A stretch of DNA of 36,733 bases, from positions 1 through 36,733 of the IMG/VR virus record IMGVR_UViG_3300023223_001433; one strand, 5' to 3'. Numbering within the stretch: position 1 is the first letter of the stretch; every line of letters starts with the position of its first letter. Both the position numbers and the translations under genes were made by a program. The notes under the pieces are model-generated. The model did no database searches. It saw only the letters and a list, made by a program, of their open reading frames with translations, and was not told the DNA's origin. This document shows, piece by piece, positions 1-36,733 of this stretch. The stretch is from a virus.

Positions 1-8
1 ATAGAGAC

Positions 9-296
9 ATGGAATTAAAGGGTGGATTCACTATGTTTTATTGTTCTACCTGTGAATGCCTATCTATTGGCTGTCCCAAATGTGATAATAGTAGTTGCAA
101 TGGTGGATCCTGTGATTACTGCACAAGGGAAATAGATAACTTCAGCAAAGATTACAATGCCTGGATCAGAGAGAATGTTATTTCCTGGGGAACCATTCGA
201 TTTAATCATGAATCTTTTTTGATGGGCCATTTATTTGGCGATGAGAGAATGAAGGCTTTTGATTGCATAGAAGATAATCCAGAAGAGTGGGTATGA
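9..296 (+). CDS. Cys-rich small protein, tandem paralogue A
   Basis: Function not recognised. The 95-residue product has a Cys-dense N-terminal half (YCSTCEC, CPKC, then CDYC), which looks like a zinc-binding or disulphide-rich fold, followed by WGTIRFNH. The next gene encodes a protein about 60 percent identical over 77 residues, so the pair arose by tandem duplication. A later start at 33 is possible: AAGGGTGG lies just upstream of that ATG and the same arrangement recurs in the second copy. The gene lies next to the window edge, so upstream context is missing. It ends in an ATGA overlap with the next gene. Confidence 0.7.
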   Translation: MELKGGFTMFYCSTCECLSIGCPKCDNSSCNGGSCDYCTREIDNFSKDYNAWIRENVISWGTIRFNHESFLMGHLFGDERMKAFDCIEDNPEEWV

Positions 297-547
297 AGAA
301 AGATCATACACGCATGGAGATAAAGGGTGGATTCGTTATGGGTTATTGTGCCACCTGTGAATGTTTATTTATTGATTGTCCGAAATGTAGTGCATCAAGT
401 TGCAATAGTGAATCCTGTGATTTCTGCAGGAAGGAGATCGATGCTTTCAATGAGGACAACAATACCTGGATTAAGTCCAATATTTTATTCTGGGGAACCA
501 TTCGATTTAATCATAAACACTTCTTGATAGATGGACTACTTAGATGA
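293..547 (+). CDS. Cys-rich small protein, tandem paralogue B
   Basis: Paralogue of the preceding gene. It keeps YCATCEC, CPKC and CDFC in the same spacing and an exact WGTIRFNH block, and it lacks the acidic tail (EDNPEEWV) of copy A. The start at 293 uses the ATGA overlap with copy A. ATGs at 314 or 338 are alternatives, and 338 has AAGGGTGG upstream just as copy A does. The conserved Cys and His residues suggest metal binding by inference; no family is recognised. It overlaps the HNH gene by 4 nt, so the three genes probably share one transcript. Confidence 0.7.
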   Translation: MKKDHTRMEIKGGFVMGYCATCECLFIDCPKCSASSCNSESCDFCRKEIDAFNEDNNTWIKSNILFWGTIRFNHKHFLIDGLLR

Positions 548-885
548 AGTTACTCCTTCAAGATATAGGGACATTTTTAGGGGTCACCAAGAGAAGTAAG
601 AAGTGGCCCAGGACCAGGAAGGAGCATATGAAGAGATGTCCTAATTGTTACATCTGTAACTCTTCGAAGGACGTGGACTGTCATCATATCATTCCTTTCG
701 GTGAGAGAAAAGATCTTGAAAATGATAAGAATAACCTCATGAGCCTTTGTTCTAAATATTGTCATCTCAGGATAGGCCACCTGGGGTACTGGAGAACCTA
801 TAACCCAAACATTCGGTCCACTGCGATCATATTGCGAAATGATTATAAAGCTGTTAAATTCATAGACAACGATACATCAACCTGA
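544..885 (+). CDS. Small HNH endonuclease
   Basis: A 113-residue protein with an HNH signature. CPNCYIC near residues 32-38 supplies a Cys pair, DCHHIIPFG near 49-57 is the first HNH strand with the catalytic-type His, NNLMSLC carries the central Asn, and the CH of KYCHLRIGH closes the motif. HNH proteins of this size nick or cut double-stranded DNA and are common in phages, either as free-standing homing nucleases or next to terminases. This one lies far from the terminase genes, so packaging is not implied. Its start overlaps the upstream stop (ATGA), so it is translated with the Cys-rich pair. Confidence 0.8.
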   Translation: MKLLLQDIGTFLGVTKRSKKWPRTRKEHMKRCPNCYICNSSKDVDCHHIIPFGERKDLENDKNNLMSLCSKYCHLRIGHLGYWRTYNPNIRSTAIILRNDYKAVKFIDNDTST

Positions 886-897
886 AAGGATTAACTT

Positions 898-1146
898 ATG
901 AGCTCAAAGACTTCTAACAACATGCTTCCTGTAAACACCCAGCGTCCTCCTAAAACCAGTGACCAGGGTGGGGACCTGAATATGACTCCTGTAGAGAATG
1001 AAAGGTTCTCTAACTTTGACCATGATGAGGATCAGATCAGTCCTATCTCTGATATCGGCAGAGGAAAGATGACCGGGACTTTCCCTGAGAAGACCTCTCC
1101 CAATGGTCTTGAGAAAGCTACAGGGATACGACCCAGTAGAAGATAA
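898..1146 (+). CDS. Hypothetical polar protein
   Basis: An 82-residue, polar, low-complexity protein rich in Asn, Ser, Pro, Asp and Glu, with no hydrophobic core that I can see. It is probably disordered and I recognise no family. AAAGGA sits about 7 nt before the ATG, which supports the start. It is the last protein gene before the structured RNA stretch that ends in a terminator at 1284, so it is likely the final cistron of the rightward transcript entering from the window edge. Confidence 0.55.
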   Translation: MSSKTSNNMLPVNTQRPPKTSDQGGDLNMTPVENERFSNFDHDEDQISPISDIGRGKMTGTFPEKTSPNGLEKATGIRPSRR

Positions 1147-1149
1147 TTT

Positions 1150-1260
1150 TATGTCAGGGCACTCTAGAGGGGCAATTTACATGATTGCTTTCCCTGGCCC
1201 AATTTTGTCAGGGCCGCACAGTGAAAGGGACCGGAGTTGATCGCCCGCTCATCCGGATCT
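1150..1260 (+). ncRNA. Candidate structured RNA (consecutive hairpins)
   Basis: This gene-free stretch can fold into consecutive stem-loops. CAGGG (1155-1159) pairs with CCCTG (1192-1196) and encloses GCAAT/ATTGC. GGCCC (1196-1200) pairs with GGGCC (1211-1215). CCGGA (1231-1235) pairs with TCCGG (1252-1256). A terminator follows at 1261-1284. The word GTCAGGGC occurs twice (from 1153 and from 1207). It may be a 3' untranslated region or a separate small RNA; no known RNA family is recognised. Stems of 5 bp are weak on their own, so the evidence is the run of them ending at a terminator. Confidence 0.35.
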
Positions 1261-1284
1261 GCCAACGGCCTTGGCTTTATTTTT
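1261..1284 (+). terminator. Rho-independent terminator
   Basis: GCCAA (1261-1265) pairs with TTGGC (1271-1275) across the loop CGGCC, and TTTATTTTT follows directly. It would end the rightward transcript of the genes before it, or a small RNA from the 1150-1260 stretch. The T-run abuts the first covarying stem element. Confidence 0.7.
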
Positions 1285-1373
1285 AGAGGGACGAGGTAGC
1301 ATTTTATTATCCGATTATTCAGTCACGGATAGCCACTAAACACTATAGCTCGTTCACGCTACCTTGTCCCTCT
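1285..1373 (+). ncRNA. Stem RNA element, copy 1
   Basis: A 16-bp stem is formed by 1285-1300 (AGAGGGACGAGGTAGC) and 1358-1373 (GCTACCTTGTCCCTCT), with one G-T wobble. The 57-nt interior contains an inner TATCCG/CGGATA helix. TTT follows the 3' arm, and the tRNA begins 3 nt later. A second copy at 1461-1536 keeps the 16-bp stem although several base pairs have changed, which argues for selection on RNA structure. No known family is recognised. The strand is assigned from the neighbouring tRNA. Confidence 0.55.
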
Positions 1374-1376
1374 TTT

Positions 1377-1449
1377 GCCGGTATAGCTCAGCAAGGAAGA
1401 GCGTCTGCCTTGTAAGCAGATGGTCGCTGGTTCGATTCCAGCTACCGGC
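1377..1449 (+). tRNA. tRNA-Thr (anticodon UGU)
   Basis: A full cloverleaf. The acceptor stem is GCCGGTA (1377-1383) with TACCGGC (1443-1449). The D stem is GCTC/GAGC, the anticodon stem TCTGC/GCAGA with loop CTTGTAA, and the T stem GCTGG/CCAGC with loop TTCGATT. Anticodon TGT at 1411-1413 reads ACA threonine codons. The base after the acceptor stem is C, then AAC, so CCA is not encoded and must be added after transcription. It is the only tRNA I see in the window. A phage tRNA of this kind usually supplements host decoding or replaces a tRNA cleaved by host defence; which applies here is not shown. Confidence 0.95.
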
Positions 1450-1460
1450 CAACCCTTTCG

Positions 1461-1536
1461 AGGGGGGTAGGACGGCATTTATCAATGTTCGCAAGCACGA
1501 TAGAGTAAAATTAGTACGAGGCTGTCCTATCCCTCT
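1461..1536 (+). ncRNA. Stem RNA element, copy 2
   Basis: A 16-bp stem is formed by 1461-1476 (AGGGGGGTAGGACGGC) and 1521-1536 (GCTGTCCTATCCCTCT), with three G-T wobbles, around a 44-nt interior that holds a shorter TATC/GATA inner helix. As in copy 1, the 3' arm ends CCCTCTTTT. The two 3' arms are aligned without gaps and differ only by transitions, and the 5' arms change to match. The next gene starts 8 nt later without a clear ribosome site, so the element could also act as that gene's leader. Confidence 0.55.
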
Positions 1537-1543
1537 TTTCATC

Positions 1544-1774
1544 ATGAACCTATTTGACCTAGCAGAAGAAAAAGAAAGCTTAAAGAAGATTCTCAGAAGA
1601 GTGGACTATGAGTTTCAAATGATCATGGACTTTATCAAGGATGAGGAAGAGATTTACTTAATCAGGGAAAGAGCAGGGATGCATATGGATGAAGGGATTC
1701 CAATAAAAAGAGCAGAGATTATGGCGGTTGTAGAGTACTTCGAGAGAAGAGAAAGGCTTATCACCCCGCTTTGA
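1544..1774 (+). CDS. Hypothetical charged helical protein
   Basis: A 76-residue protein rich in Glu, Lys and Arg and apparently all helical; not recognised. The frame stays open upstream through the tRNA, but translation from there is not plausible, so I use the ATG at 1544. No Shine-Dalgarno sequence precedes that ATG; the RNA stem element ends 8 nt before it. The 3' end overlaps the convergent hydrolase gene by 14 nt. Confidence 0.55.
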   Translation: MNLFDLAEEKESLKKILRRVDYEFQMIMDFIKDEEEIYLIRERAGMHMDEGIPIKRAEIMAVVEYFERRERLITPL

Positions 1775-2351
1775 TGAGCTCATACGCTCTCTTATGATCA
1801 CTTCCCCCACCCCTGGTTACTTGCAGATGGCCTGACCGGATTAGTTTCTCTACGTGTAAAGGGGTAGGCATTCTAATTCCATGGAAGGGACTGTCCTTTT
1901 TCAAGGGTTCATAACAGTAAGTAACCAGCTCTGTGCAATAGAACTTCCACTTCCAGTTCCAATGCCTGATAACAAGGCCAGGGAACCTGCTCTTAATCCA
2001 TAAGCTCAAGATCCCTTTCCAGTCATAGCCTTTGCCTTTCTCTAGAATAGCCCGGTTGCTAATCACTTTCTGGTGATGGGGAAAGTTAAGAACAGTTGGA
2101 CGTAGGAGCAAATACCATTCATGGGGATCTATGCCCTTCAGTCGAAGAGGCTCGCTCTTGACTCCCTTGGTGAGAGCTTCTGTGACATACATCTCTCCAC
2201 CCTTGTCTGTCACGATCCCATTATGGACTCCCTCGCTCCCCAGTATCTTCTTAATCATCCTGCCATATAGATTAGGCTTCCAGGAGCCACTATGATAGAT
2301 CTGTCCCAGGTACTCGTTTTGAAATAGGTCAACGTTCCAAGAAAATTCCAT
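1761..2351 (-). CDS. Permuted papain-like hydrolase (YiiX/YaeF type)
   Basis: A 196-residue protein with the pattern of the NlpC/P60-related permuted papain fold: GVHNGIV near residues 41-47 carries the His, and FYCTELVTYCYE near 137-148 carries the nucleophile Cys139 inside the usual YC-[ST]-E-L motif. Family members cleave peptide or lipid amide bonds, often in cell envelopes, so a lysis or cell-wall role is plausible here beside other lysis genes. The start at 2351 gives the first natural Met of the domain, with GGAGG 14 nt upstream. A TTG at 2456 preceded by AGGAGGACA would add 35 residues. Confidence 0.65.
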   Translation of the reverse strand: MEFSWNVDLFQNEYLGQIYHSGSWKPNLYGRMIKKILGSEGVHNGIVTDKGGEMYVTEALTKGVKSEPLRLKGIDPHEWYLLLRPTVLNFPHHQKVISNRAILEKGKGYDWKGILSLWIKSRFPGLVIRHWNWKWKFYCTELVTYCYEPLKKDSPFHGIRMPTPLHVEKLIRSGHLQVTRGGGSDHKRAYELIKAG

Positions 2352-2399
2352 TTTTATCTTGATGCCCTCCTGAAACACTGTAATATAAAACCAATTAAA

Positions 2400-2473
2400 G
2401 GCAAGACAGTTCAAAAACACTTTATATCCGTTGCCGAAGTTGACCGAAGGACGCAATGTCCTCCTGTCTTGCC
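2400..2473. repeat. Inverted repeat flanking the HNH gene start
   Basis: GGCAAGACAG (2400-2409) is repeated in inverted form as CTGTCTTGCC (2464-2473). A smaller hairpin, GGAC/GTCC around GCAAT, lies inside. The repeat covers the junction between the leftward hydrolase gene and the rightward HNH gene, so it may mark an insertion boundary or a regulatory hairpin for either gene. Confidence 0.5.
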
Positions 2474-3041
2474 GCTTTGGTGGCGGATATCTTATTTCAG
2501 AGGAAGAAAGTGGCTATGTCAATGTGACTGCGGAAATAAAGTCAAGGTACTTACAGGAGTATTGCGCTGTAATCGTACAAAATCATGTGGATGTTTAAGA
2601 GTTGAGATCATGACAAAACACGGCTATTCCGGTTCTCTGATATATCATATCTGGAGAGCAATGTTAAACAGATGCAGTAATAGCAATATATCAACATACC
2701 GACATTATGGGGGCAGGGGAATAAAAGTTTGTAAAAGGTGGCTCGATATCAAAAACTTCATTAAGGATATGGGAGAGAAGCCAGAAAACATGAGCCTTGG
2801 AAGAATAGACAATAATAAAGGATATTTCCCCAGCAATTGCAGGTGGGAGACACACACCCAGCAAGCCAATAATAAACGAACAAACAGAATGGTTGAATAT
2901 AGAGGCCAGACATTAACCGTTACTCAATGGGCAAGAAAATTGAAAATAAAATCCAATTGTTTATGGGCGCGGCTTCACAAGGGATGGAGTATGGAAAAAA
3001 CGTTAAGCACACCAATCCGTAAGCGATCTCGGAGCTATTAA
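2469..3041 (+). CDS. HNH-type free-standing endonuclease
   Basis: A 190-residue protein of a very common phage family. An N-terminal Cys motif (WLCQCDCGN, then SCGCL) is followed by YGGRGIKVCKRW, SLGRIDNNKGYFPSNCRW and a C-terminal helix module (TVTQWARKLKIKSNCLWARL) that resembles a small DNA-binding repeat. Members act as site-specific nucleases that spread into intergenic spaces. The gene lies opposite to every neighbour and overlaps the next gene's 3' end by 4 nt, as expected for an invader. The usual first block (RFGxLTV) is absent and the start is a TTG, so the 5' end may be truncated or the true start elsewhere. Confidence 0.8.
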   Translation: MPLWWRISYFRGRKWLCQCDCGNKVKVLTGVLRCNRTKSCGCLRVEIMTKHGYSGSLIYHIWRAMLNRCSNSNISTYRHYGGRGIKVCKRWLDIKNFIKDMGEKPENMSLGRIDNNKGYFPSNCRWETHTQQANNKRTNRMVEYRGQTLTVTQWARKLKIKSNCLWARLHKGWSMEKTLSTPIRKRSRSY

Positions 3042-3715
3042 TGCTCTAAATATATTGCATCTATAAGGTTCTCCTTAAAGTAAGCTGTCCCCATTCTAGC
3101 GTTTCCATGCCATCCCCACCCATCACCCCAGGAATTATGAATCCCTACATAAGCAGGTCTGTTCTCAGAGGAGCGTAAATCATAGTTGGTAATTAGGACA
3201 GCATGGCCACCCAGTGCCCGATTGTCTTCCTCGTCAATCCAGTATCCCTTGCGAAGACTATTCCATCCCCTTGTTGCTGAAAACCCGGCAATGACTGTCA
3301 TTGATTTATGCAAAGCGTGACAGACATCTTCTATCCGGGAGATATGATGAATCTTGGTATCCTCTGACATGTGCCCCAGGTTGATCCCTGCTCTTGCCAC
3401 GGACTCCAAGTAAGTCCCAGGATCATTGTTTCCATCCAATCTCTTTGCTTCTGCGTAGATCGGGTTAGGGTCAATCTGTTTACGGAATCCAGTTTCCTGC
3501 CAATTCAGAACTTCTTTGTGTCCTGTCCAGGCGTATGCGGCACAGCGAGGGCGGTCACCTTGATTGTCTGTAGGGCATACCCACCCCATGTTGTTGATAA
3601 ACTCAGGGACCTGAAAGTCCTTTGGGGTAGTAGCGGAAAACAGAGTATCTTCCTTTACGAAAAGTCCCCCTGCCTCAAAATTAGTTTGTGTCTTCAAAGC
3701 CGGGATTCCAGGCAT
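3038..3715 (-). CDS. C1 papain-like cysteine peptidase
   Basis: A 225-residue protein with the papain catalytic set: Gln52 and Cys58 in NQGDRPRCAAYA, His171 in GGHAVLITNYD and Asn194 in IHNSWGDGWGW. No N-terminal propeptide of usual length and no signal peptide is visible, so the enzyme is probably made in active form in the cytoplasm. Its place beside holin-like and lipoprotein genes suggests a role in lysis or in cutting envelope peptides; prohead processing is less likely this far from the head genes. The start at 3715 follows GGAGGAGAGGAAA; an upstream ATG at 3730 would overlap that ribosome site. Confidence 0.8.
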   Translation of the reverse strand: MPGIPALKTQTNFEAGGLFVKEDTLFSATTPKDFQVPEFINNMGWVCPTDNQGDRPRCAAYAWTGHKEVLNWQETGFRKQIDPNPIYAEAKRLDGNNDPGTYLESVARAGINLGHMSEDTKIHHISRIEDVCHALHKSMTVIAGFSATRGWNSLRKGYWIDEEDNRALGGHAVLITNYDLRSSENRPAYVGIHNSWGDGWGWHGNARMGTAYFKENLIDAIYLEH

Positions 3716-3812
3716 TTTCCTCTCCTCCATTGGTTAGTGGCGTGCTCGCACAGCCAAGCATAAAGTAAAAAACAAATAGGATGATAATTAATTCTATGAC
3801 TTTTTTAATCAT
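3681..3812 (-). CDS. Small lipoprotein, outer-membrane spanin candidate
   Basis: A 43-residue ORF. It starts with MIKK, has a hydrophobic stretch (IELIIILFVFYF) and a lipobox-like MLGC with Cys21 followed by ASTP, then a short polar tail. This is the shape of small outer-membrane lipoproteins that complete lysis in Gram-negative hosts. It begins in a TAATG overlap with the upstream lipoprotein gene, and its 3' end runs 35 nt into the papain gene in another frame. That the product is a spanin is inference from size, lipobox and position. Confidence 0.6.
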   Translation of the reverse strand: MIKKVIELIIILFVFYFMLGCASTPLTNGGEENAWNPGFEDTN

Positions 3813-4357
3813 TATTCTAGTGGTGGAGAATTAATAATAATGGTAACTGTACTATCATCACCAGTAATAACACGAACATTACTTGCTGGACCACCTTCAT
3901 CAGTGTTAGAAGCCTGAGTAGCATCTGCAGTCCTGTTCTTAAACTCAGCACAACTCTTGCCACTGGAGCCTGGTCCACAGGCATTGGACTCCCTCTGGGC
4001 AGTTTGCTTTTTGTCCCTCTTCTTACTGCCATCTATCTCATCAATGGCATAGTCAATCCCATAGCCCACAGCAGCAGCAGCCCCAAGCCTGATCAGGATA
4101 TCTTTTGTCAGAGCCCAGGTAATTCCGGCCTTATCTTCCCTGAAGGCTTGACCGAGGACTGGCCCTGTCTTCAGGAGATCGATGGAAAGGATTGCACCAC
4201 CGCGGATGGGCTGCACTTGAAAAAGGTTGTCACCGATCTTCGTTCCCTGGGTACGTAATTGGCCTCGCGTATGTTGGAGGCGTTGGTGAGTATATTGTGG
4301 GAAACAGGCAGTTGTAAGGAGAGGAATAAGTATCAGTGCAGTCAGTCTTAATCTCAT
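3812..4357 (-). CDS. Putative lipoprotein
   Basis: A 181-residue protein. It has a short signal sequence (MRLRLTALILIPLL) and a possible lipobox TTAC at residues 15-18. A Gly/Ala-rich helix (LGAAAAVGYGIDYAIDEIDG) lies near residues 91-110 and a Ser/Thr-rich C-terminus ends VTIIINSPPLE. Two further Cys (ACGPGSSGKSC) could form a disulphide. It lies between the holin-like gene (4-nt ATGA overlap) and the small lipoprotein gene (TAATG overlap), so a role in envelope disruption is likely but not shown. No family is recognised. Confidence 0.65.
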   Translation of the reverse strand: MRLRLTALILIPLLTTACFPQYTHQRLQHTRGQLRTQGTKIGDNLFQVQPIRGGAILSIDLLKTGPVLGQAFREDKAGITWALTKDILIRLGAAAAVGYGIDYAIDEIDGSKKRDKKQTAQRESNACGPGSSGKSCAEFKNRTADATQASNTDEGGPASNVRVITGDDSTVTIIINSPPLE

Positions 4358-4644
4358 GCAGCCCTTTCGCTGTTTTTGATCTCCTTTACTCGGGTGTCCA
4401 GGCGATCAACTTTGTCAGTTAGTCTTTGCAGTATGGTGTTGGTAGTATTCTGTGTTGTGTTATGACTCTGCAATATCACCTCTAATTTCTCAAAATGCAA
4501 GGAGTGAGACTCATTATTAAAATTACATTTGCCCCCTTTCCCATTCTTCTTGGAGTAAATTACAGTATAAGTTAATGCAACTGCAAGGATTCCACATACC
4601 CCTATTGTTTGTACTGCCTCAGCGATATCGTTAATCTGATCCAT
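4354..4644 (-). CDS. Holin-like membrane protein with coiled coil
   Basis: A 96-residue protein with one hydrophobic segment near residues 15-31 (GVCGILAVALTYTVIY). SKKNGKGGK follows, then a C-terminal amphipathic coil (LTDKVDRLDTRVKEI). The positive cluster right after the membrane segment suggests a cytoplasmic C-terminus, as in BhlA-like holins; an inner-membrane spanin is the alternative. The start at 4644 follows GGGGGTGG by 3 nt. An earlier in-frame ATG at 4692 lacks support. Confidence 0.6.
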   Translation of the reverse strand: MDQINDIAEAVQTIGVCGILAVALTYTVIYSKKNGKGGKCNFNNESHSLHFEKLEVILQSHNTTQNTTNTILQRLTDKVDRLDTRVKEIKNSERAA

Positions 4645-4723
4645 TGTCCACCCCCATTCTAACGATACAGATAGCCATAAAGCCCCAAACAATTATCCAG
4701 CAAGTAGTAATAAGCACTATCAT
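4631..4723 (-). CDS. Membrane peptide overlapping the holin-like gene
   Basis: A 30-residue ORF that is mostly one membrane-spanning segment (MIVLITTCWIIVWGFMAICI) with a short VRMGVDNGSD tail. GGAGG lies 11 nt before the ATG. The last 14 nt overlap the start of the holin-like gene in another frame. Short peptides like this next to holins can tune lysis timing, but that role is inference. Confidence 0.4.
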   Translation of the reverse strand: MIVLITTCWIIVWGFMAICIVRMGVDNGSD

Positions 4724-4754
4724 AATAGTCCAATCCTCCAGCAAGTTGAGGTTA

Positions 4755-5219
4755 TTATGGTATAGTAGGAGTTACCCACTCATTAGTTTTGTAGTCGGTT
4801 CCGTTATATTGAATCTCCCAAACTAGATCAACTCCATTGCTTGTCCAGGCCACACCAAAGTCGTAGCCGTTCTTTGATCCCTCCACACAGTTAACCCAAT
4901 AGGTAGCAATTGATTTGTTGTTCGTGCTAAAAGTGATTCCCATCGTATCCCAACTGTTTGTGTCCCAGCTTGGAGTACGGGTATTCAAAACTGTTTCTTC
5001 AGTACCATCAGCAGGGTATGTAGTTTGTGTCTGTAATAACTGGGGATAGTATCCAAAGGATGAAAAGTAACTGTCAATTGCAGTCTTGGTGTCAGAATAC
5101 ACAGAATCCCGTTCTGTATTAACATCGTCTTGCACTGTTGCAAAAGCGATCACAACCAACAGCAGCATAGGTAATACTAACATAAGAAATGCAATTAAGA
5201 TTTTCTCTTGTCTTTTCAT
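4755..5219 (-). CDS. Membrane-anchored protein, pilin-like outline
   Basis: A 154-residue protein starting MKRQEK, then a long hydrophobic helix (ILIAFLMLVLPMLLLVVIAFA), then a helical stretch ending AIDSYFSSFGYYP and a beta-rich, Trp-rich tail with a single Cys. The long N-terminal helix plus a YFxxxGYYP element is reminiscent of type II/IV pseudopilins. The prepilin cleavage motif (Gly before a Phe or Met, with Glu at +5) is absent, so this is a resemblance only. It follows the LamG gene by 1 nt and probably belongs with the other membrane-anchored surface proteins here. Confidence 0.5.
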   Translation of the reverse strand: MKRQEKILIAFLMLVLPMLLLVVIAFATVQDDVNTERDSVYSDTKTAIDSYFSSFGYYPQLLQTQTTYPADGTEETVLNTRTPSWDTNSWDTMGITFSTNNKSIATYWVNCVEGSKNGYDFGVAWTSNGVDLVWEIQYNGTDYKTNEWVTPTIP

Positions 5220-5220
5220 A

Positions 5221-6804
5221 TTAAAATGGACCCGCCAATCCAGCACCCGAATCAAATAAATTCGTTGATTCCTGTTCGGTCAATAATCGATGGTGGTACG
5301 AGGGTTGATCCAGAAAACAATTGCAAGTGGTTGTTGGAATATTTGCACTATTTCCGACAAAGAATTGTGTTGAATTCCTAAACGGCTTCGTAAATACGCC
5401 TATATTTTCATCCCAAGTTCCTAAATCTGTCCTTACTCTTAAATCACTACCACTGACCTGGAACTCGACGAAATACCAAGTGCCTGTAGCAGGAGAACCT
5501 AAATTATTATTAGTCACACTTCTGAGTCCCCCGCCTGACTCTTCGGCAAAACAAACAAACCTATCGGGAGCTGGTCGATGCCCCACCAACACAGCATTTC
5601 CCGGAGAGTCGTTACCCATGAACGTCATGCTTCCGGCTTCTTTGGCTTGCATGTTGACCCAGATTGCAACGTGGATATCATTGCTGATGGGAAAGAATCT
5701 GTCTGACAAAGTATTATCATACCGCAAGTAACTATTATCTGCCCTGCTGGCCCTCAGTGCCTGTCCATTGATGCCTGTTATATTTGTTGGAGAATTAATT
5801 GCTGCCAGATCCATCATATTAATGACTGAGAAATCTTGACGAATACCTGAGTCTTCCTCAAAGGAATATGCAATTACAAGATCGTCCTGAAGGCTTGCGT
5901 TAGGTCCATCTCCGTCTGTTCGATACTTGAGATCAATAGGATCATAAATATTAACTTGCCGTTCGTTAACAGTTAGCTCTCGGTCAAAGATTATGAGTTC
6001 ATTTAGGAAAAAATAAGCTGTGTCCTCGGTTGTTGGAACTCTCTCTCCTATTTTATATAGCGTTTCCCCTCCTAACGTTGTCATGACCCCGGTCAGCGCA
6101 GTGTTGGTGATCAAGACGCCATTGGTCAGAATGCTTTTGGTTGTGCCGTCCCACAAAACTTCATAGAGATGAAAGTCATTTGTGAAATCTCCAGTCGTAA
6201 AGAATGATGGCTGACTCTCTCCACCAGTCGTATCAATGTTTATGTCTAATTGATCGACTACTGTATTTGTTATAAATATTTGTGCATCACCGGAAGAAGA
6301 TCTAAAGATATTATTCGATTCAGTTCGCAGCACTTGCATATATGCAAAGAAATGCAGAGCTGTGGCCCCGTTTAGGAAGTCTTGCATTCCAACGATACCA
6401 TTAATCGAACTACGACTACCCCTAAATGCAAATAGTGGACCCTGTTGGTTTAAAGAGCTATTATTGAACCATCTGACTACCCCATCTAGCTCTACTGCGG
6501 TCCCATCATTTGTTCCACCAAAATCTGAAAATCCAGTAATGCGTAAACCGTCAACTGTGCTGGTCTCGAATTCTGTTGCACTGGCCCAATACTGTAGGCC
6601 CGCAAGGTTTGTTGGAGAGCCAGGACCAGCAGTGCCAACACCTATAATAGAATCAATATTGGCAACAGGGATTCCCTGAATGTCTGAAGGGTTAAGCACC
6701 CCGTCAATGGTTCCTTGCCAGGCTGCCTTGCAAATAAACACAAGGAGAAACAAGGCCACCAGCACAATAGATCCCGTAATCATTTTTTCGTTTTTGTTGA
6801 TCAT
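5221..6804 (-). CDS. Membrane-anchored LamG/concanavalin-like protein
   Basis: A 527-residue protein with a hydrophobic N-terminal segment at residues 9-26 and a linker (VLNPSDIQGIPVANIDSII). Two beta-sandwich stretches of the LamG/concanavalin type follow. The first is about residues 65-290, with HLYEVLWDGTTKSILTNGV and LNELIIFDRELT. The second is about 310-525, with IAYSFEEDSG, HVAIWVNMQA, WYFVEFQVSG and YHHRLLTEQE. Such domains bind or hydrolyse glycans. The repeated pattern of strand, short sugar-facing loop and FDRxLT-type end supports the fold. It overlaps the upstream spike-like gene by 4 nt (ATGA). A virion receptor-binding or surface-display role is inferred. Confidence 0.7.
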   Translation of the reverse strand: MINKNEKMITGSIVLVALFLLVFICKAAWQGTIDGVLNPSDIQGIPVANIDSIIGVGTAGPGSPTNLAGLQYWASATEFETSTVDGLRITGFSDFGGTNDGTAVELDGVVRWFNNSSLNQQGPLFAFRGSRSSINGIVGMQDFLNGATALHFFAYMQVLRTESNNIFRSSSGDAQIFITNTVVDQLDINIDTTGGESQPSFFTTGDFTNDFHLYEVLWDGTTKSILTNGVLITNTALTGVMTTLGGETLYKIGERVPTTEDTAYFFLNELIIFDRELTVNERQVNIYDPIDLKYRTDGDGPNASLQDDLVIAYSFEEDSGIRQDFSVINMMDLAAINSPTNITGINGQALRASRADNSYLRYDNTLSDRFFPISNDIHVAIWVNMQAKEAGSMTFMGNDSPGNAVLVGHRPAPDRFVCFAEESGGGLRSVTNNNLGSPATGTWYFVEFQVSGSDLRVRTDLGTWDENIGVFTKPFRNSTQFFVGNSANIPTTTCNCFLDQPSYHHRLLTEQESTNLFDSGAGLAGPF

Positions 6805-8087
6805 GGAACAGTAATAGTCGTGAAGTCCCCGATATTGAATTGCACTGTGTTTGCATCAACAGCGATGCCGATTTGCTGTACGATCTCACCGGACCCAGAG
6901 GGAGCAGTGTCGGTTACGTCTCCGGCAATTGTTTCACTGACATACACAATGTTACCGGCAGTCAGGGTAGCGTTGGTTACATCAAAGCGAGCTGCCTGGA
7001 AGAACAACCGGGTATCCGTGATAACGCCATCACTGAAAAGAATAGCATATCCTGGAACAGCCTGAACACCATCGGCCAGGCCATTGTCATAACGGAGAAA
7101 ACCACCATCATTAACAGGGCTCATAATAGCCCCAGCAATAGCAGTTCCATCCAAGACACCATCAAACATAGTGATACCGTCTATGATGAACTGTTGAGCT
7201 CTGGTCGTAGTGATAGGTTCGAAATTACGGAAGTCTGCAAACCTACCTGCATTGATATCGCAATCAGGAAAACTCTCCTCCCTGACAAGCTGCACATCAA
7301 AGAACGTATAATCCTGGGTGGCGGCAGCGTCCTTGCCAAAGGTATTGGTCGTGTCCTCAAAGAGAACATTGCTAAAGACGCCTTTATTTAATGCGATCTC
7401 TGCCGGGTTATCTACAACAAGGAACAAGTTCAATGTGCCCTTGAATCGACAATTCTGAACAGTGAAGTTGTTAGTTGCTTTTCCGTTGTTTCTAAAGAAG
7501 GAGCCCAGGCCATCAAAGGTCAAGTTGGCAACATTGATATTATCTCTGGTGGTGGCCACAGCAGTAAAGGCTATGGAAGCATTATTGGCTTGATTAATAA
7601 TTGTGTTGTCCCTACTGAAACCAACGAGGGACTCACCGCTATTCATAAAGTAGTTATTGGTCAGGGTGTGAGTACCAGGGCAAAAAAGATAAGCAGTATC
7701 ATTGGTGGTGGAAAGGAGCTTCGTGAAAACATCGTCTCCTTCCTCAATTAGGACTACATTCTGGCAGACAATGCCACCAGCAGCAATATTGGTTAACCCA
7801 GATCCGTCCCCGTCCAAGGCAATGTGGTAGGCGATATCTCCTGCCCCATTGGTTGTGAACTTCTCAAACTCTAGGGTCTGTAAACTCTTGTTGGTAGGAA
7901 TACCAGCTACGGCACCCAGGGGGGAAGCAGTTCCCCTTAATCCAATAGACCCATCGGTAAACTGTACGAATTTACCCGCTTCTCTATCATTGAGAGAATT
8001 GGGTAGTTGGCCAAAGGCACCCCAGAAAACAAGGCCCCCTATTAATGAGGCAATTACAAAAGGCAGTTTCTTAGTTAGTTTCTTCAT
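6801..8087 (-). CDS. Beta-helix spike-like protein with signal sequence
   Basis: A 428-residue protein. An N-terminal signal-like segment (MKKLTKKLPFVIASLIGGLVF) is followed by GDGSGLTNIA, a motif often found just before phage fibre domains. Repetitive short strands of right-handed beta-helix character come next (residues about 110-290; examples GTHTLTNNYFMNSGESLVGF and NFTVQNCRFKGTLN). The C-terminal part after about 330 (YDNGLADGVQAVPGYAILF) looks like a separate beta domain. Tail spikes with this build cut or bind capsule polysaccharides. No catalytic residues can be named. The signal-like N-terminus is unusual for a virion protein. Confidence 0.65.
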   Translation of the reverse strand: MKKLTKKLPFVIASLIGGLVFWGAFGQLPNSLNDREAGKFVQFTDGSIGLRGTASPLGAVAGIPTNKSLQTLEFEKFTTNGAGDIAYHIALDGDGSGLTNIAAGGIVCQNVVLIEEGDDVFTKLLSTTNDTAYLFCPGTHTLTNNYFMNSGESLVGFSRDNTIINQANNASIAFTAVATTRDNINVANLTFDGLGSFFRNNGKATNNFTVQNCRFKGTLNLFLVVDNPAEIALNKGVFSNVLFEDTTNTFGKDAAATQDYTFFDVQLVREESFPDCDINAGRFADFRNFEPITTTRAQQFIIDGITMFDGVLDGTAIAGAIMSPVNDGGFLRYDNGLADGVQAVPGYAILFSDGVITDTRLFFQAARFDVTNATLTAGNIVYVSETIAGDVTDTAPSGSGEIVQQIGIAVDANTVQFNIGDFTTITVP

Positions 8088-8133
8088 AGCAGTTATTTAA
8101 GTATAGGTTTAAAATTTTCTCTATTCAAGTTGA

Positions 8134-11100
8134 CTAAATCTCCTTACCAAAGGCCCTTCGAGCCAAATCAATAATTTTTTCATTTAATTCATCCAGTTTT
8201 CGCCTCTTTTGATTCGGGTCCATTTTGGAAATATCTGCATCATAAGTCCTTTTCACCAAGGCCCATTGGGCTCTTAACTGTTTCTCAATCTGCTTTACTC
8301 TGGCCTCTCTGCTCCTAACCGTTCCACCAGAAATAAACTTCAATAACTTTTCTTTTCTTTCCAGTAAATCTCTTTTCTCTTCCTTTGTCGCTGTTTTGAT
8401 ACTTCTATTGAATCCTTTCATCTTTTCGCTTACTTCATAGAACCTGCGTAAGCTCTTCGAATTGCTGGCTCCTCTTGTGCTCAGGAAAGCCCGAAAGAAA
8501 GGCACAACCTCACTGATGTTTTTCTTAGGAAGAGGGGGCTTGGTTTCATCCCTGAACCACCTTAACCCTGAATCGAAGATATCCGTTCCCAACCTTCCAA
8601 GACCAGCAGTGTACCCATAAATCAAATGATCTATCTTGGCAGGAGCTATTCGAACATCTTCAGGCAAAGCATTAGAGATTGCCTTGGCTGACTCGCTAGT
8701 CCAGGGACTAAACTGTTTCTCAACCGGAAGTCCCTCATTAAATGTATTGATAATGTTTTTCTCCCTGAAGAAATCATAGTTGGCCAACACTTCTATGATA
8801 GGAAGAGCAGCAGTAGAAAGCATAAACATCATGGCATCTTCTTTTACGATACCTTTTAATCCTTCTTTTAAGTCCCTCAAGGCTTCTGGGTTTTCTCCCT
8901 CTATCTGATCTAGGACCTGGGTAACTCCATAACCAAACACAAAACCATATCCATGGGGAGATGGTATAGAAACAAATCTCCCTCCAATTTTCATAGGTAG
9001 GATATAGCGCGTGGACTTCTCCCAGTCAGGAAGCTCTTGGTATTCCTTGTCATCTTTCAGAAACCACCAGGCAAGAACCTGCGGCAATGTAATAAGCATT
9101 GCTGTCTTAATGGTTGCACCCAAGGGATCTGTCTTAAAGGTTCTGATAAACTTATCCTTGCCCTGAAGCGTTGCATTAAAGAAAGCCCTGATCTCATTGT
9201 GTTTTCTTCCCTTGATGCCAGCTCTACCGAAATCAATAGTAGATTCACGAGAAGCAAATGCAGCATAAGCATCAGCCTCTTCATCGGTCATGCCTTCAAA
9301 CAAGCCTTTCTTACGAGCTTTGGCGGCAATGCCAACACGAGTAGAGTTCTCAAAGAACTCCGAGGTAGCTGCTAAGAACTCTAAAGGTGAGGTTAGGGTA
9401 TTGCTGGCAATTCGAGAGATAGCACTTTTCCCCAGATTCTTTCTTGCCTGTTCCAGATATTTCCTATCATTGCTTAAAAAGGTAGCCTGGCTTGCTCCTG
9501 AATTTCTGAATCGTTGGTAAGTGTCTTGATTGGCTATTATGTGCAAAGCCCCAACAACCGAATCCACGAAGGGAATGAAGCCAACCTTTGTTTGAATCCC
9601 TGCTTCTATTGTATCCCTGGTAGGGTTCCTTGTAATGAATCCTATCGAAGTAGTTGCGGCAATTCTCAGTACCTTTGCCATGGCCTTCATCCAAGTGATT
9701 TGCAGGTCAGCCACTCCAGCAGGAGATCCTGTTAAAGTATTGTAAAGAAACTGATCCTGAACACGCATATATCTTCTCTTCCCATTAATCACATAGGATA
9801 TAATAGGCTCATCCATTCCATAACGACCTGGCAGATTAAACATTTCTAATATCTCTGACGATGTTTCATCTAAGATCGCTTCTCCCTTCTCGTCTACGAA
9901 GCCTTTCTTTTTCAGGATTCGAGAAAGTTCTTTTATCGTTATGTTGGTAGGTCGTGGACGTGGACCAGGGAGTCTTTCTATGAACTTACCCATGCCTTCT
10001 TGACTAGCAGCAGCATCTAGCGCTCTGTAGATTCTCTGCCTCCCCACTGCTTGAGCGATACTAAAGGTGTTCTGAATCAATGCTTCGAGAGATGGAATTG
10101 TCGCCTCGTTTCTGGTTCCTGTAAATTTAGCAAATGCCTTAGAGTTGGTTCCGGTAAAGGTTCCACCAACAGCATCATCTATGACTCGATGAAACGGAAT
10201 ATAGGCATTAGCAACTAGCTTCATGCGGATAGCTTCCTCGAAAGTAACAACACCTTCTGTTGTTGCAACAGCCAAAAGCCCATCCGTAAACTCAGCAATC
10301 TCTTTTTGAAACTCTATAAATTCTGGGAACGCAATTTCATAGCTCTTAACAGATTCCGTAGCTGCAGCAACCTCCAATTTATCTGGAATTAAATTCCGTG
10401 GAATCAAATCACTCACTTCTCTCTTTGCTTTTAGGTAGACTTCGAAGTGACTGATTAGTTTTTTCTTACGAAGCTTTTTAAAGAGACTACTCAATCCATT
10501 GTTTATCTTTGTTCCAGACAGATCTCTGATTCCATTCTGCACCCAGTTAAATCCCCTATCCTGTGCCCCTCTCTCTATGCGAAGAAGCTTGTATACATCC
10601 TTTGTCATGGTAGGAGTATTGCCTTCATACACATTCCTGGTGAACTGGAGAACTGGATAAAGGTCATCAAGCCAGTTGATAATAAACTCATCAGTCCTGG
10701 TCATATCCCTGTCTCTCTTAGGGTCCCATGCAATCGTAGCACTCATGAAGTCAATAGGATCATAGGCCAGGATTTTCCTGTATTCTGTTCTGGCAAATGC
10801 AATTGCCTCTCTCCACTGTTTGTTCTGAGCCACCGCAAAGTTAAAAGCCTTGTAGAATTGAGGAGCTGCCTGCAATAACCCTGCATCATTATTCAGGTAC
10901 AATCGAAAAAACTCAGCAATGCCCTCTCTTCTTCTCTGTGCATTATCATAACTTGGCCGAGATGTCTTTTGTCCCAATGGAATTAATTCATTATCGTAAT
11001 TATTAATATCATTGAAACCTAACTTCTTCCCCGCACCATGCCCGATCTCATGGGCAATCACCTGCATGTCAAAGGCAAGCTTTGTGCGAATGGTTTCTTC

Positions 11101-14100
11101 TCTGCGCTTAAAGATCCCCAGTGCCTTCTCTCTGAATTTTCCTACTCTGATAGGTATCTCAAATATGCGAGCTAGTTCAGGCACTAGCTCATTGAACCCT
11201 TTTCTTTTTTCGACAACCTTCTCCCTGATCTCTTTTTCTGTGAGAGGTTTTTTCTGTTGGGGTAAAGGAGTAGGGATACTCTCAGGGAAGGCGTCATGAC
11301 CATCCTCTAGGTTTATCTTCCGAGAAGAGCTACCCTCTGTAAACGCATTGGCAATGGCTGCCTCCTTGGTATTGAAGGTTCCTGGAATGCCAATGATTCT
11401 AAATTTTTCCTTACCGCCAATCTGGATAGAGCTAACCTGCTCCTCTAGCTCTGCCAGCCTTTCTGGAGATATTCCTTCGGGTAGTTTTGGCTTAGGCTTC
11501 TTGACTACTTTCTTCTTTATCTTTTCCGGTGGAGAAAACTCAACCACTTGACTCACATCAAAGATCTCTCTGATTCTCTTGATATTATCCCCCTGATTGT
11601 TCATATCAGCAAGTTGAGGAACATTTATAATAACTCCATCATGGCCGGATGCTTCCAATGATTCCCTTGCTTGTCTTAAAAGAGGAATACGTTCTTCGTT
11701 GGCAAAAGGAATATCTCGCCCACCGAATAACTCACGTAACTTTTTATCGCTATCCAGAATAAATGGATTGTCTAGTTGAATGTCTAGCTTCTCCACCTTT
11801 GGCCCAAATCCCTTGGCAACCTTTTCGCTGATAGCGGAGTAGCGAGCTTCTCCCAGTGCGTTTTCCTCTACGCCAGGCGCAAGAACGCCCTCACCTTTTT
11901 TTCTACCAAAGCCACGAAAGGTTTCAATAGAAACAGGTTGGCCTGTATTGAGGCTTCCTCCATCTTCACGGGCAAACACTTCAGGGCCAAGTTCAGCCCT
12001 CTCCTCTACCATGTCTCTTCTCAGTTCCTCTATCTGTTCTTCTGGAACATTGTTTTTCCTGGCCTCTGCAAGTAGTCCTTCAATGTTTCCTGATTGACCC
12101 ACTGTAGCTACAGCACGAACTGGCTTTGTCTCCTCTTGTTCTTTTGGTGAAATTCTTTCCTGTGGTTCTGTAAACTCACGAATGTCTTGTTCAGCGTCTT
12201 CCAGGACTTGCTCTGCTTTCCTTACTTGCTCTGTTGTAGACACAGGATTGCTGGCTACTTCAATAACGTCTGCTCTAGCTATTTCTTTTTCAGCCAGAAC
12301 AATTGCCTTGCCTGCTTCAGAGATATCCTCTGGGTCTGCATCCTCACGTTGAATCAACTCTGTGGCTTTCCCTATTTCCTCTTCTGCCTTTTGGCGAATT
12401 GTTGGAGGATCTTGTTTTGCCTTCTCCTCCCTTTCTGTTTTAACGATACTCCCAACTGGAGCTGGTCCAACAACAGGCTTGCCATCAGACAATTGTTTTA
12501 CTTGTTGTTCTGTAAAGAGCTGTGGTATTCCCACCCCTGCATGAACACTAGCCGAGACTGTTCCAAGCCCTCCCCCAACAAGTGCTCCTTTACGGAAAGC
12601 CTTATTGAGAGTTTTCTGATTTTCTGGCAATGCTAAAGCGTCAACCAGTTCATTCAGGTTTAAATCCTTTGCCCCTTTTTCGTATTGCTTAAACATCTCT
12701 GCAGCAGTCAGTGTCGTTAATTCCTGGTAGTACTCCGTAAATCCTTCAGCAAGAAAGGGAGTTGCAACCCTTCCACTGATTTGACTACCAAGCTGCAGCA
12801 TTCTCTTCAGGAGAACCTTGTTCTTCAGTAAGGAAGAAATGATTATCTTAGTACCTGAACCTTTTACAGTTCGAAGCCCAATCCCCGTAAAGCCCCTGAG
12901 AATTGTTCCAATACCCACCAGTTCCAACCCTGCGTTAAGCGCACCCACAGCAAGTGCTAAATCCTGTGAAGTATTTTTTGGTAAGCCAGAAGATAGAAAT
13001 TGCTCATAGGCTTCCCCGGTTGTCAGGTGAAATGTTTGTTCAGTTGCTCCTAGTGCTGTTCCTGTTTTAAAGCCCAAGCGAACACCCGTTCCTCCACCAG
13101 CAAGGGCACCTAGAACATTCCCAAATCCAAAACCAATAATAGTTCCAGTTGCACCTAGACCAGCAGCTCCCTGAACCCCTCTGACCACAGCCTGTTTTCC
13201 TATGCTTGCAAACAAAGGAATCTGTTCGATTATTCCCTCAACTGCTTCTCTGGGCAGTACTCTTTTCTGCTCAGGGATAAAAGGGAGCTGCAGCTTCAGG
13301 TCGGTAACTTCTCTCTCATGATCCTCCCCATAAAGAACCTCCCTGGCTCTCAGTTTGCTTATCTGGACATTCAGGCTACCCGTTTTGTAATGGGCAGCAA
13401 CGCCCTCTGGAATAGAAAGACCTTCATTGAATCGTTCCTGGTTCAGATCCAAGTTTTCTTCTATGCTCTCCAGTGCGTCCCCAAGAGAAATATTGCCAAT
13501 GTCTCTCTTTAGTCTTTGAGTCTCCAACAAAGACTGTTGCTTCAGTACTTCTGGCTGATCCTTGAAAACTCCTGACTGAACCAAAAGGCGAAGAGCTTTG
13601 TCTGTATTGGCCTGGTTGATCTTCTCCTGCCTCTTTGCAAAGACCTGTTGACGGACCTCAGCCAAAGGCTTCAAACTTGTCCTGGAGATAAATTCAAGAG
13701 CCTCCTTGAATGCTGGTGTTGCCTCTTCCTCATTGAGGTCTCTGCCTGTTCTCCTGATGTGTCCTTCTCTAATGAACCGAGAAGCCGGAACAAGTTCTTC
13801 AGCAATATCAAGGCCAGCTAAGTTCGTAGTAAACTTAAGCTCTGGATTAAAAGTAATGGCCTCACTTTCCGCAGGAGACAAAGGTCGCCTCAAGGAAATA
13901 CTGGGAACTGGCTCCAGGGTTTTTTCCCTTTTCTCCAACTCCTTGGTATTTTCCTCTGTTGCAATTCTTCGACGAGGCAAGTTAGGCGCATCTATAACGT
14001 CTTCAGGGATAGATGGGTCTACAGGACGAGGACCCGTGACAAAACCAGTAGTTGCACGCTTCACCTCCCCTTCATCTGTCAGTACCTCAAAGTCGCTAGA

Positions 14101-14175
14101 TGGTTGTGGAGAGGCGGGTTCCCTTAATGTTCTTTGCTGTAGCTGCCCAAAGAACTCTTTGTTTCCGTTAACCAT
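8134..14175 (-). CDS. Giant polyvalent virion protein (ART, zincin, LPD38-like)
   Basis: A 2013-residue protein with several domains. A charged, coiled N-terminus leads to a Gly/Ala-rich hydrophobic stretch (about residues 330-390) suited to membrane insertion and a Glu/Lys-rich coil (about 590-690). An ADP-ribosyltransferase-like domain spans about 745-880: FRGFGR, ARYSA, LDNPF, GHDGVI and QVVEFSPPEKI match the conserved ART steps. A zincin follows with HEIGH at 1042-1046 and a likely third ligand in GIAEFFRLY. The C-terminal part from about 1230 to 1720 resembles LPD38, ending with FFENSTRVGIAAKARKKG and TLPQVLAWWF. The last 200 residues are charged helices. Such proteins travel in the capsid and enter the cell with the DNA. 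The gene abuts the upstream stop exactly. Confidence 0.8.
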   Translation of the reverse strand: MVNGNKEFFGQLQQRTLREPASPQPSSDFEVLTDEGEVKRATTGFVTGPRPVDPSIPEDVIDAPNLPRRRIATEENTKELEKREKTLEPVPSISLRRPLSPAESEAITFNPELKFTTNLAGLDIAEELVPASRFIREGHIRRTGRDLNEEEATPAFKEALEFISRTSLKPLAEVRQQVFAKRQEKINQANTDKALRLLVQSGVFKDQPEVLKQQSLLETQRLKRDIGNISLGDALESIEENLDLNQERFNEGLSIPEGVAAHYKTGSLNVQISKLRAREVLYGEDHEREVTDLKLQLPFIPEQKRVLPREAVEGIIEQIPLFASIGKQAVVRGVQGAAGLGATGTIIGFGFGNVLGALAGGGTGVRLGFKTGTALGATEQTFHLTTGEAYEQFLSSGLPKNTSQDLALAVGALNAGLELVGIGTILRGFTGIGLRTVKGSGTKIIISSLLKNKVLLKRMLQLGSQISGRVATPFLAEGFTEYYQELTTLTAAEMFKQYEKGAKDLNLNELVDALALPENQKTLNKAFRKGALVGGGLGTVSASVHAGVGIPQLFTEQQVKQLSDGKPVVGPAPVGSIVKTEREEKAKQDPPTIRQKAEEEIGKATELIQREDADPEDISEAGKAIVLAEKEIARADVIEVASNPVSTTEQVRKAEQVLEDAEQDIREFTEPQERISPKEQEETKPVRAVATVGQSGNIEGLLAEARKNNVPEEQIEELRRDMVEERAELGPEVFAREDGGSLNTGQPVSIETFRGFGRKKGEGVLAPGVEENALGEARYSAISEKVAKGFGPKVEKLDIQLDNPFILDSDKKLRELFGGRDIPFANEERIPLLRQARESLEASGHDGVIINVPQLADMNNQGDNIKRIREIFDVSQVVEFSPPEKIKKKVVKKPKPKLPEGISPERLAELEEQVSSIQIGGKEKFRIIGIPGTFNTKEAAIANAFTEGSSSRKINLEDGHDAFPESIPTPLPQQKKPLTEKEIREKVVEKRKGFNELVPELARIFEIPIRVGKFREKALGIFKRREETIRTKLAFDMQVIAHEIGHGAGKKLGFNDINNYDNELIPLGQKTSRPSYDNAQRRREGIAEFFRLYLNNDAGLLQAAPQFYKAFNFAVAQNKQWREAIAFARTEYRKILAYDPIDFMSATIAWDPKRDRDMTRTDEFIINWLDDLYPVLQFTRNVYEGNTPTMTKDVYKLLRIERGAQDRGFNWVQNGIRDLSGTKINNGLSSLFKKLRKKKLISHFEVYLKAKREVSDLIPRNLIPDKLEVAAATESVKSYEIAFPEFIEFQKEIAEFTDGLLAVATTEGVVTFEEAIRMKLVANAYIPFHRVIDDAVGGTFTGTNSKAFAKFTGTRNEATIPSLEALIQNTFSIAQAVGRQRIYRALDAAASQEGMGKFIERLPGPRPRPTNITIKELSRILKKKGFVDEKGEAILDETSSEILEMFNLPGRYGMDEPIISYVINGKRRYMRVQDQFLYNTLTGSPAGVADLQITWMKAMAKVLRIAATTSIGFITRNPTRDTIEAGIQTKVGFIPFVDSVVGALHIIANQDTYQRFRNSGASQATFLSNDRKYLEQARKNLGKSAISRIASNTLTSPLEFLAATSEFFENSTRVGIAAKARKKGLFEGMTDEEADAYAAFASRESTIDFGRAGIKGRKHNEIRAFFNATLQGKDKFIRTFKTDPLGATIKTAMLITLPQVLAWWFLKDDKEYQELPDWEKSTRYILPMKIGGRFVSIPSPHGYGFVFGYGVTQVLDQIEGENPEALRDLKEGLKGIVKEDAMMFMLSTAALPIIEVLANYDFFREKNIINTFNEGLPVEKQFSPWTSESAKAISNALPEDVRIAPAKIDHLIYGYTAGLGRLGTDIFDSGLRWFRDETKPPLPKKNISEVVPFFRAFLSTRGASNSKSLRRFYEVSEKMKGFNRSIKTATKEEKRDLLERKEKLLKFISGGTVRSREARVKQIEKQLRAQWALVKRTYDADISKMDPNQKRRKLDELNEKIIDLARRAFGKEI

Positions 14176-15459
14176 TTATAATTCAAGTTCTGTTTCTGGT
14201 GTAATAAAGGGACGACCTGCTGGACCTCCCTTTTGTCTTTCTGAAATCTTCCTCAACTCAGAGAGGACTTGGATTCTCTGTTTTTTCAGGATACGTAAAT
14301 TCGCCCTATCATCATCGGATTCACCTATTGCTGTCGTGACCTTGGACAGATTTGTCAACAGAGAGGACCTACGAGTTTCTATCTGTGCTGCAGTTTCTAC
14401 AGCAGCCTTTTTAGGAGCTTTTGGTATAATCTCTTCAAACTGTACTTCCCCCTTAGAAGAAGTACTAAGTTTAAACTCCCTACCGGTTTCTTTTGTGATT
14501 TCATTAATGCCCTTTATGCCAATACCAATTTTCTCCAGCGTTGTAAGCTCTTCTCCTTTTGGCAGTCCAAATGTGGCTCTGCCTTGTGCATCAAATTCCT
14601 CTAACACAAGACCTCTTTCTTGAGCCCTGAAAGCTTTTGCTTCTTCACTTTCCTCCAACCGCCTCTGCTTTTCCTGAGTAAGAATATCTTCTTTGGCAAC
14701 CTCTCTACCAATGTCTTCGCGGAAGCGAGCCTCAGGACCAAGTTCTGTTCTGCGCTGTGTCTCTCTGGCAGCAGTTAAACCTGTCTCTGTTTGAATTCCA
14801 GCAGTCTCAGTCTCAATCTGTTGTAATCGTCCAGCCTCTCGCTGTTCCTTAATCCCTCTTAGTTGTTTCTCAATCCTGCCCCTTTGCTTCACGGCACTAG
14901 GATCAGCAGCTCCACCCAACTGAGTGAGCCTTCGTTGTAATCTTTCTTCCTCCCCGGTTGCGACAGGAGAAACCTCCCCTGCTTCTCGGGCTCCCTTGAT
15001 TCTCCTTCCCCCGCCTCTACCTCCCCTGCCCTTTGCTCCACTGACGGAAAAGCTGGGAAGTAACGATGGTCGAATATCACCAGAGACTCTGCCGGCCTCT
15101 GTTCTGGATGGCTCCACTGACTCTGTAATGGCCCTGGGCGCATCAATCCTTTCCAGGGCAAGCCTCTCTTCCCTTCTTCTGGCAAATTGTCGGGAGGGGG
15201 TTTCTCCAGGTGATATCCGTCCTGCAGCACGACGATCCAAGGCACTTACACCCAGTCCAGACAGCACTCCTTGGGAGACCTTGGGCTTGGCCTGCCTGAT
15301 AGGTCTTGGTGCTGGTGTAGGTCCTGAGATCTCGACACCTCTTAAATTCTCTGTCCCTCTGGATTCCCTGATTCTCCGGGATCGCTCCGCAATGGCAGCA
15401 CCCCCAGTGATTCTTGATCCTCCTATTCTGCGCTTTTTGGGTCTGATTATATCAACCAT
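14176..15459 (-). CDS. Arg-rich internal virion protein candidate
   Basis: A 427-residue protein, strongly basic and Gly/Arg-rich in its first 150 residues (IRPKKRRIGGSRITGG, GRGGGRRIKG), then a Glu/Arg-rich coiled region (about 170-300) and a helical tail. I recognise no fold. The basic, disordered N-terminus could bind packaged DNA. It is translated immediately before the giant polyvalent protein, with the stop and next start adjacent, so both are probably internal or ejected virion components. That pairing is inference from gene order. The overlap with the preceding gene is 8 nt. Confidence 0.55.
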   Translation of the reverse strand: MVDIIRPKKRRIGGSRITGGAAIAERSRRIRESRGTENLRGVEISGPTPAPRPIRQAKPKVSQGVLSGLGVSALDRRAAGRISPGETPSRQFARRREERLALERIDAPRAITESVEPSRTEAGRVSGDIRPSLLPSFSVSGAKGRGGRGGGRRIKGAREAGEVSPVATGEEERLQRRLTQLGGAADPSAVKQRGRIEKQLRGIKEQREAGRLQQIETETAGIQTETGLTAARETQRRTELGPEARFREDIGREVAKEDILTQEKQRRLEESEEAKAFRAQERGLVLEEFDAQGRATFGLPKGEELTTLEKIGIGIKGINEITKETGREFKLSTSSKGEVQFEEIIPKAPKKAAVETAAQIETRRSSLLTNLSKVTTAIGESDDDRANLRILKKQRIQVLSELRKISERQKGGPAGRPFITPETELEL

Positions 15460-15751
15460 TTTTAATCACAATCTTGTTAAGCAGTTGTCTTCTCTCAGCA
15501 CAGGGCGAGCAATTCCCTGTATCTACATTAAAAACCTTATTCACCAGTTTTGCAACAGGACTCAGGATCTTATGAACCACATCCCCTAGCCGTATCTCTT
15601 TACTTCCAAGGTGGATCTGCTCCATTGCGTCCCTGAATCCATTGTGGTTAGACAGACACATCCAGCACCAATTACCAGGCTTCTCGCTGTCAGGCATGAC
15701 CACCTTGTATCTGGCACAATATGTTTTCTGATCGTATTTGCAGTCACTCAT
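15452..15751 (-). CDS. Cys-rich small protein
   Basis: A 99-residue protein with Cys pairs CKYDQKTYC at the N-terminus, CWMC near residue 30 and CSPC near residue 80, followed by AERRQLLNKIV. The spacing suggests zinc coordination. A closing Cys pair followed by a basic helix is seen in other small tail-region proteins, but I cannot name a family. The start at 15751 is fixed by an ATGA overlap with the upstream gene. Confidence 0.6.
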   Translation of the reverse strand: MSDCKYDQKTYCARYKVVMPDSEKPGNWCWMCLSNHNGFRDAMEQIHLGSKEIRLGDVVHKILSPVAKLVNKVFNVDTGNCSPCAERRQLLNKIVIKNG

Positions 15752-16506
15752 GAAATTACCGCTGTAAAAGTTTTTCCCTGCCCCGGCCCAGCGCAAGGAT
15801 TATTTTCAACAAAGTCAGAGCCAAGAACATTACACTTCAATTCATAGACAGCACCTCTAGGATCACATTCATCTTTTCCACCAGAAGAAGGAAGGGCACC
15901 AAATGAAGAAGCATTTGCAGAATCTGCAGGAGAAACAGGAATACCAAAAGTGCTCAAAGCCCAAGCAGATTCTATTAGGTCAAAAGTCAAAATATAGACT
16001 CCTCCTATTGCTATTGTTTCTCCTAATCCCCCGCATCCACAGGGAAAAAACTTAAATTCATTTCGAATCTCAGGAAAGTAATTTGCACAGTTCCCGCTTC
16101 GTGTTAATTGGTCTACATCCGTATCGGCTGTAATCGTAACTGTTTCAGGCTGGGCTGGGTCACACTCACAAAATTCTATACCACCACCCTCTGTGCAGGA
16201 TTCCACAGCCTTATTTACAGAAAGTTCTAGATTCTCAAATTCTCGGTCCACCTCATCCTGACTGGCATGATCTGTATGCAGTAAGGAGAACTCCTTATTC
16301 TCCAAGGATTCGTTCAAGTAGTTGATTGCATTATCAAACTCCCTGTTGACTTCTTCGTAGGACTGATGGTCTAAATGAAACAAGTGAAACCGATCTGTAA
16401 AGTTACACTTCTGTAAGAAGCGATTAATCTCTGTCTCTGCCCTATGAAACTCTCTATTCATCTCAGAGAAGGTTGTATGTTTTCTATTAGTTAATTGAAA
16501 AGGCAT
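15748..16506 (-). CDS. Triple-repeat tail-region protein
   Basis: A 252-residue protein. Its first hundred residues hold three copies of a 33-37 residue helical unit: HTTFSEMNREF at 10-20, HQSYEEVNREF at 47-57 and HASQDEVDREF at 80-90. The remainder is beta-rich with Cys pairs (CECDPAQP, CGCGG, CDPRG, NPCAGPG). Repeats of this kind could form a trimeric helical stalk with a beta head, but nothing here proves it. It starts in a TAATG overlap with the nozzle-like gene, so a tail component is likely. Confidence 0.55.
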   Translation of the reverse strand: MPFQLTNRKHTTFSEMNREFHRAETEINRFLQKCNFTDRFHLFHLDHQSYEEVNREFDNAINYLNESLENKEFSLLHTDHASQDEVDREFENLELSVNKAVESCTEGGGIEFCECDPAQPETVTITADTDVDQLTRSGNCANYFPEIRNEFKFFPCGCGGLGETIAIGGVYILTFDLIESAWALSTFGIPVSPADSANASSFGALPSSGGKDECDPRGAVYELKCNVLGSDFVENNPCAGPGQGKTFTAVIS

Positions 16507-17786
16507 TAATCAACATACGCAACATAGTTGGCCCTCGGATCTTTTGGCTCTTCCCAAACAGGAACCATCCCTATAAAGTGAGTGTTCTCATTCAGGGGGA
16601 CTACCAGACGAACATCAATGAAGTGACCCCTGCTCTTATTCAGGCTGAACCGGTGAAGATCGTTTCTGCCCTGGGTGTTCAGGGTGATGACATGCTCCTC
16701 AATAAGTTGATTGTCTACGACTACCTGAAGACCAATATTGTTGTCTCCTGTAGGGACAGTGATCTCTGTACCTGTGCTGTCATAAATCTTGCCATCTGTC
16801 ATGATGTCCACATACTTCAAGCGTTTCTGTACATCCTTACCTCCCAGGAAATTGGTCCCACTTCTCCAGATAGAAATCTTCTTTGTCTGCAACTTCTCAC
16901 AGTGATTGCTCCAGATTAGCCTGCCTGCCTTTTCTGACTCAATGGCATGGTAAACAAACTCCATGCCAGTATTCTGGGTAGTGGAATCTCCAATGTCATG
17001 GGCATTGAAATTGGTCCCTGACAACTTATCAGCAAAAGAAGAATTGAAGATGAATCTATCATCCGGGTAATAATCATCCACGTTCCTGGTGCTTACACCA
17101 CTCTGTTGAGCAAAACCAGTAGCGACAATGTTCAACTGATCACTGCCTACCTGCTTCTTTCCGAAGTCTCGAATCAGACTGAAGACCGTTCTCTTATCCA
17201 GCTTAATGAAACTGTTTCCATTGAAGGCATAGATTCCCCTGCTGACCACATTGACAGCACCTACCTTAGCAGAGAAGTCCGTTGCGATGGTAAAAGGGTC
17301 CTCTGGCATTCTTCCATAGCTCTCTCCCCTGATTCCCATATCCTCGGAAAGGAGGATAGACCGGAAGGAAGCAATGGTGTCACCGGTTACCCTGCCAATC
17401 TGCTGGGAGCTGGCATAATAAAGATTTCCATTCAGGGTAAAAACCGTAGTGACTGTTGTTGGGGTCTTTGTTAATTCCGTGAGAAGGTCGCCTTGAGTCA
17501 AGGTAGCAGGAGATGTTGTCTGATCTAGTTGACAAAATCTAAGGGTGTCACTGCTTCCCGCTCTCCATTTAAATTTATTCCAAGGACGACCCCTGCAAGC
17601 ACCAGAACCAGCAGGTAGATCAAAATCAATAAACTCAGAGGTGAAGGCAGTATACTTAGGGCGCATCCCGCCAAAAGTAAAATCCATATTGAAGACTTCC
17701 TGGGCCTGGTTGTCTTCTAACTCAGAAGGATGCAGGTCTCCTTTGTGAACAAGGCCACCATTAAAAGGTATGAATTTACTTGGCAT
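16506..17786 (-). CDS. Tail nozzle-like beta-propeller candidate
   Basis: A 426-residue, beta-rich protein. Its beginning (FNGGLVHKGDLHPSELEDNQAQEVFNMDFTFGGMRPKY, residues 7-44, quoted in part: FNGGLV, ELEDNQAQEVFNMDF) matches the usual opening of podoviral nozzle or stabilisation proteins, in which short blades begin with a net-zero loop and a GGMRxR turn. Repeated strands such as TLNGNLYYASSQQIGRV and GIYAFNGNSFIKL fit propeller blades. It lies two genes after the fibre and adaptor genes, as a distal tail tube part would. The assignment is by pattern and position. Confidence 0.55.
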   Translation of the reverse strand: MPSKFIPFNGGLVHKGDLHPSELEDNQAQEVFNMDFTFGGMRPKYTAFTSEFIDFDLPAGSGACRGRPWNKFKWRAGSSDTLRFCQLDQTTSPATLTQGDLLTELTKTPTTVTTVFTLNGNLYYASSQQIGRVTGDTIASFRSILLSEDMGIRGESYGRMPEDPFTIATDFSAKVGAVNVVSRGIYAFNGNSFIKLDKRTVFSLIRDFGKKQVGSDQLNIVATGFAQQSGVSTRNVDDYYPDDRFIFNSSFADKLSGTNFNAHDIGDSTTQNTGMEFVYHAIESEKAGRLIWSNHCEKLQTKKISIWRSGTNFLGGKDVQKRLKYVDIMTDGKIYDSTGTEITVPTGDNNIGLQVVVDNQLIEEHVITLNTQGRNDLHRFSLNKSRGHFIDVRLVVPLNENTHFIGMVPVWEEPKDPRANYVAYVD

Positions 17787-17787
17787 A

Positions 17788-18336
17788 TCATCTACTGTCT
17801 ACCACTGCATCCACAGCGGCCTTATCCACTGCATCAAAAACGAGTTGTTCAATATCGTTGCCTGCATTAATGATTGTCTTAAGAGCACCAGCCATTGATG
17901 TGTAAAGATCTTTGACAGCCGTCGCATCAGCCATGGCAAGCTTCTCACCGGTAGTCGTTGTAATATTGGTGGGATACGTTAAGACTAAATCTACTGCGGC
18001 TTGCTGATATCCTACGATCATTAGATATTTATTCGTTCGCAGAGAAAAGGTTTTGGCACTATGAGTGAAAGTTCCATCCTCTTTTAATTGATTTGTTTTA
18101 TTGCGGACTAAGTCTAATCTGAGACTTTTGTAATCAGCCAGGGATAAAGCTTGGGTTACCCAGGCAGCACCATCCCATTTGTGAAAAGGATCATGTTTTC
18201 CGTTATAAATAACCGCATCGTCTGGAACATCAGTCCGATACGTGTGAATACTTACGTCATAATCTGGATCTGTTGTCAGATCATAGGTTCCCTTTTTGAT
18301 TAAATACCCGGAGGCAGTAATTTGTATTCCATTCAT
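17788..18336 (-). CDS. DUF4376-like tail protein
   Basis: A 182-residue protein. After a beta-rich start (YDVSIHTYRTDVPDDAVIYNG and a KWDGAAWV turn) it has a C-terminal helical module (KSLRLDLVRNKTNQLKEDGT, FSLRTNKYLMIVGYQQAA) that resembles the DUF4376 domain found in phage tail and fibre-related proteins. The fit is moderate. It begins in a TGATG overlap with the fibre-like gene, which suggests coordinated production. Confidence 0.5.
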   Translation of the reverse strand: MNGIQITASGYLIKKGTYDLTTDPDYDVSIHTYRTDVPDDAVIYNGKHDPFHKWDGAAWVTQALSLADYKSLRLDLVRNKTNQLKEDGTFTHSAKTFSLRTNKYLMIVGYQQAAVDLVLTYPTNITTTTGEKLAMADATAVKDLYTSMAGALKTIINAGNDIEQLVFDAVDKAAVDAVVDSR

Positions 18337-20441
18337 CAGCGTTCATCCTCAAAGCTTATGATTACCACATTTAAATTATCGGCAAGATTATCCACCTCAT
18401 ACTGTATTGCTTGAGAAGCAGAAGCGGGTAATATGATATCGAAAATAAAATGAACAAAGTCAGTGCCGTTGTCTTTTCCAGCCTGACCAGTTATGGGAGG
18501 CGTTGTCAGGGAACTTCCAAAGGGGCGAATTCGAAACTCTCTACCATCACCAGCATTATTGAACTGAAAGTTTATTTTTACCTTTTCGCAAGTGGGGGAA
18601 ATTAAGGAACCCAAATTGAATGTGGAAAAGGTAGTAGCCGAACCACTTGACAAAAGAGTCAATGCAGAAGCTTCTTCTTCATAGCGGTATTCAACATCAT
18701 TAAATTTTCCAATTTGCTGAAACTCTAAAAAGGTAGAGGTAACATCATTTCTAACCCAACCTGTCTGACGAAAACTCTCATATCCAGCAGGGAGTGTTGG
18801 GGCTGTTGTGCTGATAGAAAGAAGACCAGCAAATGCCAGTATGTTGTCCTGGTCGGCAATCGCAAAAATTGCGTACCAAGTATTTGGTGCCTCTACCCCT
18901 ACATCCAGGCCATTTACTCCTGATGAGGTAATATCTACCGTAACAATTCCACCGGTATTAATGATATTAAAATCATCATCAAAGTCCCTGGCTTCACCAT
19001 TGCCAATAGAAACACTACTGGCACTGACAAAGGTAACACGAAAATCCTTAACGTGGTCCCGGTGAAAAGGAGCATTGCCAAGGTCATCAGGAAGAATAAT
19101 AAAAGCAGCCGATAGATCATTCGTATGTGTCCCTGACGGCAGGTTCAATACAAAGTCAGAATACTCACCTGTATAAGAAGTATTCGCAGATGGGCTCCCT
19201 ATTCTGGCATCATTCATAGTAACAGTCATTGTCCCCACATTTGTCAGTGGCGTTGCCCCGGTAATATCTACATTCTGTAAGCTTAAAATATAAGTTCCAC
19301 CTGCATTTAGTCCCCTGAAAGCACTCGCGCCTATAAAGATAGAATCATAAACAGAAATAGTTGCAGTTCCCGTTCCGTTGTAATTAAATGCAGATGCCAC
19401 ACCACCAACCTTAATGTTGTGGACAATTATCTGAGGGTTCGAAGACATGTTGGCAAAGAATGAAATATTCGCAGTCAAGTCTTTGATTAACAAGCCAGAC
19501 AAGGTTGAAGTTGTATTGATTGCTGAAAGACTTAGAAAGGTGTTGTTAATCCCCTGTCCAGCAATGGTGATATTATTAGCATCAATAGCAACAGCTGAAC
19601 CAATACTGTGAGTTCCTGCACTGAACACATAAGTCTTGTTCGCCACTCCAGGCTGGTACTTGGTAGCAAAATCATCAGTCACATTGATGATAATTAAGTT
19701 ATCCAGACTTCCTATTGCCGTAGAGTCAATAGTCAGCTCATTGCCAGTGCCACTGATCGTGATACCGGTTCCACCAATCACATTGGTGAGAATGTCTGGA
19801 GTCAGGAGAAACAGATTGTTTCCACCACTGTCCCCAACCTGAACAATATCATTTCCGATTAAAGAGTTTACCCCACTGCCTGCACCTTGCACCCATCCAC
19901 CAGCACCGTCTCCTGTGATCTGATTGCCAGCAGCCAGGGAAGCCTCAAACTCTGTAAATTCAATAGTCTGACCCAGGATCGAGACAGTTGAATCCAGGCG
20001 AGCGTTGTTAATTGTTCCTGAAGTAATTTGGCTTGCATCGATATTGCCACCAATTGTAAAGAAGTTGGTATCAATCACACTTGTCACTGGATCAGCAAAA
20101 GGAATGATCACCCCTTTTGCCACAACTGAGTTGGTGATAGAGATAATTCCATCAGCATCAATGGCAAATCTCCACTGATCAATCAATGGTCCAAAGCCAG
20201 GGGTAAAGGAGGTAGACACAGCAGCAGTCTCATTGGTTTTAAACATGTACCGATTGTCCAGTTCGTCCAGGCTATTGGTAACTCCACTGGGAAGGGGAGC
20301 TCCCAGGGCGGGGCTACCACTACCGCCACCACTGACAGGAGCAGCAGTGATATCCCGCTTCTGAGGGACTACCAGTAATAAAATAACAAAAATAACGGCC
20401 AGCGTTAATATAGAATAAGCTCTCTTCCTCAATTTAGTCAT
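18336..20441 (-). CDS. Membrane-anchored fibre-like beta-helix protein
   Basis: A 701-residue protein. It has a basic N-terminus, then a hydrophobic segment at about residues 11-26 (ILTLAVIFVILLLVVP) and a Gly/Ser-rich linker. Next come GDGAGGWVQGAGSG and GGTGITISGTGNELTI, motifs typical of tail-fibre shafts. Repeated short strands follow between about 250 and 430 (NNITIAGQGINNTFLSL, SGLLIKDLTANISFF) with beta-helix character, then a beta-sandwich-like C-terminus. A membrane anchor on a fibre-like protein is unusual; it shares this with the LamG and spike-like proteins. Confidence 0.65.
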   Translation of the reverse strand: MTKLRKRAYSILTLAVIFVILLLVVPQKRDITAAPVSGGGSGSPALGAPLPSGVTNSLDELDNRYMFKTNETAAVSTSFTPGFGPLIDQWRFAIDADGIISITNSVVAKGVIIPFADPVTSVIDTNFFTIGGNIDASQITSGTINNARLDSTVSILGQTIEFTEFEASLAAGNQITGDGAGGWVQGAGSGVNSLIGNDIVQVGDSGGNNLFLLTPDILTNVIGGTGITISGTGNELTIDSTAIGSLDNLIIINVTDDFATKYQPGVANKTYVFSAGTHSIGSAVAIDANNITIAGQGINNTFLSLSAINTTSTLSGLLIKDLTANISFFANMSSNPQIIVHNIKVGGVASAFNYNGTGTATISVYDSIFIGASAFRGLNAGGTYILSLQNVDITGATPLTNVGTMTVTMNDARIGSPSANTSYTGEYSDFVLNLPSGTHTNDLSAAFIILPDDLGNAPFHRDHVKDFRVTFVSASSVSIGNGEARDFDDDFNIINTGGIVTVDITSSGVNGLDVGVEAPNTWYAIFAIADQDNILAFAGLLSISTTAPTLPAGYESFRQTGWVRNDVTSTFLEFQQIGKFNDVEYRYEEEASALTLLSSGSATTFSTFNLGSLISPTCEKVKINFQFNNAGDGREFRIRPFGSSLTTPPITGQAGKDNGTDFVHFIFDIILPASASQAIQYEVDNLADNLNVVIISFEDER

Positions 20442-20451
20442 CGGTGTAAAT

Positions 20452-21282
20452 TTATACTCCCCCTATATTGCCACTGTTATCAAAAGCCTTTGGTCCATAA
20501 ATGACGGGCAGAACAAAAAAGCCAGCTCCCGCATTGCCTTGACCAGCATCCCTCTCACGAGAGCGTAACCGGGAAAGGCTTTCCTTTAACCTTGCAGCAG
20601 CAACGCCTGGGGATGCAAAACGATGGGTAGGACTTCTCTTGAGCGCAGCCCAGACAATAGCATCCCTATACTTCTCAGTCGCCAGGGGCTCATCTGTTGG
20701 GTTGACCATCGTATTGACATCAATCAAAACGTTACTGCTATCAAACTTCCAATCCCAATCAGAATGGTCATAGACTTCCCTATGACCAGCATTCACCCAT
20801 TGGCCTATCTCATGCTGCTCATTCATTACATTCACATTGGCAGCAACGTGCTCAGGCATTCTGGCAGGATAAATCCTTCTCCTGACAGCACTCTGCAAGT
20901 CCTCAAAGGTTTTGTACTCAAATTCATCTGCGTCTAAACTGAGATTTGTCCTGGCTTCCTCATCAGCCAACCTTCTCAGCCACTCAAAGTATTGGGACTC
21001 TGCCGTCTGGAAACCAATCTGTTCAATGTACTGCTTGCTGTAAAGCATGGCAGCATAGAACAGGATAGGCCTGAACTTCAAGGGCATAGCAGGAGCATCC
21101 GTATCAAGATCCAGGGGAGGCAAAGAACCAGTGTCCCAACGCCATACCCCGGAATTGATCACCCGGTCATAACCAGCATTGGTCCACCTCCTTACCTGTT
21201 GCTCCTCTAAGGAATTGACAACAGGTATCCAGAGACCAATCTCATTAACAATGTCTCCAAATGTTGTAAAGGTAAAAGCCAT
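20452..21282 (-). CDS. Head-tail adaptor with internal duplication
   Basis: A 276-residue protein made of two related halves. W33TNAGYDRV...VWRWD50 recurs as W162VNAGHREV...DWDWKFD181, about 129 residues apart, and each is followed by a similar YRDAI/FRPIL helix. A helix with WxNAG and a VWRW strand is the usual outline of podoviral adaptor proteins that join portal to tail. Two such units in one chain would let six copies fill a twelve-fold ring, though this is inference. It is translated 1 nt after the small gene upstream. Confidence 0.65.
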   Translation of the reverse strand: MAFTFTTFGDIVNEIGLWIPVVNSLEEQQVRRWTNAGYDRVINSGVWRWDTGSLPPLDLDTDAPAMPLKFRPILFYAAMLYSKQYIEQIGFQTAESQYFEWLRRLADEEARTNLSLDADEFEYKTFEDLQSAVRRRIYPARMPEHVAANVNVMNEQHEIGQWVNAGHREVYDHSDWDWKFDSSNVLIDVNTMVNPTDEPLATEKYRDAIVWAALKRSPTHRFASPGVAAARLKESLSRLRSRERDAGQGNAGAGFFVLPVIYGPKAFDNSGNIGGV

Positions 21283-21429
21283 TTATAGTTTCAGTAATTC
21301 TTCTATTGAGTCGTTGCGATGATCGTATATGAATTTTTTTATAACCTTGCTCTTTGCTGGCGTTAATCTGGTAGGTAACCACTTCTTGACTTCAGTCATA
21401 ACATCTTTGAATGTCTTATATTTTTTCAT
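21283..21429 (-). CDS. Small basic protein
   Basis: A 48-residue ORF (MKKYKTFKDVMTEVKKWLPT at its start), Lys-rich and apparently helical, with no recognised family. The start is in an ATGA overlap with the upstream gene, and its stop abuts the adaptor start, so the spacing fits the tight packing of the other head genes. It could be a small head-completion or regulatory protein; nothing in the sequence decides this. Confidence 0.6.
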   Translation of the reverse strand: MKKYKTFKDVMTEVKKWLPTRLTPAKSKVIKKFIYDHRNDSIEELLKL

Positions 21430-21812
21430 AACCAGGACTTAGGGATTGTTAAGAATTCAGGGTGACGCTTTAAAATGTCTGTATTGGTAGCTGCAGCAGG
21501 TTGATCATAGTACCGGTCCATAAAGGGAACCTTGCCTTTGGGGATAATGGCAATCAGTTCCCAGTCATTGTTCTTGCTTAACTCTTTCTGGCTCGGCTTG
21601 ATGAAACTGTCCCTCAGCTTCTTGTTTGTTTTATACAGGTGCGCGTATCTTTTATACTTCCGTACATTGGGAGCCCAGGTAGCAAAGTTGGCACGACCGA
21701 ATAATTCCTTTGCAACATCATCGCTGGTGAAGGTCCAAAGACTATCTGGATCATCATCACAGAAGAGCACAAAGTCTTTTTCTTTTTTTATGTTCCCGTC
21801 TTGAATAATCAT
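21426..21812 (-). CDS. Hypothetical head-module protein
   Basis: A 128-residue protein with mixed composition: an acidic N-terminal half (FCDDDPDSLWTF, SDDVAKELF) and a basic middle (VRKYKRYAHLYKTNKKLRD), ending in Trp-Leu. Not recognised. ATGA overlaps at both ends (21426-21429 and 21809-21812) place it in the same translational block as its neighbours between the decoration candidate and the adaptor. A head-completion role is plausible from position only. Confidence 0.55.
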   Translation of the reverse strand: MIIQDGNIKKEKDFVLFCDDDPDSLWTFTSDDVAKELFGRANFATWAPNVRKYKRYAHLYKTNKKLRDSFIKPSQKELSKNNDWELIAIIPKGKVPFMDRYYDQPAAATNTDILKRHPEFLTIPKSWL

Positions 21813-22129
21813 CCGCTCATAAATTCCACGTATGCCTTCCCGAAGATGTCCTCACTGATTTTATCAATTGCCGTCTTGGCCATAGCGGGGCTCATGTTCA
21901 GGGAAAGGGAGTTGATCAGGTTATGGATATAGACATCCTTTTTAAGCTCTAAGCGAGCGCGATCAATGCAGCTATTAAAATACTTCTTTCGCTGGTCTTT
22001 GTCGTTTTGTATGCCGCGCAGCTTATCCACTCGCGCTTGTCCTTCTGCCGCAATTTGTTCTTCCATTAAGTCAGCAGCTTCGTCGTCTGTCTGAAGGTTT
22101 ACAGATGGTTTCTTTGTTTTAACTGGCAT
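21809..22129 (-). CDS. Hypothetical head-module protein
   Basis: A 106-residue, highly charged protein (Lys/Glu/Asp-rich, helical; DDEAADLMEEQIAAEGQARV in the first half) with no recognised family. The start at 22129 follows GAAAGGAATAAC, a good ribosome site; an ATG-free extension upstream to 22174 is not needed. It follows the hairpin at 22155-22178, which lies between the capsid-type genes and this one. Confidence 0.55.
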   Translation of the reverse strand: MPVKTKKPSVNLQTDDEAADLMEEQIAAEGQARVDKLRGIQNDKDQRKKYFNSCIDRARLELKKDVYIHNLINSLSLNMSPAMAKTAIDKISEDIFGKAYVEFMSG

Positions 22130-22154
22130 GTTATTCCTTTCAAGAGTTGTGGTA

Positions 22155-22178
22155 TAGGGCGACCCGAAGGCCACCCTA
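22155..22178 (-). promoter_or_regulatory. Stable UUCG hairpin between head genes
   Basis: Read on the minus strand, these 24 bases form a 10-bp stem (TAGGGTGGCC with GGTCGCCCTA, two G-T wobbles) capped by a C-TTCG-G tetraloop, the extra-stable cUUCGg type. No T-run follows, so it is not a plain terminator. It lies between the 189-residue protein gene and the 106-residue protein gene, where it could protect or process mRNA so that capsid-type genes upstream are expressed more strongly than genes below. Confidence 0.6.
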
Positions 22179-22217
22179 CGCCAAATTACCGTTAGTCGTT
22201 TTCCAGCCAGTAAATTT

Positions 22218-22787
22218 TTATTGTCTGCGATATTGGCAGGTCGATGTATCTAACCTTCCGTTACCAGTCGCTTGTGATTCCACAACAAGAGGCATCCCAA
22301 TATTACCAGCAACGGCAATGTCTTGAGGTCCTTTTGTGATAGTTGCATTACCGATTAGCTCGGTAGACTTTAAGCCCGTCAACCAGATACTTGATCCTGC
22401 GTCCATATTGATATTGACGACAGCATCTACTGTGATCTGTGTTGATGAGGGCGCACCGTTGATGGTACGCAAAGCCCAAGCGGATGTATCATCTGCATTC
22501 ACGTTGCTTGCCTTTATCAAGACAATATCCGTGTCAGAGAATGTTACATCAGAATTAGATACACTGAACACCAGTCCACCACTTGTGAAAGCAGCAGTTA
22601 AGCGTTCCTGCGTAATACCAGCTCTGATAAACGCATTGTCAGCGGCGTTGTCTGCCGTTGCAATTAAGCCTACCAAAACAGGTTGACGATTTGGAATCGC
22701 AGGAAAGAACCCCAATGAAACTGTCGTTCCATCATCTGAACGGGTAATAACCGGATGAAGTAAATCACTTTGTACAATACTACTCAT
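22218..22787 (-). CDS. Decoration or head-fibre protein candidate
   Basis: A 189-residue protein rich in Thr, Ser, Asp and Ala and largely beta (VVNINMDAGSSIWLTGLKST, TITKGPQDIAVAGNIGM). It is placed directly after the major capsid gene, where many tailed phages encode a decoration protein or head fibre. I recognise no family, so this is assigned from composition and position. It ends in a short Cys-Gln-Tyr-Arg-Arg-Gln tail. The next gene is separated by about 90 nt, the longest gap in this block. Confidence 0.45.
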   Translation of the reverse strand: MSSIVQSDLLHPVITRSDDGTTVSLGFFPAIPNRQPVLVGLIATADNAADNAFIRAGITQERLTAAFTSGGLVFSVSNSDVTFSDTDIVLIKASNVNADDTSAWALRTINGAPSSTQITVDAVVNINMDAGSSIWLTGLKSTELIGNATITKGPQDIAVAGNIGMPLVVESQATGNGRLDTSTCQYRRQ

Positions 22788-22805
22788 TACTCAGGATCTC
22801 CTTTC

Positions 22806-23750
22806 TTACGATAAGTTAATTGTTTTTTGATACGTATCAGGCTGCCTGTGCTCAAAAGTTGTTTCCTCATCAATCACAAAAGTGGTAAGAGGACCAACTT
22901 TTCCAGTCGTATAAGTCCGGAAGGACTTGAATACAGACTCTTTCAGCATCTCAGGGTTGTACCCAAAGATTGTCTGAGCAGGCATATAGATATGGGGAAT
23001 GATCTCGACCTGACCGAAAGCATTGCGATAAATAAACAGCGCATTGGTAAAGTCAGTTCCAGCAGCTTGGATCTCACGAAATTGCTGGAATTTATTGGCA
23101 AAGTTCTGTGCTTGATCAAAGGGCATCAGGATTGTTCTAAGCCTTTTACCATTCTTTCGAGCGTTCTTTGTCATCTCGTCAATATGATCAAGATCAATGG
23201 GTGCTGCTGCTGCATCATGAAGCTGAGGAGCCCGTAACTCTACGGTATCATCAGTCATGGCAACGCCACGGATATTTGTGTTATCCGTAATGTTGAGCAA
23301 GCCATCAGCTTCCCCGGCAGTGCCAGAGAGACCCACAACCTTAACAGAAGTGATTACACCGAATTCCTTATCATTAGCCATAATCATCGTCTTGATGTTA
23401 CGCTGATAAGAGATTTCGCTAACCACACCGGCTAAATCCTGACTCATTACAGAGTCATTGATTTCAAAGGCTTCTGCCATTGTCTGAACTTCATTGTCCA
23501 GACGAACACGGGTGGTTTGATTAGGAACTACATCTGACTGAACGTCATAGTTTTCCTTAAATTTATTGACCTTGGCCGAACGGATACTATCCGCTAAGTA
23601 CTCATGCTTACGAGCTGTTGCTCTTTTTGCTGCGCCGATCCTGTTAATAACAACGTTCTCGTCGTTACCACGGGAGACAAGCGTGACAAAAGAACCCAGA
23701 TCCTCACGAGCACCAATTCCGACCTCGTTAAAAGTTTCTTTGTTAGCCAT
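22806..23750 (-). CDS. Major capsid protein, DUF5309/SU10-like
   Basis: A 314-residue protein with the HK97-fold capsid pattern of the DUF5309/SU10-like family. A short N-arm is followed by a helix and strand block (YDVQSDVVPNQTTRVRLDNE). Then come FEINDSVMSQDLAGV, a central helical part with RNIKTMIMANDKE, and a C-terminal strand-rich part ending with GPLTTFVIDEETTFEHRQ. SU10 and relatives are short-tailed phages with elongated heads, which agrees with the rest of the module. Family assignment is by recognised sequence pattern, not a search. The scaffold gene precedes it. Confidence 0.75.
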   Translation of the reverse strand: MANKETFNEVGIGAREDLGSFVTLVSRGNDENVVINRIGAAKRATARKHEYLADSIRSAKVNKFKENYDVQSDVVPNQTTRVRLDNEVQTMAEAFEINDSVMSQDLAGVVSEISYQRNIKTMIMANDKEFGVITSVKVVGLSGTAGEADGLLNITDNTNIRGVAMTDDTVELRAPQLHDAAAAPIDLDHIDEMTKNARKNGKRLRTILMPFDQAQNFANKFQQFREIQAAGTDFTNALFIYRNAFGQVEIIPHIYMPAQTIFGYNPEMLKESVFKSFRTYTTGKVGPLTTFVIDEETTFEHRQPDTYQKTINLS

Positions 23751-23764
23751 AGACGAACCCTATT

Positions 23765-24826
23765 TTAGGAATTATCAAATAAATGTGACGCTGCAGGGAT
23801 GCCTTTCAAGAGCTCAGTGAGTTCTTGATTCTGCTTATCCTGCTGTGTCTTACCTTTTGGTTTCGGGCCTCCGGCGTGCGATGTCGCAACGGAACCTTTA
23901 TCCACATTAGTCTGAGAGGGTTGTCCCTCGTTCGCCTTGGCTTTGCTGTCTCCGCCAAGTTGTTTGATAAACGCAATCCCTTTCTTGGGGTCACGCTTAC
24001 TTAAGATGGAATATACCATCTCAAAAGATTCTGTCAAGCTCATGGCTTTGTACTTTTCTGGATTGGCAGTTAACTCACTTTCAATCTCAGTATCGTAAGC
24101 CGGGAAATCCTTGTAGCTTTTTTGCAGCAAACTCTTGATGGTTGTTCGTTCGCCATGTTGCACCTTGGCCTGCAATCCCTTGATCTGTTCCTGATGTCTT
24201 TTCTCTTGCAGGAAGGTCCTTTGCTGATTTTCAAAGTTCAGCTTTTCCATGTCGATGGTCATTGTTTCTCTGGCCAACGCATCTGGATCATCCTCATGTT
24301 TCTTTCGAAGTTGGTCTTTCTGAGCACTGAAATGATCATCAATATCCTTTTGGTTCATCTTGAAGTCATCAGGATGGTAACTGAAATTATATTCACTCTT
24401 ACTCAAGACCGCCTCCTCTGCAGTCTGCTTGACCTTATTCAATTCACCGAGGACTTCCTCTTTTTCCTTCAGGAGTTTCTGGATGTACTCTTCTTTGTCA
24501 TGTATCCTCTTTTCCTTGGGATCATTGAGATCCAGGAAGTTTCCGTCAGGAAGGCGAACCAGGTTTTTCTCCGGCTTTTCTTCTGAGGAGTCAGTCGCAG
24601 TGTCATCAGCCGGAGCATCCGGAGCAGTTTCCTCAGCAGGAGTGGTGATCTCCTCTGGGGTGGGAGTCTCCTCTTTCGGATCTTTTTCTGGCTCGCCTTC
24701 ACCTTTTTCAGCTTTTGGCTTTTTGTTCTCAAGATAGAAATCTGGGTTTTTCTGCCCCTTGGCAACGAGTTCTTCCTGACTGGTATTGATTTGATTGATT
24801 ACTTGATTTAGATCTTTAGGGTCCAT
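23765..24826 (-). CDS. Scaffolding protein
   Basis: A 353-residue, very acidic and lysine-rich protein. An N-terminal Pro/Glu-rich disordered part (about residues 34-82) is followed by long coiled-coil helices (about 110-160 and 185-220) and a polar C-terminus. This build, directly between portal-side and capsid genes, is that of phage scaffolds, which guide capsid assembly and leave the head. No protease motif is visible. It lies between a small gene and the capsid gene in the usual order. Confidence 0.7.
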   Translation of the reverse strand: MDPKDLNQVINQINTSQEELVAKGQKNPDFYLENKKPKAEKGEGEPEKDPKEETPTPEEITTPAEETAPDAPADDTATDSSEEKPEKNLVRLPDGNFLDLNDPKEKRIHDKEEYIQKLLKEKEEVLGELNKVKQTAEEAVLSKSEYNFSYHPDDFKMNQKDIDDHFSAQKDQLRKKHEDDPDALARETMTIDMEKLNFENQQRTFLQEKRHQEQIKGLQAKVQHGERTTIKSLLQKSYKDFPAYDTEIESELTANPEKYKAMSLTESFEMVYSILSKRDPKKGIAFIKQLGGDSKAKANEGQPSQTNVDKGSVATSHAGGPKPKGKTQQDKQNQELTELLKGIPAASHLFDNS

Positions 24827-24838
24827 GGCTTTACTCCT

Positions 24839-25093
24839 TTACTGGTTAGGTTCTTGTAGTTCTTTAATTGAGTTCTCCAGCCAGGTAATAATTGATAAAA
24901 TGGCTCTTCTGCCCTCGGAGGCAGCAGCAGCAGAATAAGGCTTGTTCTCCTTCCACGCATTCTGTTCATCGATGTCATATTTGTTCACAGTCTTTAATAG
25001 CTTTGGCTTCATGATCTCCAGCCAGTTGAGGTCCTTGAGGAATTGATACCTCCAGGATGCACTCTTTATTTCTTCTGACGTCAGTTTACTCAT
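24839..25093 (-). CDS. Hypothetical head-module protein
   Basis: An 84-residue helical protein (SWRYQFLKDLNWLEIMKPKL, AENSI-like coil near the end: LENSIKELQEPNQ). Not recognised. It overlaps the portal gene by 4 nt and lies immediately upstream of the scaffold gene, so it is probably a small head-assembly factor. It has no obvious Cys or DNA-binding motif. Confidence 0.55.
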   Translation of the reverse strand: MSKLTSEEIKSASWRYQFLKDLNWLEIMKPKLLKTVNKYDIDEQNAWKENKPYSAAAASEGRRAILSIITWLENSIKELQEPNQ

Positions 25094-27285
25094 GGCCTTG
25101 GTGCGTTACTAATAGCAGTGCCCCGTACACTCCTGTTTGGTGCTATGTCAGGTTGTGGTGCTGCAAGCTGTGCATTGACTTGCGTCTGATCTCGGGTGGT
25201 GTCTGTGATAGGTCCTTCCTGTCCAGGGATAGTCACCCCTTGCTCCTGCTCTGCAAGAATGTCCAGGAAATCAAAGTGTTGTGCTTGGTGACGGCCATGG
25301 AAGGCAGTAACCTCATCAGGGTTAGCAGCCATCCATGCTTCATGGGAGCGAATCTCTACTTCATGGTCATCACTCTCATCTGCATCAAACATCTGCATGG
25401 TCAACAACAGATTCTCCGTGAGAACCTTCCTCTTTGTCTCTGCACGGGTATTGGGACTCCTGATGATCTGGTCAGGGTCCGGTTGTCCCAGGGCTCTCCA
25501 GAGAAGTTTCAGGACTGGCACTGGATCAAACTCAGGAATGTTCTGACCAATATTAAGAACGTTCACAAGGTTCTGAACCTGCAAGGTTCTGTTCTGCATG
25601 GTGCGAACTCCCAGGGGAACCACGTCCACTGTCTGAAACCCATAGAAGTCATCAGGGGTTACCTCAACAAAAACCGGTGGCCTCACATGCGGGTCAGTAA
25701 TGCGAACAGTTCTCTTCTCATCAAAGAATTGCTGGGCATACTCCAACCCTGTCAAGATGACTTTTTCTACTACTTCAATCTCCAAACCAAAGGAATAAAG
25801 ATTGAACCGTTTGCTGGCTTCCTCAAAGGCGATAGAGAAATTAGTAGCAGCAACATTGGAAGCCTTCCCCACCTTGGGATCTGTGGCCCCAGAAGACTCC
25901 CTTGCTCGCTGACTCAGGAACTCAATCATAGACAATGACGATCCAGTTAGATCGGGCACGCCCAAAGGCATGATGACCTCCTTGGGGTTTCCGTCTGTCC
26001 CAATTTTTTTAAACTGGTTAAAGATGAAGTCCTGGGAAACATTGTCCAGGCGGTTCACGTCAACAGCCCACATATTACACATCGCTGCAGTTACATTATC
26101 AATGTGCTGATTGATCCTGTCACTGATTGCGCGGAACCAACTCTTTGCTACATCAAAGATTCCAATCCCATAAACAGAATCTTCATTCCTGATCCACTGG
26201 GCATGGATGATCGGTTTGGTCTTATTGTCGAAAGGATTCTTTCGGAAATAGATAATGAAATTGTTAACCATCCAGACCTGAACTTGCTCCCGCTCTCCCG
26301 TTACAATATTGTCATTTACTTCCTGGGCCTTGTTGGAAGAAGGAAGGTCGCTCCAGCCCCACCACTCCCAGAGGGTAAAGGTGTTTCTCTGATTGGCCAG
26401 GTTCTCAAACTGGGTATCGTCTGGGATGCCACGCTTCTCATCCCGGAAGGGGGACTTGCTCACCTCTGTGTCAAAGTCTCCACCAGCTTCAAAGATTTCA
26501 TCCAGGTGAAGCAGGCCAAGAAGTTCCTCTTTGCCTTTCAGCCACTCTGCACTGACCTCATGACGATACACCTGATCAGCAGCCTGGATATCTTTCATAC
26601 GTGGTTCTACGTAGACATCCTCGATAGGGAAAGACTGGATATCAAAGCCATCGTAAACCGTTCTCTCCTTGGTTATCCTTTGAATCTCAAAGGTCATGGC
26701 TGGTTCACCATTCTCCTCCAGGACTGGAAGACCATCCTGATCAATCAAGGGAACCTCTACTTTTTCCTTGGCTGTCCTGACTTCTCTCCTGAAATCCCAG
26801 GAGAACTTCGCAAAGGCAGTTCCGTAGATGGCTCTATTCCTGACAAACGTTTCCATCTTCTCCACATACTTGGCTTCCTGGAAAAGAACTGAAAGAGCTT
26901 TCTTTTGAAGTTCAGCAGTCTCCTCATCCACTTCCCCGGTACGTCCCCTCATATCAAACCAGTTCTGTCTATCGGGAAAGACTGTCTGATACTGGTCACT
27001 GACAACCGCTTCTACGATTCTATGGAACTCCAAGTCCCTTACATCTGAACGGCCTTTGTAGTTCTTTTCCCGCTGGGCTGAGATAGCCCGGAAAGCTTTG
27101 GCATCACTGGTCCATCGGTCATTCAGGTTCTCTGGATAAAAGTCTACATTGCGGGTAGCTCGACCTATCTCTACGTCCGAAATAAAGGTTCTCATCTTAT
27201 GGGAAAACTGACTATCAAACTCATCGTTGACACCAGCCAGGTTTGTTCCGTCTGTAATTCGTACTGTTGTTTCTTTAATCGCCAT
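25090..27285 (-). CDS. Portal protein
   Basis: A 731-residue protein; its size and order match the large portal proteins of podoviruses of the P22/SU10 type. A charged N-terminal part is followed by a central helical region (FVRNRAIYGTAFAKFSWDFR; NQHIDNVTAAMCNMWAVDVN) and a polar C-terminal part with a Gln/Asp-rich tail. It forms the dodecameric ring through which DNA enters and leaves. The start at 27285 is fixed by a TAATG overlap with the terminase nuclease gene; an extension upstream would read into that gene. Confidence 0.75.
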   Translation of the reverse strand: MAIKETTVRITDGTNLAGVNDEFDSQFSHKMRTFISDVEIGRATRNVDFYPENLNDRWTSDAKAFRAISAQREKNYKGRSDVRDLEFHRIVEAVVSDQYQTVFPDRQNWFDMRGRTGEVDEETAELQKKALSVLFQEAKYVEKMETFVRNRAIYGTAFAKFSWDFRREVRTAKEKVEVPLIDQDGLPVLEENGEPAMTFEIQRITKERTVYDGFDIQSFPIEDVYVEPRMKDIQAADQVYRHEVSAEWLKGKEELLGLLHLDEIFEAGGDFDTEVSKSPFRDEKRGIPDDTQFENLANQRNTFTLWEWWGWSDLPSSNKAQEVNDNIVTGEREQVQVWMVNNFIIYFRKNPFDNKTKPIIHAQWIRNEDSVYGIGIFDVAKSWFRAISDRINQHIDNVTAAMCNMWAVDVNRLDNVSQDFIFNQFKKIGTDGNPKEVIMPLGVPDLTGSSLSMIEFLSQRARESSGATDPKVGKASNVAATNFSIAFEEASKRFNLYSFGLEIEVVEKVILTGLEYAQQFFDEKRTVRITDPHVRPPVFVEVTPDDFYGFQTVDVVPLGVRTMQNRTLQVQNLVNVLNIGQNIPEFDPVPVLKLLWRALGQPDPDQIIRSPNTRAETKRKVLTENLLLTMQMFDADESDDHEVEIRSHEAWMAANPDEVTAFHGRHQAQHFDFLDILAEQEQGVTIPGQEGPITDTTRDQTQVNAQLAAPQPDIAPNRSVRGTAISNAPRP

Positions 27286-28124
27286 TACCAATGACTCCCT
27301 TCTTGTTGTTTGTATTCGCGAGTTGGAATTCCATCCTTGGGCCTGTACTTGGGCTTGGCACACACAATGCCGCCCAGGCAATCAATCAAATCATCGTTCT
27401 CTTTCTGGATCTTGCTCTTCTTGTCGTAACACCAGTGGTTCAGTTGCCAGATCAGCTTTTGACACTTATCGCTGATCAGAAGGCGAGGGCCATTGTATTT
27501 CCCATCAAAAGCCAGGCATTTCCTGATCTCATTGATTCGAGGGGTATCATGCTTTTGCCACTGCTCTGTCCTGATTCCGTATTGCTGGAACTGGTCTTGA
27601 ATAGATTTCTTATTCTCAGAGCCCTTCTTTCCCTGAACAGCCTGGGGCTCAATCATGTTTCTCCTGGGCTTGCCACCCCACTTCTTATAGTTTGAACGCA
27701 GGCGTGCTGCCATCTTGTAGGAGTCCGTCTCAATGAACTCATTAAAGATATAAATTCGGTCCCTTGTATCTACCTTAGCGGCCAGGGCAAAGAAATCCTT
27801 TACTGGATGGGTGTCTATGCCTGTGTAGGTTGTCCAATCAAGGACGTGGATATTGCTGGGATGGAAGACCTCATCATGGGGAAAGACATGCATCCACTCC
27901 ATGCCCTCTGACAGTTCGCTTCGGAATTCCTTAAAGATCTTTCCGGCCAGGAAGGCAAAATAGCCATACCTTCTAGCCTTACGCTCATCAAAGGGAGTGG
28001 CCTCCTCCATCTCTTTAACCTGATCGATATCCAGGATACCCCGAACTCCTGCAGGGGAATTGTAGCAATTCTGATCCTGTGAGCAGGTGATAAGATCCCA
28101 TTTTTTGAGATAGTGAAAAGCCAT
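27285..28124 (-). CDS. Large terminase, nuclease part
   Basis: A 279-residue protein that corresponds to the C-terminal nuclease half of large terminases. After a linker (ITCSQDQNCYNSPAGVRGIL) and a helix ending RRYGYFAFLAGKIFKEF, the RNase H-like nuclease follows with VLDWTTYTGIDTHPVKDFF, where the Asp residues are the likely metal ligands, and DDLIDCLGGIV near residue 246. It cuts concatemeric DNA during packaging. It begins in a TAATG overlap with the ATPase gene. A -1 frameshift at the junction would give one chain of normal length; translation as two subunits is the alternative. Confidence 0.75.
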   Translation of the reverse strand: MAFHYLKKWDLITCSQDQNCYNSPAGVRGILDIDQVKEMEEATPFDERKARRYGYFAFLAGKIFKEFRSELSEGMEWMHVFPHDEVFHPSNIHVLDWTTYTGIDTHPVKDFFALAAKVDTRDRIYIFNEFIETDSYKMAARLRSNYKKWGGKPRRNMIEPQAVQGKKGSENKKSIQDQFQQYGIRTEQWQKHDTPRINEIRKCLAFDGKYNGPRLLISDKCQKLIWQLNHWCYDKKSKIQKENDDLIDCLGGIVCAKPKYRPKDGIPTREYKQQEGSHW

Positions 28125-28861
28125 TACATTAAAAACTTGGGTTTGTCCTGGAAGACACCATCTTCTTCCATCATGTTATAAATAAAGCCAGCTTCATGGA
28201 GTGGGGTGAAAAAGCAGTAGATATATCCACCTTGCCGGAACCGCTGAATTGTCTCTCCCCAGATGTCTTGGCGGGGAGGTTCATCCATCAGGCAAGCGTC
28301 CAGGGTAGCACCGGCGAACTCGCCAATGTCTTGCTCATAAGTCATAAGATCCAGGATAGAGCCATTGTCAGCTTCCCAGATAAAGTCAAAAGACTTCTTT
28401 TCTTTGCGCGTAGTATATCTACCTTTAGGAAACCACTTCCTTAATTCCTCGTTGATGGGTCCTGATATATTACTTGGGGTACCGATGATTCGGATACGGG
28501 CAGGTTTGCGCATATCGCGGAAGCGGCGATTATCAAACCAGATATTCTGAGGACCAAACATGAGATTGCCAGCAATGTTGGCAAGAGAACAGGTCTTCTG
28601 GGTTCCATTGCCACCAGCATAGACGACATACCTGGCCTCTGACTGAATCACCATCTGGGCCTGGCCATTGGGAACAAAGGCTATCAGGGGATTGAGTTCA
28701 ATCAAGTTCCGGTAATAGAGAATCTTCTCGCAGATATCTTCTTGCTCTGCACGAGACATATCCTCAAAACGAGGACAATTAGCTTCTCGGGTATACTCGA
28801 AATACCGATCTATGATGAATTCGTTATCCGGCTTCGGGGACGGCGAGAGGGGAGTTACCAT
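28124..28861 (-). CDS. Large terminase, ATPase part
   Basis: A 245-residue protein with the packaging ATPase motor. A Walker A motif lies at about residue 84 (AGGNGTQKT), a Walker B at about 186-195 (LDACLMDEPP) and a coupling-type motif near 220 (CFFTPLHEAG). The usual Gly before the Walker Lys is Gln here, an unusual substitution. It has no nuclease domain because the reading frame ends at 28124, where the nuclease gene begins. Together they total about 524 residues, a normal length for TerL. Confidence 0.75.
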   Translation of the reverse strand: MVTPLSPSPKPDNEFIIDRYFEYTREANCPRFEDMSRAEQEDICEKILYYRNLIELNPLIAFVPNGQAQMVIQSEARYVVYAGGNGTQKTCSLANIAGNLMFGPQNIWFDNRRFRDMRKPARIRIIGTPSNISGPINEELRKWFPKGRYTTRKEKKSFDFIWEADNGSILDLMTYEQDIGEFAGATLDACLMDEPPRQDIWGETIQRFRQGGYIYCFFTPLHEAGFIYNMMEEDGVFQDKPKFLM

Positions 28862-29138
28862 TATCTTTAGCCAATTTCCTTATCTTGACCGCATGATAAC
28901 CGTCTCTTACATCTCCGTTCTCATCTGGGTAGAATCCGTAGTCTGCCCGATAATTGTCCTTCGTATGCTGGAACTCGGAATTATGAATCATGATTTCTTC
29001 CTTGTCCTGGGATTTCACAATCGCAGCAAGCATATTCAATAATGCTCCCTGCAACATCTTGGTCTTCTGATAAGCCTCAATGAGCTGATCAGGAGTAATC
29101 TCAACCTGTTCTTCTGGTACTGGCTCTGGTAGGTTCAT
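28824..29138 (-). CDS. Hypothetical protein between terminase genes
   Basis: A 104-residue protein with an acidic N-terminus (LPEPVPEEQVEITPDQL) and a helical centre, then Tyr/Asp-rich residues. Not recognised. It overlaps the small terminase gene by 4 nt and the ATPase gene by 38 nt. It may help the terminase, but this is inferred from position only. Confidence 0.5.
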   Translation of the reverse strand: MNLPEPVPEEQVEITPDQLIEAYQKTKMLQGALLNMLAAIVKSQDKEEIMIHNSEFQHTKDNYRADYGFYPDENGDVRDGYHAVKIRKLAKDNGNSPLAVPEAG

Positions 29139-29818
29139 GTGTTTCCGAATTTAATATTACGAACGACATTAGACTGGCCTCCATCTTTCTTTATCCACTC
29201 CTGAAGCTCAACCTCATCACGAGGGTAGCGCTTGTTGTTGAAGATAAAACCAAGTTCGGCCTGGGTCATCATGCTGGTGTTCTCATGGGGTTTCTTCTCA
29301 CCGTCCTGTTCCTGCAGGATGGCTTCGAAGCTTTTGGCTAACGGTATGATCTGGGAAAGTAAATGGATGATGTTAACATCTTTTCTGTTGGCGTACAGAT
29401 CCTCTATGACTTCGTTCAGAAGCATATAGGTTGTAATGACAGTGTTCCTGAAAAGGACAGTGGGGACTGTGCTCATATCTACCCTGCGAGCATTCTCCGG
29501 CTGGTGTATCCACTTGGTGCTCATGCCCAGGACTGACTGGATCTCCTGGTTGTTGAGACCAAGGTTCTGTAGTCGCCACATCAAGCGACCCAACTTATTG
29601 ATCTGTGCTTCGGTGTAACTCCCATTGGGACTGGGAATGATCTGATACTCCTCGTTCACGGCCAGATCCTCTATGAGCTGGCTCCTCTTTACCATCAACT
29701 CCTCGCGCCTGATATGACGCAATTCCTTGACTCGGGCATTATGCTTATCTACGTATTTTCTCTTCTCCTTCTTCCTGAGAGCAGCCTCTTCGGATTCCTT
29801 CTTGTCAGAGCAGTCCAT
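29135..29818 (-). CDS. Small terminase candidate
   Basis: A 227-residue protein. A charged N-terminal coil (residues 5-50) leads to a helix-turn-helix-like stretch (LGLNNQEIQSVLGMSTKWIHQ split as LGLNNQEIQSV and LGMSTKWIH) near residues 87-107. Helical oligomerisation sequences follow (NTVITTYMLLNEVIEDL). Small terminases recognise the packaging site and feed DNA to the large subunit, and this gene lies two positions before the ATPase. No ribosome site precedes the ATG, and the promoter-like boxes upstream would place the transcript start near it. A later start at about residue 42 (after AGGAG) is possible. Confidence 0.6.
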   Translation of the reverse strand: MDCSDKKESEEAALRKKEKRKYVDKHNARVKELRHIRREELMVKRSQLIEDLAVNEEYQIIPSPNGSYTEAQINKLGRLMWRLQNLGLNNQEIQSVLGMSTKWIHQPENARRVDMSTVPTVLFRNTVITTYMLLNEVIEDLYANRKDVNIIHLLSQIIPLAKSFEAILQEQDGEKKPHENTSMMTQAELGFIFNNKRYPRDEVELQEWIKKDGGQSNVVRNIKFGNT

Positions 29819-29824
29819 AAATAA

Positions 29825-29853
29825 CTGTTACTCTGTGAACTGCAACTTGTCAA
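29825..29853 (-). promoter_or_regulatory. Late promoter candidate
   Basis: Minus-strand TTGACA (29848-29853) lies 17 nt from TAACAG (29825-29830), a consensus -35 and a poor -10. It starts right after the two-way terminator. The predicted start would fall about at the ATG of the small terminase, giving a leaderless message. Confidence 0.4.
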
Positions 29854-29859
29854 GGAATG

Positions 29860-29930
29860 AAAAAAGGCAGAATAGAAGCAAGCCTCCAACCTGGCTGGAT
29901 TTTAGAGGCTCACAGGCATCCTGCCTTTTT
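29860..29930. terminator. Two-way terminator between leftward operons
   Basis: AAAAAAGGCAG (29860-29870) pairs with CTGCCTTTTT (29921-29930), with an inner AGCCTC/GAGGCT helix (29881-29886 with 29905-29910). T-runs stand at the 3' side on both strands. It separates the small-gene block above from the head genes below. The rest of the gap 29819-29977 holds the promoter candidate and no further gene that I can see. Confidence 0.65.
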
Positions 29931-29977
29931 CGTGAGAATGTATAACAACTTTATACTACGTCCAGTGTATTCCTTTG

Positions 29978-30166
29978 TCAATTGTACACCTTGGCCTCCC
30001 GGACCCCTGCTCTTCTGTCCATGGGAGCAGCCTTAGCCGTGTAGACTTCAGCGATATTCGTAAAGTTGGTGATGTAACATTGGTAACAGTAAAACTTATT
30101 CTTCCCGACAGCCCCAGCATCAACTTGCAGAATGGCTTTCCGGGATGGGTGTTTGTGGCATTTCAT
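29978..30166 (-). CDS. Small zinc-ribbon-like protein
   Basis: A 62-residue protein with an N-terminal CxxH (MKCHKH) and a later CYQC, likely zinc ligands. Not recognised. It starts in a TAATG overlap with a small membrane protein gene and is the last gene before the terminator at 29.9 kb. Confidence 0.55.
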   Translation of the reverse strand: MKCHKHPSRKAILQVDAGAVGKNKFYCYQCYITNFTNIAEVYTAKAAPMDRRAGVREAKVYN

Positions 30167-30297
30167 TATTTGTACCTGTCCTTATAGTAACATTTGTTCC
30201 TTTTGCGAATGCTGTCATTTTCGTTGCAGTATTCAAATCCTATTACGGTCAAGACAGCACCCATGAGCACCACGAGGCAAAACAAAACAACTTCCAT
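30166..30297 (-). CDS. Small membrane protein
   Basis: A 43-residue ORF with one membrane segment (VVLFCLVVLMGAVLTVIGF) near residues 3-21, then a polar, Lys/Arg-rich tail. Its start overlaps the upstream stop (TGATG) and its stop overlaps the next start (TAATG), a double coupling that supports it as a gene. Function unknown; it may be an envelope modifier. Confidence 0.55.
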   Translation of the reverse strand: MEVVLFCLVVLMGAVLTVIGFEYCNENDSIRKRNKCYYKDRYK

Positions 30298-30491
30298 CAG
30301 TCTTCCTCCAAAGAAAAGTTCTTATCCTTCAGTAATTCCAATAACCCATTTGCTGCTTTTTTCAAGGAGGCAATGCGACTTTCCAAATGCTCGATGTACG
30401 CCACATGCTCTGCTATTGTTTTACTACTGGCTACTATCCGCTCATTCATCTCTTTAAGATCTTTAAGACTTACTTGAATTTCCTCAGTCAT
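30297..30491 (-). CDS. Coiled-coil small protein
   Basis: A 64-residue, heptad-rich helical protein (LKDLKEMNERIVASSKTIAE and IEHLESRIASLKKAANGLLEL) with acidic ends. No family recognised. Short coiled coils of this kind often mediate oligomers. It overlaps its upstream neighbour by 8 nt and is coupled to the small membrane protein by TGATG. Confidence 0.55.
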   Translation of the reverse strand: MTEEIQVSLKDLKEMNERIVASSKTIAEHVAYIEHLESRIASLKKAANGLLELLKDKNFSLEED

Positions 30492-30873
30492 TTCTTTCCC
30501 CCTCCTCTTTCCATGCTTTATTGAATTCCTCTACAGCCTTAGCAAGAGGACCTATTTGAATGTCCTCACTCTCTCCTGACATAACCGCCTTGACTAACCT
30601 TTGTGCTTCTTCCACCAATGTATATTGAGAAAAGAAACAATCCTCAAGATCATCCGGGAAACCCTCTGGCACATTATTCCATCCATCAAAAACATTGATA
30701 TTTCCCAGTCTGATCATGGCATTGCGATACATGCGAAGTCTTTCCTTTAGGTCTCTATGCCTTCCAACAATATCAGAAGCTGAAATCGGACCTGGAACCT
30801 GGTATCCCATATTATACCAGAGATTACAATAATCCTTGCGATCACCTACCTTGGGCTGATCTTCGTCACTCAT
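30484..30873 (-). CDS. Hypothetical protein
   Basis: A 129-residue protein, helical and acidic, with Trp/Tyr-containing segments (LWYNMGYQVPGPISASDIVG) and no recognised family. The start at 30873 has GGGAGGG just upstream and forms a TGATG overlap with the previous gene. It belongs to the leftward early block of small proteins led by the AbrB-like regulator. Confidence 0.55.
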   Translation of the reverse strand: MSDEDQPKVGDRKDYCNLWYNMGYQVPGPISASDIVGRHRDLKERLRMYRNAMIRLGNINVFDGWNNVPEGFPDDLEDCFFSQYTLVEEAQRLVKAVMSGESEDIQIGPLAKAVEEFNKAWKEEGERND

Positions 30874-31097
30874 CAACCCTCCCCATTGGTTTCCACTCTC
30901 TGCACCTGTAACCGAGATCTCCTGGCATCAGCCATGATACCTTCCTTTAAGCTGGCAAGCTCCAGGTTCTTCACCTCTATCAAATCAAACACCTTTTCCA
31001 GGTGATCCTGTTTCTCAGGGGCATCATCCTTAAAAAGGTCCCTGGTCTTTCGAAGCATTACACATGTCTCACAATTGCATTTACGTTTTCTCATCAT
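30873..31097 (-). CDS. Small Cys-rich helical protein
   Basis: A 74-residue protein starting MMRKRKCNCETC, three Cys in a basic N-terminus, then two helices rich in Glu, Lys and Leu. A metal or nucleic-acid binding role is suggested by CNCETC but not shown. It overlaps the preceding gene's 3' end by 17 nt and its own stop forms TGATG with the next gene. Confidence 0.5.
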   Translation of the reverse strand: MMRKRKCNCETCVMLRKTRDLFKDDAPEKQDHLEKVFDLIEVKNLELASLKEGIMADARRSRLQVQRVETNGEG

Positions 31098-31407
31098 CTG
31101 GCTCTTTCTTTTTTACTGGTTTACAAAACTCTTCATACTCCTCTACTGAAATTTGCTCATGATAACCATCCTCCTCCTGCCAGACCAGGAAAGTACCTTC
31201 CCGATTCAGCTTCTCGCCAATGCAACAGAACCGCCTCCTGGCACATCGCCTGACCGTCCCTCTATCGGTCTTAAAGGTTGACCTCACTTCTTGATCAGAG
31301 GTAATGCATTCAGGGTAATAATCCCTTCCCTCTACCAGGATCTTCTTCAACCCCAGTTGGTCTCGGTACATCACTGGTAATGTGTATGGATTATCCTTTG
31401 TTGCCAT
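31081..31407 (-). CDS. Hypothetical Cys-containing protein
   Basis: A 108-residue protein with a basic Cys stretch (RRCARRRFCCIGEKL near residues 53-67) and an acidic C-terminus (EEYEEFCKPVKKKEPDDEKT). AAGGAG precedes the ATG. No family recognised. It overlaps the gene upstream by 17 nt. Confidence 0.5.
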   Translation of the reverse strand: MATKDNPYTLPVMYRDQLGLKKILVEGRDYYPECITSDQEVRSTFKTDRGTVRRCARRRFCCIGEKLNREGTFLVWQEEDGYHEQISVEEYEEFCKPVKKKEPDDEKT

Positions 31408-31645
31408 TGCCGCTCTCCTTCTCTTCTACTACCTCATTTTTAAATCTCTTGCGATACGTGCGAAAGGTCATCTTGTTCTTACTGATCAGCAGCATCTCCT
31501 GGGTATCCAGGTCCTCCCAGAACACCTTCAGGAAAGGGTCTTCCAGTAGCTCTTCTGTGATGGGAACATCGGCAGCTGTCCTCTCATAAGGACCCACCAA
31601 CTCCGCTCTTAAAAAAGGTTTGTAGATTTCTTCAGGGGTGCTCAT
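31391..31645 (-). CDS. Hypothetical protein
   Basis: An 84-residue, acidic-centred protein with a basic C-terminus (TYRKRFKNEVVEEKES). No Cys pair and no family recognised. AAAGGAG precedes the start and it overlaps its upstream neighbour by 14 nt, in keeping with the block. Confidence 0.5.
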   Translation of the reverse strand: MSTPEEIYKPFLRAELVGPYERTAADVPITEELLEDPFLKVFWEDLDTQEMLLISKNKMTFRTYRKRFKNEVVEEKESGNGNKG

Positions 31646-31823
31646 GGGATGCTCCTTTCTTTTCCGGTATAGGTAACTCCATGGTTACTTTGGAATTAAT
31701 AAGTCGAGACTCAATAGCGAACTGCAGCAACCCATAACATTTATCACACAGACGCAATCCTCGTTGGGAGAAATCGTAGCTGGCCATGTTTTCACAGTAA
31801 GAGCAGGAGTCTTTGTTATCCAT
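31632..31823 (-). CDS. Zinc-ribbon small protein
   Basis: A 63-residue protein with CSYCEN at the N-terminus and LCDKC about 20 residues later, a classic zinc-ribbon spacing, followed by a short helix. Such folds often bind nucleic acid or partner proteins. The Met at 31823 begins at DNKDSC; an upstream extension lacks support. It overlaps both neighbours by 8 to 14 nt. Confidence 0.6.
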   Translation of the reverse strand: MDNKDSCSYCENMASYDFSQRGLRLCDKCYGLLQFAIESRLINSKVTMELPIPEKKGASHEHP

Positions 31824-32133
31824 ATTGTAAAAGCTTAACAAGCCGATCTCCAAAGTCTTTAGTCATACGAAAATAACCTACATCTATTTGATATTTAACC
31901 TCCTGAAAAATGCCATCCACCTCAACCATCCCTTTGTCTTTTAGTTCAATCAATCCATAAGAGATACCAAAACCAAAAGAAGTATGCTCATGAGGACAAC
32001 GAACCACAAAGCTCCAATCATGCCCAAACCCATCCCCAGTTATTGCCATGGGGGTTAGGCAGGCGGGACATCTGTACTTCTCCCACTGGATGCCGGTTCT
32101 GGCCATTCTTAAAATATCGTCAAGGAAGTTCAT
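31816..32133 (-). CDS. Zinc-ribbon-containing protein
   Basis: A 105-residue protein with YRCPACLTPM near residues 20-29 and VRCPHEH near 44-50, a likely zinc site, then a compact alpha/beta C-terminus (GMVEVDGIFQEVKYQIDVGY). I do not recognise the family. It is in tight coupling (8-nt overlap) with the next gene. Confidence 0.55.
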   Translation of the reverse strand: MNFLDDILRMARTGIQWEKYRCPACLTPMAITGDGFGHDWSFVVRCPHEHTSFGFGISYGLIELKDKGMVEVDGIFQEVKYQIDVGYFRMTKDFGDRLVKLLQYG

Positions 32134-32146
32134 TACTTACTTCTAC

Positions 32147-32467
32147 TTAAACAGTGTGTGTTCCTTCCACTTCTCTTTCTTCTCTTGCCTTGGTCCGCCT
32201 ATCTAGACACTCTAAACTCATCTTAAGAGCCACCAAAGCTTCAACGTTTTCAGTGCATCTAAACTTACTCTTCTGGTAGTACTCAATCCTCTGCACTACT
32301 GCCGCAATGACATCTTCCACAAAAGCACCATTGGAATCTATTCGATCTTCTCCTCTGCCCAGTGGTCCGTTCTGCCATTCAATCGTAAGCCCTACTCCTT
32401 TTACAGATCCACCGGCAGGTGCTCCGTTCTCATCATTGTTGTTCTCTGCTTTAAATCCTTGTCTCAT
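32147..32467 (-). CDS. Hypothetical protein downstream of the AbrB-like gene
   Basis: A 106-residue protein with a strand-rich front half (VGLTIEWQNGPLGRGEDRID) and a helical back half (EDVIAAVVQRIEYYQKSKF). It is tied to the AbrB-like gene by an ATGA overlap, so the two are probably co-translated. Its function is unknown. The outline is similar to acrylamide-like or Acb-type small early proteins in general size only; no claim of homology. Confidence 0.5.
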   Translation of the reverse strand: MRQGFKAENNNDENGAPAGGSVKGVGLTIEWQNGPLGRGEDRIDSNGAFVEDVIAAVVQRIEYYQKSKFRCTENVEALVALKMSLECLDRRTKAREEREVEGTHTV

Positions 32468-32619
32468 TTCTTTCTCAGGATAATCCTGTCCTTCACGAGT
32501 TGCATGTTAATAAACTTCCCTCTCTTCAGGCCAAGGAAATCAATCCACTCACTTGGGATAACTACCATGTGGCTGTAATTCCCAATGAGATGAATTCTTC
32601 TTCTGACCTTTTCTTTCAT
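32464..32619 (-). CDS. AbrB-like swapped-hairpin DNA-binding protein
   Basis: A 51-residue ORF. VRRRIHLIGNYSHMVVIP is the first strand pair, SEWIDFLGLKRGKF carries the typical LGLKxG turn, and MQLVKDRIILRK is the last strand, which together make the AbrB/SpoVT looped-hinge fold. These proteins bind DNA as dimers and act as transition-state regulators or antitoxins. It stands first in the leftward block at the divergent promoter region. The start has little Shine-Dalgarno support. The ATGA overlap with the next gene fixes the 3' end. No toxin gene is adjacent that I can recognise. Confidence 0.7.
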   Translation of the reverse strand: MKEKVRRRIHLIGNYSHMVVIPSEWIDFLGLKRGKFINMQLVKDRIILRKK

Positions 32620-32621
32620 AC

Positions 32622-32649
32622 TTGCCAATACTTTAAAGTATGCTATAAA
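32622..32649 (+). promoter_or_regulatory. Rightward promoter candidate
   Basis: TTGCCA (32622-32627) and TATAAA (32644-32649) are separated by 16 nt. The boxes overlap the inverted repeat and the leftward promoter, so the two directions compete. It would drive the rightward small-gene arm from 32680. Confidence 0.45.
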
Positions 32650-32655
32650 GTATTG
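32626..32655. promoter_or_regulatory. Operator-like inverted repeat
   Basis: CAATACTTTA (32626-32635) and TAAAGTATTG (32646-32655) are perfect inverted copies around a 10-nt centre; a shorter palindrome ACTTTAAAGT lies in the same stretch. It sits between the AbrB-like gene and the rightward arm, so it is the likely binding site of that regulator or of a host repressor. Position and symmetry are seen; the binding is inferred. Confidence 0.6.
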
Positions 32656-32659
32656 TCAA
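32630..32659 (-). promoter_or_regulatory. Leftward promoter candidate
   Basis: On the minus strand TTGACA (32654-32659), a perfect -35, and TAAAGT (32630-32635) stand 18 nt apart. The operator-like repeat covers both boxes. It would transcribe the AbrB-like gene and the leftward small-gene block. Confidence 0.5.
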
Positions 32660-32679
32660 CAGCAAACAGAAAGGAAAAC

Positions 32680-32880
32680 ATGTTATACCAAGTAGCAGTA
32701 ACTTTAAAACCAACAAAGAAAGAAAAAGAAGAAGAGGGAAAACTGGAAAAACTCCTCTATGGACCTAACGAAATCATTGCCAGAAGCGAACAGGAAGCAG
32801 CAATCAAAATATTGCGGGGCAATGAAGAACTCAACTCCCACCCATTGGAAAGGCTGGATATTATTGTCCGCCCTTTTTAA
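32680..32880 (+). CDS. Small early protein, alpha/beta
   Basis: A 66-residue protein. A strand-forming start (MLYQVAVTLKPTKKEKEEEG), then a helical run (GPNEIIARSEQEAAIKIL) and a closing strand (LDIIVRPF). This build is common in small early phage proteins of unknown role. The start at 32680 follows AAGGAAAAC; an earlier frame opening at 32500 is not used because it overlaps the AbrB-like gene and promoters. It is the first gene of the rightward arm. Confidence 0.65.
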   Translation: MLYQVAVTLKPTKKEKEEEGKLEKLLYGPNEIIARSEQEAAIKILRGNEELNSHPLERLDIIVRPF

Positions 32881-32921
32881 CAGAGCCTTGGAGACAAGAA
32901 GCACAAAGGAATATTGAAGAG

Positions 32922-33014
32922 ATGGGTGCGCCCATGAGAAGGGGTAATATTAAAGAAACCTTTGATGAAGTATCTCCAAGGCTATCTACCGTTTACAATG
33001 CGACAACATTGTGA
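32922..33014 (+). CDS. Short ORF, doubtful
   Basis: A 30-codon ORF (MGAPMRRGNIKETFDEVSPR and ten more). The same frame is open and protein-like upstream to about 32880 (TEPWRQEAQRNIEE), without a clear start, so the gene may begin at a non-standard codon or by reinitiation after the previous stop. No ribosome site is convincing. Confidence 0.3.
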   Translation: MGAPMRRGNIKETFDEVSPRLSTVYNATTL

Positions 33015-33039
33015 GAACAAAACAAGAAAAAGTTAACAA

Positions 33040-33258
33040 ATGGAATTCACTACTAGAATCAAAAAACCAGAGGATGTAAAAGTCACAATGGAGATCACCA
33101 TGAGTATCGGGGATTTCCTGAAACTCAAGAGCCAGATAGAATCAAATAGACCAATGCAATGGCCGTACAGTGATTTCTTGGAGAACATCGATAAAACCAT
33201 TGAACAAACCCAGGGGTACTTTTTCCCCAACCTGCTTGATAAGAAGGAAGGACTGTGA
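33040..33258 (+). CDS. Small early protein
   Basis: A 72-residue protein with strands and a helix (VKVTMEITMSIGDFLKLKSQ) and a C-terminal helix; not recognised. The ribosome site is weak (AAGAAAAAG). Its stop overlaps the next start in TGATG, which supports it as part of the rightward operon. Confidence 0.55.
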   Translation: MEFTTRIKKPEDVKVTMEITMSIGDFLKLKSQIESNRPMQWPYSDFLENIDKTIEQTQGYFFPNLLDKKEGL

Positions 33259-33389
33259 TGGATACAAACAACTTAATGATTTTCATCTATGTTGCATTCC
33301 TCGTCCTGTGGTCTCTCTATAACCATATGAGACTAGATGTCCTTCAGCGAAGAATTGAACGATTGGAAAGGAAGGAAGAAAGAAGATGA
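33258..33389 (+). CDS. Small membrane protein with charged tail
   Basis: A 43-residue ORF with one membrane segment (NLMIFIYVAFLVLWSLY, residues 5-21) and a charged, helical tail (VLQRRIERLERKEERR). It starts in a TGATG overlap and ends in an ATGA overlap with the next gene. Small membrane proteins of this type can alter the envelope or exclude other phages; which, if any, is unknown. Confidence 0.6.
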   Translation: MDTNNLMIFIYVAFLVLWSLYNHMRLDVLQRRIERLERKEERR

Positions 33390-33691
33390 ATGAAGAAATA
33401 GAACTACTTGAAGCAGAGATTGAGAAATCAGAGGCATTCACCAAGGGGCTGAAAGAACAATGGGGAAGGCTCACATGTGAAAGGGAGATTGAGATGGAAA
33501 GAAAGGCCATGGTTAGTCATGAGACTGATGTTCGTATATATGGCCATGAGTTAGAAGAGCCGCTGACGCTTGAGGCTATCATGAACCACAATAACTTAAT
33601 CATGGCCTTCTACCACTATCGCAATGCAAAGATAGTACTGGACGGTTCACAGAGAGAGTATAAGAAGAAATATGGGGAGGATTGCCCATGA
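33386..33691 (+). CDS. Coiled-coil early protein
   Basis: A 101-residue protein with an N-terminal heptad coil (EIELLEAEIEKSEAFTKGL) and a second helix region with Tyr/Asn residues. Not recognised. ATGA overlaps at both ends tie it to its neighbours, and it probably forms a dimer or higher oligomer through the coil. Confidence 0.55.
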   Translation: MNEEIELLEAEIEKSEAFTKGLKEQWGRLTCEREIEMERKAMVSHETDVRIYGHELEEPLTLEAIMNHNNLIMAFYHYRNAKIVLDGSQREYKKKYGEDCP

Positions 33692-33897
33692 GTGACTGCA
33701 GTGAAAAAGAGAAAGAGCCTGAACATCCTTTTCTACAATGGATTGATAAAGCCAACAAGGGAAAGGCTGGGGTAACCATGTCAGGAGCCTGGAATGATGG
33801 GATTGAGTGGCTCAGGGCCAGGGTGTGTGAGGAGTACCCAAACAACCTGTATGACATTGATCGCTTTGCCAAGGAAGGGACGTATGAGGATGAGTAA
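33688..33897 (+). CDS. Small early protein
   Basis: A 69-residue acidic protein (EKEKEPEHPFLQWIDKANKG) with a Trp-rich middle (AWNDGIEWLRARVCEEYPNN). No family recognised. The start at 33688 uses the ATGA overlap with the coiled-coil gene; a Met two codons earlier is disfavoured. Confidence 0.55.
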   Translation: MSDCSEKEKEPEHPFLQWIDKANKGKAGVTMSGAWNDGIEWLRARVCEEYPNNLYDIDRFAKEGTYEDE

Positions 33898-33940
33898 AAA
33901 CTGGCAGAAAAACTTACAGAGGATTGTACAATGCTCATGA
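33884..33940 (+). CDS. Mini-ORF, doubtful
   Basis: An 18-codon ORF (MRMSKNWQKNLQRIVQCS), Lys/Arg/Gln-rich, that overlaps the previous gene by 14 nt and ends in ATGA with the next gene. The tight overlaps fit the local pattern, but it is too short to judge. Confidence 0.25.
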   Translation: MRMSKNWQKNLQRIVQCS

Positions 33941-34155
33941 ATAAAGAAGAACAGAAAGAGGTAGAAGCAGACATGGAGAGAGGCTATATCAGCAAGGATC
34001 AGGTGCCTTTGCGATGTAGGAAATGTGGGTCCAAGGAACTGGAAGACTGTAATCATGATTATTTTGATGGGCATACCTTGATGGAATACGATGTTAAGTG
34101 TAAGAAATGCAAAACCATTGCCGGGACCTGGGCTCATGGGAGTTGGTTCTTATGA
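33937..34155 (+). CDS. Zinc-ribbon early protein
   Basis: A 72-residue protein with RCRKCG near residue 27 and CKKCK near residue 57, a four-Cys zinc ribbon separated by about 27 residues; an acidic helix precedes it (EEQKEVEADMERGY). Function unknown; such ribbons often contact nucleic acid or a host polymerase. ATG at 33937 and the stop overlap with the next gene (ATGA) set the ends. Confidence 0.6.
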   Translation: MNKEEQKEVEADMERGYISKDQVPLRCRKCGSKELEDCNHDYFDGHTLMEYDVKCKKCKTIAGTWAHGSWFL

Positions 34156-34412
34156 TCGCTAGTCCAGGAACATTGGAACCAATTAGAAGGACAATAGACG
34201 CGGCAGGGGCAACCTCTACGGTTATTCTCATCAATCCTGATAGGTATTTCGCAGAGAGACTGGCAGAGGAGCAGGAGGAGAGGAAAAAGGAGGCTCTGGC
34301 CAAGAGGGCAAGGAATTGGGAACGATTCCCTGAGATTAAAGCACTCTCCTATAAAGAACTATCTACCTACCACAAAGGAAAACCTTACTTACAGACAAGG
34401 GGAAGAATCTAA
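34152..34412 (+). CDS. Helical early protein
   Basis: An 86-residue protein with a short strand region (SPGTLEPIRRTIDAAGATS) and a strongly charged helix (AERLAEEQEERKKEALAKRA). Not recognised. The start overlaps the upstream stop (ATGA). It is the last gene before the terminator at 34414-34438, so it closes the first rightward operon. Confidence 0.55.
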   Translation: MIASPGTLEPIRRTIDAAGATSTVILINPDRYFAERLAEEQEERKKEALAKRARNWERFPEIKALSYKELSTYHKGKPYLQTRGRI

Positions 34413-34413
34413 T

Positions 34414-34438
34414 AAACATTACCGGGGAATGTTTTTTT
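34414..34438 (+). terminator. Rho-independent terminator
   Basis: AACATT (34415-34420) pairs with AATGTT (34428-34433) around ACCGGGG, followed by a T-run to 34438. It ends the rightward transcript that begins at about 32650. Confidence 0.65.
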
Positions 34439-34476
34439 ACTCGTAATCCAAAAGATCCTGTGAGGGGGACTTAGCC

Positions 34477-34677
34477 ATGAACAAACCTATATATGATCAG
34501 AAACTTCTAATGAAGAAACTGCTTTTAACCAGAAATGAACTGGCAGACTTATTGGTCCTTAGTGTTAGAACCGTTGCGCGGATGGAGAGAAGAGGGGAGA
34601 TCCCTTTCATTAAACTCGGCACGAGGACTGTCCGATTTAACAGAAAAGCAGTCTTGAAAAAACTAGGTCTGGCTTGA
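34477..34677 (+). CDS. Excisionase-type HTH protein
   Basis: A 66-residue protein with the MerR-like winged helix of excisionase and phage regulator families: LLTRNELADLLVLSVRTVAR is the helix-turn-helix, followed by MERRGEIPFIKLG and a wing-like TRTVRFNRKAVLKKLG. Such proteins bind and bend DNA in excision or act as small repressors or activators. No integrase is visible, so a regulatory role is more likely here. AGGGGG about 8 nt upstream supports the start. Confidence 0.75.
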   Translation: MNKPIYDQKLLMKKLLLTRNELADLLVLSVRTVARMERRGEIPFIKLGTRTVRFNRKAVLKKLGLA

Positions 34678-34921
34678 AACCCCCCTATGGACGGAATGAA
34701 TAGTTGTCACATTATGAAACCCCATCAAACAATGATCCACTGTGTTTCAGTAGGATATGGGGCTCTATGTGGGATTCTATCAAACAACGAGCAAGCAATT
34801 GGACCCTACGAAAAAGCCCCTGGAGAGAGAATAAATCTCGACAGGGGCCTCAAGCCAACGTAAGCTGACTATTGAAAAAAGATACTATGAGGATACCCTG
34901 ACATGAGGAATGTTACAAGCC
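34678..34921. other. Gene-free gap with a hairpin
   Basis: No gene is seen in this 244-base gap. It holds the minus-strand terminator-like hairpin at 34810-34848 and several short repeats of CATCAAACAA/TATCAAACAA form (about 34724 and 34776). No ribosome site or tRNA is evident. It could carry a regulatory site for the genes on either side. Confidence 0.5.
34810..34848 (-). terminator. Minus-strand terminator-like hairpin
   Basis: GCCCCTG (34816-34822) pairs with CAGGGGC (34842-34848), with an inner GAGA/TCTC helix; AAAAA at 34811-34815 gives a T-run on the minus strand. No leftward gene is recognised just upstream of it, so it may stop an antisense transcript. Confidence 0.5.
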
Positions 34922-35152
34922 ATGAATGAGACACCACTGGATTTAAGTAAAAAGATCAAGGCAGTTAAAGAAGCACTTGAGTATCTCGGCATTGGCTTTA
35001 CCCCGCCTAAAGATTACATTGAAAGACGGATCAATGCCAAAATAGCTATTCTCAAAGGAAGATTAAGACTGCTCAGGAGCGGCTCTGACATTGTTCCCAA
35101 CTGTTGCCATATAAGCATGGCTGAGATCGCAGAGCATTGTGAAAGCCCATGA
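34922..35152 (+). CDS. Hypothetical helical protein
   Basis: A 76-residue protein with two helices (PLDLSKKIKAVKEALEYLG and RRINAKIAILKGRLRLLRSG) and a Cys pair near the C-terminus (PNCCHISM). Not recognised. The start at 34922 has GAGGA 12 nt upstream. ATGA overlap with the next gene. Confidence 0.5.
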   Translation: MNETPLDLSKKIKAVKEALEYLGIGFTPPKDYIERRINAKIAILKGRLRLLRSGSDIVPNCCHISMAEIAEHCESP

Positions 35153-35451
35153 ATGAACTGACCACCCCAGAGGACTTCTACAACTTCTACGATGCTATCC
35201 CTGAAGAACTTTGGTGTATGGGGTCCTGGCATCATGGTCAACAACATTGCGCAATAGGACATTTGGGCCAAACGTCAAATGAGGCAAAAGAATTAGATTC
35301 TATTTTTACGAATGGTTGTATTAAAAAAACTATTCCTGATTGGGACATAGTTGACTGTAATGATGGAAAAAGTAAATACAAAGACTACGCCCCCACTCCC
35401 AAGAAGCGTATCCTGAAAGCACTCAGGGCTATGATGGAGGAAGGAATGTGA
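35149..35451 (+). CDS. Hypothetical protein
   Basis: A 100-residue protein with acidic helical start (TTPEDFYNFYDAIPEELWCM), His-rich loop (WHHGQQHCAIGHLG) and a helical end (KKRILKALRAMMEEGM). The His/Cys loop might hold a metal, but no known motif fits exactly. The gene is tied to its neighbours by ATGA at the start and TGATG at the end. Confidence 0.55.
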   Translation: MNELTTPEDFYNFYDAIPEELWCMGSWHHGQQHCAIGHLGQTSNEAKELDSIFTNGCIKKTIPDWDIVDCNDGKSKYKDYAPTPKKRILKALRAMMEEGM

Positions 35452-35606
35452 TGACAGATGAAAGATACAACGAACTAATGGATAATCCAGAAGGAGTTCT
35501 GACTGAGGAAGAACTAAAGCTGGGTTGGCATTGGTGCTATGACTGGGATGGATTGTTGGTTGGACCTGGGTCTCCTGAAAAGCAATGCTGTACCTGCCAT
35601 GAGTGA
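35451..35606 (+). CDS. Small Cys-ending protein
   Basis: A 51-residue protein with GWHWCYDWDGLLVGPG in the middle and CCTCHE at the C-terminus. This Trp/Asp loop followed by a CTC-type end is a pattern I have seen in small phage proteins of unknown function. TGATG overlap with the previous gene and an 8-nt overlap with the next. Confidence 0.6.
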   Translation: MTDERYNELMDNPEGVLTEEELKLGWHWCYDWDGLLVGPGSPEKQCCTCHE

Positions 35607-35757
35607 TTGGCTGGCAGGTGCATTGGTTGTTTTGATGGCTGTGGGTGTTATCCTGATGGTATTCCTCCTGGGCTGGGCAGTGGTGGAAGTGCTTACTGCT
35701 CTCGATGAGAAAGGACTGAAGTTCTTCTTTGAAGCTATCTGGTATGGAAGTAAATAA
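35599..35757 (+). CDS. Small membrane protein
   Basis: A 52-residue protein with a long hydrophobic segment (WLAGALVVLMAVGVILMVFL, residues 4-23, extending to about 31) and a C-terminal amphipathic part (LDEKGLKFFFEAIWYGSK). Single-span membrane protein of unknown role; its position in the early arm argues against a holin but does not exclude it. Confidence 0.6.
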   Translation: MSDWLAGALVVLMAVGVILMVFLLGWAVVEVLTALDEKGLKFFFEAIWYGSK

Positions 35758-35803
35758 AGAAAGATTGAACAAGATCTCCTGGTCTGTTGTCTAAGGTGAG
35801 TTT

Positions 35804-36244
35804 ATGAACGCTGAAAAGACTATCATTGAGGCAATTCGCAGGTATCCAGACCTATACTCCAATCGCACTGATGTCCTCCACCATATGTTTATTGTCATTG
35901 GCAATGGGTATCGTTGGAGCCCTGGGGGGAATCTTGTAACGACCTATAGCCCAAGGGAGAAGCCCCGATTACTGATGTGGGCAGCAAAAGACATTTCCAG
36001 GAAGATTGGATACCTAAGTATTGAGAATAGATATCACTGGAGCAATTGCTGTAAGCTTGCAACAATGCCTCAGAATGTAGCCCCTGATTGGTTTGCCTGT
36101 GCTCATGAAATCTATCTTTCCTTACAAATGGTCAACTTCAAGTTCTACGATGCTATTGAAAAGAAGCAGTGGAAAGACAAGCCTTTTGAATCATATTCCC
36201 AGGAGAAACGCTGGAAGGAATTCCGAAAAAGAATGAGGAAATAA
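35804..36244 (+). CDS. Hypothetical protein, possibly nucleic-acid binding
   Basis: A 146-residue, basic and Trp/Tyr-rich protein (GYRWSPGGNLVTTYSPREK, RYHWSNCCKLATM) with a charged helical end (QEKRWKEFRKRMRK). I do not recognise the family. AAGGTG seven nt before the ATG supports the start. It is the last gene of the rightward arm in this window and is followed by the gene-free end region. Confidence 0.55.
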   Translation: MNAEKTIIEAIRRYPDLYSNRTDVLHHMFIVIGNGYRWSPGGNLVTTYSPREKPRLLMWAAKDISRKIGYLSIENRYHWSNCCKLATMPQNVAPDWFACAHEIYLSLQMVNFKFYDAIEKKQWKDKPFESYSQEKRWKEFRKRMRK

Positions 36245-36464
36245 CCACCCCTGGGACCCCCCTCAAATACCCTTGTACAAATGGAGTTCCACTTTGCATT
36301 GCAAAGGTAGGGTAAAAAAGAGGTCTTGTAAATAGCTGGAGGTCAGGGGATAGTAAATAAAATGAAAAAAGATTGAACGATTACGAATGTAATATTGTCC
36401 TTAATATTGCCCTTGTAGAGAACTCGGCACACCGCAAAACTCAGGCGTCATCCCTCCTCCCTCC

Positions 36465-36564
36465 CTCGCTCGTTTCTCTAGTGTTCACTCGGCAAGCCTC
36501 GCTCTCAAGAGAGAAACATCGCTCATTGCCTACCCGGATAGAACTCGCTCGCTAAAGCTCGCTC
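36465..36564. repeat. CTCGCTC word cluster and inverted repeat
   Basis: CTCGCTC occurs at 36465, 36498, 36544 and 36558, and TCGCTC at 36519. GTTTCTCT (36472-36479) pairs with AGAGAAAC (36510-36517) to form a hairpin that contains one of the repeats. Spacing is irregular, so this is not a classic iteron array. Confidence 0.5.
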
Positions 36565-36590
36565 CCCCAAGGACCCACCAGAAAGTCTAC

Positions 36591-36629
36591 AGTCGTGTAC
36601 TCCTTACGACTTTCTTCTTTTTTTCTTTT
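36591..36629 (+). terminator. Rho-independent terminator
   Basis: AGTCGT (36591-36596) pairs with ACGACT (36606-36611), followed by a T-rich run to about 36629. It could end the rightward transcript or an RNA made in the end region. Confidence 0.6.
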
Positions 36630-36733
36630 GGTTCAATGGTGGGTTTTGCTGGCGGCTTCTTGTACGAATTAGACGAAATTAACGAATCAAGGTAAGCGGA
36701 AGTCTCTTGGGCTTCCCCTTCGGGGGTGTTACC

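Follow-up and report, generated by a model that had tools for sequence, protein, structure and literature searches.

Phage-type polyvalent proteins were described by Iyer et al. 2017, and fusions of an ADP-ribosyltransferase (ART) with a peptidase have been reported previously (PMC5512222). A precedent for such an ART is Alt of phage T4, which is packaged, injected and acts on the host RNA polymerase (PMC5512222), and one LPD38 protein, gp69 of phage JC1, is present in purified virions, where it was represented by 51 unique peptides (PMC9144972). Our subject is P0001, the product of a very long gene in a viral window (the whole stretch of DNA analysed, 36,733 nucleotides), and it is an unusual variant of this known class and not a new kind of system. 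The reading to which we incline, by a modest degree, is that P0001 is an LPD38 polyvalent protein composed of a carrier core, a self-processing zincin and an ART cargo, which would be packaged, ejected and act early on the host. The computation itself shows which parts the protein has and which folds they adopt, that key residues are conserved and that the presumed cutter keeps a fixed position, and these points are taken up below.

The gene, its core and its neighbours

The open reading frame of P0001 occurs on the minus strand only, with an ATG start and with its stop included in the coordinates (Table 1), the plus strand of the same interval being packed with stops; the initial annotation had left the strand unnamed. 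Every motif that this annotation had quoted is found at the residue given for it, i.e., FRGFGR at 753-758, ARYSA at 777-781, LDNPF at 801-805, GHDGVI at 844-849, VVEFSPPEKI at 877-886, HEIGH at 1042-1046 and GIAEFF at 1085-1090. As HExxH arises in 1% of shuffled P0001 sequences, and HExxH with EGxAEF 20-70 residues downstream in 0 of 20,000 shuffles, the motifs are more than chance, and both the zincin and the ART blocks were found again in independent homologues.

Table 1. Features of the P0001 gene, with positions in the window
Feature	Position	Strand	Basis
Whole gene, polyvalent protein P0001, 2013 aa	8134..14175	-	ORF call; Pfam LPD38; PHROG 9854
Residues 310-560, Gly/Ala-rich, weakly hydrophobic, helical-looking; candidate ejection/membrane part	12496..13248	-	Hydropathy, common motif
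Divergent ADP-ribosyltransferase-fold domain, residues 740-890 (predicted)	11506..11958	-	AF2 model, fold matches, homologues, L074 above PF18760 cut-off
Arg754, strand-1 position (His in ART-PolyVal)	11914..11916	-	Alignments A3, A9
Tyr779, strand-2 position	11839..11841	-	Invariant in all aligned copies
Gln876, first residue of last strand (QVVEF)	11548..11550	-	Alignments A3, A9
Zincin-fold metallopeptidase domain, residues 972-1120 (predicted)	10816..11262	-	AF2 model, VIA-align, HMM match
HEIGH 1042-1046, predicted zinc ligands and general base	11038..11052	-	Motif position, 22-row alignment
EGIAEF 1084-1089, predicted third zinc ligand, second helix	10909..10926	-	22-row alignment
Conserved C-terminal carrier core, residues 1140-2013	8137..10758	-	Alignment, 152 phage records, BFVD structure matches
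Pfam LPD38, residues 1709-1881	8533..9051	-	E 1.9e-31

The assignment of P0001 to the polyvalent proteins stood up well, with LPD38 matched at E 1.9e-31 (110 bits against a cut-off of 27), PHROG 9854 at E 6.9e-70, and models that place ART and zincin folds, with predicted activities, in the one reading frame. The comparison with LPD38 and the PolyVal families that had been proposed gave the former match, but Pfam matched neither enzyme domain of P0001, and PF18760, the ART family, did not match P0001 itself. LPD38 lies within a core of ~870 residues that is present in 152 phage records and common to many podovirus-like phages, and that was aligned with eight phage proteins (alignment A1); its model has structure matches in BFVD. 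Searches of the PDB with the core, by sequence and by model fold, gave no significant match, a result that speaks neither for a new fold nor against kinship with T7 gp16.

Genes for the tail tube and the “internal virion protein” come before the core gene, and the tail fibre gene after it, in two Pelagibacter phages (HTVC034P and Lederberg) and in ct8d5349. In the window, the strand of the P0001 gene also encodes a portal and a major head protein upstream and, downstream, a protein with a lectin domain; the terminase matches are weak, and no homologues of the immediate neighbours were detected. From the virion-associated LPD38 homologue we infer that P0001 is packaged in the virion, and with the gene order added its entry into the host is plausible.

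Towards the other end of the protein, residues 310-560 had no significant sequence match apart from EGFTEYYQE at 477-485, a motif of the EGxxExxQE type that is also present in L018, L020, L027, L057 and FGH (a Pfam ParB match in L027 fell below significance). The Gly/Ala-rich stretch at 330-390, through which the protein had been suggested to insert in the membrane, does exist, but its best 19-residue hydropathy is only 1.39 (340-358), versus 1.71 at 408-426, and the insertion is but weakly supported.

A divergent ART-like domain

The AlphaFold (AF2) model of residues 684-914, of moderate quality overall (mean pLDDT 71.6), matches almost exclusively structures of the ART superfamily, at Z 4-7.5 and with none above Z 8. 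These include NatT (Z 7.5), MbcT (6.7), residues 1418-1594 of the cyanophage A4 pre-ejectosome protein 9k3a_B (6.2) and PARP2 (5.6), scores that are partly tied, as well as ParT, PARP1, tankyrase, diphtheria toxin and the anti-CRISPR 6kyf, the last being the top match in Foldseek. We identified 9k3a_B as ORF27 of Anabaena phage A-4L, which has YHGT and GTYF motifs in the ART-matching region; the match of the ART profile to A-4L proteins was below significance.

Homologues of the domain surfaced only after the zincin relatives had been gathered, and its blocks recur in at least 10 distinct phage or prophage proteins. The homologue in L074 exceeds the cut-off of PF18760 (31.9 versus 31.2 bits), the copy in L057 matches ART-PolyVal at E 1.3e-3, and when the ART alignment was compared, profile against profile, with four sequences resembling ART-PolyVal, the match was weak (15% probability, 60 columns) but in a sensible register. 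Nothing useful came from tblastn with the ART segment against phages and plasmids, from IMG/VR searches with the whole of P0001 or a pattern search with the ART segment, or from PDB sequence searches with P0001, the ART region and the ART profile. Modelling and homologues together support an ART fold for the region at ~740-890.

The domain shares with ART-PolyVal (PF18760, of the Tox-ART-HYD2 clade) its predicted fold, its block order and the strand-2 Tyr779. It differs in having Arg754 in place of the strand-1 His and QVVEFS, without an Asp, at strand 5, a position occupied by S, A, K, D, N or E across the homologues. Judged by sequence, the predicted active site reads Arg754-Tyr779 and not H-Y-D, and although the initial annotation was right in placing an ART fold here, its “full set” of catalytic blocks is unsupported in the sense known for polyvalent proteins, as P0001 lacks the H and D that define them. 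Absent, too, is the Arg-Ser-Glu triad of the Alt/VIP2-type ARTs, as it is Tyr779 that occupies the strand-2 position. Arg754 is invariant in alignment A3 and conserved in seven of the nine rows of A9 (L057 has H and L074 has Q); Gln876, a putative catalytic residue, is likewise invariant in A3 and present in 7/9 rows of A9. Lacking the H-Y-D of its nearest family, the ART of P0001 could be inactive or use other chemistry; if our reading is right, it would represent a further subfamily of ART-fold enzymes in phages, one that escapes the present family models.

Such differences bear on whether the domain is a protein ADP-ribosyltransferase at all, or instead an NAD+-consuming enzyme or an anti-defence ART akin to a RES-type toxin or to 6kyf. 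The strand-1 Arg with strand-2 Tyr, the top rank of 6kyf in Foldseek and the RES-type NatT and MbcT as best folds would suit the latter, but these are nearly tied with the PARPs and the A4 domain, so that the fold ranking fails to separate the groups, and the homologues match by sequence ART-PolyVal, a clade for which modification of host proteins has been postulated (PMC5512222). We consider an NAD+ consumer or anti-defence ART rather unlikely, if deserving of some weight.

The histories of domain and carrier may also differ. The core data reject a grouping of P0001 with L056 (p-AU 0.0002) and pair it with L010 (support 100), whereas its ART is 48% identical to that of L056 and 31-35% identical to that of L010. 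The ART tree itself is compatible with a pairing of P0001 and L010 (p-AU 0.2), and comparison of the core and ART trees suggests a swap of the ART between carriers.

A zincin-fold domain at a near-constant distance from the core

The zincin claimed in the initial annotation is borne out at ~972-1120, where the AF2 model has a zincin fold (VIA-align Z 9.3 across 142 residues), with zinc binding and proteolysis as its predicted functions; at the level of the fold, then, neither the ART nor the zincin was missing from the AlphaFold models. The HMM match of this region is to the catalytic domain of lethal factor (E 0.0056), and the closest solved folds are lethal factor and PPEP-1. The model consists of an N-terminal helix (21-46), a three-stranded sheet (50-52, 61-64 and 69-72) and two C-terminal helices, the first of which (78-93) holds HEIGH at model positions 83-87 and the second (119-136) E1084 and E1088. 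Among the aligned zincin-bearing relatives, the H, E, H, E, G, A and E of HE..H and EGxAEF are invariant in 22/22 rows, and these include E1084, G1085, A1087 and E1088.

In more than 50 HExxH proteins the motif lies 276-332 aa (mostly 281-304) ahead of the core anchor, a near-constant distance measured in this analysis, while the sequence N-terminal to the zincin ranges in the same proteins from ~560 to ~2,890 aa (leaving aside a contig that is truncated). HExxxH variants are 355-361 aa ahead of the anchor, and in Achromobacter phage CF418P1 the spacing appears larger. In a set picked by the core only, HExxH or HExxxH was present in all seven proteins with long cargo and in none of the six short ones, a contrast that rests on few independent lineages; the zincin profile recovered two of the seven motifs and missed the others, four HExxxH and one HEAVH.

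These positions speak to the suggestion that the zincin is a host-directed protease and, more broadly, that both enzymes are effectors, the zincin cutting host proteins and the ART modifying them soon after entry. Both folds are real, lethal factor and PPEP-1 cut host proteins or are secreted, and host targeting is among the options raised for the peptidase (PMC5512222), but a free effector need not stay at a fixed place against the core. Because the zincin, in the relatives examined, keeps its place at the junction of a variable cargo with a constant core, and its motif is missing from short relatives, self-processing is favoured, and a pair of host-directed effectors is unlikely. That both domains are structural leftovers, their catalysis lost, in an ejection protein for DNA delivery is very improbable, for although ART-PolyVal's H and D are missing, a Quisquiliibacterium prophage copy looks decayed in its C-terminal half, and the gene slot and membrane-like segments suit an ejection protein, the key residues stay invariant (Y779, N803, P804 and D846 among ART homologues at 26-43% identity, HExxH and EGxAE in 22 zincins), and this points to selection acting on the active sites.

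A proposed carrier with its own cutter, and its relatives

In the self-processing carrier that we favour, P0001 would be synthesised with the virion genes of a podovirus-like phage, probably become part of the particle and be ejected along with the DNA, the constant core serving both to load it in the virion and to pass it through the machinery of entry. The zincin directly ahead of the core would cut the polypeptide, either while still in the head or following entry, and free the variable N-terminal part (the Gly/Ala-rich segment and the ART-fold domain) as cargo, whose ART would modify a host molecule at an early stage of infection with NAD+ as its substrate. Self-cleavage, NAD+ use and a host target are what we infer for P0001, and it counts against a cutter that the virion RNA polymerase of N4 bears such a peptidase yet is packaged uncut (PMC5512222). 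More tentatively, LPD38 proteins might be a general platform, in which the core and a fixed self-cutting zincin, kept only with cargo, are loaded with interchangeable enzymes, here a module that moves between carriers and belongs to a hitherto unrecognised R-Y class of ART (or NAD+ consumer). Were this so, phages would inject interchangeable enzymes at the onset of infection via a standard carrier with its own cutter, and the purpose of the peptidase in polyvalent proteins, an old question, would become directly testable.

P0001 resembles the phage-type LPD38 polyvalent proteins in its unrelated enzyme domains, its late-region gene, its C-terminal LPD38 and its zincin and ART cargo, and departs from those described (PMC5512222) in that its ART is of a divergent R-Y type with no Pfam match. 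The DarB-like proteins, gp69 of Burkholderia phage JC1 and that of Vibrio phage VvAW1, also have LPD38 near the C-terminus and variable N-terminal enzymes, and the VvAW1 zincin has nearly the same spacing from the core; their cargo, however, is a methylase/helicase (with a lytic transglycosylase-like domain in JC1) and not an ART. ORF27 of A-4L is likewise a very large protein whose gene occupies a corresponding position; it bears an ART-like domain and is part of a solved pre-ejectosome, but it has no detectable similarity to the LPD38 core and no HExxH, and its ART retains the His and Tyr. T7 gp16 is comparable in its large size, in the corresponding gene slot in relatives, and in its N-terminal enzyme and membrane-like segments (PMC8954989), although that enzyme is a transglycosylase, there is no ART or zincin, and homology was not found here. 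For the proposed action of the P0001 ART the model is T4 Alt, which differs in having an R-S-E active site and a separate gene, where P0001 has the strand-2 Tyr.

The polyvalent gene in its neighbourhood

The polyvalent gene, a single open frame of 2013 residues, lies in a virus contig of 36,733 bases, and all motifs quoted in the initial annotation (HEIGH, the downstream GIAEFF and the ADP-ribosyltransferase (ART)-like blocks) occur at the residues it had assigned to them. The neighbouring genes are collected in the table. The terminase large subunit is seemingly split into two ORFs with a 1-base overlap, a division that may be a split gene, a frameshift or a sequencing error, and the lectin-domain protein is likely a receptor-binding tail fibre. 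BLASTP of 38 other window proteins against a set of related loci gave no match; the phage is thus very divergent, with the polyvalent gene as its one recognisable link to those loci.

Features of the contig around the polyvalent gene
Feature	Position	Strand	Placement	Match
Polyvalent gene	8134-14175	-		
Portal protein		same as polyvalent gene	upstream of polyvalent gene	phrog_1216, E 1.5e-33
Major head protein		same as polyvalent gene	upstream of polyvalent gene	phrog_1328, E 1.4e-20
Terminase large subunit (weak matches)	27285-28861	-	farther upstream than portal and head genes	phrog_2, Terminase_6C
Terminase ORF	27285-28124	-		Terminase_6C, E 0.013
Terminase ORF	28124-28861	-		phrog_2, E 0.007
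Laminin-G/concanavalin-like lectin-domain protein, 527 aa	5221-6804	-	downstream of polyvalent gene	E 7.5e-13
Peptidase	3038-3730	-	late-region end	phrog_16701, E 7.2e-13
Enoyl-CoA hydratase-like protein	1761-2456	-	late-region end	phrog_1128, E 3.7e-8
tRNA-Thr (TGT)	1377-1450	+		

The carrier core, its zincin and the cargo

The only Pfam domain found in the protein was LPD38 (residues 1709-1881), and the conserved unit exceeds it: residues ~1140-2013, the carrier core, could be aligned at 20-27% identity to proteins of Vibrio, Pelagibacter, Bacillus, Escherichia and environmental podovirus-like phages, and tblastn reached 152 phage records. The order tail tubular A, tail tubular B, "internal virion protein", core gene and tail fibre is found in ct8d5349 and in two Pelagibacter phages, HTVC034P and Lederberg. 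It places the core gene in the slot held in T7 by gp16, a protein that bears a transglycosylase and is believed to span the inner membrane once ejected (PMC8954989). For Pelagibacter phage HTVC010P (5979-10796 of its locus) the annotation divides the large-gene slot among a series of shorter ORFs (gp16-gp20), of which the one tested, gp20 (504 aa), is a core fragment. Since the LPD38 homologue JC1 gp69 (4515 aa, LPD38 at 4195-4401) was detected in purified virions by 51 unique peptides (PMC9144972), the window protein is, by analogy, likely packaged in the virion as well.

Ahead of the core, residues ~972-1120 are supported as a zincin fold with a predicted zinc site. In a structure model of residues 960-2013, built with 22 sequences (mean pLDDT 71.8; ~70-90 across the zincin proper), an N-terminal helix and three short strands are followed by the HEIGH helix and a second helix with conserved glutamates, the same layout as that described for polyvalent peptidases (PMC5512222). 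VIA-align against lethal-factor-type and PPEP-type zincins gave Z 9.3 over 142 residues, with further matches at Z 9.1 (3.0 Å over 120 residues) and, for PPEP-1, Z 7.6. Independently of the fold, an HMM search matched the region to the catalytic domain of lethal factor (E 0.0056), a match also on record for the N4-type polyvalent peptidase. H1042, E1043, H1046, E1084, G1085, A1087 and E1088 are invariant in 22/22 aligned rows.

What the zincin might do is suggested by where it sits. Across >50 HExxH-bearing relatives, the motif lies 276-332 residues (mostly 281-304) from a fixed point in the core, and the length ahead of it, one truncated contig aside, runs from ~560 to 2,890 residues; in two other relatives an HExxxH version lies 355-361 residues ahead of the core point. 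As most of these relatives had been gathered via the zincin, a second set of 13 intact proteins was chosen by the core alone. HExxH or HExxxH was present upstream of the core in all seven long-cargo proteins (FGH, VvAW1, 1.232.O, PTXU04, CF418P1, K250 and Pra-JY27) and in none of the six with short N-termini (HTVC034P, ct8d5349, Palmer, Lederberg, Pascal and HTVC033P), a split with a chance of 1 in 1,716 by simple counting, the lineages being non-independent. Of the seven motifs, five escape the zincin profile, and CF418P1 seemingly has a larger spacing. A nearly fixed spacing and a motif that goes with long cargo would be expected of a cutter that parts cargo from carrier core, one of the roles proposed for polyvalent peptidases (PMC5512222). 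Were the zincin instead an effector directed at the host, such a pattern would be less expected, and self-processing is therefore better supported than host attack.

The cargo itself varies: VvAW1, 1.232.O and the L068 protein carry methylase and helicase, the related L056 protein GGDEF and ART, and the window protein ART; in L074 the same core is preceded by two ART-PolyVal-type domains (3953-4438 and 5015-5500) and one RadC-like domain. Further upstream, the stretch at 330-390 proposed for membrane insertion is indeed Gly/Ala-rich but only weakly hydrophobic (best 19-residue mean hydropathy 1.39), and a stronger segment lies at 408-426 (1.71). Several relatives also have an EGxxExxQE-type motif in this region, which may therefore serve as an ejection element common to them.

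A divergent ART-like domain

None of the domain libraries searched with the window protein recognised the ART-like domain; its homologues were reached through zincin relatives, then other LPD38 proteins and finally a profile search, which placed it in at least 10 distinct phage or prophage proteins, the nearest copy being that of L056 (46-49% identity). A model of residues 684-914 had pLDDT 75-92 in most blocks of the domain core, and nearly all of the fold matches listed for it were to the ART superfamily (NatT, MbcT, ParT, PARP1, PARP2, PARP4, tankyrases, diphtheria toxin and the anti-CRISPR 6kyf; Z 4-7.5). Values below 8 are modest taken alone, and the case for a predicted ART fold lies in the uniform match list together with a sequence link: the L074 copy scores above the ART-PolyVal (PF18760) cut-off (31.9 vs 31.2 bits), and that of L057 falls under it (E 1.3e-3). 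The fold also matched residues 1418-1594 of 9k3a_B, a chain of the cyanophage A4 pre-ejectosome identical to Anabaena phage A-4L ORF27, in which YHGT and GTYF blocks occur within the matched part; an ART-like domain is therefore present in another phage's solved ejection assembly. Two side observations concern other copies. In L063 (5932-6297) and L069 (a Quisquiliibacterium transsilvanicum contig), a prophage-like copy matches in its first half only and the rest looks decayed. The 3290-aa LPD38 protein of L068 (3-9872 of a Myxococcales MAG contig), with ART, helicase and N6-methylase, has Gln on strand 1 and, downstream, a second "YQGSGT" block, perhaps an ART repeat.

Polyvalent ARTs are defined by a strand-1 His, a strand-2 Tyr and a strand-5 Asp (PMC5512222). 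Among nine aligned copies, Tyr779 is kept in all, strand 1 carries Arg in seven (Arg754 in the window protein), His in L057 and Gln in L074, and the last strand (QVVEFS in the window protein) has no conserved Asp. Hence, although the fold is apparently common to both, the window protein was not classed as an ART-PolyVal member. We infer that the third catalytic residue is Q876 or E879; the putative activity could be protein modification, NAD+ hydrolysis or action on another target, among which the fold ranking does not decide.

The ART may also have moved. In the core tree the window protein joins the related L010 protein (support 100) and pairing with L056 is rejected (p-AU 0.0002), whereas its ART is 48% identical to that of L056 and only 31-35% to that of L010. 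The ART tree is weak and does not reject the L010 pairing (p-AU 0.2), so that exchange of the module between carriers is suggested only.

The initial annotation had called ART and zincin domains, correctly at fold level, and had read them as two host-attacking enzymes. That reading is supported in part: self-processing is the better-supported role for the zincin, and the ART, with its putative active site, is a divergent form. Polyvalent proteins are already known as a kind of system, and what is new is the ART subclass and the measured layout of carrier, cutter and cargo.
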